64,000 nt of DNA. Origin: Rhizobiaceae bacterium (GTDB lineage: Bacteria; Pseudomonadota; Alphaproteobacteria; Rhizobiales; Rhizobiaceae). The DNA is taken from NCBI GenBank assembly GCA_019635775.1, contig JAHBYU010000002.1, positions 310,001-374,000 of the forward strand, written 5' to 3'. Below, in pieces: positions 1-64,000 of this stretch (position 1 is the first letter of the stretch; every line of letters begins with the position of its first letter). The notes under the pieces are model-generated. The model did not search any database, had not been told where the DNA came from, and saw only the letters and a list, made by a program, of their open reading frames with translations. A program made the position numbers and the translations under genes.

Positions 1-157
1 GGGGACTGCGCAGCGCCTGCGGCCCACCGCCGATGCCGCCGGCATTGTTCTCCTCGACGATGGTGTTCCATTCGCCGCAGGCGTCACACTTGCCCGACCA
101 GCGCGAGGTGACGTTGCCGCAGGACTGGCAGATGAACTGCGTGCGCGCCTTAGCCAT
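1..157 (-). CDS. radA: RadA DNA repair protein, N-terminal fragment
   Basis: Only the first 52 codons are present; the gene continues beyond the left edge. The translation begins [20 protein letters not shown] and carries a C4 zinc finger (C10, C13, C24, C27; CxxC-x10-CxxC), followed by the GEWNTIVEE-type stretch typical of RadA/Sms. RadA is a RecA-like ATPase/branch-migration helicase acting in recombinational repair; its RecA core and Lon-like domain lie outside the window. It is on the same strand as dnaB and downstream of it. Identification from the zinc finger is secure, although only the N-terminus is visible. Confidence 0.9.
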
Positions 158-188
158 GCCGGCCCGCGCGGCGGTCGTTCGGAGAATA

Positions 189-223
189 GGCGGAGGCAGC
201 ACGTGAGCATGGCTGCCTCCGCC
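189..223. other. Strong 12-bp hairpin between dnaB and radA
   Basis: Perfect inverted repeat: arm 189-200 (GGCGGAGGCAGC) and arm 212-223 with an 11-nt loop. It lies in the dnaB-radA gap and has no U-run on the minus strand, so it is not a classical intrinsic terminator for dnaB. A second, weaker hairpin at about 242-270 is followed by five T on the plus strand. Either could be a processing site or a partial terminator. Confidence 0.45.
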
Positions 224-282
224 CGGACCCGCTTCGCGGGCCAACCCTTCCTGACGAGGGGAGGGTTTTTCGTGCCGCCGGC

Positions 283-1776
283 CTATTCATACCGTTCCGG
301 CAGGTGGTCACCTTCGGCGAGATCGGAGAAGCGGGTGAATTCGCCCTGGAAGGCGAGGCCGACGGTGCCCGTAGGTCCATGACGCTGCTTGGCGATGATG
401 ACCTCGGCCTTGCCGCGCGCGTCGTTCATCTCGCCTTCCCACTTGATGTATTCGTCGGTGCCGGGCTTCGGCTCCTTGTTCTTGAGGTAGTATTCCTCGC
501 GATAGACGAAGAGCACCACGTCGGCGTCCTGCTCGATCGAGCCCGACTCGCGAAGGTCGGAGAGCTGGGGCCGCTTGTCGTCGCGGCTTTCCACCTGACG
601 GGAGAGCTGGGATAGCGCGATGATCGGCACACCGAGTTCCTTGGCGAGCGCCTTGAGGCCGGTGGTAATCTCGGTGATTTCCTGCACGCGGTTCTGCGAC
701 GCGCGCGCGCTGGATCCCTGCATTAGCTGGATGTAGTCGATCACCAGAACATCCAGCCCCCGCTGGCGCTTCAGCCGCCGTGCGCGCGCGGCAAGCTGGG
801 CGATGGAAATACCGCCGGTCTGGTCGATGTAGAGGGGAATCTTCTGCATCATCTGAGAACAGGCGACGAGCTTCTCGAAATCCGTCTCGGTAATCTCGCC
901 GCGCCTGATCTTGGACGACGGGATTTCCGTCTGTTCAGAGATAATACGGGTGGCGAGCTGTTCGGACGACATTTCGAGCGAGAAGAAGCCGATCACGCCG
1001 CCATTGGCCGCCTTGAAGGATCCGTCGGCCTGTTGTGCCGGCTCATAGGCATTGGCGATGTTGAAGGCTATGTTTGTCGCAAGCGAAGTCTTGCCCATGC
1101 CGGGGCGTCCCGCAAGCACGATAAGGTCGGACGGCTGCAGCCCGCCCATGCGACGATCAAGGTCGCGCAGCCCCGTCGCGATACCCGAAAGGTGCCCGTC
1201 GCGCATGAACGCGGCGTTCGCCATGTCGACAGCGGTTTTCACGGCGTCGGTGAAGCTCTCGAAGCCGCCGTCATAGCGGCCGGTTTCCGCCAGTTCGAAC
1301 AGCCGGCGCTCGGCGTCCTCGATCTGGTCGGACGGACTCATGTCGACCGGCGCGTCGTAGGCGATGTTGACCATGTCCTCGCCGACCGTGATCAGCGCGC
1401 GGCGCGTGGCCAGGTCGTAAATCGCGCGGCCATAGTCGGCGGCGTTGATGACGGTGACCGCTTCAGCCGCGAGGCGGGCGAGATAGTGGGCGACGGTCAT
1501 GTCGCCGACCTTCTCGTCCGCAGGCAGGAATGTCTTGATGGTCACCGGATTGGCCATCTTGCCCATGCGGATCAACTCGGCGGAAACCTCGAAGATCTTG
1601 CGGTGCAGAGGCTCGTAGAAATGCGAGGCCTTGAGGAAGTCGGAAACGCGGTAGAATGCGTCATTGTTGACGAGGATGGCGCCCAGCAGCGCCTGCTCCG
1701 CCTCAATGTTGTTCGGCGCCTCGCGGTAGAGCGGTGCCTCCGCCACGGGGAATTTGCGCGCTGCCTCTGCCATCAT
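283..1776 (-). CDS. dnaB: Replicative DNA helicase DnaB
   Basis: Hexameric 5'-3' helicase that unwinds DNA at the replication fork and recruits primase. The N-terminal domain ([16 protein letters not shown], about residues 18-33) is the DnaB_N fold. The RecA-like C-terminal domain shows a Walker A (GRPGMGKTS, about residue 225), a Walker B-type strand ([12 protein letters not shown]) and the SQLSRQVE and [13 protein letters not shown] motifs. Length (497 aa) is normal. An upstream in-frame extension is possible, but an AGGA motif sits just before tandem ATG codons at 1776/1773, giving MMAEAARKF. Many Rhizobiales have alr between dnaB and radA; here dnaB is followed directly by radA. Confidence 0.96.
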
Positions 1777-2011
1777 TTCCTGTCCCTGACCCGACCCATG
1801 CCGTATCAGAGTCGCCCGCCGAAACAGCAACCTCTTCGACGTGGTTACCGCTGTTCACAGCAGTTCACAGGCCGGGCGGTCGCGGCGGAGAAACCGGGTT
1901 GACTCGAATCGAGCGTTAGAGCTTATCGCCAATTTTGAACAAAACAAGAACAAATTCGCATGCGCGAAGATGCCGGATGGCCGGGCCTCGATTGCCAACC
2001 GTCGCGGTGCT

Positions 2012-2203
2012 TCAGGCGATGTTGCGCCGGAATACCTTGTTCATGAGGATGATGACGCCAACGATGAGAATGATGATTCCGGCAATCATGTAGCCGGTCG
2101 CATCGGACCGGTATCCCGAAGCAGCCACGAGGAAGCCGAGAACGATGCACAGCAGCCCTATGAGCTTGCTGATGAGAAAACCCTTTTCGCTACCCGAAGC
2201 CAC
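2012..2203 (-). CDS. Small two-helix inner-membrane protein
   Basis: A 63-aa protein starting at GTG (2203) with an excellent AGGAGGTGG ribosome site 4 nt upstream. Two hydrophobic segments are visible: LISKLIGLLCIVLGFLVAA (about 10-28) and YMIAGIIILIVGVIILM (about 38-54), joined by a short polar turn and ending in a basic tail (NKVFRRNIA). No domain is recognised and the function is unknown. It lies alone between rsm22 and dnaB on the same strand. The strong SD and clear membrane topology are the reasons for calling it real. Confidence 0.65.
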   Translation of the reverse strand: MASGSEKGFLISKLIGLLCIVLGFLVAASGYRSDATGYMIAGIIILIVGVIILMNKVFRRNIA

Positions 2204-2316
2204 TATCCACCTCCTGTGCGCGCGCCGCGCGGTAAATCCCGGCGCAACTATGGGTTTCAGGCTGGTCGGTGTCCAGCGGGATCTGCTGCGTTGATCGCGG
2301 CATTGGAATTGATCCG

Positions 2317-3300
2317 TTATGGGACAACGTCGTCGGTTGGAAAGGTGTCTCCCCAGTCAAGGCGACGCACGTAGCGGTAGACCTCGCCGTTACGCTTGCT
2401 GACCAGCTTTTGCGAGCTTGTGCCATCGGGCAGGCAAAGCTTGAGATCGATCCTGCCTTTGCCGTGAATGGGTGGGGCAAGGATTCGAGCCTCGCGCCGC
2501 TCGGGCGGTAGCCGCGACGCCGCCAGATAGATGAATTTCTCATCTTCCCATGGCACATCGGCGTTCTTGGTCAGCCGGTGCAGCCGCGAGCGGGCGACCC
2601 TGCGCGAAAAGTGGCACCAGTCCGGTGACTGGATCGGGCACGGCGCATGGTGCGGGCAGGGCGCGACAACATGCGCGCCGGCCTCGATCAGTCGGCTGCG
2701 CACGGAAAGGATGCGTTGCCAGCCCGCCGGCGTGCCGGGCTCGATGATCAGCAGCGTTCCGGCTGTCAGCGCCCACAGGCGGTCAATCAATTGCCCGATG
2801 GCTTCTGGAGCCAACTCGTCCAGCACGTAGGAGAGCGTGACCAGATCGGCTGGACCGCCGGCTTTTAGCGACGTGGTCGCGTCACCGGACTGCCAGAGTG
2901 TCGCCGGCAGGGCGGCGTTTTCCGAAAGCGCCATCCCCGCTTTTCGCGCCGCCGCACTTGCCTCGATCAGTGTCGCGGTTTCGAGGCTCTCCCAGCAGTC
3001 GCTGGCCGCCCAGAGGACGGAGCCGGGGCCGGCGCCGATATCTATGAGCGTCCTCGGCCTGAAACCGGGCGTGGCATAAGCAACCTGTTCCATGCCGGCT
3101 CGTATCGCAGCGTAGGTGGCAGGCAGACGCGCTGCCAGATAGGCCTTGATCGCGATGTCGTCGTCCAGATGCATGCGTCCGTCTCGCGTCTCCGCGCGAT
3201 AGCGCCGTGACAGTCGGTCGGCCGCTTCGCGCAAAGCTGCCAACGGAGTGCCTTCCAGATAACGGTCGACCGCCTGCCTTAGCGCGGTAGGAAGCTCCAC
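2317..3300 (-). CDS. Rsm22-family ribosomal small-subunit methyltransferase-like protein
   Basis: A 327-aa protein of the Rsm22/METTL17 family, thought to act in small-subunit ribosome assembly. The SAM-binding motif LIDIGAGPGSVLWAA is at about 85-99, and LSYVLDEL at 156-163 is a family hallmark. Four cysteines (C215, C221, C229, C289) match in arrangement the iron-sulfur-binding cysteines described for mitochondrial METTL17. The start is GTG at 3300, two bases after the TGA of the UPF0060 gene (TGA-CC-GTG), which implies translational coupling; the open frame runs further upstream but would overlap that gene. The exact rRNA target is not known from sequence. Confidence 0.85.
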   Translation of the reverse strand: MELPTALRQAVDRYLEGTPLAALREAADRLSRRYRAETRDGRMHLDDDIAIKAYLAARLPATYAAIRAGMEQVAYATPGFRPRTLIDIGAGPGSVLWAASDCWESLETATLIEASAAARKAGMALSENAALPATLWQSGDATTSLKAGGPADLVTLSYVLDELAPEAIGQLIDRLWALTAGTLLIIEPGTPAGWQRILSVRSRLIEAGAHVVAPCPHHAPCPIQSPDWCHFSRRVARSRLHRLTKNADVPWEDEKFIYLAASRLPPERREARILAPPIHGKGRIDLKLCLPDGTSSQKLVSKRNGEVYRYVRRLDWGDTFPTDDVVP

Positions 3301-3302
3301 GG

Positions 3303-3626
3303 TCAGACCGCTCGCGGTGCGAAGAGGATGATGGACGCGCCAACGAGACAGATGGCCGCGCCGGTAACGTCCCAGCGGTCGGGCCGCATACCCTCGGCGA
3401 GCCAAAGCCAGACCAGCGATGCGGTGATGTAGATGCCGCCATAGGCAGCATAGGCACGTCCTGCCGCGTCGCTTTGGGCGAAGGTCAACAGCCAGGCGAA
3501 CGCGACCAGCGAGATGACACCCGGTACGAGCCACAGTGGCGACTTTTCAAGCCGCCACCATGCCCAGAAGGCAAAGCATCCGGCGATCTCGGCGAGCGCA
3601 GCCGCGATGAAGACCGGAATGGTCAT
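3303..3626 (-). CDS. ynfA: UPF0060 (YnfA-type) membrane protein
   Basis: A 107-aa, four-helix inner-membrane protein of the YnfA/UPF0060 family, distantly related to small multidrug transporters. It begins [20 protein letters not shown] and contains the family signatures [21 protein letters not shown] and [13 protein letters not shown] longer frame exists, but the ATG at 3626 is preceded by AAGGGACC and matches the family start. Its stop lies two bases before the GTG of the Rsm22-like gene, so the two probably share a transcript. E. coli YnfA has been linked to drug efflux, but the substrate here is unknown. Confidence 0.88.
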
Positions 3627-3721
3627 GAAAGGTCCCTTTAGAAGCCAGCTTGAAGCCAGTGTGCGGCAAAGCGTCGATTCGGACAAACAGCCGTTTCGGC
3701 GAGAACGCCGGCTCTGGCAGA

Positions 3722-5035
3722 TCAGGCCTTCTTTGCCGTGGTCCTGCGCTTGGGAGCCGCCTTCTTCGCTACTGGTTTGGCGGGGGCAGGCGGCGGCTCA
3801 AGGTCGCGTCCGCCATCGTGCAGCGCCAGTTCCCTTTCGGTGTCCTGGATATAGTCTCGCGTCACGGGCAGCGTGTCGTTCTTGCGGGTAAGCTGGATCT
3901 GGAAGATGACAAGATCCTGCCAGCGGAAGGCGGCTTCCGAGCCAGCCAGATAGAAGTCCCACATGCGGCAGAAGCGCTCGTCATAGATCGCCTTGGCCTT
4001 GTCCCTGTTGGCGAGGAATCGCGCACGCCAGTGCTTGAGCGTCTCGGCATAGTGAATGCGCAATATCTCGACATCGGTGGTCACCAGTCCCGATTTCTCG
4101 ATTGCCGGCATGACCTCCGAAAGAGCAGGAATATATCCGCCCGGGAAGATGTATTTGCGGATGAAGGCATTGGTCGCATACGGCGGACCGCTGCGGCCGA
4201 TCGTATGCAGAACCATCACGCCGTCCGGCTTCAGCAGTTGCGCGCACTTGTCGAAGAAGGTGCGGTAGTGGTTCAGCCCGACATGCTCGAACATGCCAAC
4301 CGACACGATGCGGTCGAACCGCTCGGAGATGTTGCGGTAGTCCTTGAGCTCGAAATGGACGTGGTTCTCCAGCCCTTCGTTCTGCGCGCGTTCCGTCGCC
4401 ACGCCGTGCTGTTCGGTGGACAGCGTGACGCCCAGAACGTCGACGTCGAAGTTCTTCGCCAGATACAGGCCAAGGCCGCCCCAGCCGGAACCGATGTCGA
4501 GCACGTTCTGTCCCGGCTTGAGACTCAGCTTCGCGGCGATATGGCGCTTCTTCGCAAGCTGCGCATCCTCCAGCGTAACGTCGGGGCTCTCGAAATAGGC
4601 GCAGGAATACTGCATGTCCTTGTCAAGGAAGAGCTTGTAGAGCTCGCCCGACAGGTCGTAGTGGCGCTGGACGTTCTTTTTCGAACGGGTGGTCGTGTTG
4701 ACTTGCTGAAGCCGGCGAAAGGCGTGGCGGAAACCCTCGATGGCGCGCGAGAAGATGGCGTCGATGCCGCTTGGCCCCATGTTCTGGAACGCCACGCGCA
4801 GAAGTTCCAGAGTATCGCCTTCGAGGATGTCGATCTCCTCGTCCATATAGGCTTCCGGCACGGCGAGCATCGGGTCGATCGCGATGGCGCGCGCGGCGCG
4901 CGTGGTCTTGATGTGAACGTGGACGGGCACGCCGGTTCCGTCGCCGAACGTATAGGTCTTTCCGCTCGGGTCGGTAATCTTGAGGTTGCCCGTCTTTACG
5001 AGGCCAGAGGTTACGCGCTGCAACAGCTTATTCAC
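3722..5035 (-). CDS. cfa: Cyclopropane-fatty-acyl-phospholipid synthase
   Basis: Transfers a methylene group from S-adenosylmethionine to double bonds of membrane phospholipid acyl chains. The 437-aa protein has the SAM-binding motif [16 protein letters not shown] (about 178-193) and the conserved [24 protein letters not shown] and [14 protein letters not shown] segments. I chose GTG 5035 ([11 protein letters not shown]): the frame stays open further upstream but then runs into the rplI terminator at 5172-5197. An unusual feature is a lysine/alanine/proline-rich tail (about 413-437, [20 protein letters not shown]) resembling histone-H1-like sequence. It is transcribed on its own from the rplI-cfa gap. 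Confidence 0.93.
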
Positions 5036-5171
5036 GGCAAGAAATCCATTCCCATCACGGACGGTTGATGAGTTTGCCGAATTTGTCGCGGTTTGAAAAG
5101 TTCCTCGTGGCACAAAATGTGCTTCAGGGATCGGGCCAAGCTTGCCTGTCAAGGCCGCGTGACGAAAAGAA

Positions 5172-5197
5172 AAAAGCCCGGGCATGCCCGGGCTTTT
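5172..5197. terminator. Bidirectional intrinsic terminator after rplI
   Basis: Perfect palindrome AGCCCGGGCATGCCCGGGCT flanked by A and T runs (T4 on the plus side, a longer T-run on the minus side). It lies immediately downstream of rplI on the minus strand and ends the rpsF-rpsR-rplI operon. Confidence 0.9.
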
Positions 5198-5223
5198 CGA
5201 GTTTGGCGAAGTATGGCGGCCGA

Positions 5224-5805
5224 TCAGGCTTCCGCGCCTTCCTCTTCGTCCGCGTTGGGATCGAAGAAGGCGTCCGGACGCGCGTTCTCGTTGATATCCT
5301 CACCATAAATGGCTTCGGCCGTCGTGAGCGTCTCGCCCTTGGACTGACGCTCTGCCTCTTCGGCCGAACGTGCAATGTTGAGCGTGATCGTGACTTCGAC
5401 TTCCGGATGCAGCGCGATCGCCACGTTGGTGAGGCCGATGGTCTTGATCGGGTTGTTGAGTTCCACCTGGTTACGGGCCACGGAGAACCCTTCGGCCGTC
5501 AGCAGGTCCGCGATGTCACGGGTCGACACCGAGCCGTAGAGCTGGCCGGTTTCACCAGCCGAACGGACGATGATGAAGCTCTTGCCGTCGAGCTTCTCGG
5601 CGACCGTGGAGGCTTCCGACTTGCGCTCGAGGTTGCGGGCTTCGAGCTGCGCGCGCTGACCTTCGAACTTCTTCTTGTTTGTCTCGTTGGCGCGCAACGC
5701 CTTGCCCTTGGGCAGAAGGAAGTTGCGAGCGTAGCCGTCCCTGACGGAAACGGTATCGCCCATCTGGCCAAGGCGGGAAATGCGTTCGAGAAGAATGACT
5801 TCCAT
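5224..5805 (-). CDS. rplI: 50S ribosomal protein L9
   Basis: Large-subunit protein that binds 23S rRNA at the base of the L1 stalk. The N-terminal domain [20 protein letters not shown] and [16 protein letters not shown] is canonical. At 193 aa it is about 45 residues longer than E. coli L9; the extra length is an acidic C-terminal tail ([16 protein letters not shown]), common in rhizobia. ATG 5805 has an AAAGGAC ribosome site. It is last in the rpsF-rpsR-rplI operon, 192 bp from rpsR. Confidence 0.97.
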
Positions 5806-5891
5806 GGTTTTGTCCTTTCAACGCCCAAAGGGCTTGATTCAAAAAGACGAGGTCAGGAAGCAAATTGCGCCTTGGCGCCGGTTTCGCTGTC

Positions 5892-5989
5892 CTGCCCGTC
5901 CGGGCAGTTAGAGGCGGCCAGGCCAGCCTCAACTCGAGATATTTCACCGCTCCCGAAGCGGCAAAGCCGGCGCGGGAGACCCGCGCCGG
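5892..5989 (-). other. Two hairpins in the rpsR-rplI spacer
   Basis: The 192-bp rpsR-rplI gap holds two perfect hairpins: CTGCCC/GGGCAG (5892-5897/5902-5907, 4-nt loop) and a 10-bp stem CCGGCGCGGG/CCCGCGCCGG (5967-5976/5980-5989, 3-nt loop). The second lies eight bases downstream of rpsR and lacks a U-run, so it could be an attenuator or an mRNA-stabilising stem. Many rhizobia have a DUF2232 membrane-protein gene at this position; no such frame is present. Confidence 0.55.
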
Positions 5990-5997
5990 AATGCATC

Positions 5998-6246
5998 TTA
6001 CTTCACCACGTAGGGAAGGAGTGCCAGGAAACGCGCGCGCTTGATCGCCTTGGCGAGCTCACGCTGCTTCTTCTGGCTGACCGCCGTGATACGCGACGGA
6101 ACGATCTTGCCGCGCTCGGAAATGTAGCGCTGCAGGAGCCGCACGTCCTTATAGTCGATCCGCGGAGCGTTCGCGCCGGAGAAGGGGCAAGTCTTGCGGC
6201 GGCGATGGAACGGACGCCGGGTCGGGATCTGGTTGATGTCGACCAT
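5998..6246 (-). CDS. rpsR: 30S ribosomal protein S18
   Basis: An 82-aa small-subunit protein, partner of S6 on the platform of the 30S subunit. Family signatures include [24 protein letters not shown] and the basic [20 protein letters not shown] segment. The start codon overlaps the rpsF stop by one base (TAATG), implying translational coupling. Confidence 0.97.
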
Positions 6247-6707
6247 TATTCTGCAGCTCCTTCGGAGTTTTCACGCGGACGGCGGGGGCCGCGGTCGCCA
6301 CGATCACCGCGGTCGCCACGATCGCCGAACGAACGGGGGCCACGGTCGCCGAAGCCGCCGCGATCGCCACGCTCGGAGCGCTCTTCGCGCTTCTGCAGCA
6401 TAGCCGAGGCGCCTTCCTCATGCTTATCGACCTTGATGGTCATGAAGCGCAGAACGTCTTCGGACAGACCCTGCTGGCGCTCAAGTTCCTTCAGCGCTGC
6501 GGGAGGGCAGTCCAGGTCCATCAGCGTGTAATATGCCTTGCGGTTCTTCTTGACCCGGTAGGTGAGGGACTTCAGTCCCCAGCTCTCGACCCGGCCTACG
6601 CTGCCGCCCAGCTCGGAGAGGATGCCCTTGTACTGTTCGACAAGTGCATCAACCTGCTGCTGCGACAGATCCTGCCGGGCAAGGAACACATGCTCGTAAA
6701 GTGCCAT
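6246..6707 (-). CDS. rpsF: 30S ribosomal protein S6
   Basis: Small-subunit protein that binds S18. The core [22 protein letters not shown] and the stretch [14 protein letters not shown] are typical S6. The protein is 153 aa, longer than E. coli S6, because of a low-complexity tail rich in Gly-Asp-Arg (repeated GDRGDRG units, about 115-145). E. coli S6 carries a poly-glutamate tail instead. It is first in the operon with rpsR and rplI. Confidence 0.97.
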
Positions 6708-6963
6708 TGTTCTTTTGCCTTTCGTTTCACGTCCCTGTCGGTTCCCGCGGCTAAGCCTCTGCGACTTGTCCTACCCGTGGTGACGGGAGAGAAAGGCGCA
6801 TCTTCGAGACGGTCGAGAGCGGAGACACGGGAGGCCGAAGCACTTGAGACTTCATCAGGGGCGAACCCCAACCCTCCGTTCAGCCCCCAGCAGGACCGGC
6901 AGACTGCGGCGGTCTATATAGTGTTTTGGCTGGAAGGCAAGGGCTTGCTTGCCTGAGTGGGCT

Positions 6964-8880
6964 TCAAACTCCGGAAGGCTTGGGCTGATTGGGGAAGAAG
7001 CGTCCGACGGTTCTCTGCTTGCCGAACAGGGCGTCGTATTGCAGCAGCCGAAAATCGTTGATCAGCGGGTCCACCTTCTTCTGCTGCGACCAATCCGGCG
7101 TAGGGCCGGCCGGAGCGATCAGAACGTGTCGCTCGATCACGTCATAACGTGCGTCCACCCGACCGAGGAACCCGGTGTAGTAAGGGTGCTCGATGCCGGC
7201 GGTCTTCAAAAGCTTGAGGGGAATGAGCGCGGGGCTGATCGAGCCGATGTCTTTCATCGGGCCGGTCCGGTTCGACCAGACGACAAGCGGCGTCTCCCGG
7301 TGCCTGGCAAGCGTTTCCGGCGCCTCCCGTCGCTCGGGCACGGAGCCCGCCATGAAACCTGTCTCTATGTAGCCCTGGTTGAGCGGTGGAAGGTGGTCTC
7401 CAAAGAAGACGATGACAGTGTGCCGATTACGCTTTTGCGCCCAGTCTATCAGCCGCTTGAGGCTGCGGTCGGCGTCTGCCACGCTTTCGGCATAAGATTG
7501 GATAGACTGGCGCGTACGATAGCTCGCGACCGACTCGACCTTCACGCTGGCGTCCGAATAGCGGTTCGGTTCGTAGGGCCCATGGCCCTGCAGGCTGACG
7601 GCGAAGGTAAAGAAGGGTCGGTCCGTGGCGTCGGCGCGCTTGATGATCTCATCCGTCAGAGCATCGTCGGACACAAGAGGCCCGCGCGAGGCCATAGGCG
7701 GCAGTTTCTCGATCGACAGGAAGCGGTCGAATCCGAAGGCATCGTAGACGTTCTCGCGGTTCCAGAACCATCCCTCGAAAGGATGTATTGCGGTCGTCTC
7801 GTAACCTTCCGACCGGAAGAAGCTTGCAAGCGAGGGCATCGGCCCGCGCACATATTGCTGGTAAGGTATGCTGCCATAGGGCAGGAAGGCGTTGGAAAAT
7901 CCGGTCAGCGCCTCGAACTCGACATTGGCGGTCATGCCCCCGAACTCCGGCGAGAACATCGAGCCTGAGCGCAGCGCACGAACGGTCGGTAACGGGTCCG
8001 GCGTGATGGTGGTTTGGGGCAGTAGCGTAGGATCCCAGAAGGATTCGCTCATGACCACGACGATGTCCGGCTTTTCCTCAGGCATCGAAATTCCTGTCGG
8101 GCCGGGCTTGATCGCGTCGAGGATCTCGTCGCTGTAGGCCGGCGGTGCGAGCACCTTCGCCATCGGAACATTGAGCGCGAATGCGATGGCAAAGCCGTTC
8201 GAGGCGTAGTTTTCCTTCTGGTCCCACATGATGGGGATGATCTGCAGACGGTCACGCGTCCATGAGAACGTCGCGAAGTCCATGATCGATACGAAAAATG
8301 CGAGCGCCGGCACGACGACGGCGAAACGCGCAGCGCGCATCCGCCAGCGTATCGGAGGACGGGACCGGTGCCAGTGGCGCCACACGACCACAAGAAGGAA
8401 CAAAGCAAGCGCGCCGCCGGCCGCGATGGCGACGGCGGTGAAGGGACGCTCGCGTACCAGAAGAGGTGCAAGCTCCATGATCTGCCGGGAATAGAGGAAG
8501 TCGGTCGGATAGAGCGGATCACCCAGATAGGAGATCTTCTGGTTGCCAATTGCAGCCAGCAGCAACGCAATTGGGGCCAGAAAGAAAATGCCGCTGTGGC
8601 GGCGTCCGAAAAGCGCGTCAAAGCCGATCAGCAAAAGGGTGAACAGAACGACCGTCGTCCAGCCGGGGCGAAACGGCTGGCTGAAAAACTCGACGGTCTG
8701 CTGCAGCGAGCCGCGGGCAATCACCTCAATCAGGAACACAAGCGTTGCCGACAGAAGTGCGCTTACAAGCAGCGAAGCGCAGCATTCGGCAGTGCGCCGG
8801 ACTGGCCGGCTTTTGTGCCAGCCTTCTTCCTGCCGCGGGGCCGAACCCGCGGACGTTGCATGTGAACTCGGATTTGCCAA
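6964..8880 (-). CDS. Membrane phosphoglycerol-transferase-like protein (LTA synthase/sulfatase fold)
   Basis: A 638-aa protein with about five N-terminal transmembrane segments (35-220) and a large periplasmic sulfatase/alkaline-phosphatase-fold domain. Expected catalytic motifs are visible: PDIVVVMSESFWDPT (metal-binding Glu and presumed nucleophile region), GGMTANVEFEALTGFSNAFLPYG and VIVFFGDHLPP. It is related to LtaS, OpgB and the rhizobial cyclic-glucan phosphoglycerol transferase CgmB; by inference it decorates a periplasmic glucan or other envelope glycan. The start is TTG 8880 with an AGGA ribosome site 8 nt upstream; there is no better in-frame ATG. It is a single gene divergent from fabD. 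Confidence 0.82.
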   Translation of the reverse strand: MANPSSHATSAGSAPRQEEGWHKSRPVRRTAECCASLLVSALLSATLVFLIEVIARGSLQQTVEFFSQPFRPGWTTVVLFTLLLIGFDALFGRRHSGIFFLAPIALLLAAIGNQKISYLGDPLYPTDFLYSRQIMELAPLLVRERPFTAVAIAAGGALALFLLVVVWRHWHRSRPPIRWRMRAARFAVVVPALAFFVSIMDFATFSWTRDRLQIIPIMWDQKENYASNGFAIAFALNVPMAKVLAPPAYSDEILDAIKPGPTGISMPEEKPDIVVVMSESFWDPTLLPQTTITPDPLPTVRALRSGSMFSPEFGGMTANVEFEALTGFSNAFLPYGSIPYQQYVRGPMPSLASFFRSEGYETTAIHPFEGWFWNRENVYDAFGFDRFLSIEKLPPMASRGPLVSDDALTDEIIKRADATDRPFFTFAVSLQGHGPYEPNRYSDASVKVESVASYRTRQSIQSYAESVADADRSLKRLIDWAQKRNRHTVIVFFGDHLPPLNQGYIETGFMAGSVPERREAPETLARHRETPLVVWSNRTGPMKDIGSISPALIPLKLLKTAGIEHPYYTGFLGRVDARYDVIERHVLIAPAGPTPDWSQQKKVDPLINDFRLLQYDALFGKQRTVGRFFPNQPKPSGV

Positions 8881-9094
8881 CTTACGGTTCCTCGGTAGGC
8901 GACAGAACGTGATTTCTCTGTCATGGTTCCGTCATAAAAAGCCAGCCCCCTTGTCGGCAATTGGGAAGCCGGCATCACATTTTTTCTTATCTCCGTAACA
9001 TACAGGGCTGGACTGCGGCGCGTTTGCTGCCTTGACTTGCACAAGCTGCATGTTTCACAGGCAATCGGCGAAACGAACCGGGATGACGAGCAAC

Positions 9095-10036
9095 ATGGCC
9101 ATAGCATTCACCTTTCCGGGACAGGGAAGCCAGTCGGTCGGCATGGGCAAGGAACTGGCCGAGACATTCCCCGAATCCCGTCGCGTCTTTGAGGAGGTCG
9201 ATGAGGCCCTGGGCGAAAAGCTCTCGACCCTGATCTGGGAGGGGCCGGAGGAGACGCTGACGCTGACCGCAAACGCGCAGCCCGCGCTGATGGCGGTTTC
9301 GCTTGCTGCGATCCGGGCGCTGGAAGCGAGCGGGCTCGTCCTCAAGGACAAGGTGGCTTTCGTCGCCGGCCATTCGCTGGGCGAATATTCGGCTCTCGCC
9401 GCCGCAGGAACATTTTCCGTGGCGGACACGGCCCGCCTGTTGCGCATACGTGGAAATGCCATGCAGGCGGCTGTCCCAGCAGGGGTTGGCGCAATGGCGG
9501 CGATCATCGGGCTGGAGGAGCCGGCCGTCGCGGAGGCGTGCGCGGAGGCGGCCGAAAACTCGGTCTGCCAGATTGCCAATGATAATGGCGGCGGCCAGCT
9601 TGTCATTTCAGGCGAAAAGGCAGCCGTCGAGCGCGCCGCAAAGCTGTGCACCGAAAAGGGTGCGAAACGCGCCCTGATGCTGCAGGTGTCAGCGCCGTTC
9701 CATTCCGCACTGATGAACCCGGCAGCGGACGCCATGCGCGAAGCCTTGGCCAAGGTCGACAAAAGGCCGCCTGCCGTACCGGTCGTTGCCAACGTCGTTG
9801 TACAGCCTTTGACGGATCCCGATGAGATTGCCGCAAGGCTGGTCGAGCAGGTGACGGGGCGCGTGCGCTGGCGCGAGACGGTCGACTGGTTCGCCGCCAA
9901 CGGGGTAACGACGCTCTATGAGATCGGGTCCGGCAAGGTGCTCTCGGGGCTGGCCCGGCGCATCAACCGTGACATCGCCGTTGCCAATGTCGCCGCCCCG
10001 GCCGACGTGGACGCGGCCATTTCGACGCTAAACTAG
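9095..10036 (+). CDS. fabD: Malonyl-CoA:ACP transacylase
   Basis: Loads malonate from CoA onto acyl carrier protein for fatty-acid elongation. The protein begins MAIAFTFPGQGSQ. The nucleophilic serine is S94 in GHSLGEYSAL, and the partner histidine lies in VSAPFHSALM (about 205). Length 313 aa is standard. An upstream in-frame ATG (9083) exists, but 9095 matches the family. First of four fatty-acid synthesis genes on this strand (fabD, fabG, acpP, fabF). Confidence 0.96.
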   Translation: MAIAFTFPGQGSQSVGMGKELAETFPESRRVFEEVDEALGEKLSTLIWEGPEETLTLTANAQPALMAVSLAAIRALEASGLVLKDKVAFVAGHSLGEYSALAAAGTFSVADTARLLRIRGNAMQAAVPAGVGAMAAIIGLEEPAVAEACAEAAENSVCQIANDNGGGQLVISGEKAAVERAAKLCTEKGAKRALMLQVSAPFHSALMNPAADAMREALAKVDKRPPAVPVVANVVVQPLTDPDEIAARLVEQVTGRVRWRETVDWFAANGVTTLYEIGSGKVLSGLARRINRDIAVANVAAPADVDAAISTLN

Positions 10037-10091
10037 GCTCCCGACCGCTCCCTTATGAGGGAGTGCTCTCCCAGAACACAGGAAAAAGACC

Positions 10092-10829
10092 ATGTTCGAA
10101 CTGACCGGCCGAAAGGCACTTGTCACAGGCGCTACAGGCGGCATCGGCGAGGCCATCGCAGAGGCACTGCATGCGCAGGGCGCGACCGTCGGCCTGCACG
10201 GGACGCGGGTGGAGAAGCTGGAGGCTCTGGCGGCAAGGCTCGGCGACCGCGTGAAGCTGTTTCCGGCCAATCTGGCGAATCGCGACGAGGTGAAGGCACT
10301 CGGCCAGAAGGCAGAAGCCGAACTGGATGGCGTCGACATCCTCGTAAACAACGCGGGAATCACCAAGGACGGTCTGTTCGTCCGCATGTCCGACGAGGAC
10401 TGGGATTCGGTGCTGGACATCAATCTGGGCGCCGTCTTTCGCCTGACGCGCGAACTGACTCACCCGATGATGCGGCGGCGTTTTGGCCGCATCATCAACA
10501 TCACGTCGGTCGTCGGCGTAACCGGCAACCCCGGCCAGGCAAACTATTGCGCATCCAAGGCGGGCATGATCGGTTTCTCCAAGTCGCTTGCGCAGGAGAT
10601 CGCGACCCGTTCGATCACAGTAAACTGCGTGGCTCCCGGCTTCATCGAATCGGCCATGACCGACAAGCTGAACGACAAGCAGAAGGACGCGATCATGAGT
10701 GCCATTCCGTCCAAGCGCATGGGCACCGGCGCGGAAGTAGCTGCTGCGGTTGCATGGCTTGCTTCCAACGAGGCAAGCTACGTCACGGGGCAGACCGTTC
10801 ACGTCAACGGCGGCATGGCGATGATCTGA
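10092..10829 (+). CDS. fabG: 3-oxoacyl-ACP reductase
   Basis: NADPH-dependent reduction of 3-ketoacyl-ACP in the elongation cycle. Short-chain dehydrogenase of 245 aa with the TGATGGIG cofactor motif (12-19), NNAG (86-89), N111, catalytic S139, and the Y152/K156 pair in NYCASKAG. The C-terminal YVTGQTVHVNGGM is typical of FabG. An AGGAAAAAG ribosome site precedes ATG 10092, 55 bp after fabD. Confidence 0.96.
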   Translation: MFELTGRKALVTGATGGIGEAIAEALHAQGATVGLHGTRVEKLEALAARLGDRVKLFPANLANRDEVKALGQKAEAELDGVDILVNNAGITKDGLFVRMSDEDWDSVLDINLGAVFRLTRELTHPMMRRRFGRIINITSVVGVTGNPGQANYCASKAGMIGFSKSLAQEIATRSITVNCVAPGFIESAMTDKLNDKQKDAIMSAIPSKRMGTGAEVAAAVAWLASNEASYVTGQTVHVNGGMAMI

Positions 10830-11029
10830 AAGCTGCCGCTGCGGCCGCCTCACAGATTATTTCAGGCCTTGGACAAGGGGATTTTTTCGTGTAATGCGGC
10901 CCCCAATCTGGCGCTTCGCTGAGAACTCGGGCATCAATGCCGGTTCCGAAGCGCTATTTTTTAGAACTTGATTGGCGCCATTCCGGCAGCTAACGAAGAC
11001 TGACATCAATTAAGGCGAGGATGCCCCAA

Positions 11030-11266
11030 ATGAGTGACACCGCAGAGCGCGTCAAGAAGATCGTTGTCGAGCACCTTGGCGTCGATGCCGACAAGGTTAC
11101 GGAGCAGGCGAGCTTCATCGACGATCTCGGCGCCGACAGCCTCGACACGGTCGAACTCGTCATGGCGTTCGAAGAGGAATTCGGGGTCGAGATTCCCGAC
11201 GACGCTGCCGAGACGATCCTGACCGTCGGCGACGCCGTGAAGTACATCGACAAAGCGTCGGCCTGA
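11030..11266 (+). CDS. acpP: Acyl carrier protein
   Basis: A 78-aa acidic carrier whose serine S37 (in [10 protein letters not shown]) is the phosphopantetheine attachment site. The start [20 protein letters not shown] is canonical and preceded by GCGAGG. The 200-bp gap from fabG suggests an own promoter. Directly upstream of fabF. Confidence 0.97.
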
Positions 11267-11305
11267 CGCTTTCTTCGCAGTCCGGCAGTTCTGAGGACAC
11301 CAGCG

Positions 11306-12568
11306 ATGCGGCGTGTCGTCGTTACAGGCATGGGTCTCGTCTCGCCACTGGGCGCGGGGGTGGAGCACAGCTGGAAGGAGCTGCTTTCGGGCCGCTCCGC
11401 CTGCACCCGTATCGACAGGTTCGATGTAACGGACTACGCCGCGAAGATCGCGCATAGCGTCCCACGCGGCGACGGCTCCAAAGGCACGTTCAATCCCGAG
11501 AACGTGATGGAGCCCAAGGAACTGCGCAAGATCACCGACTTCATTGTCTATGGGATCGCGGCTGCCGACGAGGCGCTGAAGGATTCCGGCTGGGAGCCGA
11601 AGACCGAGGCCGAGCGCTGCGCCACCGGAGTCTTGATGGGATCGGGCATCGGCGGGCTGGACGGTATCGCCGAGAACGCGATCATCCTCAAGGAGCGCGG
11701 ACCGCGCCGCATCAGCCCGTTCTTCGTGCCGGCCAATATCATCAATCTGATTTCAGGCCAGGTGTCGATCCGGCACGGCCTCAAGGGCCCCAACCATGCG
11801 GTTGTGACCGCATGCTCAACCGGAGCACATGCCATCGGCGATGCTTCGCGCCTGATCATGTTCGGCGATGCCGACGTGATGGTGGCCGGCGGTGCCGAAG
11901 CGCCGATCACTCCGCTTGGGGTCGCCGGATTTGCGGCCTGCCGCGCGCTTTCCACGGATTACAACGATACGCCTGAAAAGGCTTCGCGTCCCTACGACCG
12001 GGATCGCGACGGTTTCGTTCTTGGCGAAGGCGCGGGCGCTGTCGTTCTGGAAGAACTCGAGCACGCAAAGGCGCGTGGCGCCAGGATCTACGCCGAGATC
12101 GTCGGCTATGGCCTCACCGGCGACGCCTATCACATCACCGCTCCGTCCGAGGACGGTGATGGCGCATTCCGCTGCATGACTGCCGCGTTGAACCGCGCGA
12201 AGCTCGCCCCCGCCGACATCGACTATATCAACGCGCATGGTACATCTACCATGGCCGATACGATAGAACTCGGCGCGGTAGAGCGCCTGGTCGGCAACGC
12301 CGCCTCGAAGATTTCCATGTCTTCCACCAAATCCGCGATCGGCCACCTTCTCGGTGGCGCTGGCGCGGTCGAGGCGGTCTTTTCGCTGCTTGCCATCCGC
12401 GACAACGTCGTGCCGCCCACGATCAATCTGGACAATCCGGAGCGCGAAACGGCGATTGACCTCGTGCCCAACAAGCCGCGCGAGCGGCAGGTCGACGTGG
12501 CGCTCTCCAACTCCTTCGGTTTTGGCGGTACGAACGCTTCGCTCGTATTCCAGCGGTTCAATGGCTGA
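11306..12568 (+). CDS. fabF: 3-oxoacyl-ACP synthase II
   Basis: Condenses malonyl-ACP with acyl-ACP. The 420-aa thiolase-fold enzyme shows the catalytic triad C170 (VVTACSTGAHAIGDA), a histidine in INAHGTSTMADT (about 309) and one in SAIGHLLGGAG (about 346). It lies 39 bp after acpP and 96 bp before mltG, which fits a common transcript. Confidence 0.97.
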   Translation: MRRVVVTGMGLVSPLGAGVEHSWKELLSGRSACTRIDRFDVTDYAAKIAHSVPRGDGSKGTFNPENVMEPKELRKITDFIVYGIAAADEALKDSGWEPKTEAERCATGVLMGSGIGGLDGIAENAIILKERGPRRISPFFVPANIINLISGQVSIRHGLKGPNHAVVTACSTGAHAIGDASRLIMFGDADVMVAGGAEAPITPLGVAGFAACRALSTDYNDTPEKASRPYDRDRDGFVLGEGAGAVVLEELEHAKARGARIYAEIVGYGLTGDAYHITAPSEDGDGAFRCMTAALNRAKLAPADIDYINAHGTSTMADTIELGAVERLVGNAASKISMSSTKSAIGHLLGGAGAVEAVFSLLAIRDNVVPPTINLDNPERETAIDLVPNKPRERQVDVALSNSFGFGGTNASLVFQRFNG

Positions 12569-12664
12569 TCGCGCGGTATCGCCGCGATTTTCGCCATATT
12601 CGCAACTAGGCTCCGGTCCTGCTCTCGGGGGAGAGTCGAATTCTACTGACACGGTTGAGGCGGC

Positions 12665-13873
12665 ATGAGCATTGATTCTGAAGGCAACGGCGAGTTTGGC
12701 AGGCGGATGGCGCCTCCGCAGCCGATCGTCCCCAAGACCGCAAGCGAAGCCCTTCGCCCCGAAATCGCACCGCCGCCACCCAAGCGTTCGCGCGCATCGC
12801 GCAGCCAGTTCGTCGTCTTTATGAATTTCATCGTCACGTCCGCGATGCTTTTGCTCGTCCTGGCGGGCGTTGCACTCTACGTTGGCAAGCGCTCTTTCGA
12901 TGGACCCGGTCCGTCTACGGTGACCACCAATTTCGTCGTGCGCGAGAATGCCGGTACCGCAGAGATTGCGGATCAGTTGGAACGGCGCGGCCTTATCAGT
13001 GATGCACGTGTGTTCCGGCTGGGCGTGCGCGCCTACGACAAGGGCGGCGTGCTCAAGGCCGGCGAATATGAGATCAAGGCGCACGCATCCATGCGCGAGA
13101 TCATGGAATTGCTGGAGAGCGGCAAATCCGTTCTTGCTTCGCTGACCATCCCGGAGGGGCTGACCGTCGAACAGGCGTTCCAGCGCATTGCCGGGCATGA
13201 GGCGTTGACGGGCGACATGCCGGACGAGATGCCGCCGGAAGGGAGCCTGATTGCCGATACGCAGCGCTTCACGCGTGGCGCTACCCGCAAGCAGATCATC
13301 GACAAGATGCTTGCCGACCAGAAGCGGCTTGTGGAAACGATCTGGAACCGCCGCGTCTCTGACCTGCCGATCGCCGACATCAACGAATTCGTCACGCTCG
13401 CCTCCATCGTTGAAAAGGAAACGGCCGTTGCCGACGAGCGTTCGCGCGTTGCCGCCGTCTTCATCAACCGACTGAACAAGGGGATGCGGCTGCAGTCAGA
13501 CCCGACGATCATCTACGGACTTTTCGGAGGCAAGGGTAAGCCGGCGGACCGGCCGATCTACAAGTCCGACATCGACAAGCCGACGCCGTACAATACCTAT
13601 GTCATAAACGGTCTTCCGCCCGGCCCGATCGCCAATCCAGGCCGTGAATCGCTGGAGGCCGTTGCCAATCCGTCGAAGACCCGCGACCTCTATTTCGTGG
13701 CTGACGGGACAGGCGGCCATGTGTTCGCCGAGACTTTGGCCGAGCACAACGAGAATGTCGCGCGCTGGCGCGCCTTCGAGAAAAAGCAGGCTGAAGAGGC
13801 CGCCAAGGCGGCAGCCGAGAACGCCGCCTCTGCTGAACAGACCGGAACCGTCCCTGCCTCGACGGCACAGTAA
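12665..13873 (+). CDS. mltG: Endolytic murein transglycosylase MltG
   Basis: Cleaves nascent peptidoglycan strands in the periplasm and thereby sets glycan chain length. 402 aa: a proline-rich cytoplasmic N-terminus, one transmembrane helix (about 50-72), a LysM-like region, then the YceG catalytic domain with E250 in LASIVEKETAVADE, LQSDPTIIYG and PYNTYVINGLPPGPIANPG. A GAGG motif precedes ATG 12665. A 14-bp palindrome (TGCCTGATCAGGCA, 13882-13895) lies just after the stop and may be a weak transcript end. Confidence 0.95.
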   Translation: MSIDSEGNGEFGRRMAPPQPIVPKTASEALRPEIAPPPPKRSRASRSQFVVFMNFIVTSAMLLLVLAGVALYVGKRSFDGPGPSTVTTNFVVRENAGTAEIADQLERRGLISDARVFRLGVRAYDKGGVLKAGEYEIKAHASMREIMELLESGKSVLASLTIPEGLTVEQAFQRIAGHEALTGDMPDEMPPEGSLIADTQRFTRGATRKQIIDKMLADQKRLVETIWNRRVSDLPIADINEFVTLASIVEKETAVADERSRVAAVFINRLNKGMRLQSDPTIIYGLFGGKGKPADRPIYKSDIDKPTPYNTYVINGLPPGPIANPGRESLEAVANPSKTRDLYFVADGTGGHVFAETLAEHNENVARWRAFEKKQAEEAAKAAAENAASAEQTGTVPASTAQ

Positions 13874-13970
13874 GGCAGCCGTGCCTGATCAGGCAGGCTT
13901 GACCGTCGTTGCCGATCAATGCAAAGCCGCCCCTAAGAGTGGCCTGGAAGGCTGAAAAGGGGAGGCGACC

Positions 13971-14861
13971 TTGGCTTTGCAGAGCATGACCGGCTTTTCG
14001 CGGGCGGTCGCGGACCATGAGGGCACGTCGATCGCCTGGGAGGTCAAATCGGTAAACGGCAAGAGCGTCGAGCTGCGCCTGCGTCTGCCACCCGGCTTCG
14101 AGCGTCTCGAGCCTGCTGTCCGCCAGGCGGTGCAGAAGCGCTTCTCGCGCGGCAACTTTCAAGCGTCGCTCACCATCACCCGCGGCGTGTCCTCGCAGGC
14201 ACAGCCCGTCGTCAATGAAGCGTTCCTGAAGGATGTGGCAGGTCTCGCGCAACGCCTTCAGGAGCAGTTCGGACTGGTCGCCGCAAGTGCCGACGGGCTT
14301 CTTTCGCTGCGCGGTGTACTCGATCTCCCGGAGCAGGCCGAAAGCGAAGAGCAACGATCAGCTCTGGATGCCGTGCTTCTCGAAGCGCTGGGCAGGGCCC
14401 TTGCCGGGCTGGAAGCGGCGCGCGCTTCCGAAGGGGAGGCTCTCGTAAGGCTGCTTCTCGGTCACGTCGGGACAATCGAGGAACTGACACTGCGGGCCGA
14501 AGGCGACCACTCGCGCGACCCTTCCGTCATCAGGCAAAGGCTGGCCGATCAGGTACGCCTGCTGATGGATGCATCCTCGAACCTCGACGAGGGCCGCCTG
14601 CACATGGAGGCGGCATTGCTGGCGACCAAGGCCGATATTCGCGAGGAGATCGATCGTCTCAAGACACATGTAGAATCAGCCCGCGCGCTGCTTGGCTCCC
14701 AGGGGCCCGTCGGCCGGAAGCTCGATTTCCTGGCACAGGAATTTAACCGCGAATCGAATACGCTCTGCTCGAAGTCGAACGCGGCCGCCGTTACGGCCAT
14801 CGGGTTGGAACTGAAGGCCGTGGTCGATCAGTTTCGCGAGCAGGTCCAGAATCTGGAGTAA
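13971..14861 (+). CDS. yicC: YicC/YloC-family endoribonuclease
   Basis: A 296-aa member of the YicC family, ribonucleases in E. coli and Bacillus. It has the N-terminal ALQSMTGFSRA motif, EVKSVNGKSVELRLRLP, and the C-terminal DFLAQEFNRESNTLCSKS signature. The start is TTG 13971 with an excellent GGGGAGGCGA ribosome site; the next in-frame ATG (13986) would remove the conserved ALQS. It lies 6 bp before gmk, the common arrangement in proteobacteria. Confidence 0.93.
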   Translation: MALQSMTGFSRAVADHEGTSIAWEVKSVNGKSVELRLRLPPGFERLEPAVRQAVQKRFSRGNFQASLTITRGVSSQAQPVVNEAFLKDVAGLAQRLQEQFGLVAASADGLLSLRGVLDLPEQAESEEQRSALDAVLLEALGRALAGLEAARASEGEALVRLLLGHVGTIEELTLRAEGDHSRDPSVIRQRLADQVRLLMDASSNLDEGRLHMEAALLATKADIREEIDRLKTHVESARALLGSQGPVGRKLDFLAQEFNRESNTLCSKSNAAAVTAIGLELKAVVDQFREQVQNLE

Positions 14862-14867
14862 AGGCAG

Positions 14868-15524
14868 ATGGCTGCAACCAGGGATACCGGATTCGGCATA
14901 CGCCGCAGGGGACTGATGCTCGTCCTGTCGTCGCCGTCCGGTGCCGGCAAGTCGACAATTGCCCGCAATCTGCTCGAAGAGGACAAGCAGTTCGAGTTGT
15001 CTGTCAGCGTGACGACGCGCCCCAGGCGGGGCAGCGAAATCGACGGCCGGCACTATCACTTCAAGTCGTTGCGCGAATTCGAGATCCTGCGCGACAATGA
15101 CGCGTTGCTGGAATGGGCGGAAGTACACGGCAATTACTACGCCACGCCGCGCGAGCCGGCTGAACGCGCAATGGCCGAAGGGCGCGACATGTTGTTCGAT
15201 ATAGACTGGCAGGGCGCAACCCAACTGCGCGAGAAGATGCGCGGCGACATAGTCTCCATTTTCATTCTGCCGCCCTCGATGACGGAGTTGAAGGCAAGGC
15301 TGACGCGTCGCGCCGAAGATCAGGAAGCGGTCATCGCAACGCGTCTGAAGAACGCGCGCGACGAGATTGAGCACTGGACCGAATACGACTATGTCGTCAT
15401 CAACGACGACCTGCAGCTTGCTTTCCACCAGGTTGAAGCGATCGTGGCTGCCGAACGGCTGCGCCGCGACAGGCGTCCCGGCCTGTTCGATTTCGTTTCG
15501 GGTTTGATGGACGAAAAGGTCTGA
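14868..15524 (+). CDS. gmk: Guanylate kinase
   Basis: ATP-dependent GMP to GDP kinase. 218 aa with P-loop [10 protein letters not shown] (21-30), the GMP-binding [17 protein letters not shown] region and [15 protein letters not shown] 14868 gives a short N-terminal extension ([15 protein letters not shown]) that is usual in rhizobia. It is last in the mltG-yicC-gmk run and converges on rsmA. Confidence 0.96.
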
Positions 15525-15587
15525 CGGTAGGGCGTCCCATCAGTCTACGGCAGCACCCGGCAGCATCAGCAGAACGCGGTCAACGTC

Positions 15588-16439
15588 CTAAAGCAGATTG
15601 GCCAGCCGCACGAATTCCTCCACGCTCAGCGTCTCCGCGCGTCTTGTCCCGTCTATGCCGGCAGCTTCGAGCAAGCTTTCTCCCCCGATGCTCTTCAGGC
15701 TTTGCCGCAGCATCTTGCGTCGCTGACCGAAAGCTGCCTCCGTCACGCGGCCGAGCTTTCTGACGTCCGCGGGCAGGGGAGTTTTGCGCGGAACGAGATG
15801 AACCACCGATGACGTCACCTTTGGCGGTGGTGTGAACGCCTGTGGCGGCACGTCGAAGGCAATCTTCGCCTCGGTGCGCCAGCCGGACAGAACGCCGAGC
15901 CGGCCGTAGCTTTCCGAGGCGGGTTTGGCGACTATGCGCTCCGCAACCTCGCGCTGGAACATCAGCGTCATGGAGGAATAGAAGGGCGGCCAGTCCGCCA
16001 CTGTGAGCCATCGGATGAGCAGCTCGGTGCCGATATTGTAGGGCAGATTGGCCACGATGCATGTCGGCTGCCCGCCAGCTATAGCGGCAAAGTCGGTCTG
16101 GAGCGCGTCTCCGGGGATGATTTCCAGCCGGCCGGGATAGTGGCTGGACACTTCCGCAAGAGCGTCCAAACATCGTTCGTCCCGCTCGATCGCAACGACG
16201 CGCCTTGCACCGTTCATCAGGAGGGCGCGGGTAAGTCCACCGGGGCCGGGACCAACCTCGATGACTGTTGTCTGGGACAGATCGCCGGCCGCGCGCGCGA
16301 TCTTTCCCGTCAGGTTGAGGTCAAGCAGGAAGTTCTGGCCGAGCGACTTCCTGGCCTGGAGGCTGTGACGTTCGATGACCTCGCGCAGGGGCGGAAGGCC
16401 GTCGATACTGGTTTTGCGGCCATCCGGGCTGTCGGCCAT
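15588..16439 (-). CDS. rsmA: 16S rRNA (adenine1518/1519-N6,N6)-dimethyltransferase
   Basis: Dimethylates two adenines in helix 45 of 16S rRNA late in 30S assembly (KsgA). 283 aa with [16 protein letters not shown], the SAM motif [16 protein letters not shown], and the catalytic [14 protein letters not shown] (NLPY). It starts 4 bp after the stop of the SurA-like gene, so it is co-transcribed. pdxA, usually between surA and rsmA in Rhizobiales, is absent. Confidence 0.96.
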
Positions 16440-16443
16440 GGAC

Positions 16444-17376
16444 TCAGCGTTTTACGATCTTGGCCCGCTCGCGCAGCTGCTCGAGGTATTTGTTGCTGAG
16501 ATCCTCGGAGTTCTTCTCGCCCCCGGCATCCTCGGCCTGGAACGTCAGCCGCGCCACGCGATCGTCAGAGACCTCCCGGGTGGAGCAGATCCCGATGAAC
16601 TCGACCCCGGTTGGCGTTTCGCGGACGCCGGTGGCTCCGCCGACCTTGGTATTCTTGATCTGCTCGGCCCAATCCGGAGGCAATTCCTGCGCCAGCCTGC
16701 GGCCGATGTCCTTGACAGTGACGTCAAGCAGACCCTTTGCGAACTCGCGCGTGTTGTCACAGCCGTTGAAACGTGCGCGCATCGCCTCGGCCTCGCGCTT
16801 GCGCTGAGCCATCTTGCCGCGTTCGCTTGCTGGCACGACGAATATGACCTGCTGCAGCATGTATTCGATGGCGGTCGGCTTTGCGCCGCCCTGCTCCAGC
16901 ATACGCCTCACGGCGTCCTGCTCGGTCATCTTTTTGCCGCGGGTCTGTCCACTGCGGCTGAGCACCTGGCTCCAACCCATCTGCGAGCGGATGAATTCCT
17001 TGAAGTGCGCCCTTGTCACGCCTGACTGGTTCAGCGCACCGTCGAGCTGGCTTACCGTCATCTTGTTGGATTTGGCGAAGTTGCTGTAGGCGGCATTAAC
17101 CTGATCGTCGCTGATGTTTATGCCAAGCCGTTTCATCTCCGCGACCCGCAGAGTCTGGTCGATCATGTCCTGTTCGGCGCTGCCTCCTCCACGGCGCTGG
17201 AGCTTGAGGAAGGCCGCGCGTTTCTGGATGTCGTAGGTTGTGATCGGGATATTGTTGACAATGACCTTGATCTCGCTTGCCGCAGCCGGCGCTGACATCA
17301 GCATCATGCTTGCAGGACATGCCGCAATAGCGAGCGCCAGGCTCGCTGAAGTGAGGCATTTTCTAATCGAAAGCAT
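16444..17376 (-). CDS. surA: SurA-like periplasmic chaperone/peptidyl-prolyl isomerase
   Basis: A 310-aa exported protein with a signal peptide ([20 protein letters not shown] ... SAPAAAS, about 1-34) followed by the SurA N-terminal chaperone domain ([21 protein letters not shown]) and a divergent parvulin-like region. It probably escorts outer-membrane proteins such as LptD. Position between lptD and rsmA supports SurA. The isomerase domain is degenerate, as in other rhizobial homologues, so chaperone activity is likelier than isomerase activity. Confidence 0.82.
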
Positions 17377-17521
17377 CAGTCTGTCTTCCCATCCTCGCTA
17401 TATCTGGACCATTGGGTCATGGCTTCCCTATACGGCAAAAGAATGTCGGCCTTCCAGAGGCACAAAGCCTCATATCAGGCGCAATTGACCGCAAGTGATC
17501 GATGAGGCCCTGAAAACCCGC

Positions 17522-19972
17522 CTAAAGATCGGACAACCTGTCCGACGCCGAGCCGAACTCACCCAGTGTGCGGAACGAGACGTTGAAGCCGATCGTCGTG
17601 CTGGTTTCACGGGTATCGACGTCGCGGTCCTGCGAATAGGTCATCAGATATGTGAAGCAGTCATCATCATAGGCGAAGCCGAACGAACTCTTGGCCATGA
17701 TCGTGTTTTCGAAGTCATAGGTGCCGGACCCGAAAAGGCGCCAAGATTCCTGCAGCCTGGTCGAAACGCCGAACGATAGCTCTCTGCGGTCCTCGTCGAA
17801 GCCGTAGAGCTCTTGCGCCTGTATGAAGGCGTATTTGGTGGATACGGTGAAAGCGTCCGTGGCATAGGCCGCCTTGACCTCGCTGCGACGTATCTCAAGC
17901 GAATTTTCGTCGAGGCGAGCGCTTGCCGACGCGGAAAAACCATTTGGCGCACTGAAACCCACCAGGCCGACAAAGTCGGATGTATCGGTTTCAAGGCCGG
18001 AATAGGCTCCGGCGTTGACGAGATCCGGGCTAGCGAAGGAGTTTTCGCCCGAAAGGTGGTAGGACTGCCCTACCAAGCCATTGGCCATCCAGCCATTTCC
18101 GAGATTACCGGAGTAACGGAAGCCGAGATTCGCGCGCGTGCCGCCCTCGATGCGGTCATAGCCAGCGAACTTGTCACGCTCGAACAGCGATGTCGCGTCG
18201 AAGACGAAGCTCTGGGAGTCTTCGTTCGGGATGCCAAGGCGGTCGGCGTAGGGTTCGTCGTTGCGAGCAAACACCTGCGCCATCGGCTCCAGCACATGGC
18301 TGGACGATTCCGACGCGAACAGCAGCGGGAAGCGCAGTTCGAGACCAGCAGTTGCAAGGAAACGCTGATAGGCATCGCGGATGTCGGTGAACCATCCGCC
18401 GCCGGGATGGCTGGCAGCCATGTTGTTTATGGCCGCAACAGACGCGGAGGAATAGTCGACGTGGGTGGCATCGGCCTGGAAGGCGAGCAGCGGCGTCATG
18501 ACCAGCCCGCCATCGGAGATGAAGGACCGTTTCCATTCGCCTTCGGCCGTCAGCCTGGCCGAATTGTTCTTGATGCCGTTGACAGCCTCGACCTCGGCCA
18601 GCGGATCGGGCAGGGCCGGAGAACCGTCAAAAAGCGTATAATCCAGCTTTTCTCGAACGATCACGCGCGAGTTGACGTCGAAGCTGAGTTCGCCACCAAG
18701 CACAGGCTGGTCTGCGATGTAGGAATAATCGAAGCTTGGCAGCACCCAGGGCTGTTCGTCGTTGCGGGCGTCGAAATTCTCCGTGCCGTCCGGATTGGTG
18801 TCCAGCGTCTCTTCCTGGACGTTGAACTTCATGCCACGCAGATCGAAATAATTGCGGTCGCCGAGGCCGGTCAGGTAGACTTCGGAGCGCTGCACGAAGT
18901 CGGTATAGCCATCGATGTCGTAGGTGCGCGAGAAGTCCTTATCGGTCTGGGCAAGAATGTTCCAGCCGAAGTCCCAGCGGGAATTGATCGCGAAGCGGCC
19001 AGTGGTGCCCATCATCGCGCGGAATTCGTTTGGATCGCCGGGCGGTCCGGAATCGACGGTATTGTAGTCGAAGTTGTCGGGGTTCGCCTGATTTATGGCG
19101 GCGAAGGTAACGCTGTATTCGCCGTTGTTGAAGCGCTGGCGCCATTCGGCCTCGCCGAGAAAGCCCTGCTCGGTATAACCAGTCCCGGTTATGGTCAGGT
19201 CATAGGTCGGCGAAAGAGCGACATAATAGGGGACCGACACGCCGACGCCGAGATCGCTCGAGAAGGTAACGCCCGGTATCAGGAAGCCCGACTTGCGCTT
19301 CACCGTCGGGTCGGCGATCTCGAAGGACGACACCTTGCCGAGCGGCAGGCCGAAGAATTCAAATGTCGAATCCTCGAAGCGAACCGTCTTGGTGTTGCTG
19401 TTCCAGATGATCTTCTTGGCCTTGATGCGCCAAGGCGGTGCCTTGTCAGGCTTGTCTTCGCAGGGCTCGCAGGCGGTATAGACGCCATTGTTGAACGTGG
19501 TCAGGAAACCACCGCGCCGCTCGCCGCTTTCGGCAGCGAAATAGGTCTTGTCGACCGTCTCCACACGCAAGGCGTTGACAAATCCGTCGCCGAAATCGTC
19601 GGTCACGTCGACCGTGTCAGAATAAACGATGGTCCCCTGCGAATCGATGATCTGGACGTTGCCGCTGGCGACAACGCGCCGGGAAGCTCGGTCATAGCTC
19701 ACCTGATTCGCGACCAGCCTGTTCCCGCCGTAGTCGATGCGGACACCGCCGGTGGCGGTGACGGTCTGGTCATTATTGTCGTAAATCAGCGTGTCCGCCT
19801 CGAGAAGCATCTGCGCGTCGTCGCTCAGACCCTGCGAGGCCATGTCTGCAATGGACTGTGAAAAGGCCGATTCGGGAAGAATCGTGCTGTATGCAATGCA
19901 AGACAGTGCAGTCGCGCCCATCAAGCGCGCCAGTCTGGCCGATTTGCGGTCTAAATGTGCCGCAACCCCCAA
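17522..19972 (-). CDS. lptD: LPS assembly outer-membrane protein LptD
   Basis: Outer-membrane beta-barrel that inserts lipopolysaccharide into the outer leaflet. 816 aa: signal peptide (to about 39), an OstA/LptA-like jellyroll (about 60-200, MLLEADTLIYDNNDQTVTATG) and a C-terminal barrel. Start TTG 19972 directly follows the lptG TAG and has AAGGAGG 8 nt upstream, within lptG; the nearest in-frame ATG (19921) has no ribosome site. C171/C174-type cysteines (YTACEPC) may serve in disulfides. Operon: lptF-lptG-lptD-surA-rsmA. Confidence 0.93.
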   Translation of the reverse strand: MGVAAHLDRKSARLARLMGATALSCIAYSTILPESAFSQSIADMASQGLSDDAQMLLEADTLIYDNNDQTVTATGGVRIDYGGNRLVANQVSYDRASRRVVASGNVQIIDSQGTIVYSDTVDVTDDFGDGFVNALRVETVDKTYFAAESGERRGGFLTTFNNGVYTACEPCEDKPDKAPPWRIKAKKIIWNSNTKTVRFEDSTFEFFGLPLGKVSSFEIADPTVKRKSGFLIPGVTFSSDLGVGVSVPYYVALSPTYDLTITGTGYTEQGFLGEAEWRQRFNNGEYSVTFAAINQANPDNFDYNTVDSGPPGDPNEFRAMMGTTGRFAINSRWDFGWNILAQTDKDFSRTYDIDGYTDFVQRSEVYLTGLGDRNYFDLRGMKFNVQEETLDTNPDGTENFDARNDEQPWVLPSFDYSYIADQPVLGGELSFDVNSRVIVREKLDYTLFDGSPALPDPLAEVEAVNGIKNNSARLTAEGEWKRSFISDGGLVMTPLLAFQADATHVDYSSASVAAINNMAASHPGGGWFTDIRDAYQRFLATAGLELRFPLLFASESSSHVLEPMAQVFARNDEPYADRLGIPNEDSQSFVFDATSLFERDKFAGYDRIEGGTRANLGFRYSGNLGNGWMANGLVGQSYHLSGENSFASPDLVNAGAYSGLETDTSDFVGLVGFSAPNGFSASASARLDENSLEIRRSEVKAAYATDAFTVSTKYAFIQAQELYGFDEDRRELSFGVSTRLQESWRLFGSGTYDFENTIMAKSSFGFAYDDDCFTYLMTYSQDRDVDTRETSTTIGFNVSFRTLGEFGSASDRLSDL

Positions 19973-21058
19973 CTAACCGTCCTCCTTGTACAGCAGGAAT
20001 GTTACCCCGAAAAACATCGCCACGACAACCGGAATCCAGGCCACGACGAACGGAGGGACCAATCCCGCATTGCCAAACGCTTTAACAAGAACTGAAACCA
20101 CATAAAGCAGAAAGCCGGCGAGGATGCCACCCAGAATCATCGTCGCGGACTGTCCCATTCGCTGAAAGCGCATCGACACCGTGGCCGCTATGAGGGTCAT
20201 GGCCACCAGCAGGAGCGGAAGGGCAAGAAGCGTATGGAATTGCGTGGCGAAAGCGCTGGCCTTGAGCCCGAAGGATTGTGCGACCTCGATCTTGCCAGGT
20301 AGTTCGTAGAAGGGAATCGTTTCGGGGCGCGCAAGCCGCTCCTGGACGAACTCCGGTTTGAGGTTCGTGGGCACCCGATCGATTTCAATGCGCGGCATCT
20401 GTTCGCCGGCGCGGATGCGCCTGACTTCGTGCAACTCCCAGTAGCCGTCGCGAAGATAGGCGCGTGCGGCATCTCGCCGTTCGAAGATGTTGCCGTCGCC
20501 GTCCAGCGAGAACAGGGTCACATCGGCCAGTTCAAGGCCCTGGTTAAGTACGGTCCGGGCGCCGATGATCGTGTCGCTATCGCCGGCCTTCTGCCGAAGC
20601 CAGGGGGCTGCGATGGCCGAGTTTCCGCCGGATTGCCCGCCGCGGAACTCGTTTTCGAGCATTTCCGACCTCGAGACCGCATGGGCGGCAAGGGGATTGA
20701 GCACGGTTACCGTCAGCAAGCCCAGAATCAACGCGCCGAAGCAGAATGGCATCAGGAATTGCCAGGCGGAGATGCCGGCCGATCGGGCAATCACGAGTTC
20801 CGACTTGCGGTTGAGCGATATGAGCGTGGTCATCGCGCCAATCAGCGCGACGAATGGCACGGCCTGCTGGACGATGATCGGCACGCGTAGCGCCGAAACG
20901 GAGAACGCCAACCCCACACTGTAGCCCGGCAGACCGACTGTACGGCTCGAGAACTCGGTGAAGTCGATCAGCATGATCAGCGCGTAAACGCCGAAGAAAT
21001 ACCATGTTACAATAGCGACATAGCGCCTGAAAAAGTAGCGGTTGAGGGTCCAACCCAT
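19973..21058 (-). CDS. lptG: LPS export ABC transporter permease LptG
   Basis: Inner-membrane permease of the LptB2FG extractor. 361 aa starting MGWTLNRYFFRRYVAIVTWY, with N-terminal helices (about 20-120), a periplasmic jellyroll and C-terminal helices. ATG 21058 overlaps the lptF TGA by one base (TGATG), indicating coupled translation. lptB is elsewhere. Confidence 0.95.
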   Translation of the reverse strand: MGWTLNRYFFRRYVAIVTWYFFGVYALIMLIDFTEFSSRTVGLPGYSVGLAFSVSALRVPIIVQQAVPFVALIGAMTTLISLNRKSELVIARSAGISAWQFLMPFCFGALILGLLTVTVLNPLAAHAVSRSEMLENEFRGGQSGGNSAIAAPWLRQKAGDSDTIIGARTVLNQGLELADVTLFSLDGDGNIFERRDAARAYLRDGYWELHEVRRIRAGEQMPRIEIDRVPTNLKPEFVQERLARPETIPFYELPGKIEVAQSFGLKASAFATQFHTLLALPLLLVAMTLIAATVSMRFQRMGQSATMILGGILAGFLLYVVSVLVKAFGNAGLVPPFVVAWIPVVVAMFFGVTFLLYKEDG

Positions 21059-22251
21059 CAGGCCTGCCCCCCGGATTCGTCGGGCCGGCGTGGCCGCATG
21101 AATGTCAGGCGGTCGCCGACGGCGCGCGCCGACGCAATAACCCGATCGGCTACGGCGATCGGCAGTTCCATCGTGCGGTTGGTCGCAATGAACCAGACAC
21201 AGACCGCGGAAGCGAACAGCGGGACCGCGTAGACAAGCGGCCACATCGCAGGCGCTAGCTGAATCTGGTCGGCGGCCACATAGCCCAGCCAGCGGACGAC
21301 CAATGCGATGATAACGGCAGTGGCAAGGGAGTTGATGCGGCTGTCGCGGTGCGAGCGTGCGTTACCGATGACGGCGAGGGCGACAAGTCCGAACACGATC
21401 GAGTAGCTCCAGTCCGTCAGCCGCCGGTGCAGTTCCGCGCTGATGGACGCTGGATTGTTCTTGTAGAAACTGTCGTCGGGGTCCGGATTGAACAGGTAGT
21501 CGAGGGTCCGGTCCTTGGGGTGAAGCTGCGGCTTACCGGCGGACGCAGTGAACACAGACAGGTCGAAGGCGTAGGACATGAACCGGATAATGGAGATGTC
21601 GTTGTCTGGCATCTTGCGCTGGATTTCACCGTCCTGCATGACCAGAACCGTGCCGTTGGCGTCCTCTCGCACCTGGCCGTATTTGGCGTAGTAGATCAGA
21701 TCGGTGCCTTCGGTGCGCGAATCGGCGACAAAGATTCCCGAAAGCCGCCCGTCCGGAAGTCGCTCGCTGATCTGGATGTAGAGGCCGTCCTCGATCTTCC
21801 TGAACGTGCCTTCCTGGATCACCAGCGAAAGGAAATCGGCCCGCGCGGCGGCCACCAGTTCCCGGCCGCGCTGGCGGGCATACGGCTCGGCCCCGTTGTC
21901 GATCGAGAAGGAGACGATGCTGGCTATGATCGCAAGCGTCATGATCGGTCGCACGATGGTGGAACGGCCCCCGCCTGCTGCGCTCATGACGACCAGTTCG
22001 GAATCGTTGTTCATTGCGTTCAACGTCTGAGCGGCGGCGATGATCATAGCGAAGGGGATGACGACAGGCAGCACCGACGGCAGGATCAGGGCGGCAATTT
22101 CGAAGAAGGCGAAGGCAGACTGGCCGCTGTCGGTCACTAGGTTGATGCGCGTCAGGACCTGCGTCGTCCACACGATGGCGACGGTCCACACAAGCGAAGC
22201 GATGAACAGGATCAGCGCTCGCCTGAAGATGTAGCGTTCGAAGACCTTCAT
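21058..22251 (-). CDS. lptF: LPS export ABC transporter permease LptF
   Basis: Partner permease of LptG. 397 aa with FERYIFRRALILFIASLVWT, six predicted membrane helices split by a periplasmic beta domain, and a short basic C-terminus (RPRRPDESGGQA). First gene of the LPS-transport operon, divergent from pepA across a 350-bp gap. Confidence 0.95.
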   Translation of the reverse strand: MKVFERYIFRRALILFIASLVWTVAIVWTTQVLTRINLVTDSGQSAFAFFEIAALILPSVLPVVIPFAMIIAAAQTLNAMNNDSELVVMSAAGGGRSTIVRPIMTLAIIASIVSFSIDNGAEPYARQRGRELVAAARADFLSLVIQEGTFRKIEDGLYIQISERLPDGRLSGIFVADSRTEGTDLIYYAKYGQVREDANGTVLVMQDGEIQRKMPDNDISIIRFMSYAFDLSVFTASAGKPQLHPKDRTLDYLFNPDPDDSFYKNNPASISAELHRRLTDWSYSIVFGLVALAVIGNARSHRDSRINSLATAVIIALVVRWLGYVAADQIQLAPAMWPLVYAVPLFASAVCVWFIATNRTMELPIAVADRVIASARAVGDRLTFMRPRRPDESGGQA

Positions 22252-22601
22252 GAAGCGCGGGGCGTCCTCGGGCAGGAAATGGGCAACGGGATGGCCCGCC
22301 TCCTCGGGAGCGGGAATGGAGGTCCAAATTAATCATCCGTTTCTGTCAGCACAACCTCTCAGGCCGCACTGACTGTGCGTCACGGTCAACCCCCGCCATC
22401 GGCAACCTTGGCCCGCAAGGGCTAATGAAACGCCAAAGAAGACAGTTAACGGATCGTTGATGCCCGGCTGCGTTGTTTCGCGGGTTGCCAAATCGCCGAA
22501 AAGCGCGAAATGTCCGCCCGAGAGCCCAAAGCCGGCCCAAGCATCGCGGCAAAGTCCGCTACTCGTGATGCTAGGTTCCGGAAAACCACCGCAGGATAGT
22601 C
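22252..22601. promoter_or_regulatory. Divergent lptF/pepA intergenic region
   Basis: This 350-bp gap separates the divergent lptF and pepA genes and must hold both promoters. I see no convincing coding frame, palindrome or consensus promoter that can be assigned with confidence. Confidence 0.4.
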
Positions 22602-24116
22602 ATGGCCACCAGACCCGTAATCAGTTTTGCCCGATACACCACGCCGAAAAAGGGCAGCGTCGTGCTTCTTGCCGCGGAGAAGGGCGCTCTTGGCGCGGTG
22701 GCGAGCGGTTACGATTCGGGTGACACGTTCAAAAGACTGTTCTCCATTGCCGATTTTTCCGGCAAGGCCGGGTCTTCGGTGGATGCTCTTACGCCGCATG
22801 GCTCATCCATCGATCGCCTCGTGGTGATCGGAATCGGTAAGCCAGCGGCCCTGAAGGAATATGACTGGCTGAAGCTCGGCGGCATCATCGGCGCGCAATT
22901 CCGCAAGCCAACGGAGGCTGCAATCGTGCTTGATCTGCCAGAGGTGACGATCGGCGGGGCCGAGGCGGCGAGCATAGCCGCAGGCATCCTGCTGCGCGCC
23001 TATGCCTTCGACAAATACAAAACCCGGAAGGACGACGCGGACGGGAAGGGTACAAAGGAAAAGACGGCAGCCGACGCCAAACCCTCGAAGTTTACCATCC
23101 AGTGCGCCGATCCGGCCGCTGCCAAGAAGGCGTTCGCTTCCCTGGAGGGGGTCGCTGATGGCGTCATGCTGGCGCGAGACCTCGTCAACGAGCCGGCCAA
23201 CAAGCTGGGTCCCGTCGAATTTGCGGCCGTCGCAAAGGAACTCGAGAAGCTCGGCGTGAAAGTCGAAGTGTTGACCGAGAAGGAAATGACCAAGCTCGGC
23301 ATGGGCGCGCTGCTCGGCGTGGCCCAGGGATCGCCGCGCGGTGCCCGGCTGGTCATCATGCAGTGGAATGGCGGCAAGGCGAAGGACAAGCCGGTTGCCT
23401 TCATAGGCAAGGGCGTGACCTTCGACACTGGCGGCAATTCAATGAAGCCAGCTTCCGGCATGGAGGAAATGAAGGGCGACATGGGCGGCGCAGCGGCCGT
23501 CACGGGATTGATGCACGCGCTTGCGGCGCGCAAGGCCAAGGCCAATGTCGTCGGCGTCATCGGGCTGGTCGAGAATGCCGTGGATGGCAATGCCCAGCGC
23601 CCGGGAGATATCGTCACCTCCATGTCCGGCCAGACAATCGAGGTTCTGAACACGGATGCGGAGGGCCGCCTCGTGCTCGCCGATGCGCTTTGGTACGTGA
23701 ACCAGCGCTTCGAACCGAAATTCATGATCAATCTGGCAACGCTGACGGGCGCTATCATGGTGGCGCTCGGCCAGAATCATGCGGGTCTCTTCTCAAACAA
23801 TGACGAGCTTGCCGGCCGTCTGACGGAAGCCGGTCAGGTCACGCAGGAGAAGCTCTGGCGCATGCCGATGGGACCGGACTACGACAAGCTGATCGATTCC
23901 AAGAACGCCGACATGAAGAACATCGGCGGCCGATACGGCGGTTCGATCACTGCGGCGCAGTTCCTGCAGCGTTTCGTCAAGGAAACGCCCTGGGCGCATC
24001 TTGACATCGCCGGCACTGCGATGGGTTCGCCTTCCAACGAGATCAGTCAGACATGGGCTTCCGGCTTCGGCGTGCGGTTGCTGGATAGGCTCGTCAGGGA
24101 TCACTACGAGGGATGA
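22602..24116 (+). CDS. pepA: Leucyl aminopeptidase (M17 family)
   Basis: Zinc/manganese-dependent cytosolic aminopeptidase. 504 aa; the M17 catalytic domain shows [15 protein letters not shown] (metal-binding Lys and Asp) and the family signature [16 protein letters not shown]. The N-terminal half is the macro-like regulatory domain. An internal lysine-rich insert (about 139-160, [19 protein letters not shown]) is unusual but loop-like. It overlaps the convergent TetR gene by 13 bp. Confidence 0.95.
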
Positions 24117-24760
24117 GGCTCAGCAGGGCGCAACGACGTGCTCTCCGGAACGGACTTGCGTAGAAGCACGGCGGCGGCACTGCCCGCGCTGTGAATATAG
24201 TTCACATCGCGGTGGACGAGCATTGTCGAAAACGCGCCATCGAGGAGCAGGACGACCTGTCGAGCGAGTTGGTCGGCTTCCGCTTCACCGTTCTCGGCAA
24301 TGACTTCAGTCAGCCAAGATTCGAGCCTTTTCTTGTGCATGCTCGCAAGCTTGACGGCAGGGTGGCCGGGCGTCTCGACCAATTCGGCAGCAGTACGCAG
24401 GAAGCCGCAGCCCTTCCACCTCCTGTTGCGCGCGGCCGTGGCAAGGTTTGTGAAGATGGCCTGGACCTTTTCAGGCAGGCCCCCCTCCGCCTCCGCGAAC
24501 CATTTGGCAAAGAGCTCGAGGTTCGGCTGGTCACGCGAAGCCAGATAGGCAGTGATCAGTTCGTCCTTGCCTTTGAAGTGGTAGTAGAACGTCTTCTTGG
24601 TGACGCCGGCTTTTTCGGCCACGCTGTCTATGCTGACAGCCCTTATCCCCGCCGCATAGAAAAGCCGATTTGCGGTCTTGACGATCTTTTCTCGGGTGAC
24701 GCCAGCGTTCCTAGGGATGAAAGTATACTCACTAGTGAGTTTATATATGATCTGTCCCAT
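24104..24760 (-). CDS. TetR-family transcriptional repressor
   Basis: 218 aa. The helix-turn-helix is [20 protein letters not shown] (about 43-62), with a typical all-alpha ligand domain behind it. ATG 24760 has a GGAG ribosome site (CTGGAGCTAGC-ATG) and no alternative start codon exists further in, so a perfect 14-bp palindrome (24727-24740) falls inside codons 7-11 of the gene. It is divergent from an enoyl-CoA hydratase gene only 46 bp away, which it probably controls. The ligand is unknown; an acyl-CoA is a reasonable guess from the neighbour. Confidence 0.88.
24727..24740. promoter_or_regulatory. Probable TetR operator within the repressor's own 5' coding region
   Basis: Perfect palindrome ACTCACTAGTGAGT, partly extended by flanking TATA sequence. 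On the plus strand a -10-like TATGAT (24746-24751) lies just downstream, so a repressor bound here would block the enoyl-CoA hydratase promoter and also sit as a roadblock on its own gene. Confidence 0.65.
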
Positions 24761-24806
24761 GCTAGCTCCAGCACCATGGTTGCGCAACGCCGCAGAGGAG
24801 GAACAA

Positions 24807-25601
24807 ATGGCACAGGGCACAATACTTCACGAACAGCACGGCGCAGTGGCAGTCCTCACGATCAATCGTCCGGAGAAGCTCAACGCCCTCAACTACGCTA
24901 CCAACGACCTGCTGATGAGGTTGCTGGAAGACATCGAGGGGGACCGGCGGGTAAGGGCCGTCATCATCACCGGAGCGGGTGAACGGGCTTTCTCGGCAGG
25001 CGGCGACATTCACGAATTCTCGGAAAGCGTGAAGCGCGGCGCCGACGTGGCGGTCAGGGATTTCGTGCGACGCGGCCAAGCCATGACGGCCAGGCTGGAG
25101 GCGTTTCCCAAGCCCGTCATCGCGGCGGTGAACGGGATTGCTTTCGGTGGCGGCTGCGAGATCACCGAAGCCGTGCATCTGGCCATTGCAAGCGAAAACG
25201 CGGTCTTTGCCAAACCGGAGATCAATATCGGCATCCCGCCCACCTTCGGTGGCACACAGCGTTTGCCGAGACTGGCGGGACGGAAGCGCGCCCTGGAGTA
25301 CCTGCTTACGGGAGACGCCTTTTCAGCACAGCGTGCCTGTGAACTCGGGATCGTCAACAAGGTGGTTCCTCACGGGATGCTGCTGGACGAAGCTTTTGAC
25401 CTTGCGGACCGCATCTTGCGCCATTCCCCGGTGACGGCCGCTCGCATTCTGGCTGCGGTTGCGCGAGGATTGAACGCGACGATAGGCGAAGGGCTGCAGA
25501 TCGAGAGCGAGCAGTTTGCGAGAATGGTTGAGACCCGTGATATTCACGAGGGACTGACTGCCTGGATCGAACGCCGTCCGCCGAACTATTTCGGCGAATA
25601 G
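24807..25601 (+). CDS. Enoyl-CoA hydratase/isomerase (crotonase family)
   Basis: 264-aa crotonase-fold enzyme. The oxyanion-hole segment FSAGGDIHEF and GIAFGGGCEI are present, and both catalytic glutamates of true hydratases appear (CEI and KPEINIGIPPTFGG), so hydration of 2-enoyl-CoA is plausible. ATG 24807 has an excellent GAGGAGG ribosome site; an in-frame extension upstream would overlap the TetR gene. The TetR/hydratase pair splits pepA from holC, which are adjacent in many proteobacteria. Substrate unknown. Confidence 0.87.
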   Translation: MAQGTILHEQHGAVAVLTINRPEKLNALNYATNDLLMRLLEDIEGDRRVRAVIITGAGERAFSAGGDIHEFSESVKRGADVAVRDFVRRGQAMTARLEAFPKPVIAAVNGIAFGGGCEITEAVHLAIASENAVFAKPEINIGIPPTFGGTQRLPRLAGRKRALEYLLTGDAFSAQRACELGIVNKVVPHGMLLDEAFDLADRILRHSPVTAARILAAVARGLNATIGEGLQIESEQFARMVETRDIHEGLTAWIERRPPNYFGE

Positions 25602-25645
25602 CTGCCTGCCTTCCTCTCGCTCGCAAACAGGCTTAGATAAGCCAC

Positions 25646-26095
25646 ATGGCCGAAGTCCTTTTCTATCACCTGACCGAGTCCACTCTGGAGGACGCGTTAC
25701 CGGGTCTGCTGGAGCGCAGTCTCTCGCGCGGCTGGCGCGCCGTCGTGCAATCGGGTAGCGAGGAACGACGCGACGCGCTCGACCAGCATTTGTGGACGTT
25801 CCGCGACGATTCGTTTCTGGCGCACGGCACCGACCGGGAACCGCACGCGGCCGAGGAACCGGTGCTGTTGACCACAACCGATACCAACCCTAACGGCGCG
25901 CGCATTCGGTTTCTCGTCGACGGGGCGCCACCGCCGGATCTTTCGGGTTACGAGCGGGCAGTGTTCCTCTTCGATGGCCATGACACAGGACAGGTCGAGG
26001 CAGCGCGCGAGCACTGGAAGACGATGAAAGGCGCTGGCCACGCCGTTACCTACTGGCAGCAGACGGCCGATAGGCGCTGGGAACGCAAAGCCTGA
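25646..26095 (+). CDS. holC: DNA polymerase III chi subunit
   Basis: 149-aa HolC, which links the clamp loader to single-strand-binding protein. Characteristic features are the N-terminal VLFYHLTESTLEDALPGLLE, the FLAHGT segment and PVLLTTTDTNPNGARIRFLVDG. The C-terminal YWQQTADRRWERK is typical. It probably forms an operon with the next two genes. Confidence 0.92.
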   Translation: MAEVLFYHLTESTLEDALPGLLERSLSRGWRAVVQSGSEERRDALDQHLWTFRDDSFLAHGTDREPHAAEEPVLLTTTDTNPNGARIRFLVDGAPPPDLSGYERAVFLFDGHDTGQVEAAREHWKTMKGAGHAVTYWQQTADRRWERKA

Positions 26096-26116
26096 GCATG
26101 GAGTTCTGACGGCACG

Positions 26117-26737
26117 ATGCGCGCATTCTTCCTGCTTGTTTTCCTGGGCGGCCTGACCGCCGGCTTTGGCTATCCCTGGGCGATCAACAATTTCTCCGGC
26201 CGCGAGCTTGGCAACTGGCCAACCTATGAGCGCGGCAGTGGCTTCCAGCCGGTAACCGTAAGGCTGACCTCGGCCGACGCCCCGGTGCGTGTGCTGGTCG
26301 ACCTCACTTCCCTCGGGCCCGTGGAGTTTGCGCCACGCAGGACGGCGCTGACGCTCACCGCGTCGACAGAAGGTGGTACCGTGCTGGCCGAGACACTGAC
26401 CTTCTCGGAAGCCAAGCCGCAGGAACGCAGCCCACAGTCACGCGACCGCATCTACCGCGACGAGGCGGGCGTGATCGAAGAGATCGAGGATGGTGACTAT
26501 ACTTTCGTCATCGGGCCGGGCGACGTTGATGGAATCGAGATGCGTTCCGTCGATCTCTCGCTGCGCGGCCGGGCGCTGTCTGTCGATCCGCGACTTCCAC
26601 CAGTCGGCTACTCCGCCGCCGCAATCGGTTTCATTGGACTGGTGCTTTCTCTGAGGCGACGCAAACGCGACCGCGCGGCCGGCACCGAATCCCTGCCGCC
26701 CCGCTGGGGCCGGGGCGGGGACGGCCCTGCCAAATGA
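26117..26737 (+). CDS. Hypothetical membrane-anchored protein
   Basis: 206 aa, not recognised. It has an N-terminal signal/anchor helix (RAFFLLVFLGGLTAGFGYPW, about 2-21), a predicted beta-rich periplasmic domain (30-160), and a second helix (YSAAAIGFIGLVLSLRRRKR, about 168-187) with a positive cytoplasmic end. Both helices suggest a periplasmic loop tethered at both ends. It lies 21 bp after holC and 10 bp before rlmJ. Confidence 0.7.
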   Translation: MRAFFLLVFLGGLTAGFGYPWAINNFSGRELGNWPTYERGSGFQPVTVRLTSADAPVRVLVDLTSLGPVEFAPRRTALTLTASTEGGTVLAETLTFSEAKPQERSPQSRDRIYRDEAGVIEEIEDGDYTFVIGPGDVDGIEMRSVDLSLRGRALSVDPRLPPVGYSAAAIGFIGLVLSLRRRKRDRAAGTESLPPRWGRGGDGPAK

Positions 26738-26747
26738 GTCGTGACCG

Positions 26748-27608
26748 ATGAATTACCGTCACGCCTACCACGCGGGCAATTTCGCCGATGTGGTCAAGCA
26801 CATCGCCTTGTCGCGACTAATCGGGTACCTGAAGCTAAAGGACAAGGCGTTTCGGGTCATCGATACCCATGCAGGTATCGGGCTCTACGACCTTTCGTCA
26901 GACGAAGCCCAAAAGACCGGCGAATGGAAGGGTGGTGTAGGGCGGCTCGCCAGTGCGGACCTGTCACCCGCAGTCGGGACATTGCTCGCGCCCTATCTCA
27001 GCGCCGTGACAGCGGTCAATCAGGGCGACGGTATTGAACGCTACCCCGGTTCGCCGCTGATCACGCGCCATCTGCTGCGCCCGCAGGACCGTCTCACGGC
27101 CATCGAACTGCATCCGAGCGATTTCGAGAGGCTGAAGGCACGTTTTTCTGGTGATTTCCAGGTTCGCACCATCGAACTCGACGGCTGGCTGGCGCTGGGG
27201 GCACACCTGCCGCCCAAGGAAAAGCGGGGACTCGTCATTGTCGATCCGCCTTTCGAGAAGGAAGGCGAGTTCGACAGGCTGGTCGATGGGCTCGCGCGAG
27301 CACATCGCCGCTGGCCGGGCGGAATTTACGCCCTCTGGTATCCAATCAAAAACCGCTCCGCCGTCTCGCATTTTCGCGAGGCGCTGAGGCAGGCGGGGAT
27401 TCCCAAGATTCTCGACGTCGCCTTTAGCGTCCGGGGGCCTTCCTCAGAAGAGCTGTTCGACGGCAGCGGTCTCGTCGTGGTCAATCCGCCCTTCGTCTTC
27501 GAACAGGAAATGCGCGCCATCCTGCCGGAGTTGAAGTCGGCGCTAGCCGAGGACGCAAAAGCCACATGGTCCGTCAAATGGCTTGCCGGCGAGACTGTCT
27601 CCGCTTGA
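26748..27608 (+). CDS. rlmJ: 23S rRNA (adenine2030-N6)-methyltransferase
   Basis: 286 aa. RlmJ methylates A2030 of 23S rRNA. The N-terminus MNYRHAYHAGNFADVVKHIA is the family signature, the SAM site is VIDTHAGIGLYDL, and the catalytic DPPF appears in LVIVDPPFEKEGEF. Length and motifs match E. coli YhiR/RlmJ. Confidence 0.95.
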   Translation: MNYRHAYHAGNFADVVKHIALSRLIGYLKLKDKAFRVIDTHAGIGLYDLSSDEAQKTGEWKGGVGRLASADLSPAVGTLLAPYLSAVTAVNQGDGIERYPGSPLITRHLLRPQDRLTAIELHPSDFERLKARFSGDFQVRTIELDGWLALGAHLPPKEKRGLVIVDPPFEKEGEFDRLVDGLARAHRRWPGGIYALWYPIKNRSAVSHFREALRQAGIPKILDVAFSVRGPSSEELFDGSGLVVVNPPFVFEQEMRAILPELKSALAEDAKATWSVKWLAGETVSA

Positions 27609-27671
27609 CCATGACGCGACTGGAAACGATTATGCATTTCGGCAGCCGTTTGCCGCCGTGAGAGGTATTCC

Positions 27672-28109
27672 ATGTCACGCCTGATCCGTCCGATCCTTGC
27701 CGCGCTACTGGCTGTTTCCTGTTCGCTCGGGATTGTTCCTTCCGTCTACGCTGCTGACCTTGGCGGCTACGTTGGAGATTCGGGCGTGTGCGGGAAGGCG
27801 TGGGTGCTTAATCGCATCACCAGCCGCTTCGCCTATCAGGTGCGTAACGTTCCGAACCTTCCGCAGGTGGCGATCACCGATTTCCACAACATCCAGGAAC
27901 GGCGCTATCTGCCGGCGCAGGAGGACCGTCCGATCGGCCGCACATATTGCGGCGCTCAGGTGGTGCTTTCCGACACCAGCCAGCGCGACATCTGGTACCT
28001 GATCGAGGAAGGCCAGGGCTTCGCTTCGATCGGCGACAATGTCGAGTTCTGCGTGTCCGGCTTTGACCGCTGGTATGTCTATGACGGGCGCTGCCGCGTC
28101 CTTCGCTGA
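27672..28109 (+). CDS. Secreted hypothetical protein
   Basis: 145 aa with a signal peptide (SRLIRPILAALLAVSCSLGI ... SVYAAD, cleavage near 28). The mature part has four cysteines (in GVCGK, TYCGA, EFCVS and GRCRV) that could form two disulfides, and aromatic-rich segments. Conserved-looking in Rhizobiales but without a function I can name. The GAGAGGTATTCC ribosome site supports ATG 27672. It is followed 6 bp later by the RNase T2 gene. Confidence 0.75.
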   Translation: MSRLIRPILAALLAVSCSLGIVPSVYAADLGGYVGDSGVCGKAWVLNRITSRFAYQVRNVPNLPQVAITDFHNIQERRYLPAQEDRPIGRTYCGAQVVLSDTSQRDIWYLIEEGQGFASIGDNVEFCVSGFDRWYVYDGRCRVLR

Positions 28110-28115
28110 TCGGGC

Positions 28116-28841
28116 ATGATGCGGCGCGGGCTGCTTGCGGCACTCGCCGCAGTTCTCCTTGCCAGTTGCAGCCAGGAAAGCGAAAAGGCGCCCGCCGACA
28201 CCCGGCCAAACGCGCCCATCGTCCAGACTGTCCCATCCGGAAAGGCGCCATCCTCCCTACCGCTGGGCACAGGGTTTGATTTCTATGTCCTGTCGCTGTC
28301 CTGGTCGCCGAGCTATTGCGAGGCTGAAGGGCAGGATGCAAACCACCAGCAATGCGACGGAGGCAGGCCCTATGCCTTCGTCGTTCACGGCCTCTGGCCG
28401 CAGTTCCAGCGCGGTTTTCCGGAGAATTGTCCCGTCGAAGAGAGGGAGGTGCCGAACTCGACGCTGCGGTTACTTTACGACATCATGCCGTCAGCAGGGT
28501 TGATCCGCCACCAGTGGCGCAAGCATGGCTCCTGCTCGGGCCTCAGCCAAGACGATTACTTCGCAGTGCTTCGAGCCGCGCGAGAATCGGTCGCTATTCC
28601 CGCGCGATTTCGTCATCTGGACGGTTACGTGACGATCGACCCGGACGAGGCCGAGAAGGCGTTTGTCACTGCCAATCCAACGCTGCGCAGCGACGCTGTG
28701 GCCGTTACCTGCGACCGCCGCTACCTGCGCGAGGTTCGTGTCTGCATGACGAAAGACCTGAAATTCCGGTCCTGCCCCGAGGTCGACCGCCGCGATTGCA
28801 GGCTGTCAAAGGTTGTCATGCCGCCAGTCCGGGGTGGTTAA
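28116..28841 (+). CDS. Ribonuclease T2-family lipoprotein
   Basis: 241 aa. A lipobox (LLASC, C18) predicts membrane anchoring. Conserved site CAS I is FVVHGLWPQ (H91, W94) and CAS II is IRHQWRKHGSC (H132, K136, H137). The usual glutamate of the HEW motif is glutamine (Q133). The family cleaves RNA without base preference to 2',3'-cyclic products; here it would act in the periplasm. Six or more cysteines could form disulfides. Confidence 0.9.
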   Translation: MMRRGLLAALAAVLLASCSQESEKAPADTRPNAPIVQTVPSGKAPSSLPLGTGFDFYVLSLSWSPSYCEAEGQDANHQQCDGGRPYAFVVHGLWPQFQRGFPENCPVEEREVPNSTLRLLYDIMPSAGLIRHQWRKHGSCSGLSQDDYFAVLRAARESVAIPARFRHLDGYVTIDPDEAEKAFVTANPTLRSDAVAVTCDRRYLREVRVCMTKDLKFRSCPEVDRRDCRLSKVVMPPVRGG

Positions 28842-28897
28842 AGAAGTGGTTTCACGCGGGTTATCTGCGCGCTTCAATGCTTGAGGGAAATGCTCAC

Positions 28898-29494
28898 ATG
28901 TCGAAAGTCTTCATCGCACACGCTTCACCGTACAGTTGCAAGGTTCTCATGGCCGCAGCCTATGTGGATGTTGCCGTTGAGGCGGTCGTAACGGATACCT
29001 CGAAGCCGACCGAGGAATTCCTCAGGTCAAATCCGTTAGGCAAGATACCGGTTCTGGTTACCGATAGCGGTGAGACGATCTTCGATAGCCGAGCCATCGT
29101 GCAACATCTCAACCGCCAGTCGGGCAGCAGGCTTTTCCCGCGCAATCCAGCAAAACGAGCGGACGCCGAGACGCTGGAGGCGCTCGCGGATGGCATTTGC
29201 GACTGTGCCCTTGCGCATGTCTACGAACGGCGCTTCAGGCCGCAGGAGATCGTGCACCAGCCATGGCTGGACAGGCAGTGGGAAAAGGTGGGTCGCGCCT
29301 TGGATGCGCTGAACGCAAACCCGCCAAAGATCGGCAAGAAAATCCATGCCGGTCACATCGCGCTGAGGGCGGCGCTTGGCTATCTTGAGCTTCGTTTCGC
29401 CGGGCAATGGGAAAAGGGCAGGAGCCGCCTGAAGCGCTGGATCGCCCGCTATGACGAGAAGTTTCCCGAACTCAACGCGCTGGTGCCGCGCTAA
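28898..29494 (+). CDS. Glutathione S-transferase family protein
   Basis: 198 aa. A thioredoxin-fold N-domain (ASPYSCKVLMAA, with serine/cysteine near the glutathione site; the cis-proline segment is GKIPVLV) and SRAIVQHLNR are followed by a helical C-domain ending AALGYLELRF ... RWIARYDEKFP. I chose ATG 28898 (GAGGGAAA upstream) over a more distal ATG at 28877. It ends at a strong bidirectional terminator. Confidence 0.87.
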   Translation: MSKVFIAHASPYSCKVLMAAAYVDVAVEAVVTDTSKPTEEFLRSNPLGKIPVLVTDSGETIFDSRAIVQHLNRQSGSRLFPRNPAKRADAETLEALADGICDCALAHVYERRFRPQEIVHQPWLDRQWEKVGRALDALNANPPKIGKKIHAGHIALRAALGYLELRFAGQWEKGRSRLKRWIARYDEKFPELNALVPR

Positions 29495-29501
29495 AACAAA
29501 A

Positions 29502-29530
29502 AACCGGACGCCGAAGCGCCCGGTTCTTTT
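29502..29530. terminator. Bidirectional terminator between GST and porin genes
   Basis: Hairpin AACCGGACG/GCGCCCGGTT with one mismatch, a T-run on the plus side (TTCTTTT) and an A-rich run upstream that gives a T-run on the minus strand. It serves two converging genes. Confidence 0.85.
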
Positions 29531-29545
29531 GCGATGCGGATTACG

Positions 29546-30214
29546 TCAGAACTTCATACCGACGCCGAATGTGATCCGGTGATCCTTGGCGCTGATTTCG
29601 GACGGTCCATGAAACGTGTTGAATGTATCGCTGCCGAAATCGGTGTAGCGATACTCGACACGGCCGAAGACGTTCTCCGTCATCATGATGTCGCTACCGA
29701 CGCCAGCGGTCCAGCCAAGCATCGTGTTGCTGTCGTTGACGCCGAAGCCCGACACTTCAACGTTCTTGGCAGCACCACCGGCAGTCGCATAGAGCAGCAC
29801 GCTCGGCGAAATGACGTAACCGAGACGGACGCGAAGCGACCCTTCAAGACCGGCGTCGGACGTGTAACCGGCATTCGTGCCGTCGGCCCAGTTGTAGCCT
29901 ATGTCAGCCTCAGCACCGGCAACGATGTTACCAGCCTGCCAGTTGTAGCCGCCGAAGCCTCCCAGCAGGAAGCCGTTGGTGCCGATCGAGTTGCCGAACG
30001 TCTCCATGTCCGTATCGCCTGAGAAGGCGTAACCGACGGAAACACCGGCGTAGGGGCCGGACCAAGTGTTGAGCGGCGGCTCGGCCATCGGAGCGGCAGG
30101 CGCCTCCGGCACTTCCATGATGGCGTCGGCTGCATAGGCAGGGATCGTGCCCAGCATGGCCATCAGTCCGACGGCGGCAAATGCCGGGCGGGCAAATTTA
30201 GGATTGTTCTTCAT
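29546..30214 (-). CDS. Omp25/RopB-like outer-membrane beta-barrel protein
   Basis: 222 aa with a signal peptide (KFARPAFAAVGLMAMLGTIP ... AYAAD), a proline/alanine-rich linker (EAPAAPMAEPP) and an eight-stranded barrel beginning WSGPYAGVSVGYAFSG and ending in the classic HRITFGVGMKF with terminal phenylalanine. The family includes Brucella Omp25/Omp31 and rhizobial RopB, abundant structural outer-membrane proteins. Confidence 0.88.
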   Translation of the reverse strand: MKNNPKFARPAFAAVGLMAMLGTIPAYAADAIMEVPEAPAAPMAEPPLNTWSGPYAGVSVGYAFSGDTDMETFGNSIGTNGFLLGGFGGYNWQAGNIVAGAEADIGYNWADGTNAGYTSDAGLEGSLRVRLGYVISPSVLLYATAGGAAKNVEVSGFGVNDSNTMLGWTAGVGSDIMMTENVFGRVEYRYTDFGSDTFNTFHGPSEISAKDHRITFGVGMKF

Positions 30215-30613
30215 TTTCTACTCCATGACCACAAGACACGTGGATTCCCAGATGGCAAGCCAACCCGCGGCGGGAGGAACGGATTGGTTGCCGAACAGTT
30301 CCGAATCTGGGCGTGAAATGTGGCTCGAACGAACCTGAAATTGGGTCTTTGGCCGGCGCGAATGAGGCCGAAGCTTGACGTTGCTCCCTTGCAACAGAAG
30401 CTGTCAGGAGTGTGGAGGGTCGCTCCCCGAAACCCGCTTGGTACAAGGCGTTGCGAACCCTATATACTTCGCTCACGCAGGAAAGCGGTAAGCAGCTTAC
30501 TTTGGGGCAGAAGGTGCTTTCGCCACAAAGCCGTCAAAAGAGAAAACGGATTTTAACGAACGACAGCACGTGCGGCTTTGCTGCCGCTACTGAATGGATT
30601 CTTGGGGATTGAC
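30215..30613. promoter_or_regulatory. Divergent omp/SDR intergenic region
   Basis: This 399-bp gap holds the promoters of the porin (minus) and of the SDR-uvrC transcript (plus). No gene, tRNA or perfect operator was found. Confidence 0.4.
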
Positions 30614-31378
30614 ATGGTGGCTGCTGCGCGGACTGCACTGGTGACGGGGGGAGCGAAGCGAATTGGCCGCGCCATCGTCGAAGACCTGGCCAGCCAGGGA
30701 TTTTCGGTCGCGATTCATTGCAACGCTTCCCGCACGGAAGCCGATGCGTTGGCCGCGGCATTGCGAAATTCAGGCTCACGCGTTGCCGTTGTCCCGGCGG
30801 ATCTCACCGACGCCAATGCCACTGCCGGGCTCGTAGCGGACGCGGTGTCAGCGCTAGGTCCAATAGGGCTTCTCGTGAACAACGCCTCGATCTTCGAGGA
30901 TGACGCGATCGAGATGTTCGATCCCGCAGTCGCCGCCAGGCACTTCGCCATTCATGTCAACGCGCCGGCGTTGCTGACACGCAAATTCGCCGAAGCCCTG
31001 GAGAAAGGCGCTCAAGGCCTCGTCGTCAATGTGATCGACCAGCGCGTCTGGCGGCTGACGCCTCGCTATTTTTCCTACACATTGTCCAAATCGGCGCTCT
31101 GGACCGCGACGCGGACAATGGCTCAGGCGCTCGCGCCGCGCATAAGGGTCAATGCCATTGGCCCTGGCCCGACACTGGCGAATGCGCGGCAGGGGCAGCA
31201 TGATTTCCAGGCGCAGGTTGATGGCCTTCTGCTCGGACAAGGCCCTGCTCTTGCGGAGTTTGGAGCGACGATACGCTACCTCTGGAACACGCCTTCGGTT
31301 ACCGGGCAGATGATCGCTCTCGACGGAGGGCAGCACCTTGCATGGCAGACGCCGGATGTGACAGGCATGGTGGAATGA
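30614..31378 (+). CDS. SDR oxidoreductase, pteridine-reductase-like
   Basis: 254 aa. [12 protein letters not shown] is the cofactor site; the arginine in that glycine motif is typical of NADPH-using pteridine reductases (PTR1, FolM). NNASIFEDD and the [14 protein letters not shown] (Tyr-x3-Lys) catalytic motif follow. Reduction of dihydropterin or dihydrofolate is a reasonable inference but is not proven by sequence. The stop overlaps the uvrC start by four bases (ATGA). Confidence 0.85.
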
Positions 31379-33465
31379 GTCGTAAATCAAAAGGCATCCC
31401 CGGGCAGGACGAGTCCGGTCATGACGGGGAAACCGACACTGCAGACGACATTGCCGGTTTCATTTCGGGCGATGAAGCGGACGACGAAGATGTCGGCGGC
31501 GACGAGGGAGAAGCGGAAGCCATCCCGGCCACTTCGGTCGATCTTCCCTTCACGGCGATCGACTGGACGGCCCACGCAGGGGACGCCGATGGAATGGTCG
31601 GCCCGGAGGTCATCCAGACTCTGGTGAAGCGCCTGCCGAATGCTCCCGGCGTGTATCGGATGATGAATGCGGCAGGCGACGTTCTCTACGTCGGCAAGGC
31701 GCGCAGCCTGAAAAAGCGCGTCACGAACTATGCGAACGGCCGTTTCCACACAAACCGCATCGGACGCATGGTGCGTGAAACGGCGACGATGGAATTCGTC
31801 GTGACACGCACCGAGATCGAGGCGCTTCTGCTCGAAGCGAACCTCATCAAGCGGCTGCGCCCGCGCTTCAACGTCCTTTTGCGCGACGACAAATCGTTTC
31901 CATACATATTGCTGACGGGCGATCATCCGTCGCCGGGCATCTTCAAGCATCGCGGCGCGCGTTCGCGCAAGGGCGACTATTTCGGGCCATTCGCTTCGGC
32001 GGGCGCGGTTGGGCGCACGATCAACTCGCTGCAGCGAGCCTTCCTTCTGCGCACATGCACGGATTCGGTGTTCGAGAGCCGCACACGTCCCTGCCTGCTC
32101 TATCAGATTAAGCGCTGCTCCGGGCCGTGCACGGGGGAGATATCGCACGACGGCTACACCGAACTCGTCTCCGAGGCCCGGGACTTCCTTTCCGGCCGCA
32201 GCCTGAAGGTCAAGTCCGAGATATCGGGGCAAATGCAGCAGGCTGCCGAAGACCTCGACTTCGAGCGCGCGGCGGTATACCGGGATCGCCTTGCCGCGCT
32301 CAGCCATGTCCAGAGCCATCAGGGGATCAATCCGCAGGGTGTGGAAGAGGCCGATGTCTTCGCCATCCATCAGGAAGGCGGCCAGGTCTGCATCCAGGTC
32401 TTCTTCTTCCGTACCGGCCAGAACTGGGGCAACCGGGCGTATTTTCCAAAGGCCGATCCTGCGCTGGAGGCCCAGGAGGTGTTATCTTCGTTCCTTGCGC
32501 AATTCTATGACGACAAGCCGTGCCCCCGCGTCGTCATGCTGTCGCACAAGGTCGAGGAAGAAAATCTGCTCGAACAGGCTCTGGCGACGAAGGCCGGCCA
32601 CAAGGTCTCGATCACCGTTCCGCAGCGGGGCGAGAAAAAGGATCTGGTCGATCATGCCCTGCAGAATGCCCGCGAGGCTCTTGGCCGCAGGCTGGCCGAA
32701 ACTTCCACGCAGGCGCGGCTGCTTGACGGTTTCGCGGGTACGTTCGGGCTGGAGAAGGCGCCCGGACGCATCGAGGTCTACGACAATTCCCACATCATGG
32801 GTACGAATGCAGTCGGCGCCATGATCGTCGCCGGCCCGGAAGGCTTCGTGAAGAACCAGTACCGGAAGTTCAACATCCGCTCGACGGATATCACGCCGGG
32901 CGACGATTTCGGCATGATGCGCGAGGTCATGCAGCGTCGTTTTTCACGTCTGATCAAGGAGCACGGCGAGGGCGGTGGCGATACCGACGACGAGGAAAGC
33001 AGCGCGTTCCCGGCATGGCCCGACGTGATCCTGATCGATGGTGGACAGGGCCAGATGACTGCCGTGCGCGCAATCCTCGCTGAACTTGGCATCGAAGATC
33101 GAGTGGTTGCGATCGGGGTGGCCAAGGGCAGGGATCGCGAGGCCGGGCGCGAGCAGTTTTTCGTCAAGGGAAAGAGCGCCTTCACCTTGCCGGTCCGGGA
33201 CCCGGTCCTGTATTTCGTGCAGCGCCTGCGCGACGAAGCCCACAGGTTCGCTATCGGTTCGCACCGGGCACGGCGCAAGAAGGAAATGACAAGGAATCCG
33301 CTGGATGAAATTGCCGGCATCGGGCCGACGCGCAAGCGTGCCCTGCTGCTGGCCTTCGGAACGGCAAAGGCGGTGCGCAACGCGGCTATGGACGATCTGA
33401 TGGCCGTGGATGGCATATCGGAGTCGGTCGCACGACTGGTCTATAACCATTTTCACGAGAAATGA
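31375..33465 (+). CDS. uvrC: UvrABC system protein C
   Basis: Dual-incision nuclease of nucleotide excision repair. 696 aa: an acidic N-terminal extension (about 10-60, rich in Asp/Glu), a GIY-YIG domain ([20 protein letters not shown]), a UvrB-binding UVR segment ([16 protein letters not shown]), the RNase-H-like nuclease ([18 protein letters not shown]) and a C-terminal double HhH ([16 protein letters not shown] ... [13 protein letters not shown]). ATG 31375 overlaps the SDR stop. Confidence 0.96.
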
Positions 33466-33563
33466 TCTATTTCCGCGACAAAACGGCTTCATTCATCGAC
33501 TTGGACCAGTTGACCCCCTACATCGCCATCTGATTTCACTAGGGAGGAACCAGAGCAGAAGAC

Positions 33564-34154
33564 ATGGCAAAGCGCGCTTTCAACCTGCCGAACATGCTGA
33601 CCTACGGGCGGATCCTCGCCGTTCCGCTAGTGGTCCTTTGCTTTTTCCTTGAAGGAAAGCTTCAGTCGAGCGACTTCGCGCGCTGGTCTGCGCTGGTGAT
33701 TTTCATCGCCGCCAGCATCACCGATTATTTCGACGGCTATCTGGCGCGGGCATGGCAGCAGACGTCCAACATTGGCCGCATGCTCGACCCCATCGCCGAC
33801 AAGCTGCTGGTGGCCACCTGTCTCCTGCTGCTTGCCGCGGACACTGATCGCACGATTGCCGGCTGGAGCCTCTGGGCTGCCATCATCATCCTTTGCCGGG
33901 AAATCCTGGTGTCCGGTCTGCGGGAATATCTGGCCGCCCTGAAGGTCAGTGTTCCGGTAACCCAGCTTGCCAAGTGGAAGACCGCAATCCAGATGATCGC
34001 CATCGGCGTTCTGCTGGCTGGGCCTGCACTGGACAAGATCGTTCCCTACGCCACCGAGACCGGCATAGTGCTTCTCTGGATCGCTGCGATAGTCACGCTG
34101 TACACCGGCTACGATTATTTCCGTGCCGGCGCCAAGCACATCATGGACGAATGA
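33564..34154 (+). CDS. pgsA: CDP-diacylglycerol-glycerol-3-phosphate 3-phosphatidyltransferase
   Basis: Makes phosphatidylglycerophosphate, the precursor of phosphatidylglycerol and cardiolipin. 196-aa membrane protein with the CDP-alcohol phosphotransferase motif DG-x2-AR-x8-G-x3-D-x3-D in FDGYLARAWQQ ... GRMLDPIADK. It lies in the conserved order uvrC-pgsA-moaD-moaE and ends one base before moaD. Confidence 0.94.
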   Translation: MAKRAFNLPNMLTYGRILAVPLVVLCFFLEGKLQSSDFARWSALVIFIAASITDYFDGYLARAWQQTSNIGRMLDPIADKLLVATCLLLLAADTDRTIAGWSLWAAIIILCREILVSGLREYLAALKVSVPVTQLAKWKTAIQMIAIGVLLAGPALDKIVPYATETGIVLLWIAAIVTLYTGYDYFRAGAKHIMDE

Positions 34155-34155
34155 C

Positions 34156-34410
34156 ATGACGAAGCTCGTTTACTTCGCATGGGTACGGGAGCGGATCGGC
34201 AAGGCAGAAGAAGAGGTTACGTTGCCGTCCGGTGTAGAGACCGTCGGGGATCTCCTCCTATGGCTGAAGGGGCGCGGCGAGGCGTATGAGTACGCGTTGC
34301 AGCATCCCGATGTCATCCGGGTCGCGATCAATCATGAACATGTGGATCACCGGGAAAGGATAGGCGGCACGAGCGAGATCGCGCTGTTTCCTCCCATGAC
34401 GGGCGGCTGA
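34156..34410 (+). CDS. moaD: Molybdopterin synthase sulfur carrier subunit
   Basis: 84-aa ubiquitin-like sulfur carrier ending in the required Gly-Gly (PPMTGG). The internal ALFPPMTGG segment is diagnostic. Its C-terminal glycine is thiocarboxylated and inserts into MoaE. Spaced one base from pgsA and one from moaE. Confidence 0.95.
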   Translation: MTKLVYFAWVRERIGKAEEEVTLPSGVETVGDLLLWLKGRGEAYEYALQHPDVIRVAINHEHVDHRERIGGTSEIALFPPMTGG

Positions 34411-34411
34411 G

Positions 34412-34873
34412 ATGGTCGTGCCGGTTGTGCGCATACAGGCGCATGATTTCGATGTCGCGGCCGAAATCGCGAGCCTGCAACAAGGCAGGCGGGACATCGG
34501 TGCGATCGTGACGTTCAGCGGAATTTGCCGCGATGAATCGGGCGCTTTGGAAGCTCTGGAGATCGAGCACTATCCCGGCATGGCGGAGGCCGAGATCGGA
34601 CGGATTGCCGCCCAGGCCACCGAGCGTTGGCCGATCGAGGCTCTGGTGGCCATTCACAGGCATGGAATGATCAGGCCGGGCGAGAACATCGTCCTTGTGG
34701 TGGCGGCCTCGAGGCACCGCCGCGCCGCCTTTGAGGCAGCCGAGTTTCTCATGGATTACCTGAAGTCGCGGGCACCGTTCTGGAAGAAAGAGTACCGCCG
34801 CGATGGCACTGCCGGCGAATGGCTCGACGCGAGGGACAGCGACGAGGAAGCGGCGGCGCGCTGGAAAAAGTAG
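34412..34873 (+). CDS. moaE: Molybdopterin synthase catalytic subunit
   Basis: 153 aa. With MoaD, converts cyclic pyranopterin monophosphate to molybdopterin. GAIVTFSGICRD, LEIEHYPGMAE, IHRHGMIRPGE and the catalytic-lysine segment LKSRAPFWKKE are canonical. Confidence 0.95.
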   Translation: MVVPVVRIQAHDFDVAAEIASLQQGRRDIGAIVTFSGICRDESGALEALEIEHYPGMAEAEIGRIAAQATERWPIEALVAIHRHGMIRPGENIVLVVAASRHRRAAFEAAEFLMDYLKSRAPFWKKEYRRDGTAGEWLDARDSDEEAAARWKK

Positions 34874-34946
34874 CATCGGTCCTGCGGCGCGTCACGGAAC
34901 AGACTCAATCCGGGTCGATTGTCGCCAGCGAACTGGAGGACGACTG

Positions 34947-35717
34947 ATGCTGGGAAAATTGGCGGAACTGGTCCTTTTCGGGATCGGCCCTCTGGCGCTC
35001 GGAGGGCTTCTGATGCCGGTGGCCGTGATGGCGGAGGAGGCCGAGATCGTCGGCGAGGTATCCTACCGTGAACGGATCGCGCTCCCGCCGAACGCCGTCC
35101 TGAGCGTCAAGCTCACCGATGTGTCGCTGGCCGATGCGCCCGCTGCCGTCATTGCGGAGCAGAAGGTGGAGCCTGCCGGGCAAGTGCCCATCAAGTTCGC
35201 GCTGAAATTCGACCCGGCGATCATTCAGCCCAAGATGAGCTATGCAGTTCAGGCTCGCATCACCGTGGACGACAAGCTCTGGTTCATCAATGACGAGCGG
35301 TATTCGGTCGATCCGGCCAAGCGCGAGCCTGTGCGGATGATGCTGCGCAAGGTCAGCCAGGAGGAAACGCCCCCGCTTCCAACCCTTTTCGATACAACCT
35401 GGCTTGCCGAAGATATCGGTGGCGCCGGTGTGATTGATGACGCACAAACGACCTTCAGCGTGACCGAAGATGGAAGCGTGACTGGTCGGGGCGGATGCAA
35501 CGGCTATTTCGCGCAAGCCAAGATCGAAGGCGACAGGATTTCTGTCGGCAAGGCCGGGATGACCATGATGGCATGCCCGGAAGCGCTCATGGATCAGGAA
35601 CGGAAGTTTCACGACGCACTCAGCAAGACGGCAAGCTTTCGCTTCGACGGGGACGGGAAGCTGTTCTTCGTGGATGCGGACGGAAACGATCTGGTGCGCT
35701 TCTCGAACGCCGGCTGA
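34947..35717 (+). CDS. YbaY-META domain envelope protein
   Basis: 256 aa with a signal peptide (to about 29, AVMA-EEAE). A YbaY-type beta domain (GEVSYRERIALPPNAVLSVK ... SYAVQARITVDD, about 35-125) is followed by a META domain (TTWLAEDIGG ... GRGGCNGYFAQA ... MTMMACPEALMDQERKFHDA). HslJ-type META domains are linked to stress and novobiocin resistance in E. coli. GGAGGACGA precedes ATG 34947. No biochemical role is assigned. Confidence 0.82.
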   Translation: MLGKLAELVLFGIGPLALGGLLMPVAVMAEEAEIVGEVSYRERIALPPNAVLSVKLTDVSLADAPAAVIAEQKVEPAGQVPIKFALKFDPAIIQPKMSYAVQARITVDDKLWFINDERYSVDPAKREPVRMMLRKVSQEETPPLPTLFDTTWLAEDIGGAGVIDDAQTTFSVTEDGSVTGRGGCNGYFAQAKIEGDRISVGKAGMTMMACPEALMDQERKFHDALSKTASFRFDGDGKLFFVDADGNDLVRFSNAG

Positions 35718-35740
35718 GGGCCAGGTCCGAAGCATAAAAA

Positions 35741-35766
35741 AGCCGGCGTCGCGCGCCGGCTTTTTC
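35741..35766. terminator. Bidirectional terminator between META gene and ndk
   Basis: Stem AGCCGGCG/CGCCGGCT (35741-35748/35754-35761) with an A-run upstream and T5 downstream. It serves the converging YbaY-META and ndk genes. Confidence 0.9.
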
Positions 35767-35808
35767 TATATGTATCAGCGGTTTGTGGCAGCCGACGGAC
35801 TCAATTCT

Positions 35809-36231
35809 TCAGCCGACAAGCTCGATGTCGGAGAACCAGTACTTGATCTCCTGGGCAGCGGTCTCAGGCGCATCGGAGCCGTGCACAGAGTTCTCGCCGA
35901 TGGAAAGCGCGTGAACCTTGCGAATGGTGCCTTCGGCAGCGTTCGCGGGGTTGGTGGCGCCCATCACTTCGCGGTTCTTGGCGATGGCGTTCTCGCCTTC
36001 CAGAACCTGAACGACCGTGGGCGCGGAAGACATGAACTCTACCAGTTCGCCGAAGAACGGGCGGTCCTTGTGCACGGCGTAGAAGCCTTCAGCTTCGCGG
36101 CGGCTCATCCACACGCGCTTCGAGGCCACGACGCGCAGCCCTGCATCTTCCAGCATCTTCGTGATCGCGCCGGTCAGGTTACGCCGGGTAGCATCCGGCT
36201 TGATCATCGAAAAGGTGCGTTCAATTGCCAT
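35809..36231 (-). CDS. ndk: Nucleoside diphosphate kinase
   Basis: 140 aa. Balances NTP/dNTP pools through a phosphohistidine intermediate; catalytic H117 is in [24 protein letters not shown] is the family N-terminus. Confidence 0.96.
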
Positions 36232-36299
36232 GTTCGGTTCCTGTGTCGTTGGAAAGGTGGCGGGTCTATACAGTTCACCGCCGTGCTTGCCAAGCGTAC

Positions 36300-36989
36300 T
36301 CAGGCCGCCGCGACGCTTCGCCCAAGACCGTTATGGGAGTCGAGCAGGCTCTCGAACCAGTGTTGCACGGGGTCGTTGTCCTCCAGAATCCGAAACGGCG
36401 ACATGATCCGGACCCATTGAAACGCACCGAATACAACATAATCTGGATAAAGCGGCGTCTTCCCCCCGATGAAGGGATGATAGGTCAGCATGCTGCGCAG
36501 CGGTTCGAGTGAGGCGCGAAAGGCAGCCAGACCCTGTTCGCGCGGCGCGGACACCTCCTCCAGCGGTTTGCCGTAGCGCTGCTCGCGGCTCTTACGGAAA
36601 TAGATCTGATCCTCCGGGGCGAGGCGCGCGTGTATGTCGCACAAGGCCGCCACGCCGAGGTAGGGATGGAGCGTCAGTTGTGACCAGCGCTCAATGAAAC
36701 GCGCCATTGCCTGGCCGCCCTTGCCACCGAACAGGCTCGGGCGGTCAGGGTAGGCATTTTCGAGATGGAGGGCGATGGCAAAGGAATCCGACACGACATT
36801 GTCCCCGTCACGAATAACGGGAATGGTTTTCGACACGCCACCCTCGATATCTGGCACGGCTGTGAAGGGCGTCGGAACACGGCGGAAGTCCAGTCCCTTG
36901 TGAGCCAGCGCCATCGCCGCCTTCCAGCAATGCGGGCTGAAGGGGCGTTCATGATCGAGACCGACGAGATCATAAAGAAGGATTGTCAT
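36300..36989 (-). CDS. Glutathione S-transferase, LigE/beta-etherase-like
   Basis: 229 aa. The N-domain [20 protein letters not shown] with [17 protein letters not shown] and [20 protein letters not shown] resembles the LigE type GST N-domain, whose founding members cleave beta-aryl ether bonds of lignin-derived dimers. The substrate here is unknown; many rhizobia carry such proteins without lignin pathways. Single gene downstream of no operon partner. Confidence 0.8.
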
Positions 36990-37052
36990 TGGCGAGGCGC
37001 TCCGTGGCTTCTATGAAGGTACTATTTGATTGGCTGCGGGGAGTGGAAGCCG

Positions 37053-37565
37053 TTGAAACAGCACTTCAATATGTTTGCGGCATACAACGCATGGGCCAAC
37101 CAGCGCATCTACGATGCGGCAGGCGCCCTTACCAAGGAAGAGTTCGCTCGTGATGCCGGTGCGTTTTTCAAATCGATGCGGGGGACGCTCAACCATCTGC
37201 TTGTCACGGATCGCATCTGGTTGAAGCGGTTCACCGGTGAGGGCGAGGCGCCTTCGTCACTGGATACGATCCTCTACATTGACTTCGCCAAACTGCGCGT
37301 GGCGCGCGAGATGGAAGATCGACGGATAGTCAACTGGATCGGCTCGCTGACCGAAAAGCAACTGGCGGGACGCTTCACCTACATGACCGTCACCGACATG
37401 CGCACGATATCGCAGCGGCTGTCTCCGGCTCTGGCGCATCTGTTCAACCATCAAACACACCACCGCGGCCAGGCGCATACGATCCTCACGATGCTTGGCA
37501 AGGAAGCTCCCTCGCTGGACCTGATCTATTTCCAGCGTACGGAGGAGGGCAGGGCGTTCGCCTAG
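37053..37565 (+). CDS. DinB-family protein
   Basis: 170-aa four-helix bundle of the DinB/YfiT metal-dependent superfamily. It begins KQHFNMFAAYNAWANQRIYD, has a metal-ligand histidine in TLNHLLVTDRIWLKRF and a histidine cluster in FNHQTHHRGQAHTIL. Start TTG 37053 is preceded by GGGGAG with 9-nt spacing and matches the family N-terminus. Function unknown; relatives include thiol-dependent transferases. Confidence 0.83.
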   Translation: MKQHFNMFAAYNAWANQRIYDAAGALTKEEFARDAGAFFKSMRGTLNHLLVTDRIWLKRFTGEGEAPSSLDTILYIDFAKLRVAREMEDRRIVNWIGSLTEKQLAGRFTYMTVTDMRTISQRLSPALAHLFNHQTHHRGQAHTILTMLGKEAPSLDLIYFQRTEEGRAFA

Positions 37566-37579
37566 TCTAGCGGCCCTGC

Positions 37580-38293
37580 CTATGGCGTAAAGCGGGCGAG
37601 CGCTTCCAGGTCCAGATCGTCATCCCATGACGCTGGTGAGAAAAGCCTGGCAGCGCCGTCGCGTGCATTTTCGTTGAGGTTGACGAAGGTGGCGCGGCCC
37701 TCGATCATTTTGACCCTGCCTTCGGCCACAAGGCGCAATGCGAGAGGATACAGTTCATGTTCCGCACGCAACACGCGCGCCGCCAGATCGGCCTCGCTGT
37801 CACTCGTCAGGACCGGGACTGCAGCCTGTGCGATGATCGGACCCTCATCCATGGCGACGGTCACGAAATGGACCGTGCAGCCATGAACGCGGACGCCTTC
37901 CTCCAATGCACGACGATGCGTATCCAGCCCGCGGAAGCTCGGCAGCAGGGCTGGATGGATGTTGATGAGGCGACCCTGCCAGTTTTGGACGAAACGCGCC
38001 GTCAACAGGCGCATGTAGCCGGCAAGGCATACGATATCCGCGTCGAGTTCCGTAAGTGCGGCTTCGATGGCGCCGTCATGTGCCTCGCGACTGCCAAAGT
38101 CGCTGCGCGGCAGGGCGATGGTGGAAATACCCTTGTCGGCTGCGAAGACAAGCCCCGGCGCATCGACGACATCGGAAATTACGCCGACGATCTCGACCGG
38201 ATAAGCGGAATGCTCGGCGACCTCGATCAGCCTCGCCATGTTGGTGCCGCGGCCTGAAATCAGGATCGCTGCCCTTTTGCGAGTGCTGCTCAT
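37580..38293 (-). CDS. purN: Phosphoribosylglycinamide formyltransferase
   Basis: Formylates GAR in purine synthesis using 10-formyl-THF. 237 aa with the N-terminal [15 protein letters not shown], the catalytic [20 protein letters not shown] (Asn and His) and [11 protein letters not shown] (Asp). About 25 residues longer than E. coli PurN at the C-terminus. ATG 38293 overlaps the purM stop (ATGA). Confidence 0.95.
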
Positions 38294-39348
38294 AGCGCAA
38301 TCGTGCCCCGATATATGACGCCTGCTTCCCGTCTTGGAACGATGCGCCCGATCTGTGTCACCGTCTCGCCGGCCTCCTGCAGGACAGCGGCAACCTGCGC
38401 GGCCTGGCCGGATGCAACCGCCAGAACCATGCCAACGCCGCAATTGAAGGTGCGCATCATCTCGCTGGCATTGATCCCGCCCGTTTTTGCCAGCCATGTG
38501 AACACCGGGGGAACGTCAATCGCATCAAGATCGAGTTCGGCGGAGAAATCCTTCGGCAGTACCCGCGGGATGTTCTCGGGAAAGCCGCCGCCGGTGATGT
38601 GCGCAAGCGCCTTGATGCCGTGCGTGCCGCGAATTGCGTGTAACAGAGGCTTCACATAAATCCGTGTCGGCTCCAGCAAAGCCTCGGCAAGCGTCTGCTC
38701 TTCGGCAAACGGTGCCGCGTGGCTCCATTTCAGCCCGGACATTTCCACGACCCGCCGCACCAGGGAAAAGCCGTTCGAGTGCACACCTGAGGAGGCAAGG
38801 CCGAGCAGCATGTCGCCTTCCACCATGTCGTCGGTCGGAAGAAGCTGCCCCCGTTCGGCCGCCCCAACGGCAAAACCTGCCAGATCGTAGTCATTGCCGT
38901 GATACATACCCGGCATTTCCGCGATTTCGCCGCCGATCAGCGCACAGCCGGCCTGCCGGCACCCTTCCGCGATGCCGCCGACTATTGCTGCGCCCTGGTC
39001 CGGATCGAGTTTGCCCGTCGCGAAATAGTCGAGGAAGAAAAGCGGCTCGGCGCCCTGTACAACGAGATCGTTCACGCACATCGCCACAAGGTCGATGCCG
39101 ATCGTGTCGTGCTTGCCTGCATCAATGGCGATCTTCAGCTTGGTGCCGACGCCATCATTGGCGGCCACCAGCACAGGATCGCTGAAACCGGCGGCCTTGA
39201 GGTCGAACAATCCGCCGAACCCGCCGATCTCTCCATCGGCGCCCGGGCGCCGCGTCGAGCGCACGGCCGGCTTGATCTTTTCGACCATCAGGTTTCCGGC
39301 ATCGATGTCGACGCCGGCTTCGGCGTAGGTGAGCCCGTTTTTCGTCAT
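38290..39348 (-). CDS. purM: Phosphoribosylformylglycinamidine cyclo-ligase
   Basis: AIR synthetase, fifth step of purine synthesis. 352 aa: [40 protein letters not shown] and [16 protein letters not shown] are canonical. ATG 39348 has GGAG upstream. Translationally coupled to purN; divergent from the CDP-alcohol phosphotransferase. Confidence 0.96.
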
Positions 39349-39508
39349 TGCTCCATCCTGTCGGATCGTTTTGGGCTCTTCGCATGAACGTGACCGGCCC
39401 GCAAGAACCGGGACGACTCCAATCCGTGGACAGGCGATCGGCATACTTGCCGTCCGGCGATGCCAGAACCATGTATGGCGCGAGGGAGTAGAGGGGTCCA
39501 TCAAGAGC

Positions 39509-40069
39509 GTGACCGTTCCCAACGTGATAACGATCCTGCGGCTTCTTCTGGTGCCGGCCATCGTGTACTGGCTGCTGACGGACGACTGGAAGCTCGCTTT
39601 TGCCGCATTTGTGCTTGCCGGCGTTTCCGACGGCGTGGACGGCTTCATCGCTCGCCGCTTCAATCAGCGGTCGCGCCTTGGGAGCTATCTCGACCCGATG
39701 GCCGACAAGCTGATGCTGGTCAGCGTGTTCGTGGTGCTTGGCGTACTCCAGGAACTGCCGCTTTGGCTGGTGATCGCGGCCGTCAGCCGGGACGGGCTGA
39801 TCGTGGTTGCCATTTTGCTGTCCTCCCTGTTGGGCCGCCCGGTCGAGATGAAACCGCTATTCGTCTCCAAGGCCAATACGGCCGCGCAGATCGCGCTCGT
39901 TGTGGTCGTCCTTGCGGAACTGGCATTCACGATAAGCCTTCCATACCTCCGACCCGGTTTGATCATGATGTCCGGCCTCTTGACCGTGGCTTCGGCGGCG
40001 GCCTATCTCGTATCCTGGTTGAGGCACATGGGCACAGATGGCGAAAGCGGTCCGTACGTCGGACAGTGA
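39509..40069 (+). CDS. Second CDP-alcohol phosphatidyltransferase
   Basis: 186-aa membrane enzyme with the family motif in [25 protein letters not shown]. It resembles PgsA-like enzymes but lacks evidence for a specific alcohol; it is the second such protein in the window. Start GTG 39509 ([18 protein letters not shown]) is the only sensible start, with a GAGGGG motif somewhat far upstream. Overlaps the downstream permease gene. Confidence 0.85.
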
Positions 40070-41234
40070 TCCGGCGGAAGAGGTGATGGCTGCGAGTTTT
40101 CGCCGCCAGATCCGTTTCTGGTTGATCGCAGCGGCGCTGCTTGGTCTTTTCCTTTATATTTTCAGCGGAATCCTGCTGCCCTTCGTTGCCGGGATGGCGC
40201 TTGCCTATTTCCTCGATCCCGTTGCCGACAAGCTGGAGAGGTTGGGCCTTTCCCGGACCGCAGCGACGTTCGTAATCCTGCTCGCATTCATTGTCGTCTT
40301 CGCGGTGGCGATGGTGATCCTTGTACCCATCCTCGCGTCGCAGCTCGCGGATTTCATCGACAAGCTACCGACCTACCTGGGCCAGCTTCAGGAACTCATC
40401 ACCAGCTTCAACCCGCAGTGGCTGGAACAGCGCTTCGGTCTCGACGCCAACAGCCTGCGCGACGGGCTGAACTCACTGCTCACGTCCGGCATCGGCTTCT
40501 TTACCGCGCTCTTCCAGTCCATCTGGAGCTCCGGCGTGGCACTGTTCAGCATAACGGGCCTCTTCGTGGTAACGCCGGTAGTCGCCTTCTACATGCTTCT
40601 CGACTGGGACCGGATGGTCGCTACGGTGGACAGTTGGGTGCCCCGCGACCATGTCCAGACGGTGCGCGCAATCGCCAGCGACATCAACGCCGCAACGGCC
40701 GGGTTCGTACGAGGGCAGGGTACCCTTTGTCTGATACTTGGCGTGATGTACGCGGTCTCGTTGACGCTGGCAGGACTGAGCTTCGGTATCCTTATAGGCC
40801 TCTTTGCAGGGTTGATCAGCTTCATTCCCTATGTCGGCTCAATCGTAGGTCTCGTCCTGGCCGTGGGCGTCGCCTTCGTGCAGTTCTGGCCGGACTGGAT
40901 CATGGTTGCCGCGGTCGCGGGAATATTCTTTGTCGGGCAGTTCATCGAAGGCAACATCCTGCAGCCTCGCCTCGTCGGAAAGAGTGTCGGGCTGCATCCG
41001 GTCTGGCTGATGTTCGCCCTTTTCGCCTTCGGCGCGCTCTTCGGCTTTGTCGGTTTGCTGGTGGCCGTACCTGCTGCTGCGATCGTCGCCGTGCTGGTCC
41101 GTTTCGCGATAGCCCGCTATCTGGAATCGCCGCTATACAGGGGGCATTCTAACCCAGAGCAAGCAGGCGAGGCGAAGGTGGCGGCGCAACCCGAAACCCC
41201 GGCTGTGCGCAGGCGCTCCAGCAAGGACGGGTAG
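40038..41234 (+). CDS. AI-2E/PerM-family transporter
   Basis: 398 aa with about eight membrane helices; LLPFVAGMALAYFLDPVADKLERLGLSR and the PYVGSIVGLVLAV ... GKSVGLHPVWLMFALF pattern define the AI-2E exporter/PerM family. The ATG at 40038 lies inside the preceding gene; an alternative ATG at 40086 (MAASFRRQIRFW) has GGAAGAGG just upstream and may be the true start. Substrate unknown. Adjacent to hdaA as in other Rhizobiales. Confidence 0.88.
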   Translation: MAKAVRTSDSDPAEEVMAASFRRQIRFWLIAAALLGLFLYIFSGILLPFVAGMALAYFLDPVADKLERLGLSRTAATFVILLAFIVVFAVAMVILVPILASQLADFIDKLPTYLGQLQELITSFNPQWLEQRFGLDANSLRDGLNSLLTSGIGFFTALFQSIWSSGVALFSITGLFVVTPVVAFYMLLDWDRMVATVDSWVPRDHVQTVRAIASDINAATAGFVRGQGTLCLILGVMYAVSLTLAGLSFGILIGLFAGLISFIPYVGSIVGLVLAVGVAFVQFWPDWIMVAAVAGIFFVGQFIEGNILQPRLVGKSVGLHPVWLMFALFAFGALFGFVGLLVAVPAAAIVAVLVRFAIARYLESPLYRGHSNPEQAGEAKVAAQPETPAVRRRSSKDG

Positions 41235-41239
41235 GCGAT

Positions 41240-41932
41240 ATGCCGGAAGCACCCAAGCAGATCCCGCTTGATCTTGCTCATCGCTCCGGCCACTCGCGGG
41301 AGGATCTGGTCGTCTCTGAAGCCAACAGGCAGGCGGTCGCAATGATCGATGCCTGGCCGAACTGGCCCGCTCCGGTGGTCGTGCTCGCGGGTCCGGCTGG
41401 ATCCGGGAAGTCCCACCTCGCTGCTATCTGGGCGGATAAGGCCAATGCGGTCTTTTTCGATTCAGGCAGCATCGAAACCGAACTGGAGGAATCGCGGGTC
41501 GACCACCCGGTCGTCATCGATGATGTAGACGCTGGTCTCGACGAGCAGGGGTTGTTTCACCTGATCAATGCGGCGCGAGCGTCTGGAAGCTATGTGCTGT
41601 TGACGTCGCGCAGCTTTCCGTCGGCCTGGCGCGTGAAGCTGCCTGACCTTGTGTCGAGGCTGCAGGCGGCAGCGACCGTCGAGATCCTGGAACCCGACGA
41701 TCATCTCCTGGCCGCCGTCATAACCAAGCTGTTCGCCGACAGGCAAGTCGAGGTGGAGCCTCATGTCGTGCAGTTTCTGGTCAGGCGGATTGAGCGTTCA
41801 CTGTCAACCGCGATAGATATCGTGGACAGGCTGGACAGAGCGGCCCTTGAGCAGAAGGCGCGCATCACGCGATCACTGGCCGCCCAGACGGTGAGCGCGC
41901 TGGACCGCGGTCAGGCCGAACTCGACTTCTGA
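41240..41932 (+). CDS. hdaA: DnaA regulatory inactivator HdaA
   Basis: 230-aa DnaA-like AAA+ protein without the DNA-binding domain. Walker A is GPAGSGKS (51-58) and the Walker B-type strand is HPVVIDDVDAGLD. The N-terminal QIPLDLAH is the clamp-binding motif expected for Hda, which stimulates ATP hydrolysis on DnaA at the replication clamp. Spaced 5 bp from the permease gene. Confidence 0.9.
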   Translation: MPEAPKQIPLDLAHRSGHSREDLVVSEANRQAVAMIDAWPNWPAPVVVLAGPAGSGKSHLAAIWADKANAVFFDSGSIETELEESRVDHPVVIDDVDAGLDEQGLFHLINAARASGSYVLLTSRSFPSAWRVKLPDLVSRLQAAATVEILEPDDHLLAAVITKLFADRQVEVEPHVVQFLVRRIERSLSTAIDIVDRLDRAALEQKARITRSLAAQTVSALDRGQAELDF

Positions 41933-42081
41933 TACCGGTCAACGCCAATATGGTCGCAAGGCGCGTCGGCGCGCTTTTCGCGGCGAATCAGATCGCTTTT
42001 ATCTTTTGCTTCCCCGGCGTAATATCAGCATGTGGCGCTAAGCCGTCGCTCCGTGTTCCGGCAGCGCTTCAGGAGGAAGCC

Positions 42082-42717
42082 ATGCCAGACGTCAAGTGGA
42101 TGATCAAAGCGCGAGAGTTCACCAACTGCAACTGCGCTTACGGGTGCCCTTGCCAATTCAATGCTCGGCCCACGCACGGATTTTGCCAGGCGGTCGTCGG
42201 GATGGAGATCGATGAGGGCTATCACGGCGACACCAGGCTCGACGGCATAAGATTTGCCGGAGTCTTTCGCTGGCCAGGCGCAATACATGAAGGTCACGGC
42301 GAGGCTGCGGTGATCGTCGACGAGCGAGCAACCGATGAGCAGAGGCACGCGCTTCTCCGTATCCTGTCCGGTCAAGATACCGAGCCGGGCGCAACCGTCT
42401 TCCAGGTGTTCTCCACCACGCTCGAGAACGTGCACGATCCCATCTTCGCTCCCATAGACTTCGAGGTCGACATTGATGCGCGCAAGGCAAGACTGCGTGT
42501 GCCAGGGGTGACCGAGGGTCACGGTGAACCGATCAGGAACCCGGTTACCGGAGCGGAACATCGCGCGCGCATCGATCTTCCGAATGGATTTGAATATTCA
42601 TTGGCGGAGATGGGCCGAGGCTGGACAAGGGCAACAGGCCCGATCCGTTTCGAACTGTCGGACTCCTACGGCCAGTTCGCGCATATCCACCTGTCGCAAA
42701 GCGGCATCGTGCACTGA
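42082..42717 (+). CDS. DUF1326 protein
   Basis: 211 aa. The N-terminus holds a striking cysteine cluster, NCNCAYGCPCQFN (C16, C18, C22, C24) followed by C35, suggesting metal binding; two HGE/HG-containing segments (HEGHGEAAVIVDE, TEGHGEPI) are also conserved in the family. Function is unknown; DUF1326 genes are often next to DUF2182 genes, as here. The AGGAGGAAGCC ribosome site is near-perfect. Confidence 0.85.
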   Translation: MPDVKWMIKAREFTNCNCAYGCPCQFNARPTHGFCQAVVGMEIDEGYHGDTRLDGIRFAGVFRWPGAIHEGHGEAAVIVDERATDEQRHALLRILSGQDTEPGATVFQVFSTTLENVHDPIFAPIDFEVDIDARKARLRVPGVTEGHGEPIRNPVTGAEHRARIDLPNGFEYSLAEMGRGWTRATGPIRFELSDSYGQFAHIHLSQSGIVH

Positions 42718-42721
42718 CACC

Positions 42722-43609
42722 GTGAGCGACACGACCTTAGAAGCAATATTGCGGCGCGATCGCACACTTGTCGTGATTGCGCTGGCCGTCGTTACGGTGC
42801 TGTCTTGGGCCTATTTGCTGCATCTTGGTTATGAAATGGGTGGCTCAAGCGCTCCGGCGCAAGGTGATGCGAGCGCAGAAATGCCCGGCATGGACATGCC
42901 CGGTATGGACATGCCCGGTATGGACATGTCTGGCATGGACATGCCGGGAATGGATATGGGCGCCGCCATTGCACCTGGTTTTCGAGCATGGACACCGGCC
43001 GATTTCGGCTTCATCTTCATGATGTGGGCGGTCATGATGGTGGGAATGATGACACCGTCGGTGACTCCGATGGTGCTCCTTTATGCCCAGGTTGGACGCA
43101 AGGCGCATATCGACGGCAAACCCTTCGCGCCCACTGGATGGTTCTTCGCGGGCTACGTGCTCGTTTGGGTCGTTTTCAGCATCTTGGCCACTATCTGCCA
43201 ATGGGTTCTGGCCAGCATGGCGTTGCTGACGCCGATGATGGCCACCGGAAGCTCGACCGTCGGAGGTCTCGTTCTGATCGGCGCTGGTCTCTATCAGTGG
43301 ACGCCGCTCAAAGAGGCCTGCTTGCGCCAATGCCGGGCGCCGATCGCATTCCTGTCAAGCCGTGGCGGATTTCGTCCCGATCCGTTTGGTGCGCTCCGGC
43401 TCGGTATCGACCATGGAACATACTGCCTCGGCTGTTGCTGGGCATTGATGGCGCTTCTGTTCGTAGGCGGCGTCATGAACGTGGCCTGGATAGGTGGTAT
43501 CGCGCTTCTCATCCTGCTCGAGAAGACGTTCCCGGCGGGACGGCTGGTCGCACGTCTATCCGGCACGATGCTTGCCGCTGCTGGCGTCTGGCTCCTTTTC
43601 GGTGCCTAG
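42722..43609 (+). CDS. DUF2182 membrane protein with Met-rich repeats
   Basis: 295 aa. One N-terminal helix (about 15-34) leads to a periplasmic methionine-rich segment (residues 53-79; five MPGMD/MSGMD units, 11 Met in 26 residues), then about five helices with many Met and paired Cys (FMMWAVMMVGMM, YCLGCCWALMALL, CLRQCRA). Such repeats bind Cu(I) or Ag(I) in copper proteins, so metal handling is inferred. Start GTG 42722 lies 4 bp after the DUF1326 stop, showing an operon. Confidence 0.85.
   Translation: MSDTTLEAILRRDRTLVVIALAVVTVLSWAYLLHLGYEMGGSSAPAQGDASAEMPGMDMPGMDMPGMDMSGMDMPGMDMGAAIAPGFRAWTPADFGFIFMMWAVMMVGMMTPSVTPMVLLYAQVGRKAHIDGKPFAPTGWFFAGYVLVWVVFSILATICQWVLASMALLTPMMATGSSTVGGLVLIGAGLYQWTPLKEACLRQCRAPIAFLSSRGGFRPDPFGALRLGIDHGTYCLGCCWALMALLFVGGVMNVAWIGGIALLILLEKTFPAGRLVARLSGTMLAAAGVWLLFGA
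42881..42958 (+). repeat. Tandem 15-bp repeats encoding MPGMD units
   Basis: Five in-frame copies of a 15-bp unit (consensus ATGCCCGGYATGGAC) with synonymous variation between copies, indicating selection on the encoded Met-Pro-Gly-Met-Asp repeat rather than a very recent slippage event. Confidence 0.85.
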
Positions 43610-43682
43610 TGGAGAGTCATTGGATGCCAGCGGTGCAGGGATTCGTTCGCTAAAACGTTGCGAGAAGCGCCAAGTGAATCCC

Positions 43683-44357
43683 ATGGACAAAAACACGACC
43701 TCGACAGGCAATTCGACAGGAGAGTCGGCCACTGTTGCGTTTATCGACCTCTCCGGGTTCAGCGCCATCGCGGACGTTTACGGCGATGCATCGGCGATCC
43801 AGGTACTCGAAATCTTCGAGCGCATGGTCGGTGAAGCACTGAGCGCCTACGATCCGCCGATCAAGTGGATAGGCGACGAGGCGATGCTTTCATTTCCCGA
43901 GCCGGAAATGGCCATCCAGGCGCTGGGAAGACTGTTGCACGCTTGCCGGCAGGAGCCACGCTTGCCTCTGACGCGAACGGGGGTAAATCATGGACCGGTC
44001 ATACGCCGATCAAATGACCTGTTTGGTTCGACAGTAAATATCGCCGCACGGATTGCGTCGCTTGCGTCTCCAGGGCAACTGCTGGCTACCCAGCCAGTGG
44101 CCGATGCGTCTGCGGCAAAGGGAATCTCCCTGCGCGATCTGGGAAAGGTCGCCATCAGGTCAGTAGCGAATGAAATCTCGCTTTATGAGATTGAGCTGGC
44201 GCCGTCGCCGGATCCTGCCTGGATCGATCCGGTTTGCAAGATGCACGCGCCATACGAAGCCTATCGCCGCGAACGTCCGGAGGGTCCGTGGTTCTGTTCG
44301 CCCCGGTGTGCCGAAGCCTATCGAAGGTCGCCTCAGACTTATCCGCTCAGGCGATAG
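43683..44357 (+). CDS. Class III adenylate cyclase fused to a YHS domain
   Basis: 224 aa. The cyclase domain (about 15-172) has metal-binding aspartates D22 (VAFIDLSGF) and D66 (KWIGDEAML), the adenine-specifying K61/D112 pair, and the transition-state N119/R123 (VNIAARI); it looks complete and specific for ATP. The C-terminal 40 residues are a YHS domain: DPVCKM (C185) and FCSPRCAEAY (C205, C209), a metal-binding module seen in copper/heavy-metal proteins. It lies 73 bp after DUF2182. Such a small soluble fusion suggests cAMP output controlled by a metal ion (inference). Confidence 0.88.
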   Translation: MDKNTTSTGNSTGESATVAFIDLSGFSAIADVYGDASAIQVLEIFERMVGEALSAYDPPIKWIGDEAMLSFPEPEMAIQALGRLLHACRQEPRLPLTRTGVNHGPVIRRSNDLFGSTVNIAARIASLASPGQLLATQPVADASAAKGISLRDLGKVAIRSVANEISLYEIELAPSPDPAWIDPVCKMHAPYEAYRRERPEGPWFCSPRCAEAYRRSPQTYPLRR

Positions 44358-44486
44358 CGCGATGTCAAGCGGGAGTACAGAGACGGTCACGGCGTACCCC
44401 GTTATACTTTTTTGTTCCGGTTTCCAGGAAATGCCGCGTTTCGGCCTTGCGCTTAAATCCTTGCGACTATAGGGCTTCCGGCGCGA

Positions 44487-44563
44487 CGGAGTGTAGCGCA
44501 GCCTGGTAGCGCACCTGATTTGGGATCAGGGGGTCGCAGGTTCGAATCCTGCCACTCCGACCA
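44487..44563 (+). tRNA. tRNA-Pro (TGG)
   Basis: 77 nt including encoded CCA. Acceptor CGGAGTG/CACTCCG, D-arm GTAGCGCAGCCTGGTAGCGC, anticodon loop TTTGGGA with TGG, T-loop GGTTCGAATCC. Confidence 0.96.
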
Positions 44564-44643
44564 CCTTGCCTTAACGAAGGCTACTCGTTGAAGCCAGCCA
44601 GTTGTCTGGTATTGTCGTCCATAGTCAGATTCAGGAAGCCAGC

Positions 44644-44949
44644 ATGTCAGCCCGCATCTTCAGTCCAGCAAAGACCGCGATGCAGTCGGGGAAGGGAAAG
44701 ACCGGCTACTGGATTCTGGAATTCGATCCAGAGGTTCCGCGCAAGATCGACCCGCTGATGGGCTACACGACCTCACGCGACATGAAGAGCCAGATTCGCC
44801 TGTCCTTCGAGACGAAGGAAGAGGCGATTGCCTATGCGGAAAGAAACGGCCTTTCCTACCGGGTTCAAGAACCCAAGGAGATCAAGCGCAGGCAGATTTC
44901 CTACTCTGACAATTTCCGTTATGACCGCAGGACACCCTGGACGCACTGA
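44644..44949 (+). CDS. NDUFS4-like complex I accessory protein
   Basis: 101 aa of the ETC complex I conserved-region family (human NDUFS4, 18-kDa subunit). It has the PAKTAMQSGKGKTGYWILEF, MGYTTSRDMKSQIRLSFETKEEAIAYAE and SDNFRYDRRTPWTH signatures. In alphaproteobacteria this is a bacterial accessory subunit of NADH dehydrogenase, encoded away from the nuo operon. CAGGAAG precedes ATG 44644. It lies between two tRNA genes. Confidence 0.93.
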   Translation: MSARIFSPAKTAMQSGKGKTGYWILEFDPEVPRKIDPLMGYTTSRDMKSQIRLSFETKEEAIAYAERNGLSYRVQEPKEIKRRQISYSDNFRYDRRTPWTH

Positions 44950-44987
44950 GCGGCCAGTAAGGCGATTCGTTTGCCGGTCTCCGGTAT

Positions 44988-45064
44988 GGTCCCGTAGCTC
45001 AGCTGGATAGAGCGCCAGCCTTCTAAGCTGGATGTCGCAGGTTCGAGCCCTGCCGGGATCGCCA
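44988..45064 (+). tRNA. tRNA-Arg (TCT)
   Basis: 77 nt with encoded CCA. Acceptor GGTCCCG/CGGGATC (one G-T pair), D-arm TAGCTCAGCTGGATAGAGC, anticodon TCT in CCTTCTAAGC, T-loop GGTTCGAGCCC. No integrase or attachment-site duplication is seen beside it. Confidence 0.96.
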
Positions 45065-45227
45065 TGGAAAAACGCCACCTACCAAGACCTATCCCTTTAA
45101 TTTTGTGCATATTTTCACTGGCGTCGTTCAGCGATGAAAATTGCTGATAGGATCGACCGATCATCTGTAACTGGACGGGAAGCGCCTCATGTGCAAACTG
45201 CCTCTTAGGGACATCGAGGGCGAATAG

Positions 45228-45485
45228 ATGCAGCGCATGGCATATGTGGTCATGCCGGACGGGCTGGATTGGAAGGTCAAGTGCAACGGCGTTGACTACC
45301 CTTACTATTCGACCCGGGACGAGGCCGTCGGTGCGGCGGTCCAGGCTGCTTACGAAGCCGGGCGACTTGGATATGATGCTCTGGTCCTGATCCAGGACGG
45401 CGAGGGGCGCGTCCAGGTGGAATGGACTTACGGAAACCAACCGAAAAATCTTGCCGCTGGCTGGAGAAGGCGACAGGCGGGCTGA
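45228..45485 (+). CDS. DUF2188-like small protein
   Basis: 85 aa. YVVMPDGLDWKVKCNG, TRDEAVGAAVQAAYEAG and VLIQDGEGRVQVEWTYG follow the DUF2188 pattern (beta strand, helix, strand, ending YG). Function unknown; domain assignment is by pattern only. Confidence 0.65.
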   Translation: MQRMAYVVMPDGLDWKVKCNGVDYPYYSTRDEAVGAAVQAAYEAGRLGYDALVLIQDGEGRVQVEWTYGNQPKNLAAGWRRRQAG

Positions 45486-45515
45486 TTTCGGCCCGTTGAC
45501 GCCACTGAGGAACAC

Positions 45516-45719
45516 ATGCGCGCATTTATGTCAGCTTCAACCCTGCTCGCCGTTCTCGCGGTGACAGGATGCCAATACGATCCGTTTTACCAAGGACCGC
45601 CGCCGCCGATGAAGCCGATAGGCGCGCCATGCGGGTGGCATGCGGTGGATGCGGGAATCTGCCCGCGGCTGGGATATCGCGTTCCTGCTGGCGGAAACTA
45701 TTCCGGACCGGTGAGATGA
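45516..45719 (+). CDS. Small lipoprotein
   Basis: 67 aa with a lipobox (LAVTGC, C19) after a short signal peptide. The mature part is proline-rich (GPPPPMKPIGAPCGW) with two more cysteines (PCGWHAVDAGICPR). GAGGAACAC precedes ATG 45516. Unknown role at the envelope. Confidence 0.65.
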   Translation: MRAFMSASTLLAVLAVTGCQYDPFYQGPPPPMKPIGAPCGWHAVDAGICPRLGYRVPAGGNYSGPVR

Positions 45720-45930
45720 TCGTCGGCCAGGATTGGGCCGCTTGCGCGAAACAGTGTTTCTACGACAAACGCCCCTTTCCATAATCGCAGGCAGCCACTA
45801 TATGAGCACGGCTTCTCCAACAGACCTGACCGGATTGCGTCATGAACGCCGCGCGGTTTCGTTGGTAAGCATCCTTTTTGCGTCGGGATCGTTTGACGTA
45901 GGTTGGGCTGGCCGAGGCCAGAGGCATTAG

Positions 45931-46188
45931 ATGACCGAAAAGGCAATCGAATTCCTTCAGGAATGGATCAGCGAGAAGGTCCAGGCGCCGCAGGAGCCGA
46001 TAAAGCTCGAGCAGGAAGCCGGTATTCTCGCTCGCGAATGCGCAAAGCAGGCGGAAAACGCTGGCGTCAAACTTGAAGACATCGAAGAGGAGGTCGGCGA
46101 TCTCAAGGAATTGATCGCTACCAAGCTCGAGGATGCCGCCGAGGCGCAGAGAGAGGGAACAGAAACGCCCTCTCAGGATCGGGCCTAG
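45931..46188 (+). CDS. DUF768-like small acidic protein
   Basis: 85 aa, strongly acidic and helical (AIEFLQEWISEKVQAPQEP, LEDIEEEVGDLKELIATKLE). The pattern resembles the rhizobial DUF768 family, of unknown function. Its stop codon shares the CTAG tetranucleotide with the stop of the convergent metC gene. Confidence 0.6.
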   Translation: MTEKAIEFLQEWISEKVQAPQEPIKLEQEAGILARECAKQAENAGVKLEDIEEEVGDLKELIATKLEDAAEAQREGTETPSQDRA

Positions 46189-47360
46189 GTCGCCACGCGC
46201 GCCGCAGCGAGCCCACGGGCAAGGTCTGCCTTAAGATCGGTAACGTCCTCAAGGCCGATCTGCAACCGTACGAGCGGGCCGTCATAGTTTCCTTTCGCGA
46301 TTGTCCGATCCCTGAGCGAAACAAGCACTGCGAGGCTTTCATAGCCGCCCCAGGAATAACCAAGCCCGAAAATTCCGAGCGCGTCGAGAAACGCGTGCGC
46401 GACATGCGGGCCGTTGCCCTTCAGCACGACAGAGAACAATCCGCTCGCGCCCGAGAAGTCGCGCTTCCAGATCCGATGGTCCGGATGGCTTTCCAGTGCG
46501 GGATAGAGCACGCGGGCAACCCCGTCCTGCTGTTCGAGCCAGCGGGCGATCTCAAGCGTGCTTTCCTGGTGACGCTGCAACCTCACGCCCATCGTTCGCA
46601 GGCCGCGAAGCACTTGGTAGACATCGTCCGGTCCGGCCGAGCAGCCGAGCGCGGTGAAGGCTTTTTGCAGCTTCTCCCAGCACTGTTTGGTCGCAGATAC
46701 AGTTCCCAGAAGAACGTCCGAGTGACCGGCAGGATATTTCGTGGCGGCGTGAATGATGACGTCGACGCCGTAGTCGATTCCCCGGAAATAAAGCGCTGTG
46801 GCCCAGGTGTTGTCGAGCATGACGATCGCTCCCGCGGCATGGGCTGCGCGGGTGATCGCAGGAATATCCTGAACTTCGAACGTGTTGGACGCAGGGGATT
46901 CGGTAAGGACGACCTTGGTGTTTGGCCGAATCAGCGAGGCGATTCCTGCGCCGATGTGCGGGTCGTAATACTCGACATCAATGCCGAAGCGAGCCAGCAT
47001 GCTGTCGGCGAAATTCCGCGTGGGGAAGTAGACCGAATCGACAATAAGGACATGGTCGCCCGCTGACAGGAAGGCCATGAGCGGGAGCGCCACCGCCATG
47101 AGCCCGGATGGCACGATGACTGTTCCGGCCGCGCCTTCCATTTCATTGATCGCTGCGGCAAGCGCATCTGTCGTGGGCGTACCGTGGGTGCCGTAGGTGT
47201 ATTTCTGTGACCGTGCGGACAGCGTCGCCGCATTTGGAAACAGCACGGTCGAGGCGTGGACGACCGGCGGATTGACAAAGCCGAAATAGTCAAGAGGGTC
47301 GTTCCCCCCATGCGCCAGCCTGGTGTTCATGCCTGCATCTTCAGGAATTCTTTTCGCCAT
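46185..47360 (-). CDS. metC: Cystathionine beta-lyase
   Basis: 391-aa PLP enzyme of the Cys/Met metabolism family, releasing homocysteine from cystathionine. The PLP lysine is in IHAATKYPAGHSDVLLG; other marks are KYTYGTHGTPTTDAL, VMLDNTWATALYFRG and LGYSWGGYESLAV. The neighbour pair metC/aapJQMP is typical of rhizobia. AGAAGGA precedes ATG 47360. Confidence 0.92.
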   Translation of the reverse strand: MAKRIPEDAGMNTRLAHGGNDPLDYFGFVNPPVVHASTVLFPNAATLSARSQKYTYGTHGTPTTDALAAAINEMEGAAGTVIVPSGLMAVALPLMAFLSAGDHVLIVDSVYFPTRNFADSMLARFGIDVEYYDPHIGAGIASLIRPNTKVVLTESPASNTFEVQDIPAITRAAHAAGAIVMLDNTWATALYFRGIDYGVDVIIHAATKYPAGHSDVLLGTVSATKQCWEKLQKAFTALGCSAGPDDVYQVLRGLRTMGVRLQRHQESTLEIARWLEQQDGVARVLYPALESHPDHRIWKRDFSGASGLFSVVLKGNGPHVAHAFLDALGIFGLGYSWGGYESLAVLVSLRDRTIAKGNYDGPLVRLQIGLEDVTDLKADLARGLAAARVAT

Positions 47361-47695
47361 GGGGTCCTTCTCTGGAAAGGCGTGGAACGAGGCTGCCCGC
47401 CTCCCTTGTGCAACCGTGCCGGGGGAGGCTTGGGCCCGATCGCGACCAAGGGCGCGGCGCGCCAGCTTGCCTACGCAAAAATGACAAATCTGCCGTGGGG
47501 GCAAGGCTAAAGTATGCTTTTGGACGCGGCATTCGGATGGTCATTGTGCTTGACCTTGCTGGAATAATCGCCTTCGATACGGTCTCTGCTCGGGGGTAAG
47601 TGGGCTCGATCATCGATGCCTGAACCGGGGATGGGCCGGTCGACTGCCTCCGTGAAACAGGTTCGGTACCAAAAAACAACAAGGGTAAGAGGGTT
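47361..47695. promoter_or_regulatory. Divergent metC/aapJ intergenic region
   Basis: The 335-bp gap contains the promoters for metC (minus) and aapJQMP (plus). I looked for a SAM riboswitch and did not find a convincing one. No coding frame is supported. Confidence 0.4.
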
Positions 47696-48724
47696 ATGAA
47701 ACACACCATTGCAGCTATTCTTGGCATCGCGGCACTAGGCTTCGCTGCTTCGGCGGCTTCGGCCGACACGCTCGACGACGTCAAGGCGAAGGGCTTCATA
47801 CAGTGCGGCGTCAACACCGGCCTTGCAGGCTTTTCAGCGCCTGACGACAAGGGTGAATGGACCGGTCTTGACGTGGACTTCTGCCGGGCAGTGGCAGCAG
47901 CGGTGTTCGGTGACGGCTCCAAGGTGAAGTTCACGCCGCTCAGCGCCAAGGACCGCTTCACCGCGCTCCAGTCGGGTGAAATCGACATCCTTTCGCGCAA
48001 CACCACCTGGACGGTCAACCGCGACACGGCGCTCGGCCTGAACTTCGCAGGCGTGACCTACTTCGACGGCCAGGGTTTCATGATCAACGCCGCCAAGCTG
48101 CCAGGCGTGAACTCCGCGTTGCAACTCTCCGGCGCATCGGTCTGCGTGCAGGCCGGAACCACGACGGAACTCAACCTCGCCGACTACTTCAAGGCCAACA
48201 ATCTGGAATACAATCCGGTTGTCTTCGAGAAGATCGAGGAGGTCAATGCCGCGTACGATTCGGGACGTTGCGACGCCTACACGACCGACCAGTCTGGTCT
48301 ATACGCCATTCGCCTGACGCTCGCGTCGCCGGCCGACCATGTTGTGCTGCCGGAAATCATCTCCAAGGAGCCGCTCGGCCCGGCCGTCCGGCAGGGCGAT
48401 GACAAGTGGTTCGATATCGTCAAGTGGACCTATTTCGCGCTGCTGAACGCCGAGGAGCTGGGCATCACCAAGGCCAACGTCGAGGAGATGAAGAACTCCG
48501 CGAACCCGGAGATCAAGCGCATCCTCGGAACAGAGGCTGAAACCAAAATCGGCACCGATCTTGGTCTCGCCAACGACTGGGTCGTCAACATCGTGAAGAC
48601 GACGGGCAACTACGGCGAGATATTCGAAAACAATGTGGGCGCCGGCAGCCCGCTGAAAATCTCGCGCGGCATCAATGCCCTCTGGACCAAGGGCGGCCTG
48701 CAGTACGGGATGCCAATCCGCTGA
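47696..48724 (+). CDS. aapJ: General L-amino-acid ABC transporter, substrate-binding protein
   Basis: 342 aa with a signal peptide (cleaved near SAASA-DTLDD). SBP family 3: CGVNTGLAGFSAPDDKGEWTGLDVD, DRFTALQSGEIDIL and NADH-independent ligand-binding residues are as in rhizobial AapJ, the broad-specificity amino-acid binder. GGTAAGAGGG precedes ATG. Confidence 0.95.
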   Translation: MKHTIAAILGIAALGFAASAASADTLDDVKAKGFIQCGVNTGLAGFSAPDDKGEWTGLDVDFCRAVAAAVFGDGSKVKFTPLSAKDRFTALQSGEIDILSRNTTWTVNRDTALGLNFAGVTYFDGQGFMINAAKLPGVNSALQLSGASVCVQAGTTTELNLADYFKANNLEYNPVVFEKIEEVNAAYDSGRCDAYTTDQSGLYAIRLTLASPADHVVLPEIISKEPLGPAVRQGDDKWFDIVKWTYFALLNAEELGITKANVEEMKNSANPEIKRILGTEAETKIGTDLGLANDWVVNIVKTTGNYGEIFENNVGAGSPLKISRGINALWTKGGLQYGMPIR

Positions 48725-48731
48725 TCCGATC

Positions 48732-48762
48732 AAGGGCCGGGGTGTTAAAAGCCCCGGCCCTT
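48732..48762 (+). other. Intercistronic hairpin between aapJ and aapQ
   Basis: Perfect 11-bp stem AAGGGCCGGGG/CCCCGGCCCTT with a 9-nt loop, 8 nt after the aapJ stop. The weak T-tract (TT) suggests partial termination or 3' protection rather than full stop, which would raise binding protein over permease. Confidence 0.7.
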
Positions 48763-48786
48763 GAGCCTTGGAGAAGGGGAACCTCC

Positions 48787-49977
48787 ATGACTGCTCAAGA
48801 TGTCAATCGGGCGGGAGAGTCCTCCAGGACCTCGCTCATCTACGATCCAAGGGTAAGAAGCATCTTCTTCCAGGTGCTGCTCATCCTGTTGCTGGTGTTT
48901 GGCATCTGGTGGATCGTTGACAACACGATCGAGAACCTGCGCCGTTCCAATATCTCTACAGGCTTCGGATTCCTGCGCGGTCGCGCCGGTTTCGACATTT
49001 CGGTTTCCCTCATCCCGTATTCCTCGGATTCGACCTATGGCCGGGCGATTCTCGTGGGCCTCGTCAACACGCTCGTCGTGGCGGTTACCGGCATCATCAC
49101 GGCGACGATCCTGGGCTTCCTGGTCGGCGTTGCACGTCTGTCGCGCAACTGGCTGCTTCGCCAGATCGCAACGGTCTATGTGGAGGTCTTCCGCAACATT
49201 CCGCCTCTGCTTGTCATCTTCTTCTGGTATCTCGGCGTCCTTTCCATCCTGCCCGCGCCACGCGACAGCATCGAATTGCCGATGGGCTCCTATCTCAACA
49301 GCCGCGGCTTCTACTTTCCGCGCTTCATATGGGAGCAGGGCGCCTGGTTGGTGTTTGCAGGCTTCGTCGTCGGCTTGGCGCTTACATGGTTCGTGGCGCG
49401 GCGAGCGCGGGCGAGGCAGATGGCGACAGGCCAGCAATTTCCGGTCCTTTGGACCGGCCTTGGCCTGATCTTCGGGTTTCCTCTCCTGGGTTTCGCACTC
49501 GCGGGATTCCCGCTGACGCTTGAGTTTCCAGTCGCCGGTACGTTCAACCTGACCGGCGGTGTCAATGTGTCACCGGAATTCCTGTCGCTTTACCTCGCCT
49601 TGTCGTTCTACACTGCCGCGTTCATCGCCGAGATCGTTCGCGCCGGCATTCTCGGGGTAAGCGGAGGGCAGAGCGAAGCAGCGGCCGCACTCGGTCTGCG
49701 TCCGGGCAAGGTCCTTCGGCTGGTGATCATACCGCAGGCTTTGCGGATCATCATTCCCCCGCTGACCAGTCAGTATCTCAACCTTACGAAGAACTCTTCG
49801 CTAGCGGTCGCAATCGGTTATCCGGACCTCTATGCGATCGGCGGAACCATACTGAACCAGACCGGTCAGGCGATCGAGATTGTTGTGATATTCATGGTGA
49901 TCTATCTCAGCATCAGCCTGCTCACCTCTCTGTTCATGAACTGGTTCAACGCCAGAATCGCGCTGAAGGAGAGATGA
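48787..49977 (+). CDS. aapQ: General L-amino-acid ABC transporter permease
   Basis: 396-aa inner-membrane permease. The EAA loop is EAAAALGLRPGKVLRLVIIPQALRIIIPP. N-terminal segment LIYDPRVRSIFFQVLLILLL is typical of AapQ. GGAGAAGGGG precedes ATG 48787. Confidence 0.94.
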   Translation: MTAQDVNRAGESSRTSLIYDPRVRSIFFQVLLILLLVFGIWWIVDNTIENLRRSNISTGFGFLRGRAGFDISVSLIPYSSDSTYGRAILVGLVNTLVVAVTGIITATILGFLVGVARLSRNWLLRQIATVYVEVFRNIPPLLVIFFWYLGVLSILPAPRDSIELPMGSYLNSRGFYFPRFIWEQGAWLVFAGFVVGLALTWFVARRARARQMATGQQFPVLWTGLGLIFGFPLLGFALAGFPLTLEFPVAGTFNLTGGVNVSPEFLSLYLALSFYTAAFIAEIVRAGILGVSGGQSEAAAALGLRPGKVLRLVIIPQALRIIIPPLTSQYLNLTKNSSLAVAIGYPDLYAIGGTILNQTGQAIEIVVIFMVIYLSISLLTSLFMNWFNARIALKER

Positions 49978-49980
49978 CCC

Positions 49981-51138
49981 ATGCAAGAACATGACATGTC
50001 ATGGGTTCGCACGGAGATGGCGCTCGCCGAAGCGCCCCCCCGTACCGAGGCCGGCGCAGGCGCATGGATCCGCAAGAACCTCTTCGCCACCCCGGTGGAT
50101 GCGATCCTCACGATATTCTCGGCGCTTGTCGTCGCCTGGTTCCTGCCGCAGATTCTCAACTGGTCACTTTTCAACGCGGTATGGACAGGCGCGGACCGCA
50201 CTGCCTGCCTGACAGTCGATCAGGGCGGAAGCCTGCCTTCAGGCTGGTCCGGCGCATGCTGGGCTTTCGTGAACGCCAAGTTCGGGCAGTTCATGTTCGG
50301 ACGCTATCCGATTGACGAACGCTGGCGCGTCATCCTGACTGCGGTGATTTTCGTGGCGCTGCTGGCGCCGCTGCTCATCCCGCGGGTGCCCTACAAGCGG
50401 CTCAACGCGATCCTGTTCTTCGCGGTGTTCCCGTTCATCGCTTACTTCCTGCTGGTTGGCGGCTTCTTCGGTCTTCCTTACATCGAGACGTCGCTCTGGG
50501 GCGGACTGCTGGTAACGCTGGTGATCTCTTATGTGGGCATCGTGGTTTCGTTGCCATTGGGCATAATCCTGGCGCTCGGAAGACGCTCGAAGATGCCGAT
50601 CATCAAGTTGATCTGCGTCATTTTCATCGAAACCGTGCGCGGTGTGCCGCTGGTCACGGTGCTTTTCATGGCAAGCTTCATGCTGCCGCTGTTCGTGCCG
50701 CCGGGCATGACGTTCGACAAGTTCCTGCGAGCACTCGTGGGCGTTGCGCTCTTCGCGTCGGCCTATATGGCGGAGGTCGTGCGAGGGGGCCTTCAGGCGA
50801 TACCGAAAGGCCAGTACGAGGGCGCTGATTCGCTCGGGCTGGGCTACTGGCAGAAAATGGGCCTGATCGTTATGCCGCAGGCTCTGAAGCTCGTTATCCC
50901 CGGCATCGTCAACACGTTCATCGGCATGTTCAAGGACACGACGCTGGTGCTGATCATTTCGATGTTCGACCTGCTGGGAATCGTCAAGCAGCACCTTTCG
51001 GACGCCAACTGGGCGACGCCACAGACCGCCAAGAGCGGTCTCGTGTTCGCCGCAATTGTCTTCTGGTTGTTCTGCTTCGGCATGTCACGATATTCGATCT
51101 ACATGGAACGCCGGCTCGACACCGGTCACAGACGATAA
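49981..51138 (+). CDS. aapM: General L-amino-acid ABC transporter permease
   Basis: 385-aa permease partner of AapQ. Its EAA loop is [29 protein letters not shown]. Spacing of 3 bp from aapQ and 10 bp to aapP shows an operon. AAGGAGAG precedes the ATG. Confidence 0.94.
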
Positions 51139-51148
51139 GGAATAGCGA

Positions 51149-51952
51149 ATGGCTAGGGAAAACGCGGTGAACGCCGAAGAGATCAGCGTCGATGCGCAGA
51201 AGATGCACATTTCTGATACGGATGTGGCGGTGGAAATCATCGGCATGTCAAAGTGGTACGGGGAATTCAACGTGCTCAAGGACATCAATCTGAAGGTCAT
51301 GCGCGGCGAGCGCATCGTGATCTGCGGGCCGTCCGGCTCCGGCAAGTCGACGATGATCCGCTGCATCAACCGGCTGGAGGAACACCAGAAGGGACGCATT
51401 ATCGTTGATGGAAAGGAACTGACGAACGACCTCAAGAAGATCGACGAGGTTCGCCGTGAGGTCGGCATGGTCTTCCAGCACTTCAACCTGTTTCCCCACC
51501 TGACGATCCTTGAGAACTGCACGCTCGCGCCGATATGGGTGCGCAAGATGCCCAAGAAGGAAGCCGAGAAAGTCGCCATGCACTTTCTCGAGCGGGTCAA
51601 GATCCCCGAGCAGGCGAACAAGTATCCGGGCCAGCTTTCGGGCGGCCAGCAGCAGCGCGTGGCAATTGCCCGCTCGCTCTGCATGAACCCACGGATCATG
51701 CTGTTCGACGAGCCGACCTCCGCGCTCGATCCAGAAATGATCAAGGAGGTTCTGGAAACGATGGTCAGTCTTGCCGAGGAAGGTATGACCATGCTGTGCG
51801 TGACGCACGAGATGGGCTTTGCCCGCAAGGTTGCGAACCGGGTCATCTTCATGGATGCGGGACAGATCGTCGAGGAGAACACACCGGCCGAGTTCTTCGA
51901 CCATCCGCGCCACGAGCGCACGAAGCTCTTCCTCAGCCAGATTCTGCACTGA
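51149..51952 (+). CDS. aapP: General L-amino-acid ABC transporter ATPase
   Basis: 267 aa. Walker [10 protein letters not shown] (60-68), ABC signature [16 protein letters not shown], Walker [17 protein letters not shown]-loop VTHEMGFA. Energises AapQM. Confidence 0.96.
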
Positions 51953-52003
51953 GCGGATCGAAATAGCTCGGGCGGTGCCGAAGGCATTGCCCGCGCTCGC
52001 CGC

Positions 52004-53230
52004 TCATGGCTGCTGGGCGGCCGGCCTCCATCCATAAAGCCAGTCAAGGCTGGCGGCCAGCTTCTCGGGCTTTCGTGAGCGCAGCGCGATGTTGCGGACC
52101 ATCGCGGCCACGCCGGCCGCATGCCATGTGAAGCGGTTGAAGTCGCCGCGGCGCGCAACGCGCTCGATGCGCCGGCGACGTTGCGCTTCCCAAGCTGACA
52201 GGGCAGCAGAAAGCTTGCCGGGCTGGGCCAGAACCGCTGCTGCGAGGGTGTCTGCGTCCTCGATTGCCATGGCCGCGCCCTGTGCCGCATAGGGCGTCAT
52301 CGCGTGGGCCGCGTCACCGATCAGGGCGATGCCGCCGGGCGCTGTCCAAGGCCCCGCGCGCGATACAGTGTGGATCGGCCAGACCGTCCATTCACCGACA
52401 TCGTCCGCGAGTCGCAGCAGGTCAGGGGCAGTCTGACCCATCGCCCGCTTGAGGACCGTGTTGTCCAGCGTGGCCGACCATGTTTCCTCGGCGAGCCTGC
52501 CTTGCGTGAAGGCCACGACGTTCAACGCACCGCCGGCCTTGACCGGGTAGGTGACAAGGTGAAAGCCAGGTGCCAAGAACGCATTGACCGTCCCGCCGAC
52601 GCCGATTGCCGCGAGCGACCGGCCGGCAGGGCTGTCTGCGCGCACGGTGCGCCGCCACGCCACGTGGCCGGAGAACTGGCTGGCGGTGTCGGCTCCGCCC
52701 GTCAGGCGGCGCAGGCCAGACCAAACGCCGTCCGCAACGACAAGCATCATGCCCGAAACCTGCTCAAGCCCGGCTGATGTCTCGACGGAGACCGTCACTC
52801 CCAGGGGATGCAGTGTGACATCGCGAACGGTCGCGCCGGTCGTGAGGTCGATGCCCGGCTCGCGCAAGACGTGAGCCAGAAGGGCTCCTTGAAGATCGGC
52901 GCGGTGCGCCGTTAGATAGGGCGACTTCCAGCGCCGTTCGGCGAAATCGCCAAGCGCAACGCGGCCGAGTTCTGCGAGGCTGGCAGCATCGCGCAACACA
53001 ACCGCTTCCGGCCTGACTGCGGCATTTTGCAGGCCGGACAGGACTCCCAGCCGTTCGAGGATACCGGTCGCATTTGGGGAAAGCTGCAAGCCGGCGCCCA
53101 CTTCGTCGAGTCGCTGTGCGCGCTCGAAGACAGTAACCGGATAACCGCGCATGGCGAACGCCAAAGCCGCAGTCAGGCCCGCAATGCCTGCTCCGGCAAT
53201 GATGATCTGCCGCGACCGCGCTTCGTCCAT
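52004..53230 (-). CDS. FAD-dependent aromatic-ring monooxygenase
   Basis: 408 aa, PHBH/salicylate-hydroxylase type. The FAD Rossmann motif IIIAGAGIAGLTAALAF (9-25), the second FAD site GGIALIGDAAHAMTPYAAQGAAMAIEDA, and VVADGVWSGLRRL (DG motif) are all present. Substrate unknown; the group includes 3-hydroxybenzoate and salicylate hydroxylases. Upstream neighbour on this strand is the zinc-finger gene. Confidence 0.88.
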   Translation of the reverse strand: MDEARSRQIIIAGAGIAGLTAALAFAMRGYPVTVFERAQRLDEVGAGLQLSPNATGILERLGVLSGLQNAAVRPEAVVLRDAASLAELGRVALGDFAERRWKSPYLTAHRADLQGALLAHVLREPGIDLTTGATVRDVTLHPLGVTVSVETSAGLEQVSGMMLVVADGVWSGLRRLTGGADTASQFSGHVAWRRTVRADSPAGRSLAAIGVGGTVNAFLAPGFHLVTYPVKAGGALNVVAFTQGRLAEETWSATLDNTVLKRAMGQTAPDLLRLADDVGEWTVWPIHTVSRAGPWTAPGGIALIGDAAHAMTPYAAQGAAMAIEDADTLAAAVLAQPGKLSAALSAWEAQRRRRIERVARRGDFNRFTWHAAGVAAMVRNIALRSRKPEKLAASLDWLYGWRPAAQQP

Positions 53231-53239
53231 GAAGCGGGG

Positions 53240-53485
53240 TCAGGCAGCCTGGTGGAGGTAAAGACAGTTTGCCGGGCGTGTCTCGTCCGCGCGAAGCGAA
53301 CTGTCATAGCGATAGAGGGTCGAGCAATACGGGCAGACCAATTCGCTGTCCGCGCCCATGTCGAGGAATACATGCGGATGGTCGAAGGGTGGATTTGCCC
53401 CGACGCACATGAATTCCTTGACGCCGATGTCGATCGCCGCATGGCCCGCGTCGTTCTGGAAATGGGGAATGGAACCGCCTGCCAT
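53240..53485 (-). CDS. NDUFS6-like zinc-finger protein (zf-CHCC)
   Basis: 81 aa. Cysteine/histidine ligands C27, H38, C51 and C54 (MCVGA ... HPHVFLDMG ... LVCPYCSTLYRYD) match the zf-CHCC family, the bacterial counterpart of the 13-kDa complex I subunit NDUFS6. In mitochondria it is needed for assembly and lies next to NDUFS4. Located 10 bp before the monooxygenase gene. Confidence 0.88.
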   Translation of the reverse strand: MAGGSIPHFQNDAGHAAIDIGVKEFMCVGANPPFDHPHVFLDMGADSELVCPYCSTLYRYDSSLRADETRPANCLYLHQAA

Positions 53486-53649
53486 TTTGATGCTCCGTCA
53501 GCCGCTGCCGCAGTTTGGTGAAGTAGCGTTTGTCGCATATCCTTATGCTTTGCAAGCCATGTGAAATCAAACTGTCGCAAAAGCCTGCCAGAGGGTAGAT
53601 TGCGCCGAAACAGGCGCTTGTGACGATTGAAACAAGGGTTACGCGAGAC

Positions 53650-55856
<2,207 letters not shown>

Positions 55857-55860
<4 letters not shown>

Positions 55861-57368
55861 TTTCGCTTTCCCAGGGGCGGCTGCAGGACCGCAGGCCGCT
55901 CTCCATCATTGACATCGGATCGAACTCGATCCGGCTGGTTGTCTATGAAGGCATTGCGCGCTCGCCGACCACGCTCTTCAACGAGAAGATGCTGGCTGGT
56001 CTCGGTCGCGGGCTGGTCACGACCGGAAAACTCGATCCCGACGGCGTCACGCGAGCCATGGAGGAGTTCCGCCGGTTCCGTGCCCTGTCGGAGCAGGCCG
56101 GTGCCGAAAAGCTCTATGTCATTGCTACTGCCGCAGCCCGCGAAGCGGAGAACGGCGCGGACTTCATCCATCGCGCCGAGGAGATTCTCGGAACCGAGAT
56201 ACGCGTTCTTTCTGGCCGCGAGGAGGCATACTACTCCGCGCTTGGCGTTATTTCCGGCTTCCATCTGGCCGACGGCGTTGCGGGCGACCTGGGCGGCGGC
56301 AGCCTCGAACTGGTCGATGTAAGGGCGGAAGCGGTCGGGGAGGGCATTACACTGCCGCTTGGCGGCCTGCGCCTGCAGGACATGGCCAAAAGCTCGCTTT
56401 CGGCCGCCGCCAAGATCACGCGCGAAGAGATAGCCCGCGCCGACCTGTTGCAAGGCGGAGAAGGACGTCCGTTCTATGCAGTGGGTGGGACGTGGCGTAA
56501 CCTCGCGCGCCTGCACATGATCACCACCAACTATCCGCTGGCGGTGATGCATCACTACGAGATGAACATCGCTAACTCGGTCGGCTTCCTGCAGAAGGTT
56601 GCCCGTGGCGACATCGAGAAGATCAAGGGCATCGAGGGCGTATCCAAGGCGCGCCGGGCGCTTCTGCCTTATGGCGCGATCGTGCTTTTGGAAATCATAC
56701 AGGCCATGCGCCCGTCGCAGATCGTGGTTTCGGCTCTGGGCGTACGCGAGGGATTCCTCTATTCGCTGCTGACCGAGGAAGACCGGCGGATCGATCCGCT
56801 GATCTCTGCATCCGAGGAACTGGCGCTGTTGCGCGCACGCTCCGTGACCCATGCGCGCGAACTTGTTGACTGGACCGGCGAGGCGCTCGCCGCTTTCGAT
56901 CTCGTCGAGACCGTCGAAGAACAGCGCTACAGGCAGGCGGCGTGCCTGCTGGCGGACATCGGCTGGCGCGCGCATCCCGAATATCGCGGCACGCAGTCGG
57001 CCAACATCATTGCGCACGCTTCCTTCATCGGCGTCGACCATCCGGGGCGGTTGTTTCTCGCTCTGGTGAACGCGTTCCGCAATGACGGCGTCTTCAACGA
57101 TTCGATCGCATCCGAACTGAAGGCCCTTGCAACGCCGCGCTATGTCGAGCGTGCGCGGCTTCTGGCAGCCATGATGCGCGTTGTCTATCTGCTCACCGCT
57201 TCGATGCCGGACGTGATGCCGCGGCTGAAATGGGAAAAGCGCGACGACGGGGTACTTGTGCTCGTCATTCCGGCCGATCTCGCCGGCCTGTACGGGGAGC
57301 GGCCGGTCGGGCGTCTCGCGCAACTGGCGAAGATTTCCGGGAAGAAACTGGAAATGACGGTCGCCTGA
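55857..57368 (+). CDS. ppx: Exopolyphosphatase/pppGpp phosphatase
   Basis: 503 aa of the Ppx/GppA family (actin-like ATPase fold): [32 protein letters not shown]-terminal HD-like helical domain follows ([17 protein letters not shown] ... [16 protein letters not shown]). Translationally coupled to ppk (ATGA), giving a matched make/break pair for polyphosphate. Confidence 0.95.
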
Positions 57369-57449
57369 CGATTTTCCCGTGTCAAAGGCCATGCCCGATG
57401 ATGCGCGCCTGACGGACGGCGTGGATCGAATTTCTTCCGCCTCTACGCA

Positions 57450-57480
57450 AAAAGCCCGGATCGCTCCGGGCTTTTGCTTT
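57450..57480. terminator. Bidirectional terminator after ppx
   Basis: Stem AAAGCCCGGA/TCCGGGCTTT (57451-57460/57465-57474) with a TCGC loop and flanking A and T runs, shared by the converging ppx and doxX genes. Confidence 0.9.
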
Positions 57481-57494
57481 CGGATCGGGTTCGA

Positions 57495-57914
57495 TCAGCC
57501 GCGGCGGGCGTCGACTGAAAGTGCGCCGGCGCCGCTTGCCACCAGGGCGAGGAAGCCGCCGGTGATGGCGAGGTTCTTCATGAAGAACAGCTGCTGAACC
57601 TGATCGGCGAGGTTGGTGTGGGCGATAAGGGTCGCGCCAATCGTGAATGCCGCGAGAACCAGCGCGGCGATGCGGGTCTGGTAGCCGACGAGGATCGCGA
57701 GGCCGCCAACCAGTTCAAGCAGGCCGACAAGAACGGCAACCACGGTGGGAGCCGGCAGGCCGAGGCTGCCGAACCAGCCGGCCGTGCCGGCTATCGCCGT
57801 CAGCTTGCCATAGCCGGCGACGATGAACATGATGGAGAGCAGCACGCGGCCGACGAGGATGGCAAGCGAGTTGCTCGAACTGGTCGTCTGGGCGACCGTT
57901 GCAGAAGTGGACAT
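57495..57914 (-). CDS. DoxX-family membrane protein
   Basis: 139 aa, four helices. ILVGRVLLSIMFIVAGYGKL and LLELVGGLAILVGYQTRIAAL match DoxX. Members are linked to redox/stress functions but this one has no assigned role. Upstream, two direct GTTCACA copies (57970-57976, 58002-58008) may be a regulator site. Confidence 0.87.
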   Translation of the reverse strand: MSTSATVAQTTSSSNSLAILVGRVLLSIMFIVAGYGKLTAIAGTAGWFGSLGLPAPTVVAVLVGLLELVGGLAILVGYQTRIAALVLAAFTIGATLIAHTNLADQVQQLFFMKNLAITGGFLALVASGAGALSVDARRG

Positions 57915-58029
57915 CGGAATTCTCCATTGAGGAAGTGAACTTGTGGCGCAGATATAGCCGCCGCCGCCTGTTCACAGAAGATACGGAATTCCCGACACTT
58001 CGTTCACAAAAGGAGAACGTTGCGATTTA

Positions 58030-59427
58030 TCAGCCTGGATGGGTCATGTCCTCCGGCCGGACCAGCCTGTCGTAATCCGCCTCGGTGACGAGCCCTGTCT
58101 TCAGCGCCTCTTCGCGCAAGGTTGTGCCGTTCTTGTGGGCGGTCTTGGCGATCTTGGCGGCGTTGTCGTAGCCGATGGTCGGCGCAAGAGCGGTGACCAG
58201 CATGAGCGAACGCTCAAGCGCCGCCTTGATGTTGTCCTCGCGCGGCACGATGCCGACGACGCAATTGTCGGTGAAGGACACCGACGCGTCGGAGAGCAAC
58301 TGAACCGACTGGAGGAAATTATAGGCCATCAGCGGATTGTAGACGTTCAGTTCGAAATGACCCTGGCTGCCGGCGAACGAAATGGACGAATTGTTGCCGA
58401 AGACCTGAATGCAGACCTGCGTCAGCGCCTCGCACTGGGTCGGGTTCACCTTGCCGGGCATGATCGAGGATCCAGGTTCGTTCTCGGGGAGAGAGAGCTC
58501 GCCCAGACCGGAGCGGGGACCCGAACCCAGAAGGCGGATGTCGTTGGCGATCTTGAAAAGCGACGCGGCCACCGTGTTGATCGCGCCGTGGCTGAAAACC
58601 ATCGCGTCATGCGCGGCGAGCGCCTCGAACTTGTTTGGCGCCGAGGTGAAAGGCAGGTGGGTGATGGACGCGATGCGCTCGGCCACCTTCTCTGCGAAAC
58701 CGATCGGCGCGTTGAGCCCGGTGCCGACGGCCGTGCCGCCCTGCGCCAGTTCCATCAAGGCGGGGAGCGTCTGCTCGATGCGCCTGATGCCGTTCTCGAC
58801 CTGCTGCGCGTAGCCGGAGAATTCTTGGCCCAGGGTGAGCGGGGTCGCATCCTGCGTGTGGGTACGGCCGATCTTGATGATCTTCGTCCAGGCCTGCGCC
58901 TTGTCGTTCAGAGCGTTGCGCAGCTTCTGGAGCGCCGGCAGCAGTCGGTGATGGATTTCTTCCGCGCAGGCGATGTGCATCGCCGTCGGATAGGTATCGT
59001 TGGACGACTGGCTCATGTTGACGTGGTCATTCGGATGGACCGGCTTCTTGGAGCCCATCTCGCCGCCGATCATCTCGATGGCGCGGTTCGAGATCACCTC
59101 GTTCGCATTCATGTTTGACTGGGTGCCGGAGCCGGTCTGCCAGACCACGAGCGGGAAGTGGTCGTTCAGCTTGCCTTCGATCACCTCCTGCGCGGCTTTG
59201 ACGATGGTCTCGCCGATCGCCGGATCCAGCTTGCCGAGGTCCATGTTGACTTCCGCTGCGGCACGCTTCACGACGCCCAGCGCGCGTACGACCGAGGCAG
59301 GCTGCCTCTCCCAACCGATCTTGAAATTGCCGAGCGAGCGCTGCGCCTGCGCGCCCCAGTAACGATCGGCTGGAACCTCGATCGGGCCAAATGTGTCGGT
59401 CTCGGTCCTGAATTTCTGCTCGGCCAC
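58030..59427 (-). CDS. fumC: Fumarate hydratase class II
   Basis: 465 aa, hydrates fumarate to malate in the TCA cycle. The superfamily signature [16 protein letters not shown] (with the flexible SS loop), [20 protein letters not shown] and [16 protein letters not shown] are present. GTG 59427 is the start, with GGAGAC upstream. Confidence 0.96.
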
Positions 59428-60086
59428 GTCTCAAGTCTCCGGATTGATAGTTTGGGCATGGGCCTATCCCTTCGGGGACCAGGCTTCAAGGGTTGCAAGC
59501 GGGGGGAGGCCGATCCAAATCGATTCAAGGCAAGGCCGGGCACGCATTTGAGTGATCCCGGCGCCCATGACTCGCCGTCCGACCCGGAATCGCGCCGGTC
59601 GGAGGATGAATGTCGGGAATGACGGGCGGCCTCGGGGACGCCAATCAAGATAGTAGAACAACGCGACCTCGCGGCCGCCCGTCCGGCGATTTCTGATCCC
59701 GTCCGCTTCGCCGGTCGGTTGCCCGGGACTGTCGCGCCTAGCCTCAGGCTCACGGTGCGCTTCAGCGGCTTTCGGCCTTACCCCGGATCGCCCGCGTGCC
59801 TTCCCGGCACTCCGGGGTCCTAGTGCCCCGGTGCGAACCCGTCGAACGGAACCTCCCCGGTCCCGCGGCTTCGTCGGCCACGGTGCGGAGGCGCCGGTCC
59901 TTCCCCGCTTTCAAACGACTCCGGAAGCGTTCCCGCCGGAAAGGACGAGAGCAAGAGTAGATGAGGACGGCATGGCGTTGAAAAAAAGGTTGTCATAAAG
60001 TGAGATCGGCAAGCGTAATCAACGGGTTGACCGAGCGCGCGGTCGAAAACGATCCACGTCTGGCCGACCAGGAAAGTCAAGGAGTG
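59428..60086 (-). other. Non-coding region with dense hairpins upstream of fumC
   Basis: 659 bp without a supportable gene. Perfect inverted repeats occur at 59621-59631/59673-59683 (11-bp stem), 59740-59743/59747-59750, 59796-59800/59806-59810, 59812-59817/59826-59831 and 59923-59926/59930-59933, plus a near-perfect one at 59848-59863. It could be a long structured leader of fumC, an independent structured RNA or a degenerate rhizobial intergenic repeat (RIME-like). I find neither a tmRNA tag sequence nor RNase P conserved blocks. Confidence 0.5.
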
Positions 60087-60488
60087 TCAGTTCGGGAAGT
60101 GCTCGACGTGGGTTTCGCCCGTGCGGCCGAGATAGACGGCGCGGCGACCGGGAAATGAGACGACATATCCAGCGCACCCTGCACCGGCAACCTTCCGGCA
60201 AAACCCCTTGTAGGTGTAGCCTGGCACCAATTGCTGAGCTTCCCTGATGGCTGTGCTGATGCCAGCCTCGTCGAAGGTGGCCGAGACGGGAGCGTCCACC
60301 CGATGGGTCGGCAGTTCGACGCTGTCGCCCTCGGTGTCGTAGTAGACCGCCACCGCCCGGCGAAAGTCGACCGCGTAGCTCTCAAAGCCGTTTTGCATCA
60401 GTGTTCCCACGATCTGCGGGAAGGTCATGTCGCCGTTTTCAGCCGCGTCGAGGCAGGTTCGCGCGAGCGCAATCTTTCTGTCGTTCAT
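60087..60488 (-). CDS. DUF1398 protein
   Basis: 133 aa with the family layout: helical N-terminus (IALARTCLDAAENGDMTFPQ), YAVDFRRAVAVYYDTEGDSVEL, and AIREAQQLVPGYTYKGFCRKVAGAGCAGY. The family has no known function. Second gene after marR with a 23-nt spacer, so probably under MarR control. AGGAACC precedes ATG 60488. Confidence 0.85.
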   Translation of the reverse strand: MNDRKIALARTCLDAAENGDMTFPQIVGTLMQNGFESYAVDFRRAVAVYYDTEGDSVELPTHRVDAPVSATFDEAGISTAIREAQQLVPGYTYKGFCRKVAGAGCAGYVVSFPGRRAVYLGRTGETHVEHFPN

Positions 60489-60511
60489 GATGGGGTTCCT
60501 GTCTCACAAAA

Positions 60512-60973
60512 TCATTCGATTGGCATTGCCGGCATGCCGGAAGCGCGGACAATCTGCTTCAGAAGCCGCTCAAGCGTCTGGCGGTCGGCCGTGGAAAGGC
60601 TGCCGAAAAATTCGGCGTCGTTGCTGTCGGCGAGGAAGGCTAGCTTCGGAACGAGTTCTGTTCCGGCTTTGGTCAGTTCGAGCATCTGCCCCCGCCCATC
60701 ATCCGGACTGGCACGCCTCAGGACAAGGGACCGGTCCACGAGGCGACTGACGAGCTTGGTGATGCCGCCCCGCGTCATGTTCATCTGCTCGGCAAGTCTG
60801 CTCGGCGCGGCAGCTTCCGCCTCATAGAGAAGGCGCAGCATCACCCATTCGGCAACCGTGACGCCCTCAGCCTCCAGCTTGGCAGCGAACGCTTGCGAAA
60901 CCTGATTGGAGACAGCGCGCAGCCAGAAGCCGAGATGAGCGCTAAGATCGGAGACATCGGTCCGGACAGCCAT
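60512..60973 (-). CDS. MarR-family transcriptional regulator
   Basis: 153 aa. Winged helix: PSRLAEQMNMTRGGITKLVSRLVDRSLVLRRASPDDGR. ATG 60973 preferred over a GTG at 60985, which would also be in frame. A perfect inverted repeat (60980-61001) covers the start region and suggests autoregulation. Co-transcribed with the DUF1398 gene. Confidence 0.9.
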   Translation of the reverse strand: MAVRTDVSDLSAHLGFWLRAVSNQVSQAFAAKLEAEGVTVAEWVMLRLLYEAEAAAPSRLAEQMNMTRGGITKLVSRLVDRSLVLRRASPDDGRGQMLELTKAGTELVPKLAFLADSNDAEFFGSLSTADRQTLERLLKQIVRASGMPAMPIE

Positions 60974-60979
60974 TGCCAA

Positions 60980-61010
60980 TTCCACGATAGTTGACGTGGA
61001 AACTAATTAG
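60980..61010. promoter_or_regulatory. Probable MarR operator
   Basis: Inverted repeat TTCCACG-N8-CGTGGAA (60980-60986/60995-61001), next to an 8-bp palindrome CTAATTAG (61003-61010), just upstream of the marR start codon. Confidence 0.6.
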
Positions 61011-61095
61011 GCAAAAACGGTTTCCAAGTCAACCAGATTGCATGAAAAAAGGGCGGTCCGGAGACCGCCCTTTGGCTGCTCGGAGGGGAGGACGC

Positions 61096-61275
61096 TCAGA
61101 GCGCGCGCTTGATCTTTTCCTTGGCGTCGCCAAAGCCCTTCTGGACCTTGCCGGCTGTCTTCTCGACAGCGCCTTCGGCTTCCATGCTGCGGTTGCCCGT
61201 CGCCTTGCCCGCAGCCTGTTTGACGGAGCCTTTTACTTCCTTGGCCACGCCCTTGACCTGGTCCTTGTTCACCAC
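61096..61275 (-). CDS. CsbD-family stress protein
   Basis: 59 aa: MVNKDQVKGVAKEVKGSVKQ continues with AAGKATGN, MEAEGAVEKTAGKVQKGFGD, the CsbD pattern (amphipathic, Lys/Gly/Ala-rich). It starts at GTG 61275, the first of two adjacent GTG codons, with AAGGAGAT 8 nt upstream. CsbD proteins are general-stress markers of unknown biochemical role. An EcfG-type promoter stands 34 nt upstream. Confidence 0.9.
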   Translation of the reverse strand: MVNKDQVKGVAKEVKGSVKQAAGKATGNRSMEAEGAVEKTAGKVQKGFGDAKEKIKRAL

Positions 61276-61308
61276 TGCCGTATCTCCTTGATGTTTTCTG
61301 CAGCATTA

Positions 61309-61334
61309 AACGGCACTGCTGGCCACAGAGTTCC
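61309..61334 (-). promoter_or_regulatory. EcfG-type general stress promoter of csbD
   Basis: On the minus strand GGAAC (61334-61330), 17-nt spacer, CGTT (61312-61309). This matches the alphaproteobacterial EcfG consensus GGAAC-N16/17-CGTT exactly and gives a leader of about 27 nt. Confidence 0.8.
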
Positions 61335-61391
61335 GGCTTTGAAAAAATGTTTTCGGATAAACCCGCATGCCGAAGGGGCACGGCGCAAAGA

Positions 61392-61431
61392 GAAACGCCT
61401 CCCGCACCTTTTGAAGTGCTGGAGGCGTTTC
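61392..61431. other. Strong hairpin between groEL and csbD
   Basis: Perfect 11-bp arms GAAACGCCTCC/GGAGGCGTTTC (61392-61402/61421-61431) enclosing a second stem GCAC/GTGC. On the minus strand it is followed by TTTCTCTTTG. It could be the terminator of an unrecognised short transcript. The surrounding 61276-61527 has no supportable gene other than the csbD promoter. Confidence 0.6.
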
Positions 61432-61527
61432 TTCATCCTTGGCTGTCTTTTGAACCGCCTCGGACAAGTTGAAAATGCTTCGGCCAGAGAATGGTTCCCG
61501 CCATTTCCAGAAAATTCCGAAAACAAA

Positions 61528-61551
61528 AAGGGCGGCATTTCTGCCGCCCTT
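61528..61551 (-). terminator. Terminator of groESL
   Basis: Stem AAGGGCGGCA/TGCCGCCCTT with 4-nt loop; on the minus strand it is followed by TTTG-TTTT. Confidence 0.88.
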
Positions 61552-61572
61552 CCGTGTTGCCTGAGAAAGCGT

Positions 61573-63327
<1,755 letters not shown>

Positions 63328-63352
63328 TCAGAATGGAATGATGAGCGGGTGA

Positions 63353-63649
63353 TCAGCCGATAATGCCCATGATGTCGGATTCCTTCATGATCAGAAGGTC
63401 TTCGCCATTGAGCTTCACTTCGGTGCCGGACCACTTGCCGAACAGGACGCGGTCGCCTGCCTTGACATCGAGCGGAACCAGCTTGCCAGCCTCGTCGCGC
63501 GCGCCGGAACCGACGGCGACGATTTCGCCTTCCTGCGGCTTTTCCTTGGCGGTGTCGGGGATGATGATCCCGCCTGCGGTCTTCTCTTCAGATTCCACGC
63601 GGCGAACGACCACGCGGTCATGCAGCGGCCGGAATTTGGACTTTGCCAT
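63353..63649 (-). CDS. groES: Co-chaperonin GroES
   Basis: 98-aa Hsp10, lid of the GroEL chamber. [27 protein letters not shown] includes the mobile loop, and [20 protein letters not shown] is canonical. ATG 63649 follows the family; an upstream frame exists but begins inside CIRCE. Confidence 0.97.
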
Positions 63650-63707
63650 TGTTTGTATCCTCGTGCGGATGTTAATTCCTCCATCCGGCCTCGAGGCCGG
63701 ACTGACG

Positions 63708-63734
63708 TTAGCACTCATCTGGAGGGAGTGCTAA
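63708..63734. promoter_or_regulatory. CIRCE element (HrcA operator)
   Basis: Exact consensus TTAGCACTC-N9-GAGTGCTAA, 59 bp upstream of groES. HrcA repressor binding site. Confidence 0.97.
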
Positions 63735-63741
63735 CGCGCCG

Positions 63742-63773
63742 CTCACATAGGCGGTGGCCGTTTTCCTGTCAAG
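63742..63773 (-). promoter_or_regulatory. Sigma-32-like promoter of groESL
   Basis: Minus-strand CTTGAC (63773-63768), 16 nt, CCTATGTGAG (63751-63742), matching the alphaproteobacterial RpoH consensus CTTGAC-N17-CYTATNTNNG with a one-base shorter spacer. The expected start point overlaps the CIRCE region. Confidence 0.75.
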
Positions 63774-63935
63774 AATTCCCAGCAGCAAAATCTTGCGGTG
63801 CGCAGCGATGGCGCAGTCCCGCGCGCCTCGCCGACTGCTTATGCGCCAATCGTGACTTTTCCGGGTCCTCTCAGATCGGCCAGACGGGGTTTCTGGGAGA
63901 AAAACCGCTGCAGACTCATTTTACGTTCGTAGCAC

Positions 63936-63965
63936 TTGATATTGTAAGCATGCTTATAATATATT
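63936..63965 (+). promoter_or_regulatory. Promoter with embedded palindromic operator
   Basis: TTGATA (63936-63941), 18 nt, TATATT (63960-63965). A perfect 12-bp palindrome TAAGCATGCTTA (63945-63956) fills the spacer, as expected for a repressed promoter. Confidence 0.5.
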
Positions 63966-63971
63966 CAGCTT

Positions 63972-64000
63972 ATGGTTTCGGATGGATTGGACAGACTCGG
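63972..64000 (+). CDS. Possible gene start, cut by window edge
   Basis: ATG 63972 opens a frame MVSDGLDRL that runs off the right edge, 7 nt after the -10 box of the promoter above. No ribosome site is evident, so a near-leaderless mRNA or a later start is possible. Too short to identify. Confidence 0.3.

Follow-up and report, generated by a model that had tools for sequence, protein, structure and literature searches.

Genes encoding class III cyclases with a C-terminal YHS domain are recurrently linked with metal-export genes, and this link is the most useful result of our analysis. The window, by which we mean the whole 64,000-nucleotide stretch of Rhizobiaceae DNA that was analysed, carries such a gene behind a pair encoding a DUF1326 protein and a Met-rich DUF2182 (PpoB2) protein. 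The three-gene grouping is confined to this lineage and is hardly found outside this genome, and it is not a conserved system. Two separate copper parts, the pair and the YHS cyclase, have in our judgement probably become neighbours here, which would place a putative copper-activated cyclase beside a copper-chaperone pair.

The three genes and their products

The order of the genes, all on the + strand, is DUF1326, Met-rich DUF2182 and class III cyclase with a C-terminal YHS domain. The preliminary description had put them on one strand with gaps of 4 and 73 bp; both gaps are right, and all three open reading frames were found at the coordinates it gave.

41240..41932, + strand: left border, a gene that we take to be hdaA-like, common to two congeners
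42082..42717, + strand: DUF1326 protein, 211 aa, ATG start; PF07040, E=1.9e-58; cysteine cluster C16/C18/C22/C24
42722..43609, + strand: PpoB2/DUF2182 membrane copper-chaperone family protein, 295 aa, GTG start; PF09948, E=2.9e-62
42881..42958, + strand: Met-rich loop with MPGMD repeats, a 15-nt tandem repeat; 11 Met in 26 residues
43683..44357, + strand: class III adenylyl cyclase with C-terminal YHS domain, 224 aa, ATG start (Pfam, alignments)
43722..44186, + strand: cyclase catalytic domain, residues 14-168 (D22, K61, D65, D112, N119, R123)
44223..44342, + strand: YHS domain, residues 181-220 (D182, C185, C205, C209); Pfam score below cut-off
44487..44563, + strand: right border, tRNA-Pro, which lies 80 bp from the hdaA stop in congener G151

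The three genes may be co-transcribed; promoter and terminator scans of the region returned nothing beyond chance, and co-transcription is therefore neither supported nor excluded by them.

The DUF1326 protein matches PF07040 in Pfam with 198 bits (cut-off 25), and the cysteine cluster ascribed to it is borne out by the sequence. Its neighbour matches Pfam family PF09948 (210.4 bits, cut-off 28.7), which used to be called DUF2182 and has been renamed PpoB2, 'Copper chaperone'. The reported 11 Met in 26 residues of its loop is correct (residues 54-79), a density matched by 2 of 10,000 shuffles of the protein. The tandem repeat behind it amounts to 5.2 copies, and several PpoB2 relatives have similar MPGM/MDM-type stretches (L069, L070, L072, L073, L077, L078). 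A PDB sequence search gave nothing for either protein of the pair and cyclase relatives for the third.

The cyclase domain is recognised by PF00211 (33.4 bits, cut-off 21.9). The YHS score (PF04945, 17.3 bits) is below the Pfam cut-off of 30.3, and the domain was assigned because the pattern D-P-V/I-C ... F-C-S-x-x-C is conserved, being kept in 8/8 rows of one alignment and 11/11 of another. In a 29-row alignment D182, C185, C205, S206 and C209 are invariant, as are the six class III catalytic residues. Five catalytic positions named in the preliminary description stand (D22, K61, D112, N119, R123); the sixth, given as D66, is a Glu, and the metal-binding Asp is D65. The YHS cysteines C185, C205 and C209 are as described, and D182 joins them in the ligand set, so that the single YHS domain offers one Asp and three Cys. 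All ten key residues, six catalytic and four in the YHS domain, are identical between the window cyclase and 10 actinobacterial homologues. Another contig of the same genome encodes a double-YHS copper-ATPase-like protein.

Known copper systems with similar parts

The closest characterised relative is MpAC of Mycobacterium phlei (Linder 2015), a class IIIc enzyme of 233 aa with a single cyclase domain and a C-terminal YHS domain (PMC4626032). Class IIIc is marked by a short dimerisation arm. According to the passages of that paper available to us, MpAC is inactive with Mg2+ until Cu2+ is added, 1-10 uM Cu2+ activates it, and Zn, Fe, Cr, Co and Ni are without effect; the activation, observed in vitro, is EDTA-reversible and depends on the YHS domain. 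The same passages count 26 AC-YHS proteins, Rhizobium among them, leave the physiological role of a copper-activated cyclase 'open to speculation', and hold no discussion of gene neighbourhoods. The window cyclase (224 aa) shares the domain order, the complete set of catalytic residues and the Asp and three Cys of the YHS domain. It differs in that its gene adjoins DUF1326-PpoB2 and its copper response is predicted from sequence. Metal sensing by a YHS cyclase thus has a published precedent, and the earlier statement that no such system had been described is wrong for the cyclase; the idea that it turns metal into cAMP is probably right and, in principle, already in print (PMC4626032, in part). 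This was the sole paper on the subject found in a literature largely without subscription journals, and the available passages of PMC5552934, PMC9948745 and PMC10141476 contain no YHS cyclase.

Copper handling by DUF2182/PpoB2 proteins likewise has a precedent. The available part of PMC2855505 describes PpoB2 of Marinomonas mediterranea (COG5486) as a putative membrane metal-binding protein involved in copper transfer to tyrosinase; the window protein belongs to the same Pfam family by name. The Marinomonas protein is encoded in an operon with the tyrosinase PpoB1, which it serves, whereas the partner in the window is DUF1326. A copper-enzyme client beside the gene is one published case, too little to define the family by it; for multicopper oxidases, no match lies within 8 kb of the window cyclase. 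For DUF1326, no paper was found in a literature again largely without subscription journals, the names COG5588 and COG5486 included in the search.

Copper genes recur near YHS cyclase genes

Scanning named genomes turned up 44 loci; we counted 39 of them (L023-L061) as cyclase loci, and the other 5 are partial or YHS-only. Clustering of the open reading frames around the named loci yielded P-type copper ATPases, CueR-like MerR regulators, multicopper oxidases (MCOs), CusAB-like efflux proteins and Crp/Fnr proteins, all named by eye. Marker proteins for the neighbourhood count were drawn from these cyclase neighbourhoods, and CopA and MCO were picked as headline markers because they are textbook copper genes. 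A CopA-type ATPase or an MCO lies within 8 kb of the cyclase gene at 14/39 named loci vs 0/38 random stretches (20 chromosomal and 18 same-plasmid, with 0 positives in each set; Fisher p=3e-5, kinship ignored). One locus, L060, is positive solely by short CopA pieces, leaving 13 without it, and a decayed CopA-like piece in L024 was left out of the count, as were two of eight random plasmid draws that overlapped a cyclase locus. A CusA-like match occurred in 1/20 random chromosomal stretches. At 25 of the 39 loci neither CopA nor MCO is found within 8 kb, and the core copper markers are absent from three of the ten plasmid loci first examined (L100, L105, L107).

The clearest cases are rhizobial copper islands. 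On pRL11 of R. johnstonii (cyclase gene RL_RS31445) and pRvVAR031b of A. vitis, the gene of the homologous cyclase (72-77% identical to that of the window) and a CopA-CueR pair are divergently arranged, 147 and 164 bp apart respectively, and the A. vitis island also encodes a CopZ-like protein, an MCO and CusA-type efflux. The 6 kb around the R. etli cyclase gene include genes for a copper oxidase, a plastocyanin and a DUF411 protein. The window differs from these islands in that the 8 kb around its cyclase gave no match to the CopA, CueR, CopZ-like, MCO or CusA-type markers.

In a tree of the cyclases, copper-positive rows fall mostly into one clade, chiefly Rhizobium (14/18); apart from it they are M. 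muleiense, a Hyphomonadaceae row and Rhodococcus. The copper label requires 7 changes on a quick-type tree vs 14.6-14.7 in shuffles, and the starred branches force 3. Plasmid locus L104 duplicates the record of L041 and was removed from the tree, L058 fell out, and L053 is represented by 21% of the columns. The metal link proposed for the YHS cyclase thus gains support from homologues whose genes repeatedly adjoin metal-export genes. This link was not found in the literature examined, although it may still be in print.

The site between hdaA and tRNA-Pro

In congener G151, the hdaA stop is followed by 80 bp and tRNA-Pro, and the DNA downstream is collinear with the window, so that G151 presents the empty site. 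Compared with it, the window has approximately 2.5 kb extra between hdaA and tRNA-Pro, containing exactly these three genes. In congener G067 the pair is unmatched, the cyclase has no match below E=1e-30, and the DNA after hdaA continues unlike the window. G583, the fourth genome from this genus (87% complete), has no hdaA match and was left out of the site comparison. In Mesorhizobium alhagi and M. camelthorni, this tRNA-Pro is likewise preceded, at approximately 2 kb, by a cyclase gene in the same orientation, without the pair; a glycosidase-like gene separates cyclase and tRNA in the M. alhagi contig (L014). The simplest reading would be that cyclase and pair reached the hdaA/tRNA-Pro site separately.

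The two Mesorhizobium loci would also suit an account by chance, in which the cyclase is unconnected with the pair and with copper here and owes its place near tRNA-Pro to gene loss or transfer. The surroundings of cyclase genes are highly variable, and two copies look broken, one in G068, where the alignment is lost in the YHS part, and one in G147, described below. On the other hand, the window gene has an intact frame and keeps every catalytic and YHS residue, and metal genes recur near its homologues in two phyla. Taking these points together, we consider chance neighbours an unlikely explanation.

Actinobacterial homologues and the identity of the metal

Thirteen actinobacterial plasmid records carry the cyclase, and the following count covers 11 of them. 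Eight of these 11 loci have an annotated P-type ATPase gene no more than 8 kb from the cyclase gene, and on the plasmids of Iamia, M. gallinarum and M. rufum the cyclase gene overlaps or abuts the ATPase gene. Two further loci, from Rhodococcus, have an MCO within 8 kb; that of M. aubagnense has neither. Three control stretches of 50 kb from actinobacterial plasmids (four drawn, three used) contain one MCO and, in the stretch from M. rufum, two P-type ATPases. The plasmids are thus metal-rich, and 8/11 is therefore less striking than the abutting ATPase genes.

An ATPase with an SPC motif together with an ArsR/SmtB regulator marks a cobalt/nickel/zinc-type setting. The SPC motif is present in seven of the eight neighbouring actinobacterial ATPases, an ArsR/SmtB regulator accompanies six of the eight ATPase-bearing loci, and one cyclase gene directly precedes a cadmium transporter gene. 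The metal may therefore differ between clades, and copper is perhaps not the sole one. The same observations speak for the view that the window cyclase responds not to copper but to a different soft or divalent metal (Co, Ni, Zn, Ag) or to a change in redox state. Against this view, the Pseudomonadota homologues adjoin CopA, CueR and MCO genes, and the neighbour in the window belongs to a copper-chaperone family. The assayed relative from M. phlei, moreover, answered to Cu2+ alone among the metals tried, reversibly with EDTA (PMC4626032, in part). We regard a metal other than copper as improbable for the window cyclase.

The three-gene grouping is rare

The pair occurs widely on its own. Among 199 genomes of the family, PpoB2 is present in 61 and DUF1326 in 58, and at 64 of 75 PpoB2 places a DUF1326 gene on the same strand is no more than 1.5 kb away, with both gene orders represented (33 and 31; 75 of 76 rows were counted, the second piece of the G185 gene being omitted). 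The annotation of Phyllobacterium zundukense shows this layout too. DUF1326-PpoB2 is a free-standing, widespread two-gene module. Within 22 stretches (20 pair loci, L022 and the window), no cluster of open reading frames other than the pair itself is shared by more than five, which rules out a constant third gene after the pair. Four of these stretches have a dnaK/dnaJ-like setting. Neither CopA nor MCO was found near the pair at 21 pair loci outside the window, with a CusA-like match at one, and the copper role of the pair therefore rests on the family name.

The cyclase was matched in at least 10 of the 199 family genomes at E<1e-30, with no more than 14 candidates per genome scored in the first step. 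A pair lies within 10 kb of it in two of these ten, the window and G147; the G147 cyclase is a C-terminal fragment with an internal stop, located on the opposite strand beside a distantly related DUF1326-PpoB2 pair. At the 39 named loci, DUF1326 or PpoB2 was found in none within 8 kb on each side, less than 8 kb of DNA being present on one side at L026, L033, L037, L046, L047, L051 and L061. The search still detects pair members just 31-39% identical, as in G147. The count is also 0/10 for plasmid loci within 8 kb, and 30 cyclase-bearing and 33 PpoB2-bearing plasmid records have none in common. PpoB2 is encoded somewhere in the genome in 8/10 cyclase genomes vs 53/189 others (p=0.0014, uncorrected and with kinship ignored), and in two of the ten cyclase genomes the pair is not matched anywhere. 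The family sample and the named loci are not independent, because at least six of the ten family cyclases are also named loci (G086, G080, G103, G071, G038 and G160 are the same records as L027, L037, L039, L049, L055 and L056). An order-wide profile search of 397 genomes at E<=1e-30 returned the window's own gene only; either carriers are few in this draw or the first step, limited to 7 candidates per genome, misses them, so no frequency is drawn from it.

A search for the three-gene neighbourhood in other genomes had been proposed earlier, with rare co-occurrence as the outcome that would speak against a cassette, and the three genes are seldom together elsewhere. A conserved DUF1326-PpoB2-cyclase cassette is rejected on the 199 family genomes and 39 named loci. 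The notion that membrane protein and cyclase form one dedicated metal-to-cAMP signalling unit could draw on the common strand and short gaps, the joint lack of all three genes at the G151 site and of pair and cyclase matches in G067, the PpoB2 excess in cyclase genomes and the G147 arrangement, but that cyclase is truncated and inverted, the grouping's rarity largely refutes the notion, and we hold it to be the least probable of all the explanations weighed.

A putative copper-activated cyclase beside a copper-chaperone pair

Under our preferred reading, two separate copper parts made adjacent, PpoB2 with its Met-rich loop would bind soft copper at the inner membrane and pass it on, with DUF1326 as a presumed cysteine-bearing partner. 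Copper entering or leaking into the cytosol would be bound by D182, C185, C205 and C209 of the soluble cyclase. By analogy with the M. phlei relative, the copper-bound YHS domain could then shift the cyclase dimer so that cAMP is made. The cAMP would act via a protein that binds cyclic nucleotides and whose gene lies in another part of the genome.

Candidates for such a receptor were sought among the neighbours and in the genome. A Crp/Fnr-type gene lies within 8 kb at nine of the 39 named cyclase loci, and at seven of them it is convergent with the cyclase gene and at most approximately 330 bp away (L034, L036, L038, L040, L043, L044, L060). The phosphate-binding segment of these neighbours reads AEAS.FS..YHCDAV, with YHCDGV in L038. 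An Arg in this segment is canonical for cAMP binding; the segment is without it, and we do not claim the Crp/Fnr-type neighbour as the cAMP effector. In the window, nothing within 8 kb of the cyclase matches this gene. Inspection by eye of the eight cNMP-binding proteins matched in its genome revealed no standard Crp of the cAMP-responsive kind, while a protein with a 172-aa open frame and a cyclic-nucleotide domain alone (L094) keeps the GE...PRTA pattern.

Altogether, the cyclase neighbourhoods suggest that the physiological setting is a metal-efflux response. This setting rests on the copper ATPase, CueR, MCO and, at some loci, RND efflux genes in rhizobia and on the overlapping or abutting P-type ATPase genes of three actinobacterial plasmids. 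Should it prove true, cAMP would be a diffusible metal signal alongside the direct copper regulators already known. We put forward, as a tentative and rather doubtful extension, that cAMP might be a general messenger of metal overload, since these cyclases travel with metal-export genes in Pseudomonadota and Actinomycetota, and that here it might read out the copper handled by PpoB2 and DUF1326.

Apparent partial copies of the cyclase and neighbouring remnants

The family genome G147 retains a decayed C-terminal piece of the adenylyl cyclase with YHS domain (locus L022, 9544-9804, corresponding to G147:C15:35543-35803), which adjoins, on the opposite strand, a DUF1326-PpoB2 pair of distant kinship. 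Three Rhizobium places (L063, L064 and L065) encode the YHS end alone, without the rest of the cyclase, at 70-78% identity; they may be either cyclase remnants or YHS domains belonging to other proteins. In M. escarrei (L024), what looks like the decayed part of a copper ATPase with two YHS domains (6822-7586) stops 415 bp upstream of an intact cyclase-YHS gene. The pair itself varies in some family members, with two tandem DUF1326 genes preceding PpoB2 in L080 and L082.

Genes recurring beside the cyclase

In three cyclase loci (L030, L031 and L039) a recurrent gene set lies approximately 3.5-6.4 kb downstream of the cyclase; it presumably resembles the CBASS type, with a nucleotidyltransferase-like and a patatin-like protein and another protein between them.

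Besides, a gene for a Crp/Fnr-type regulator is convergent with the cyclase gene in L034, L036, L038, L040, L043, L044, L060, L106 and L109. cAMP receptors carry R-S/T-A at a position where the regulator adjoining the cyclase has H-C-D. This convergently encoded regulator may serve to sense a metal or the redox state.
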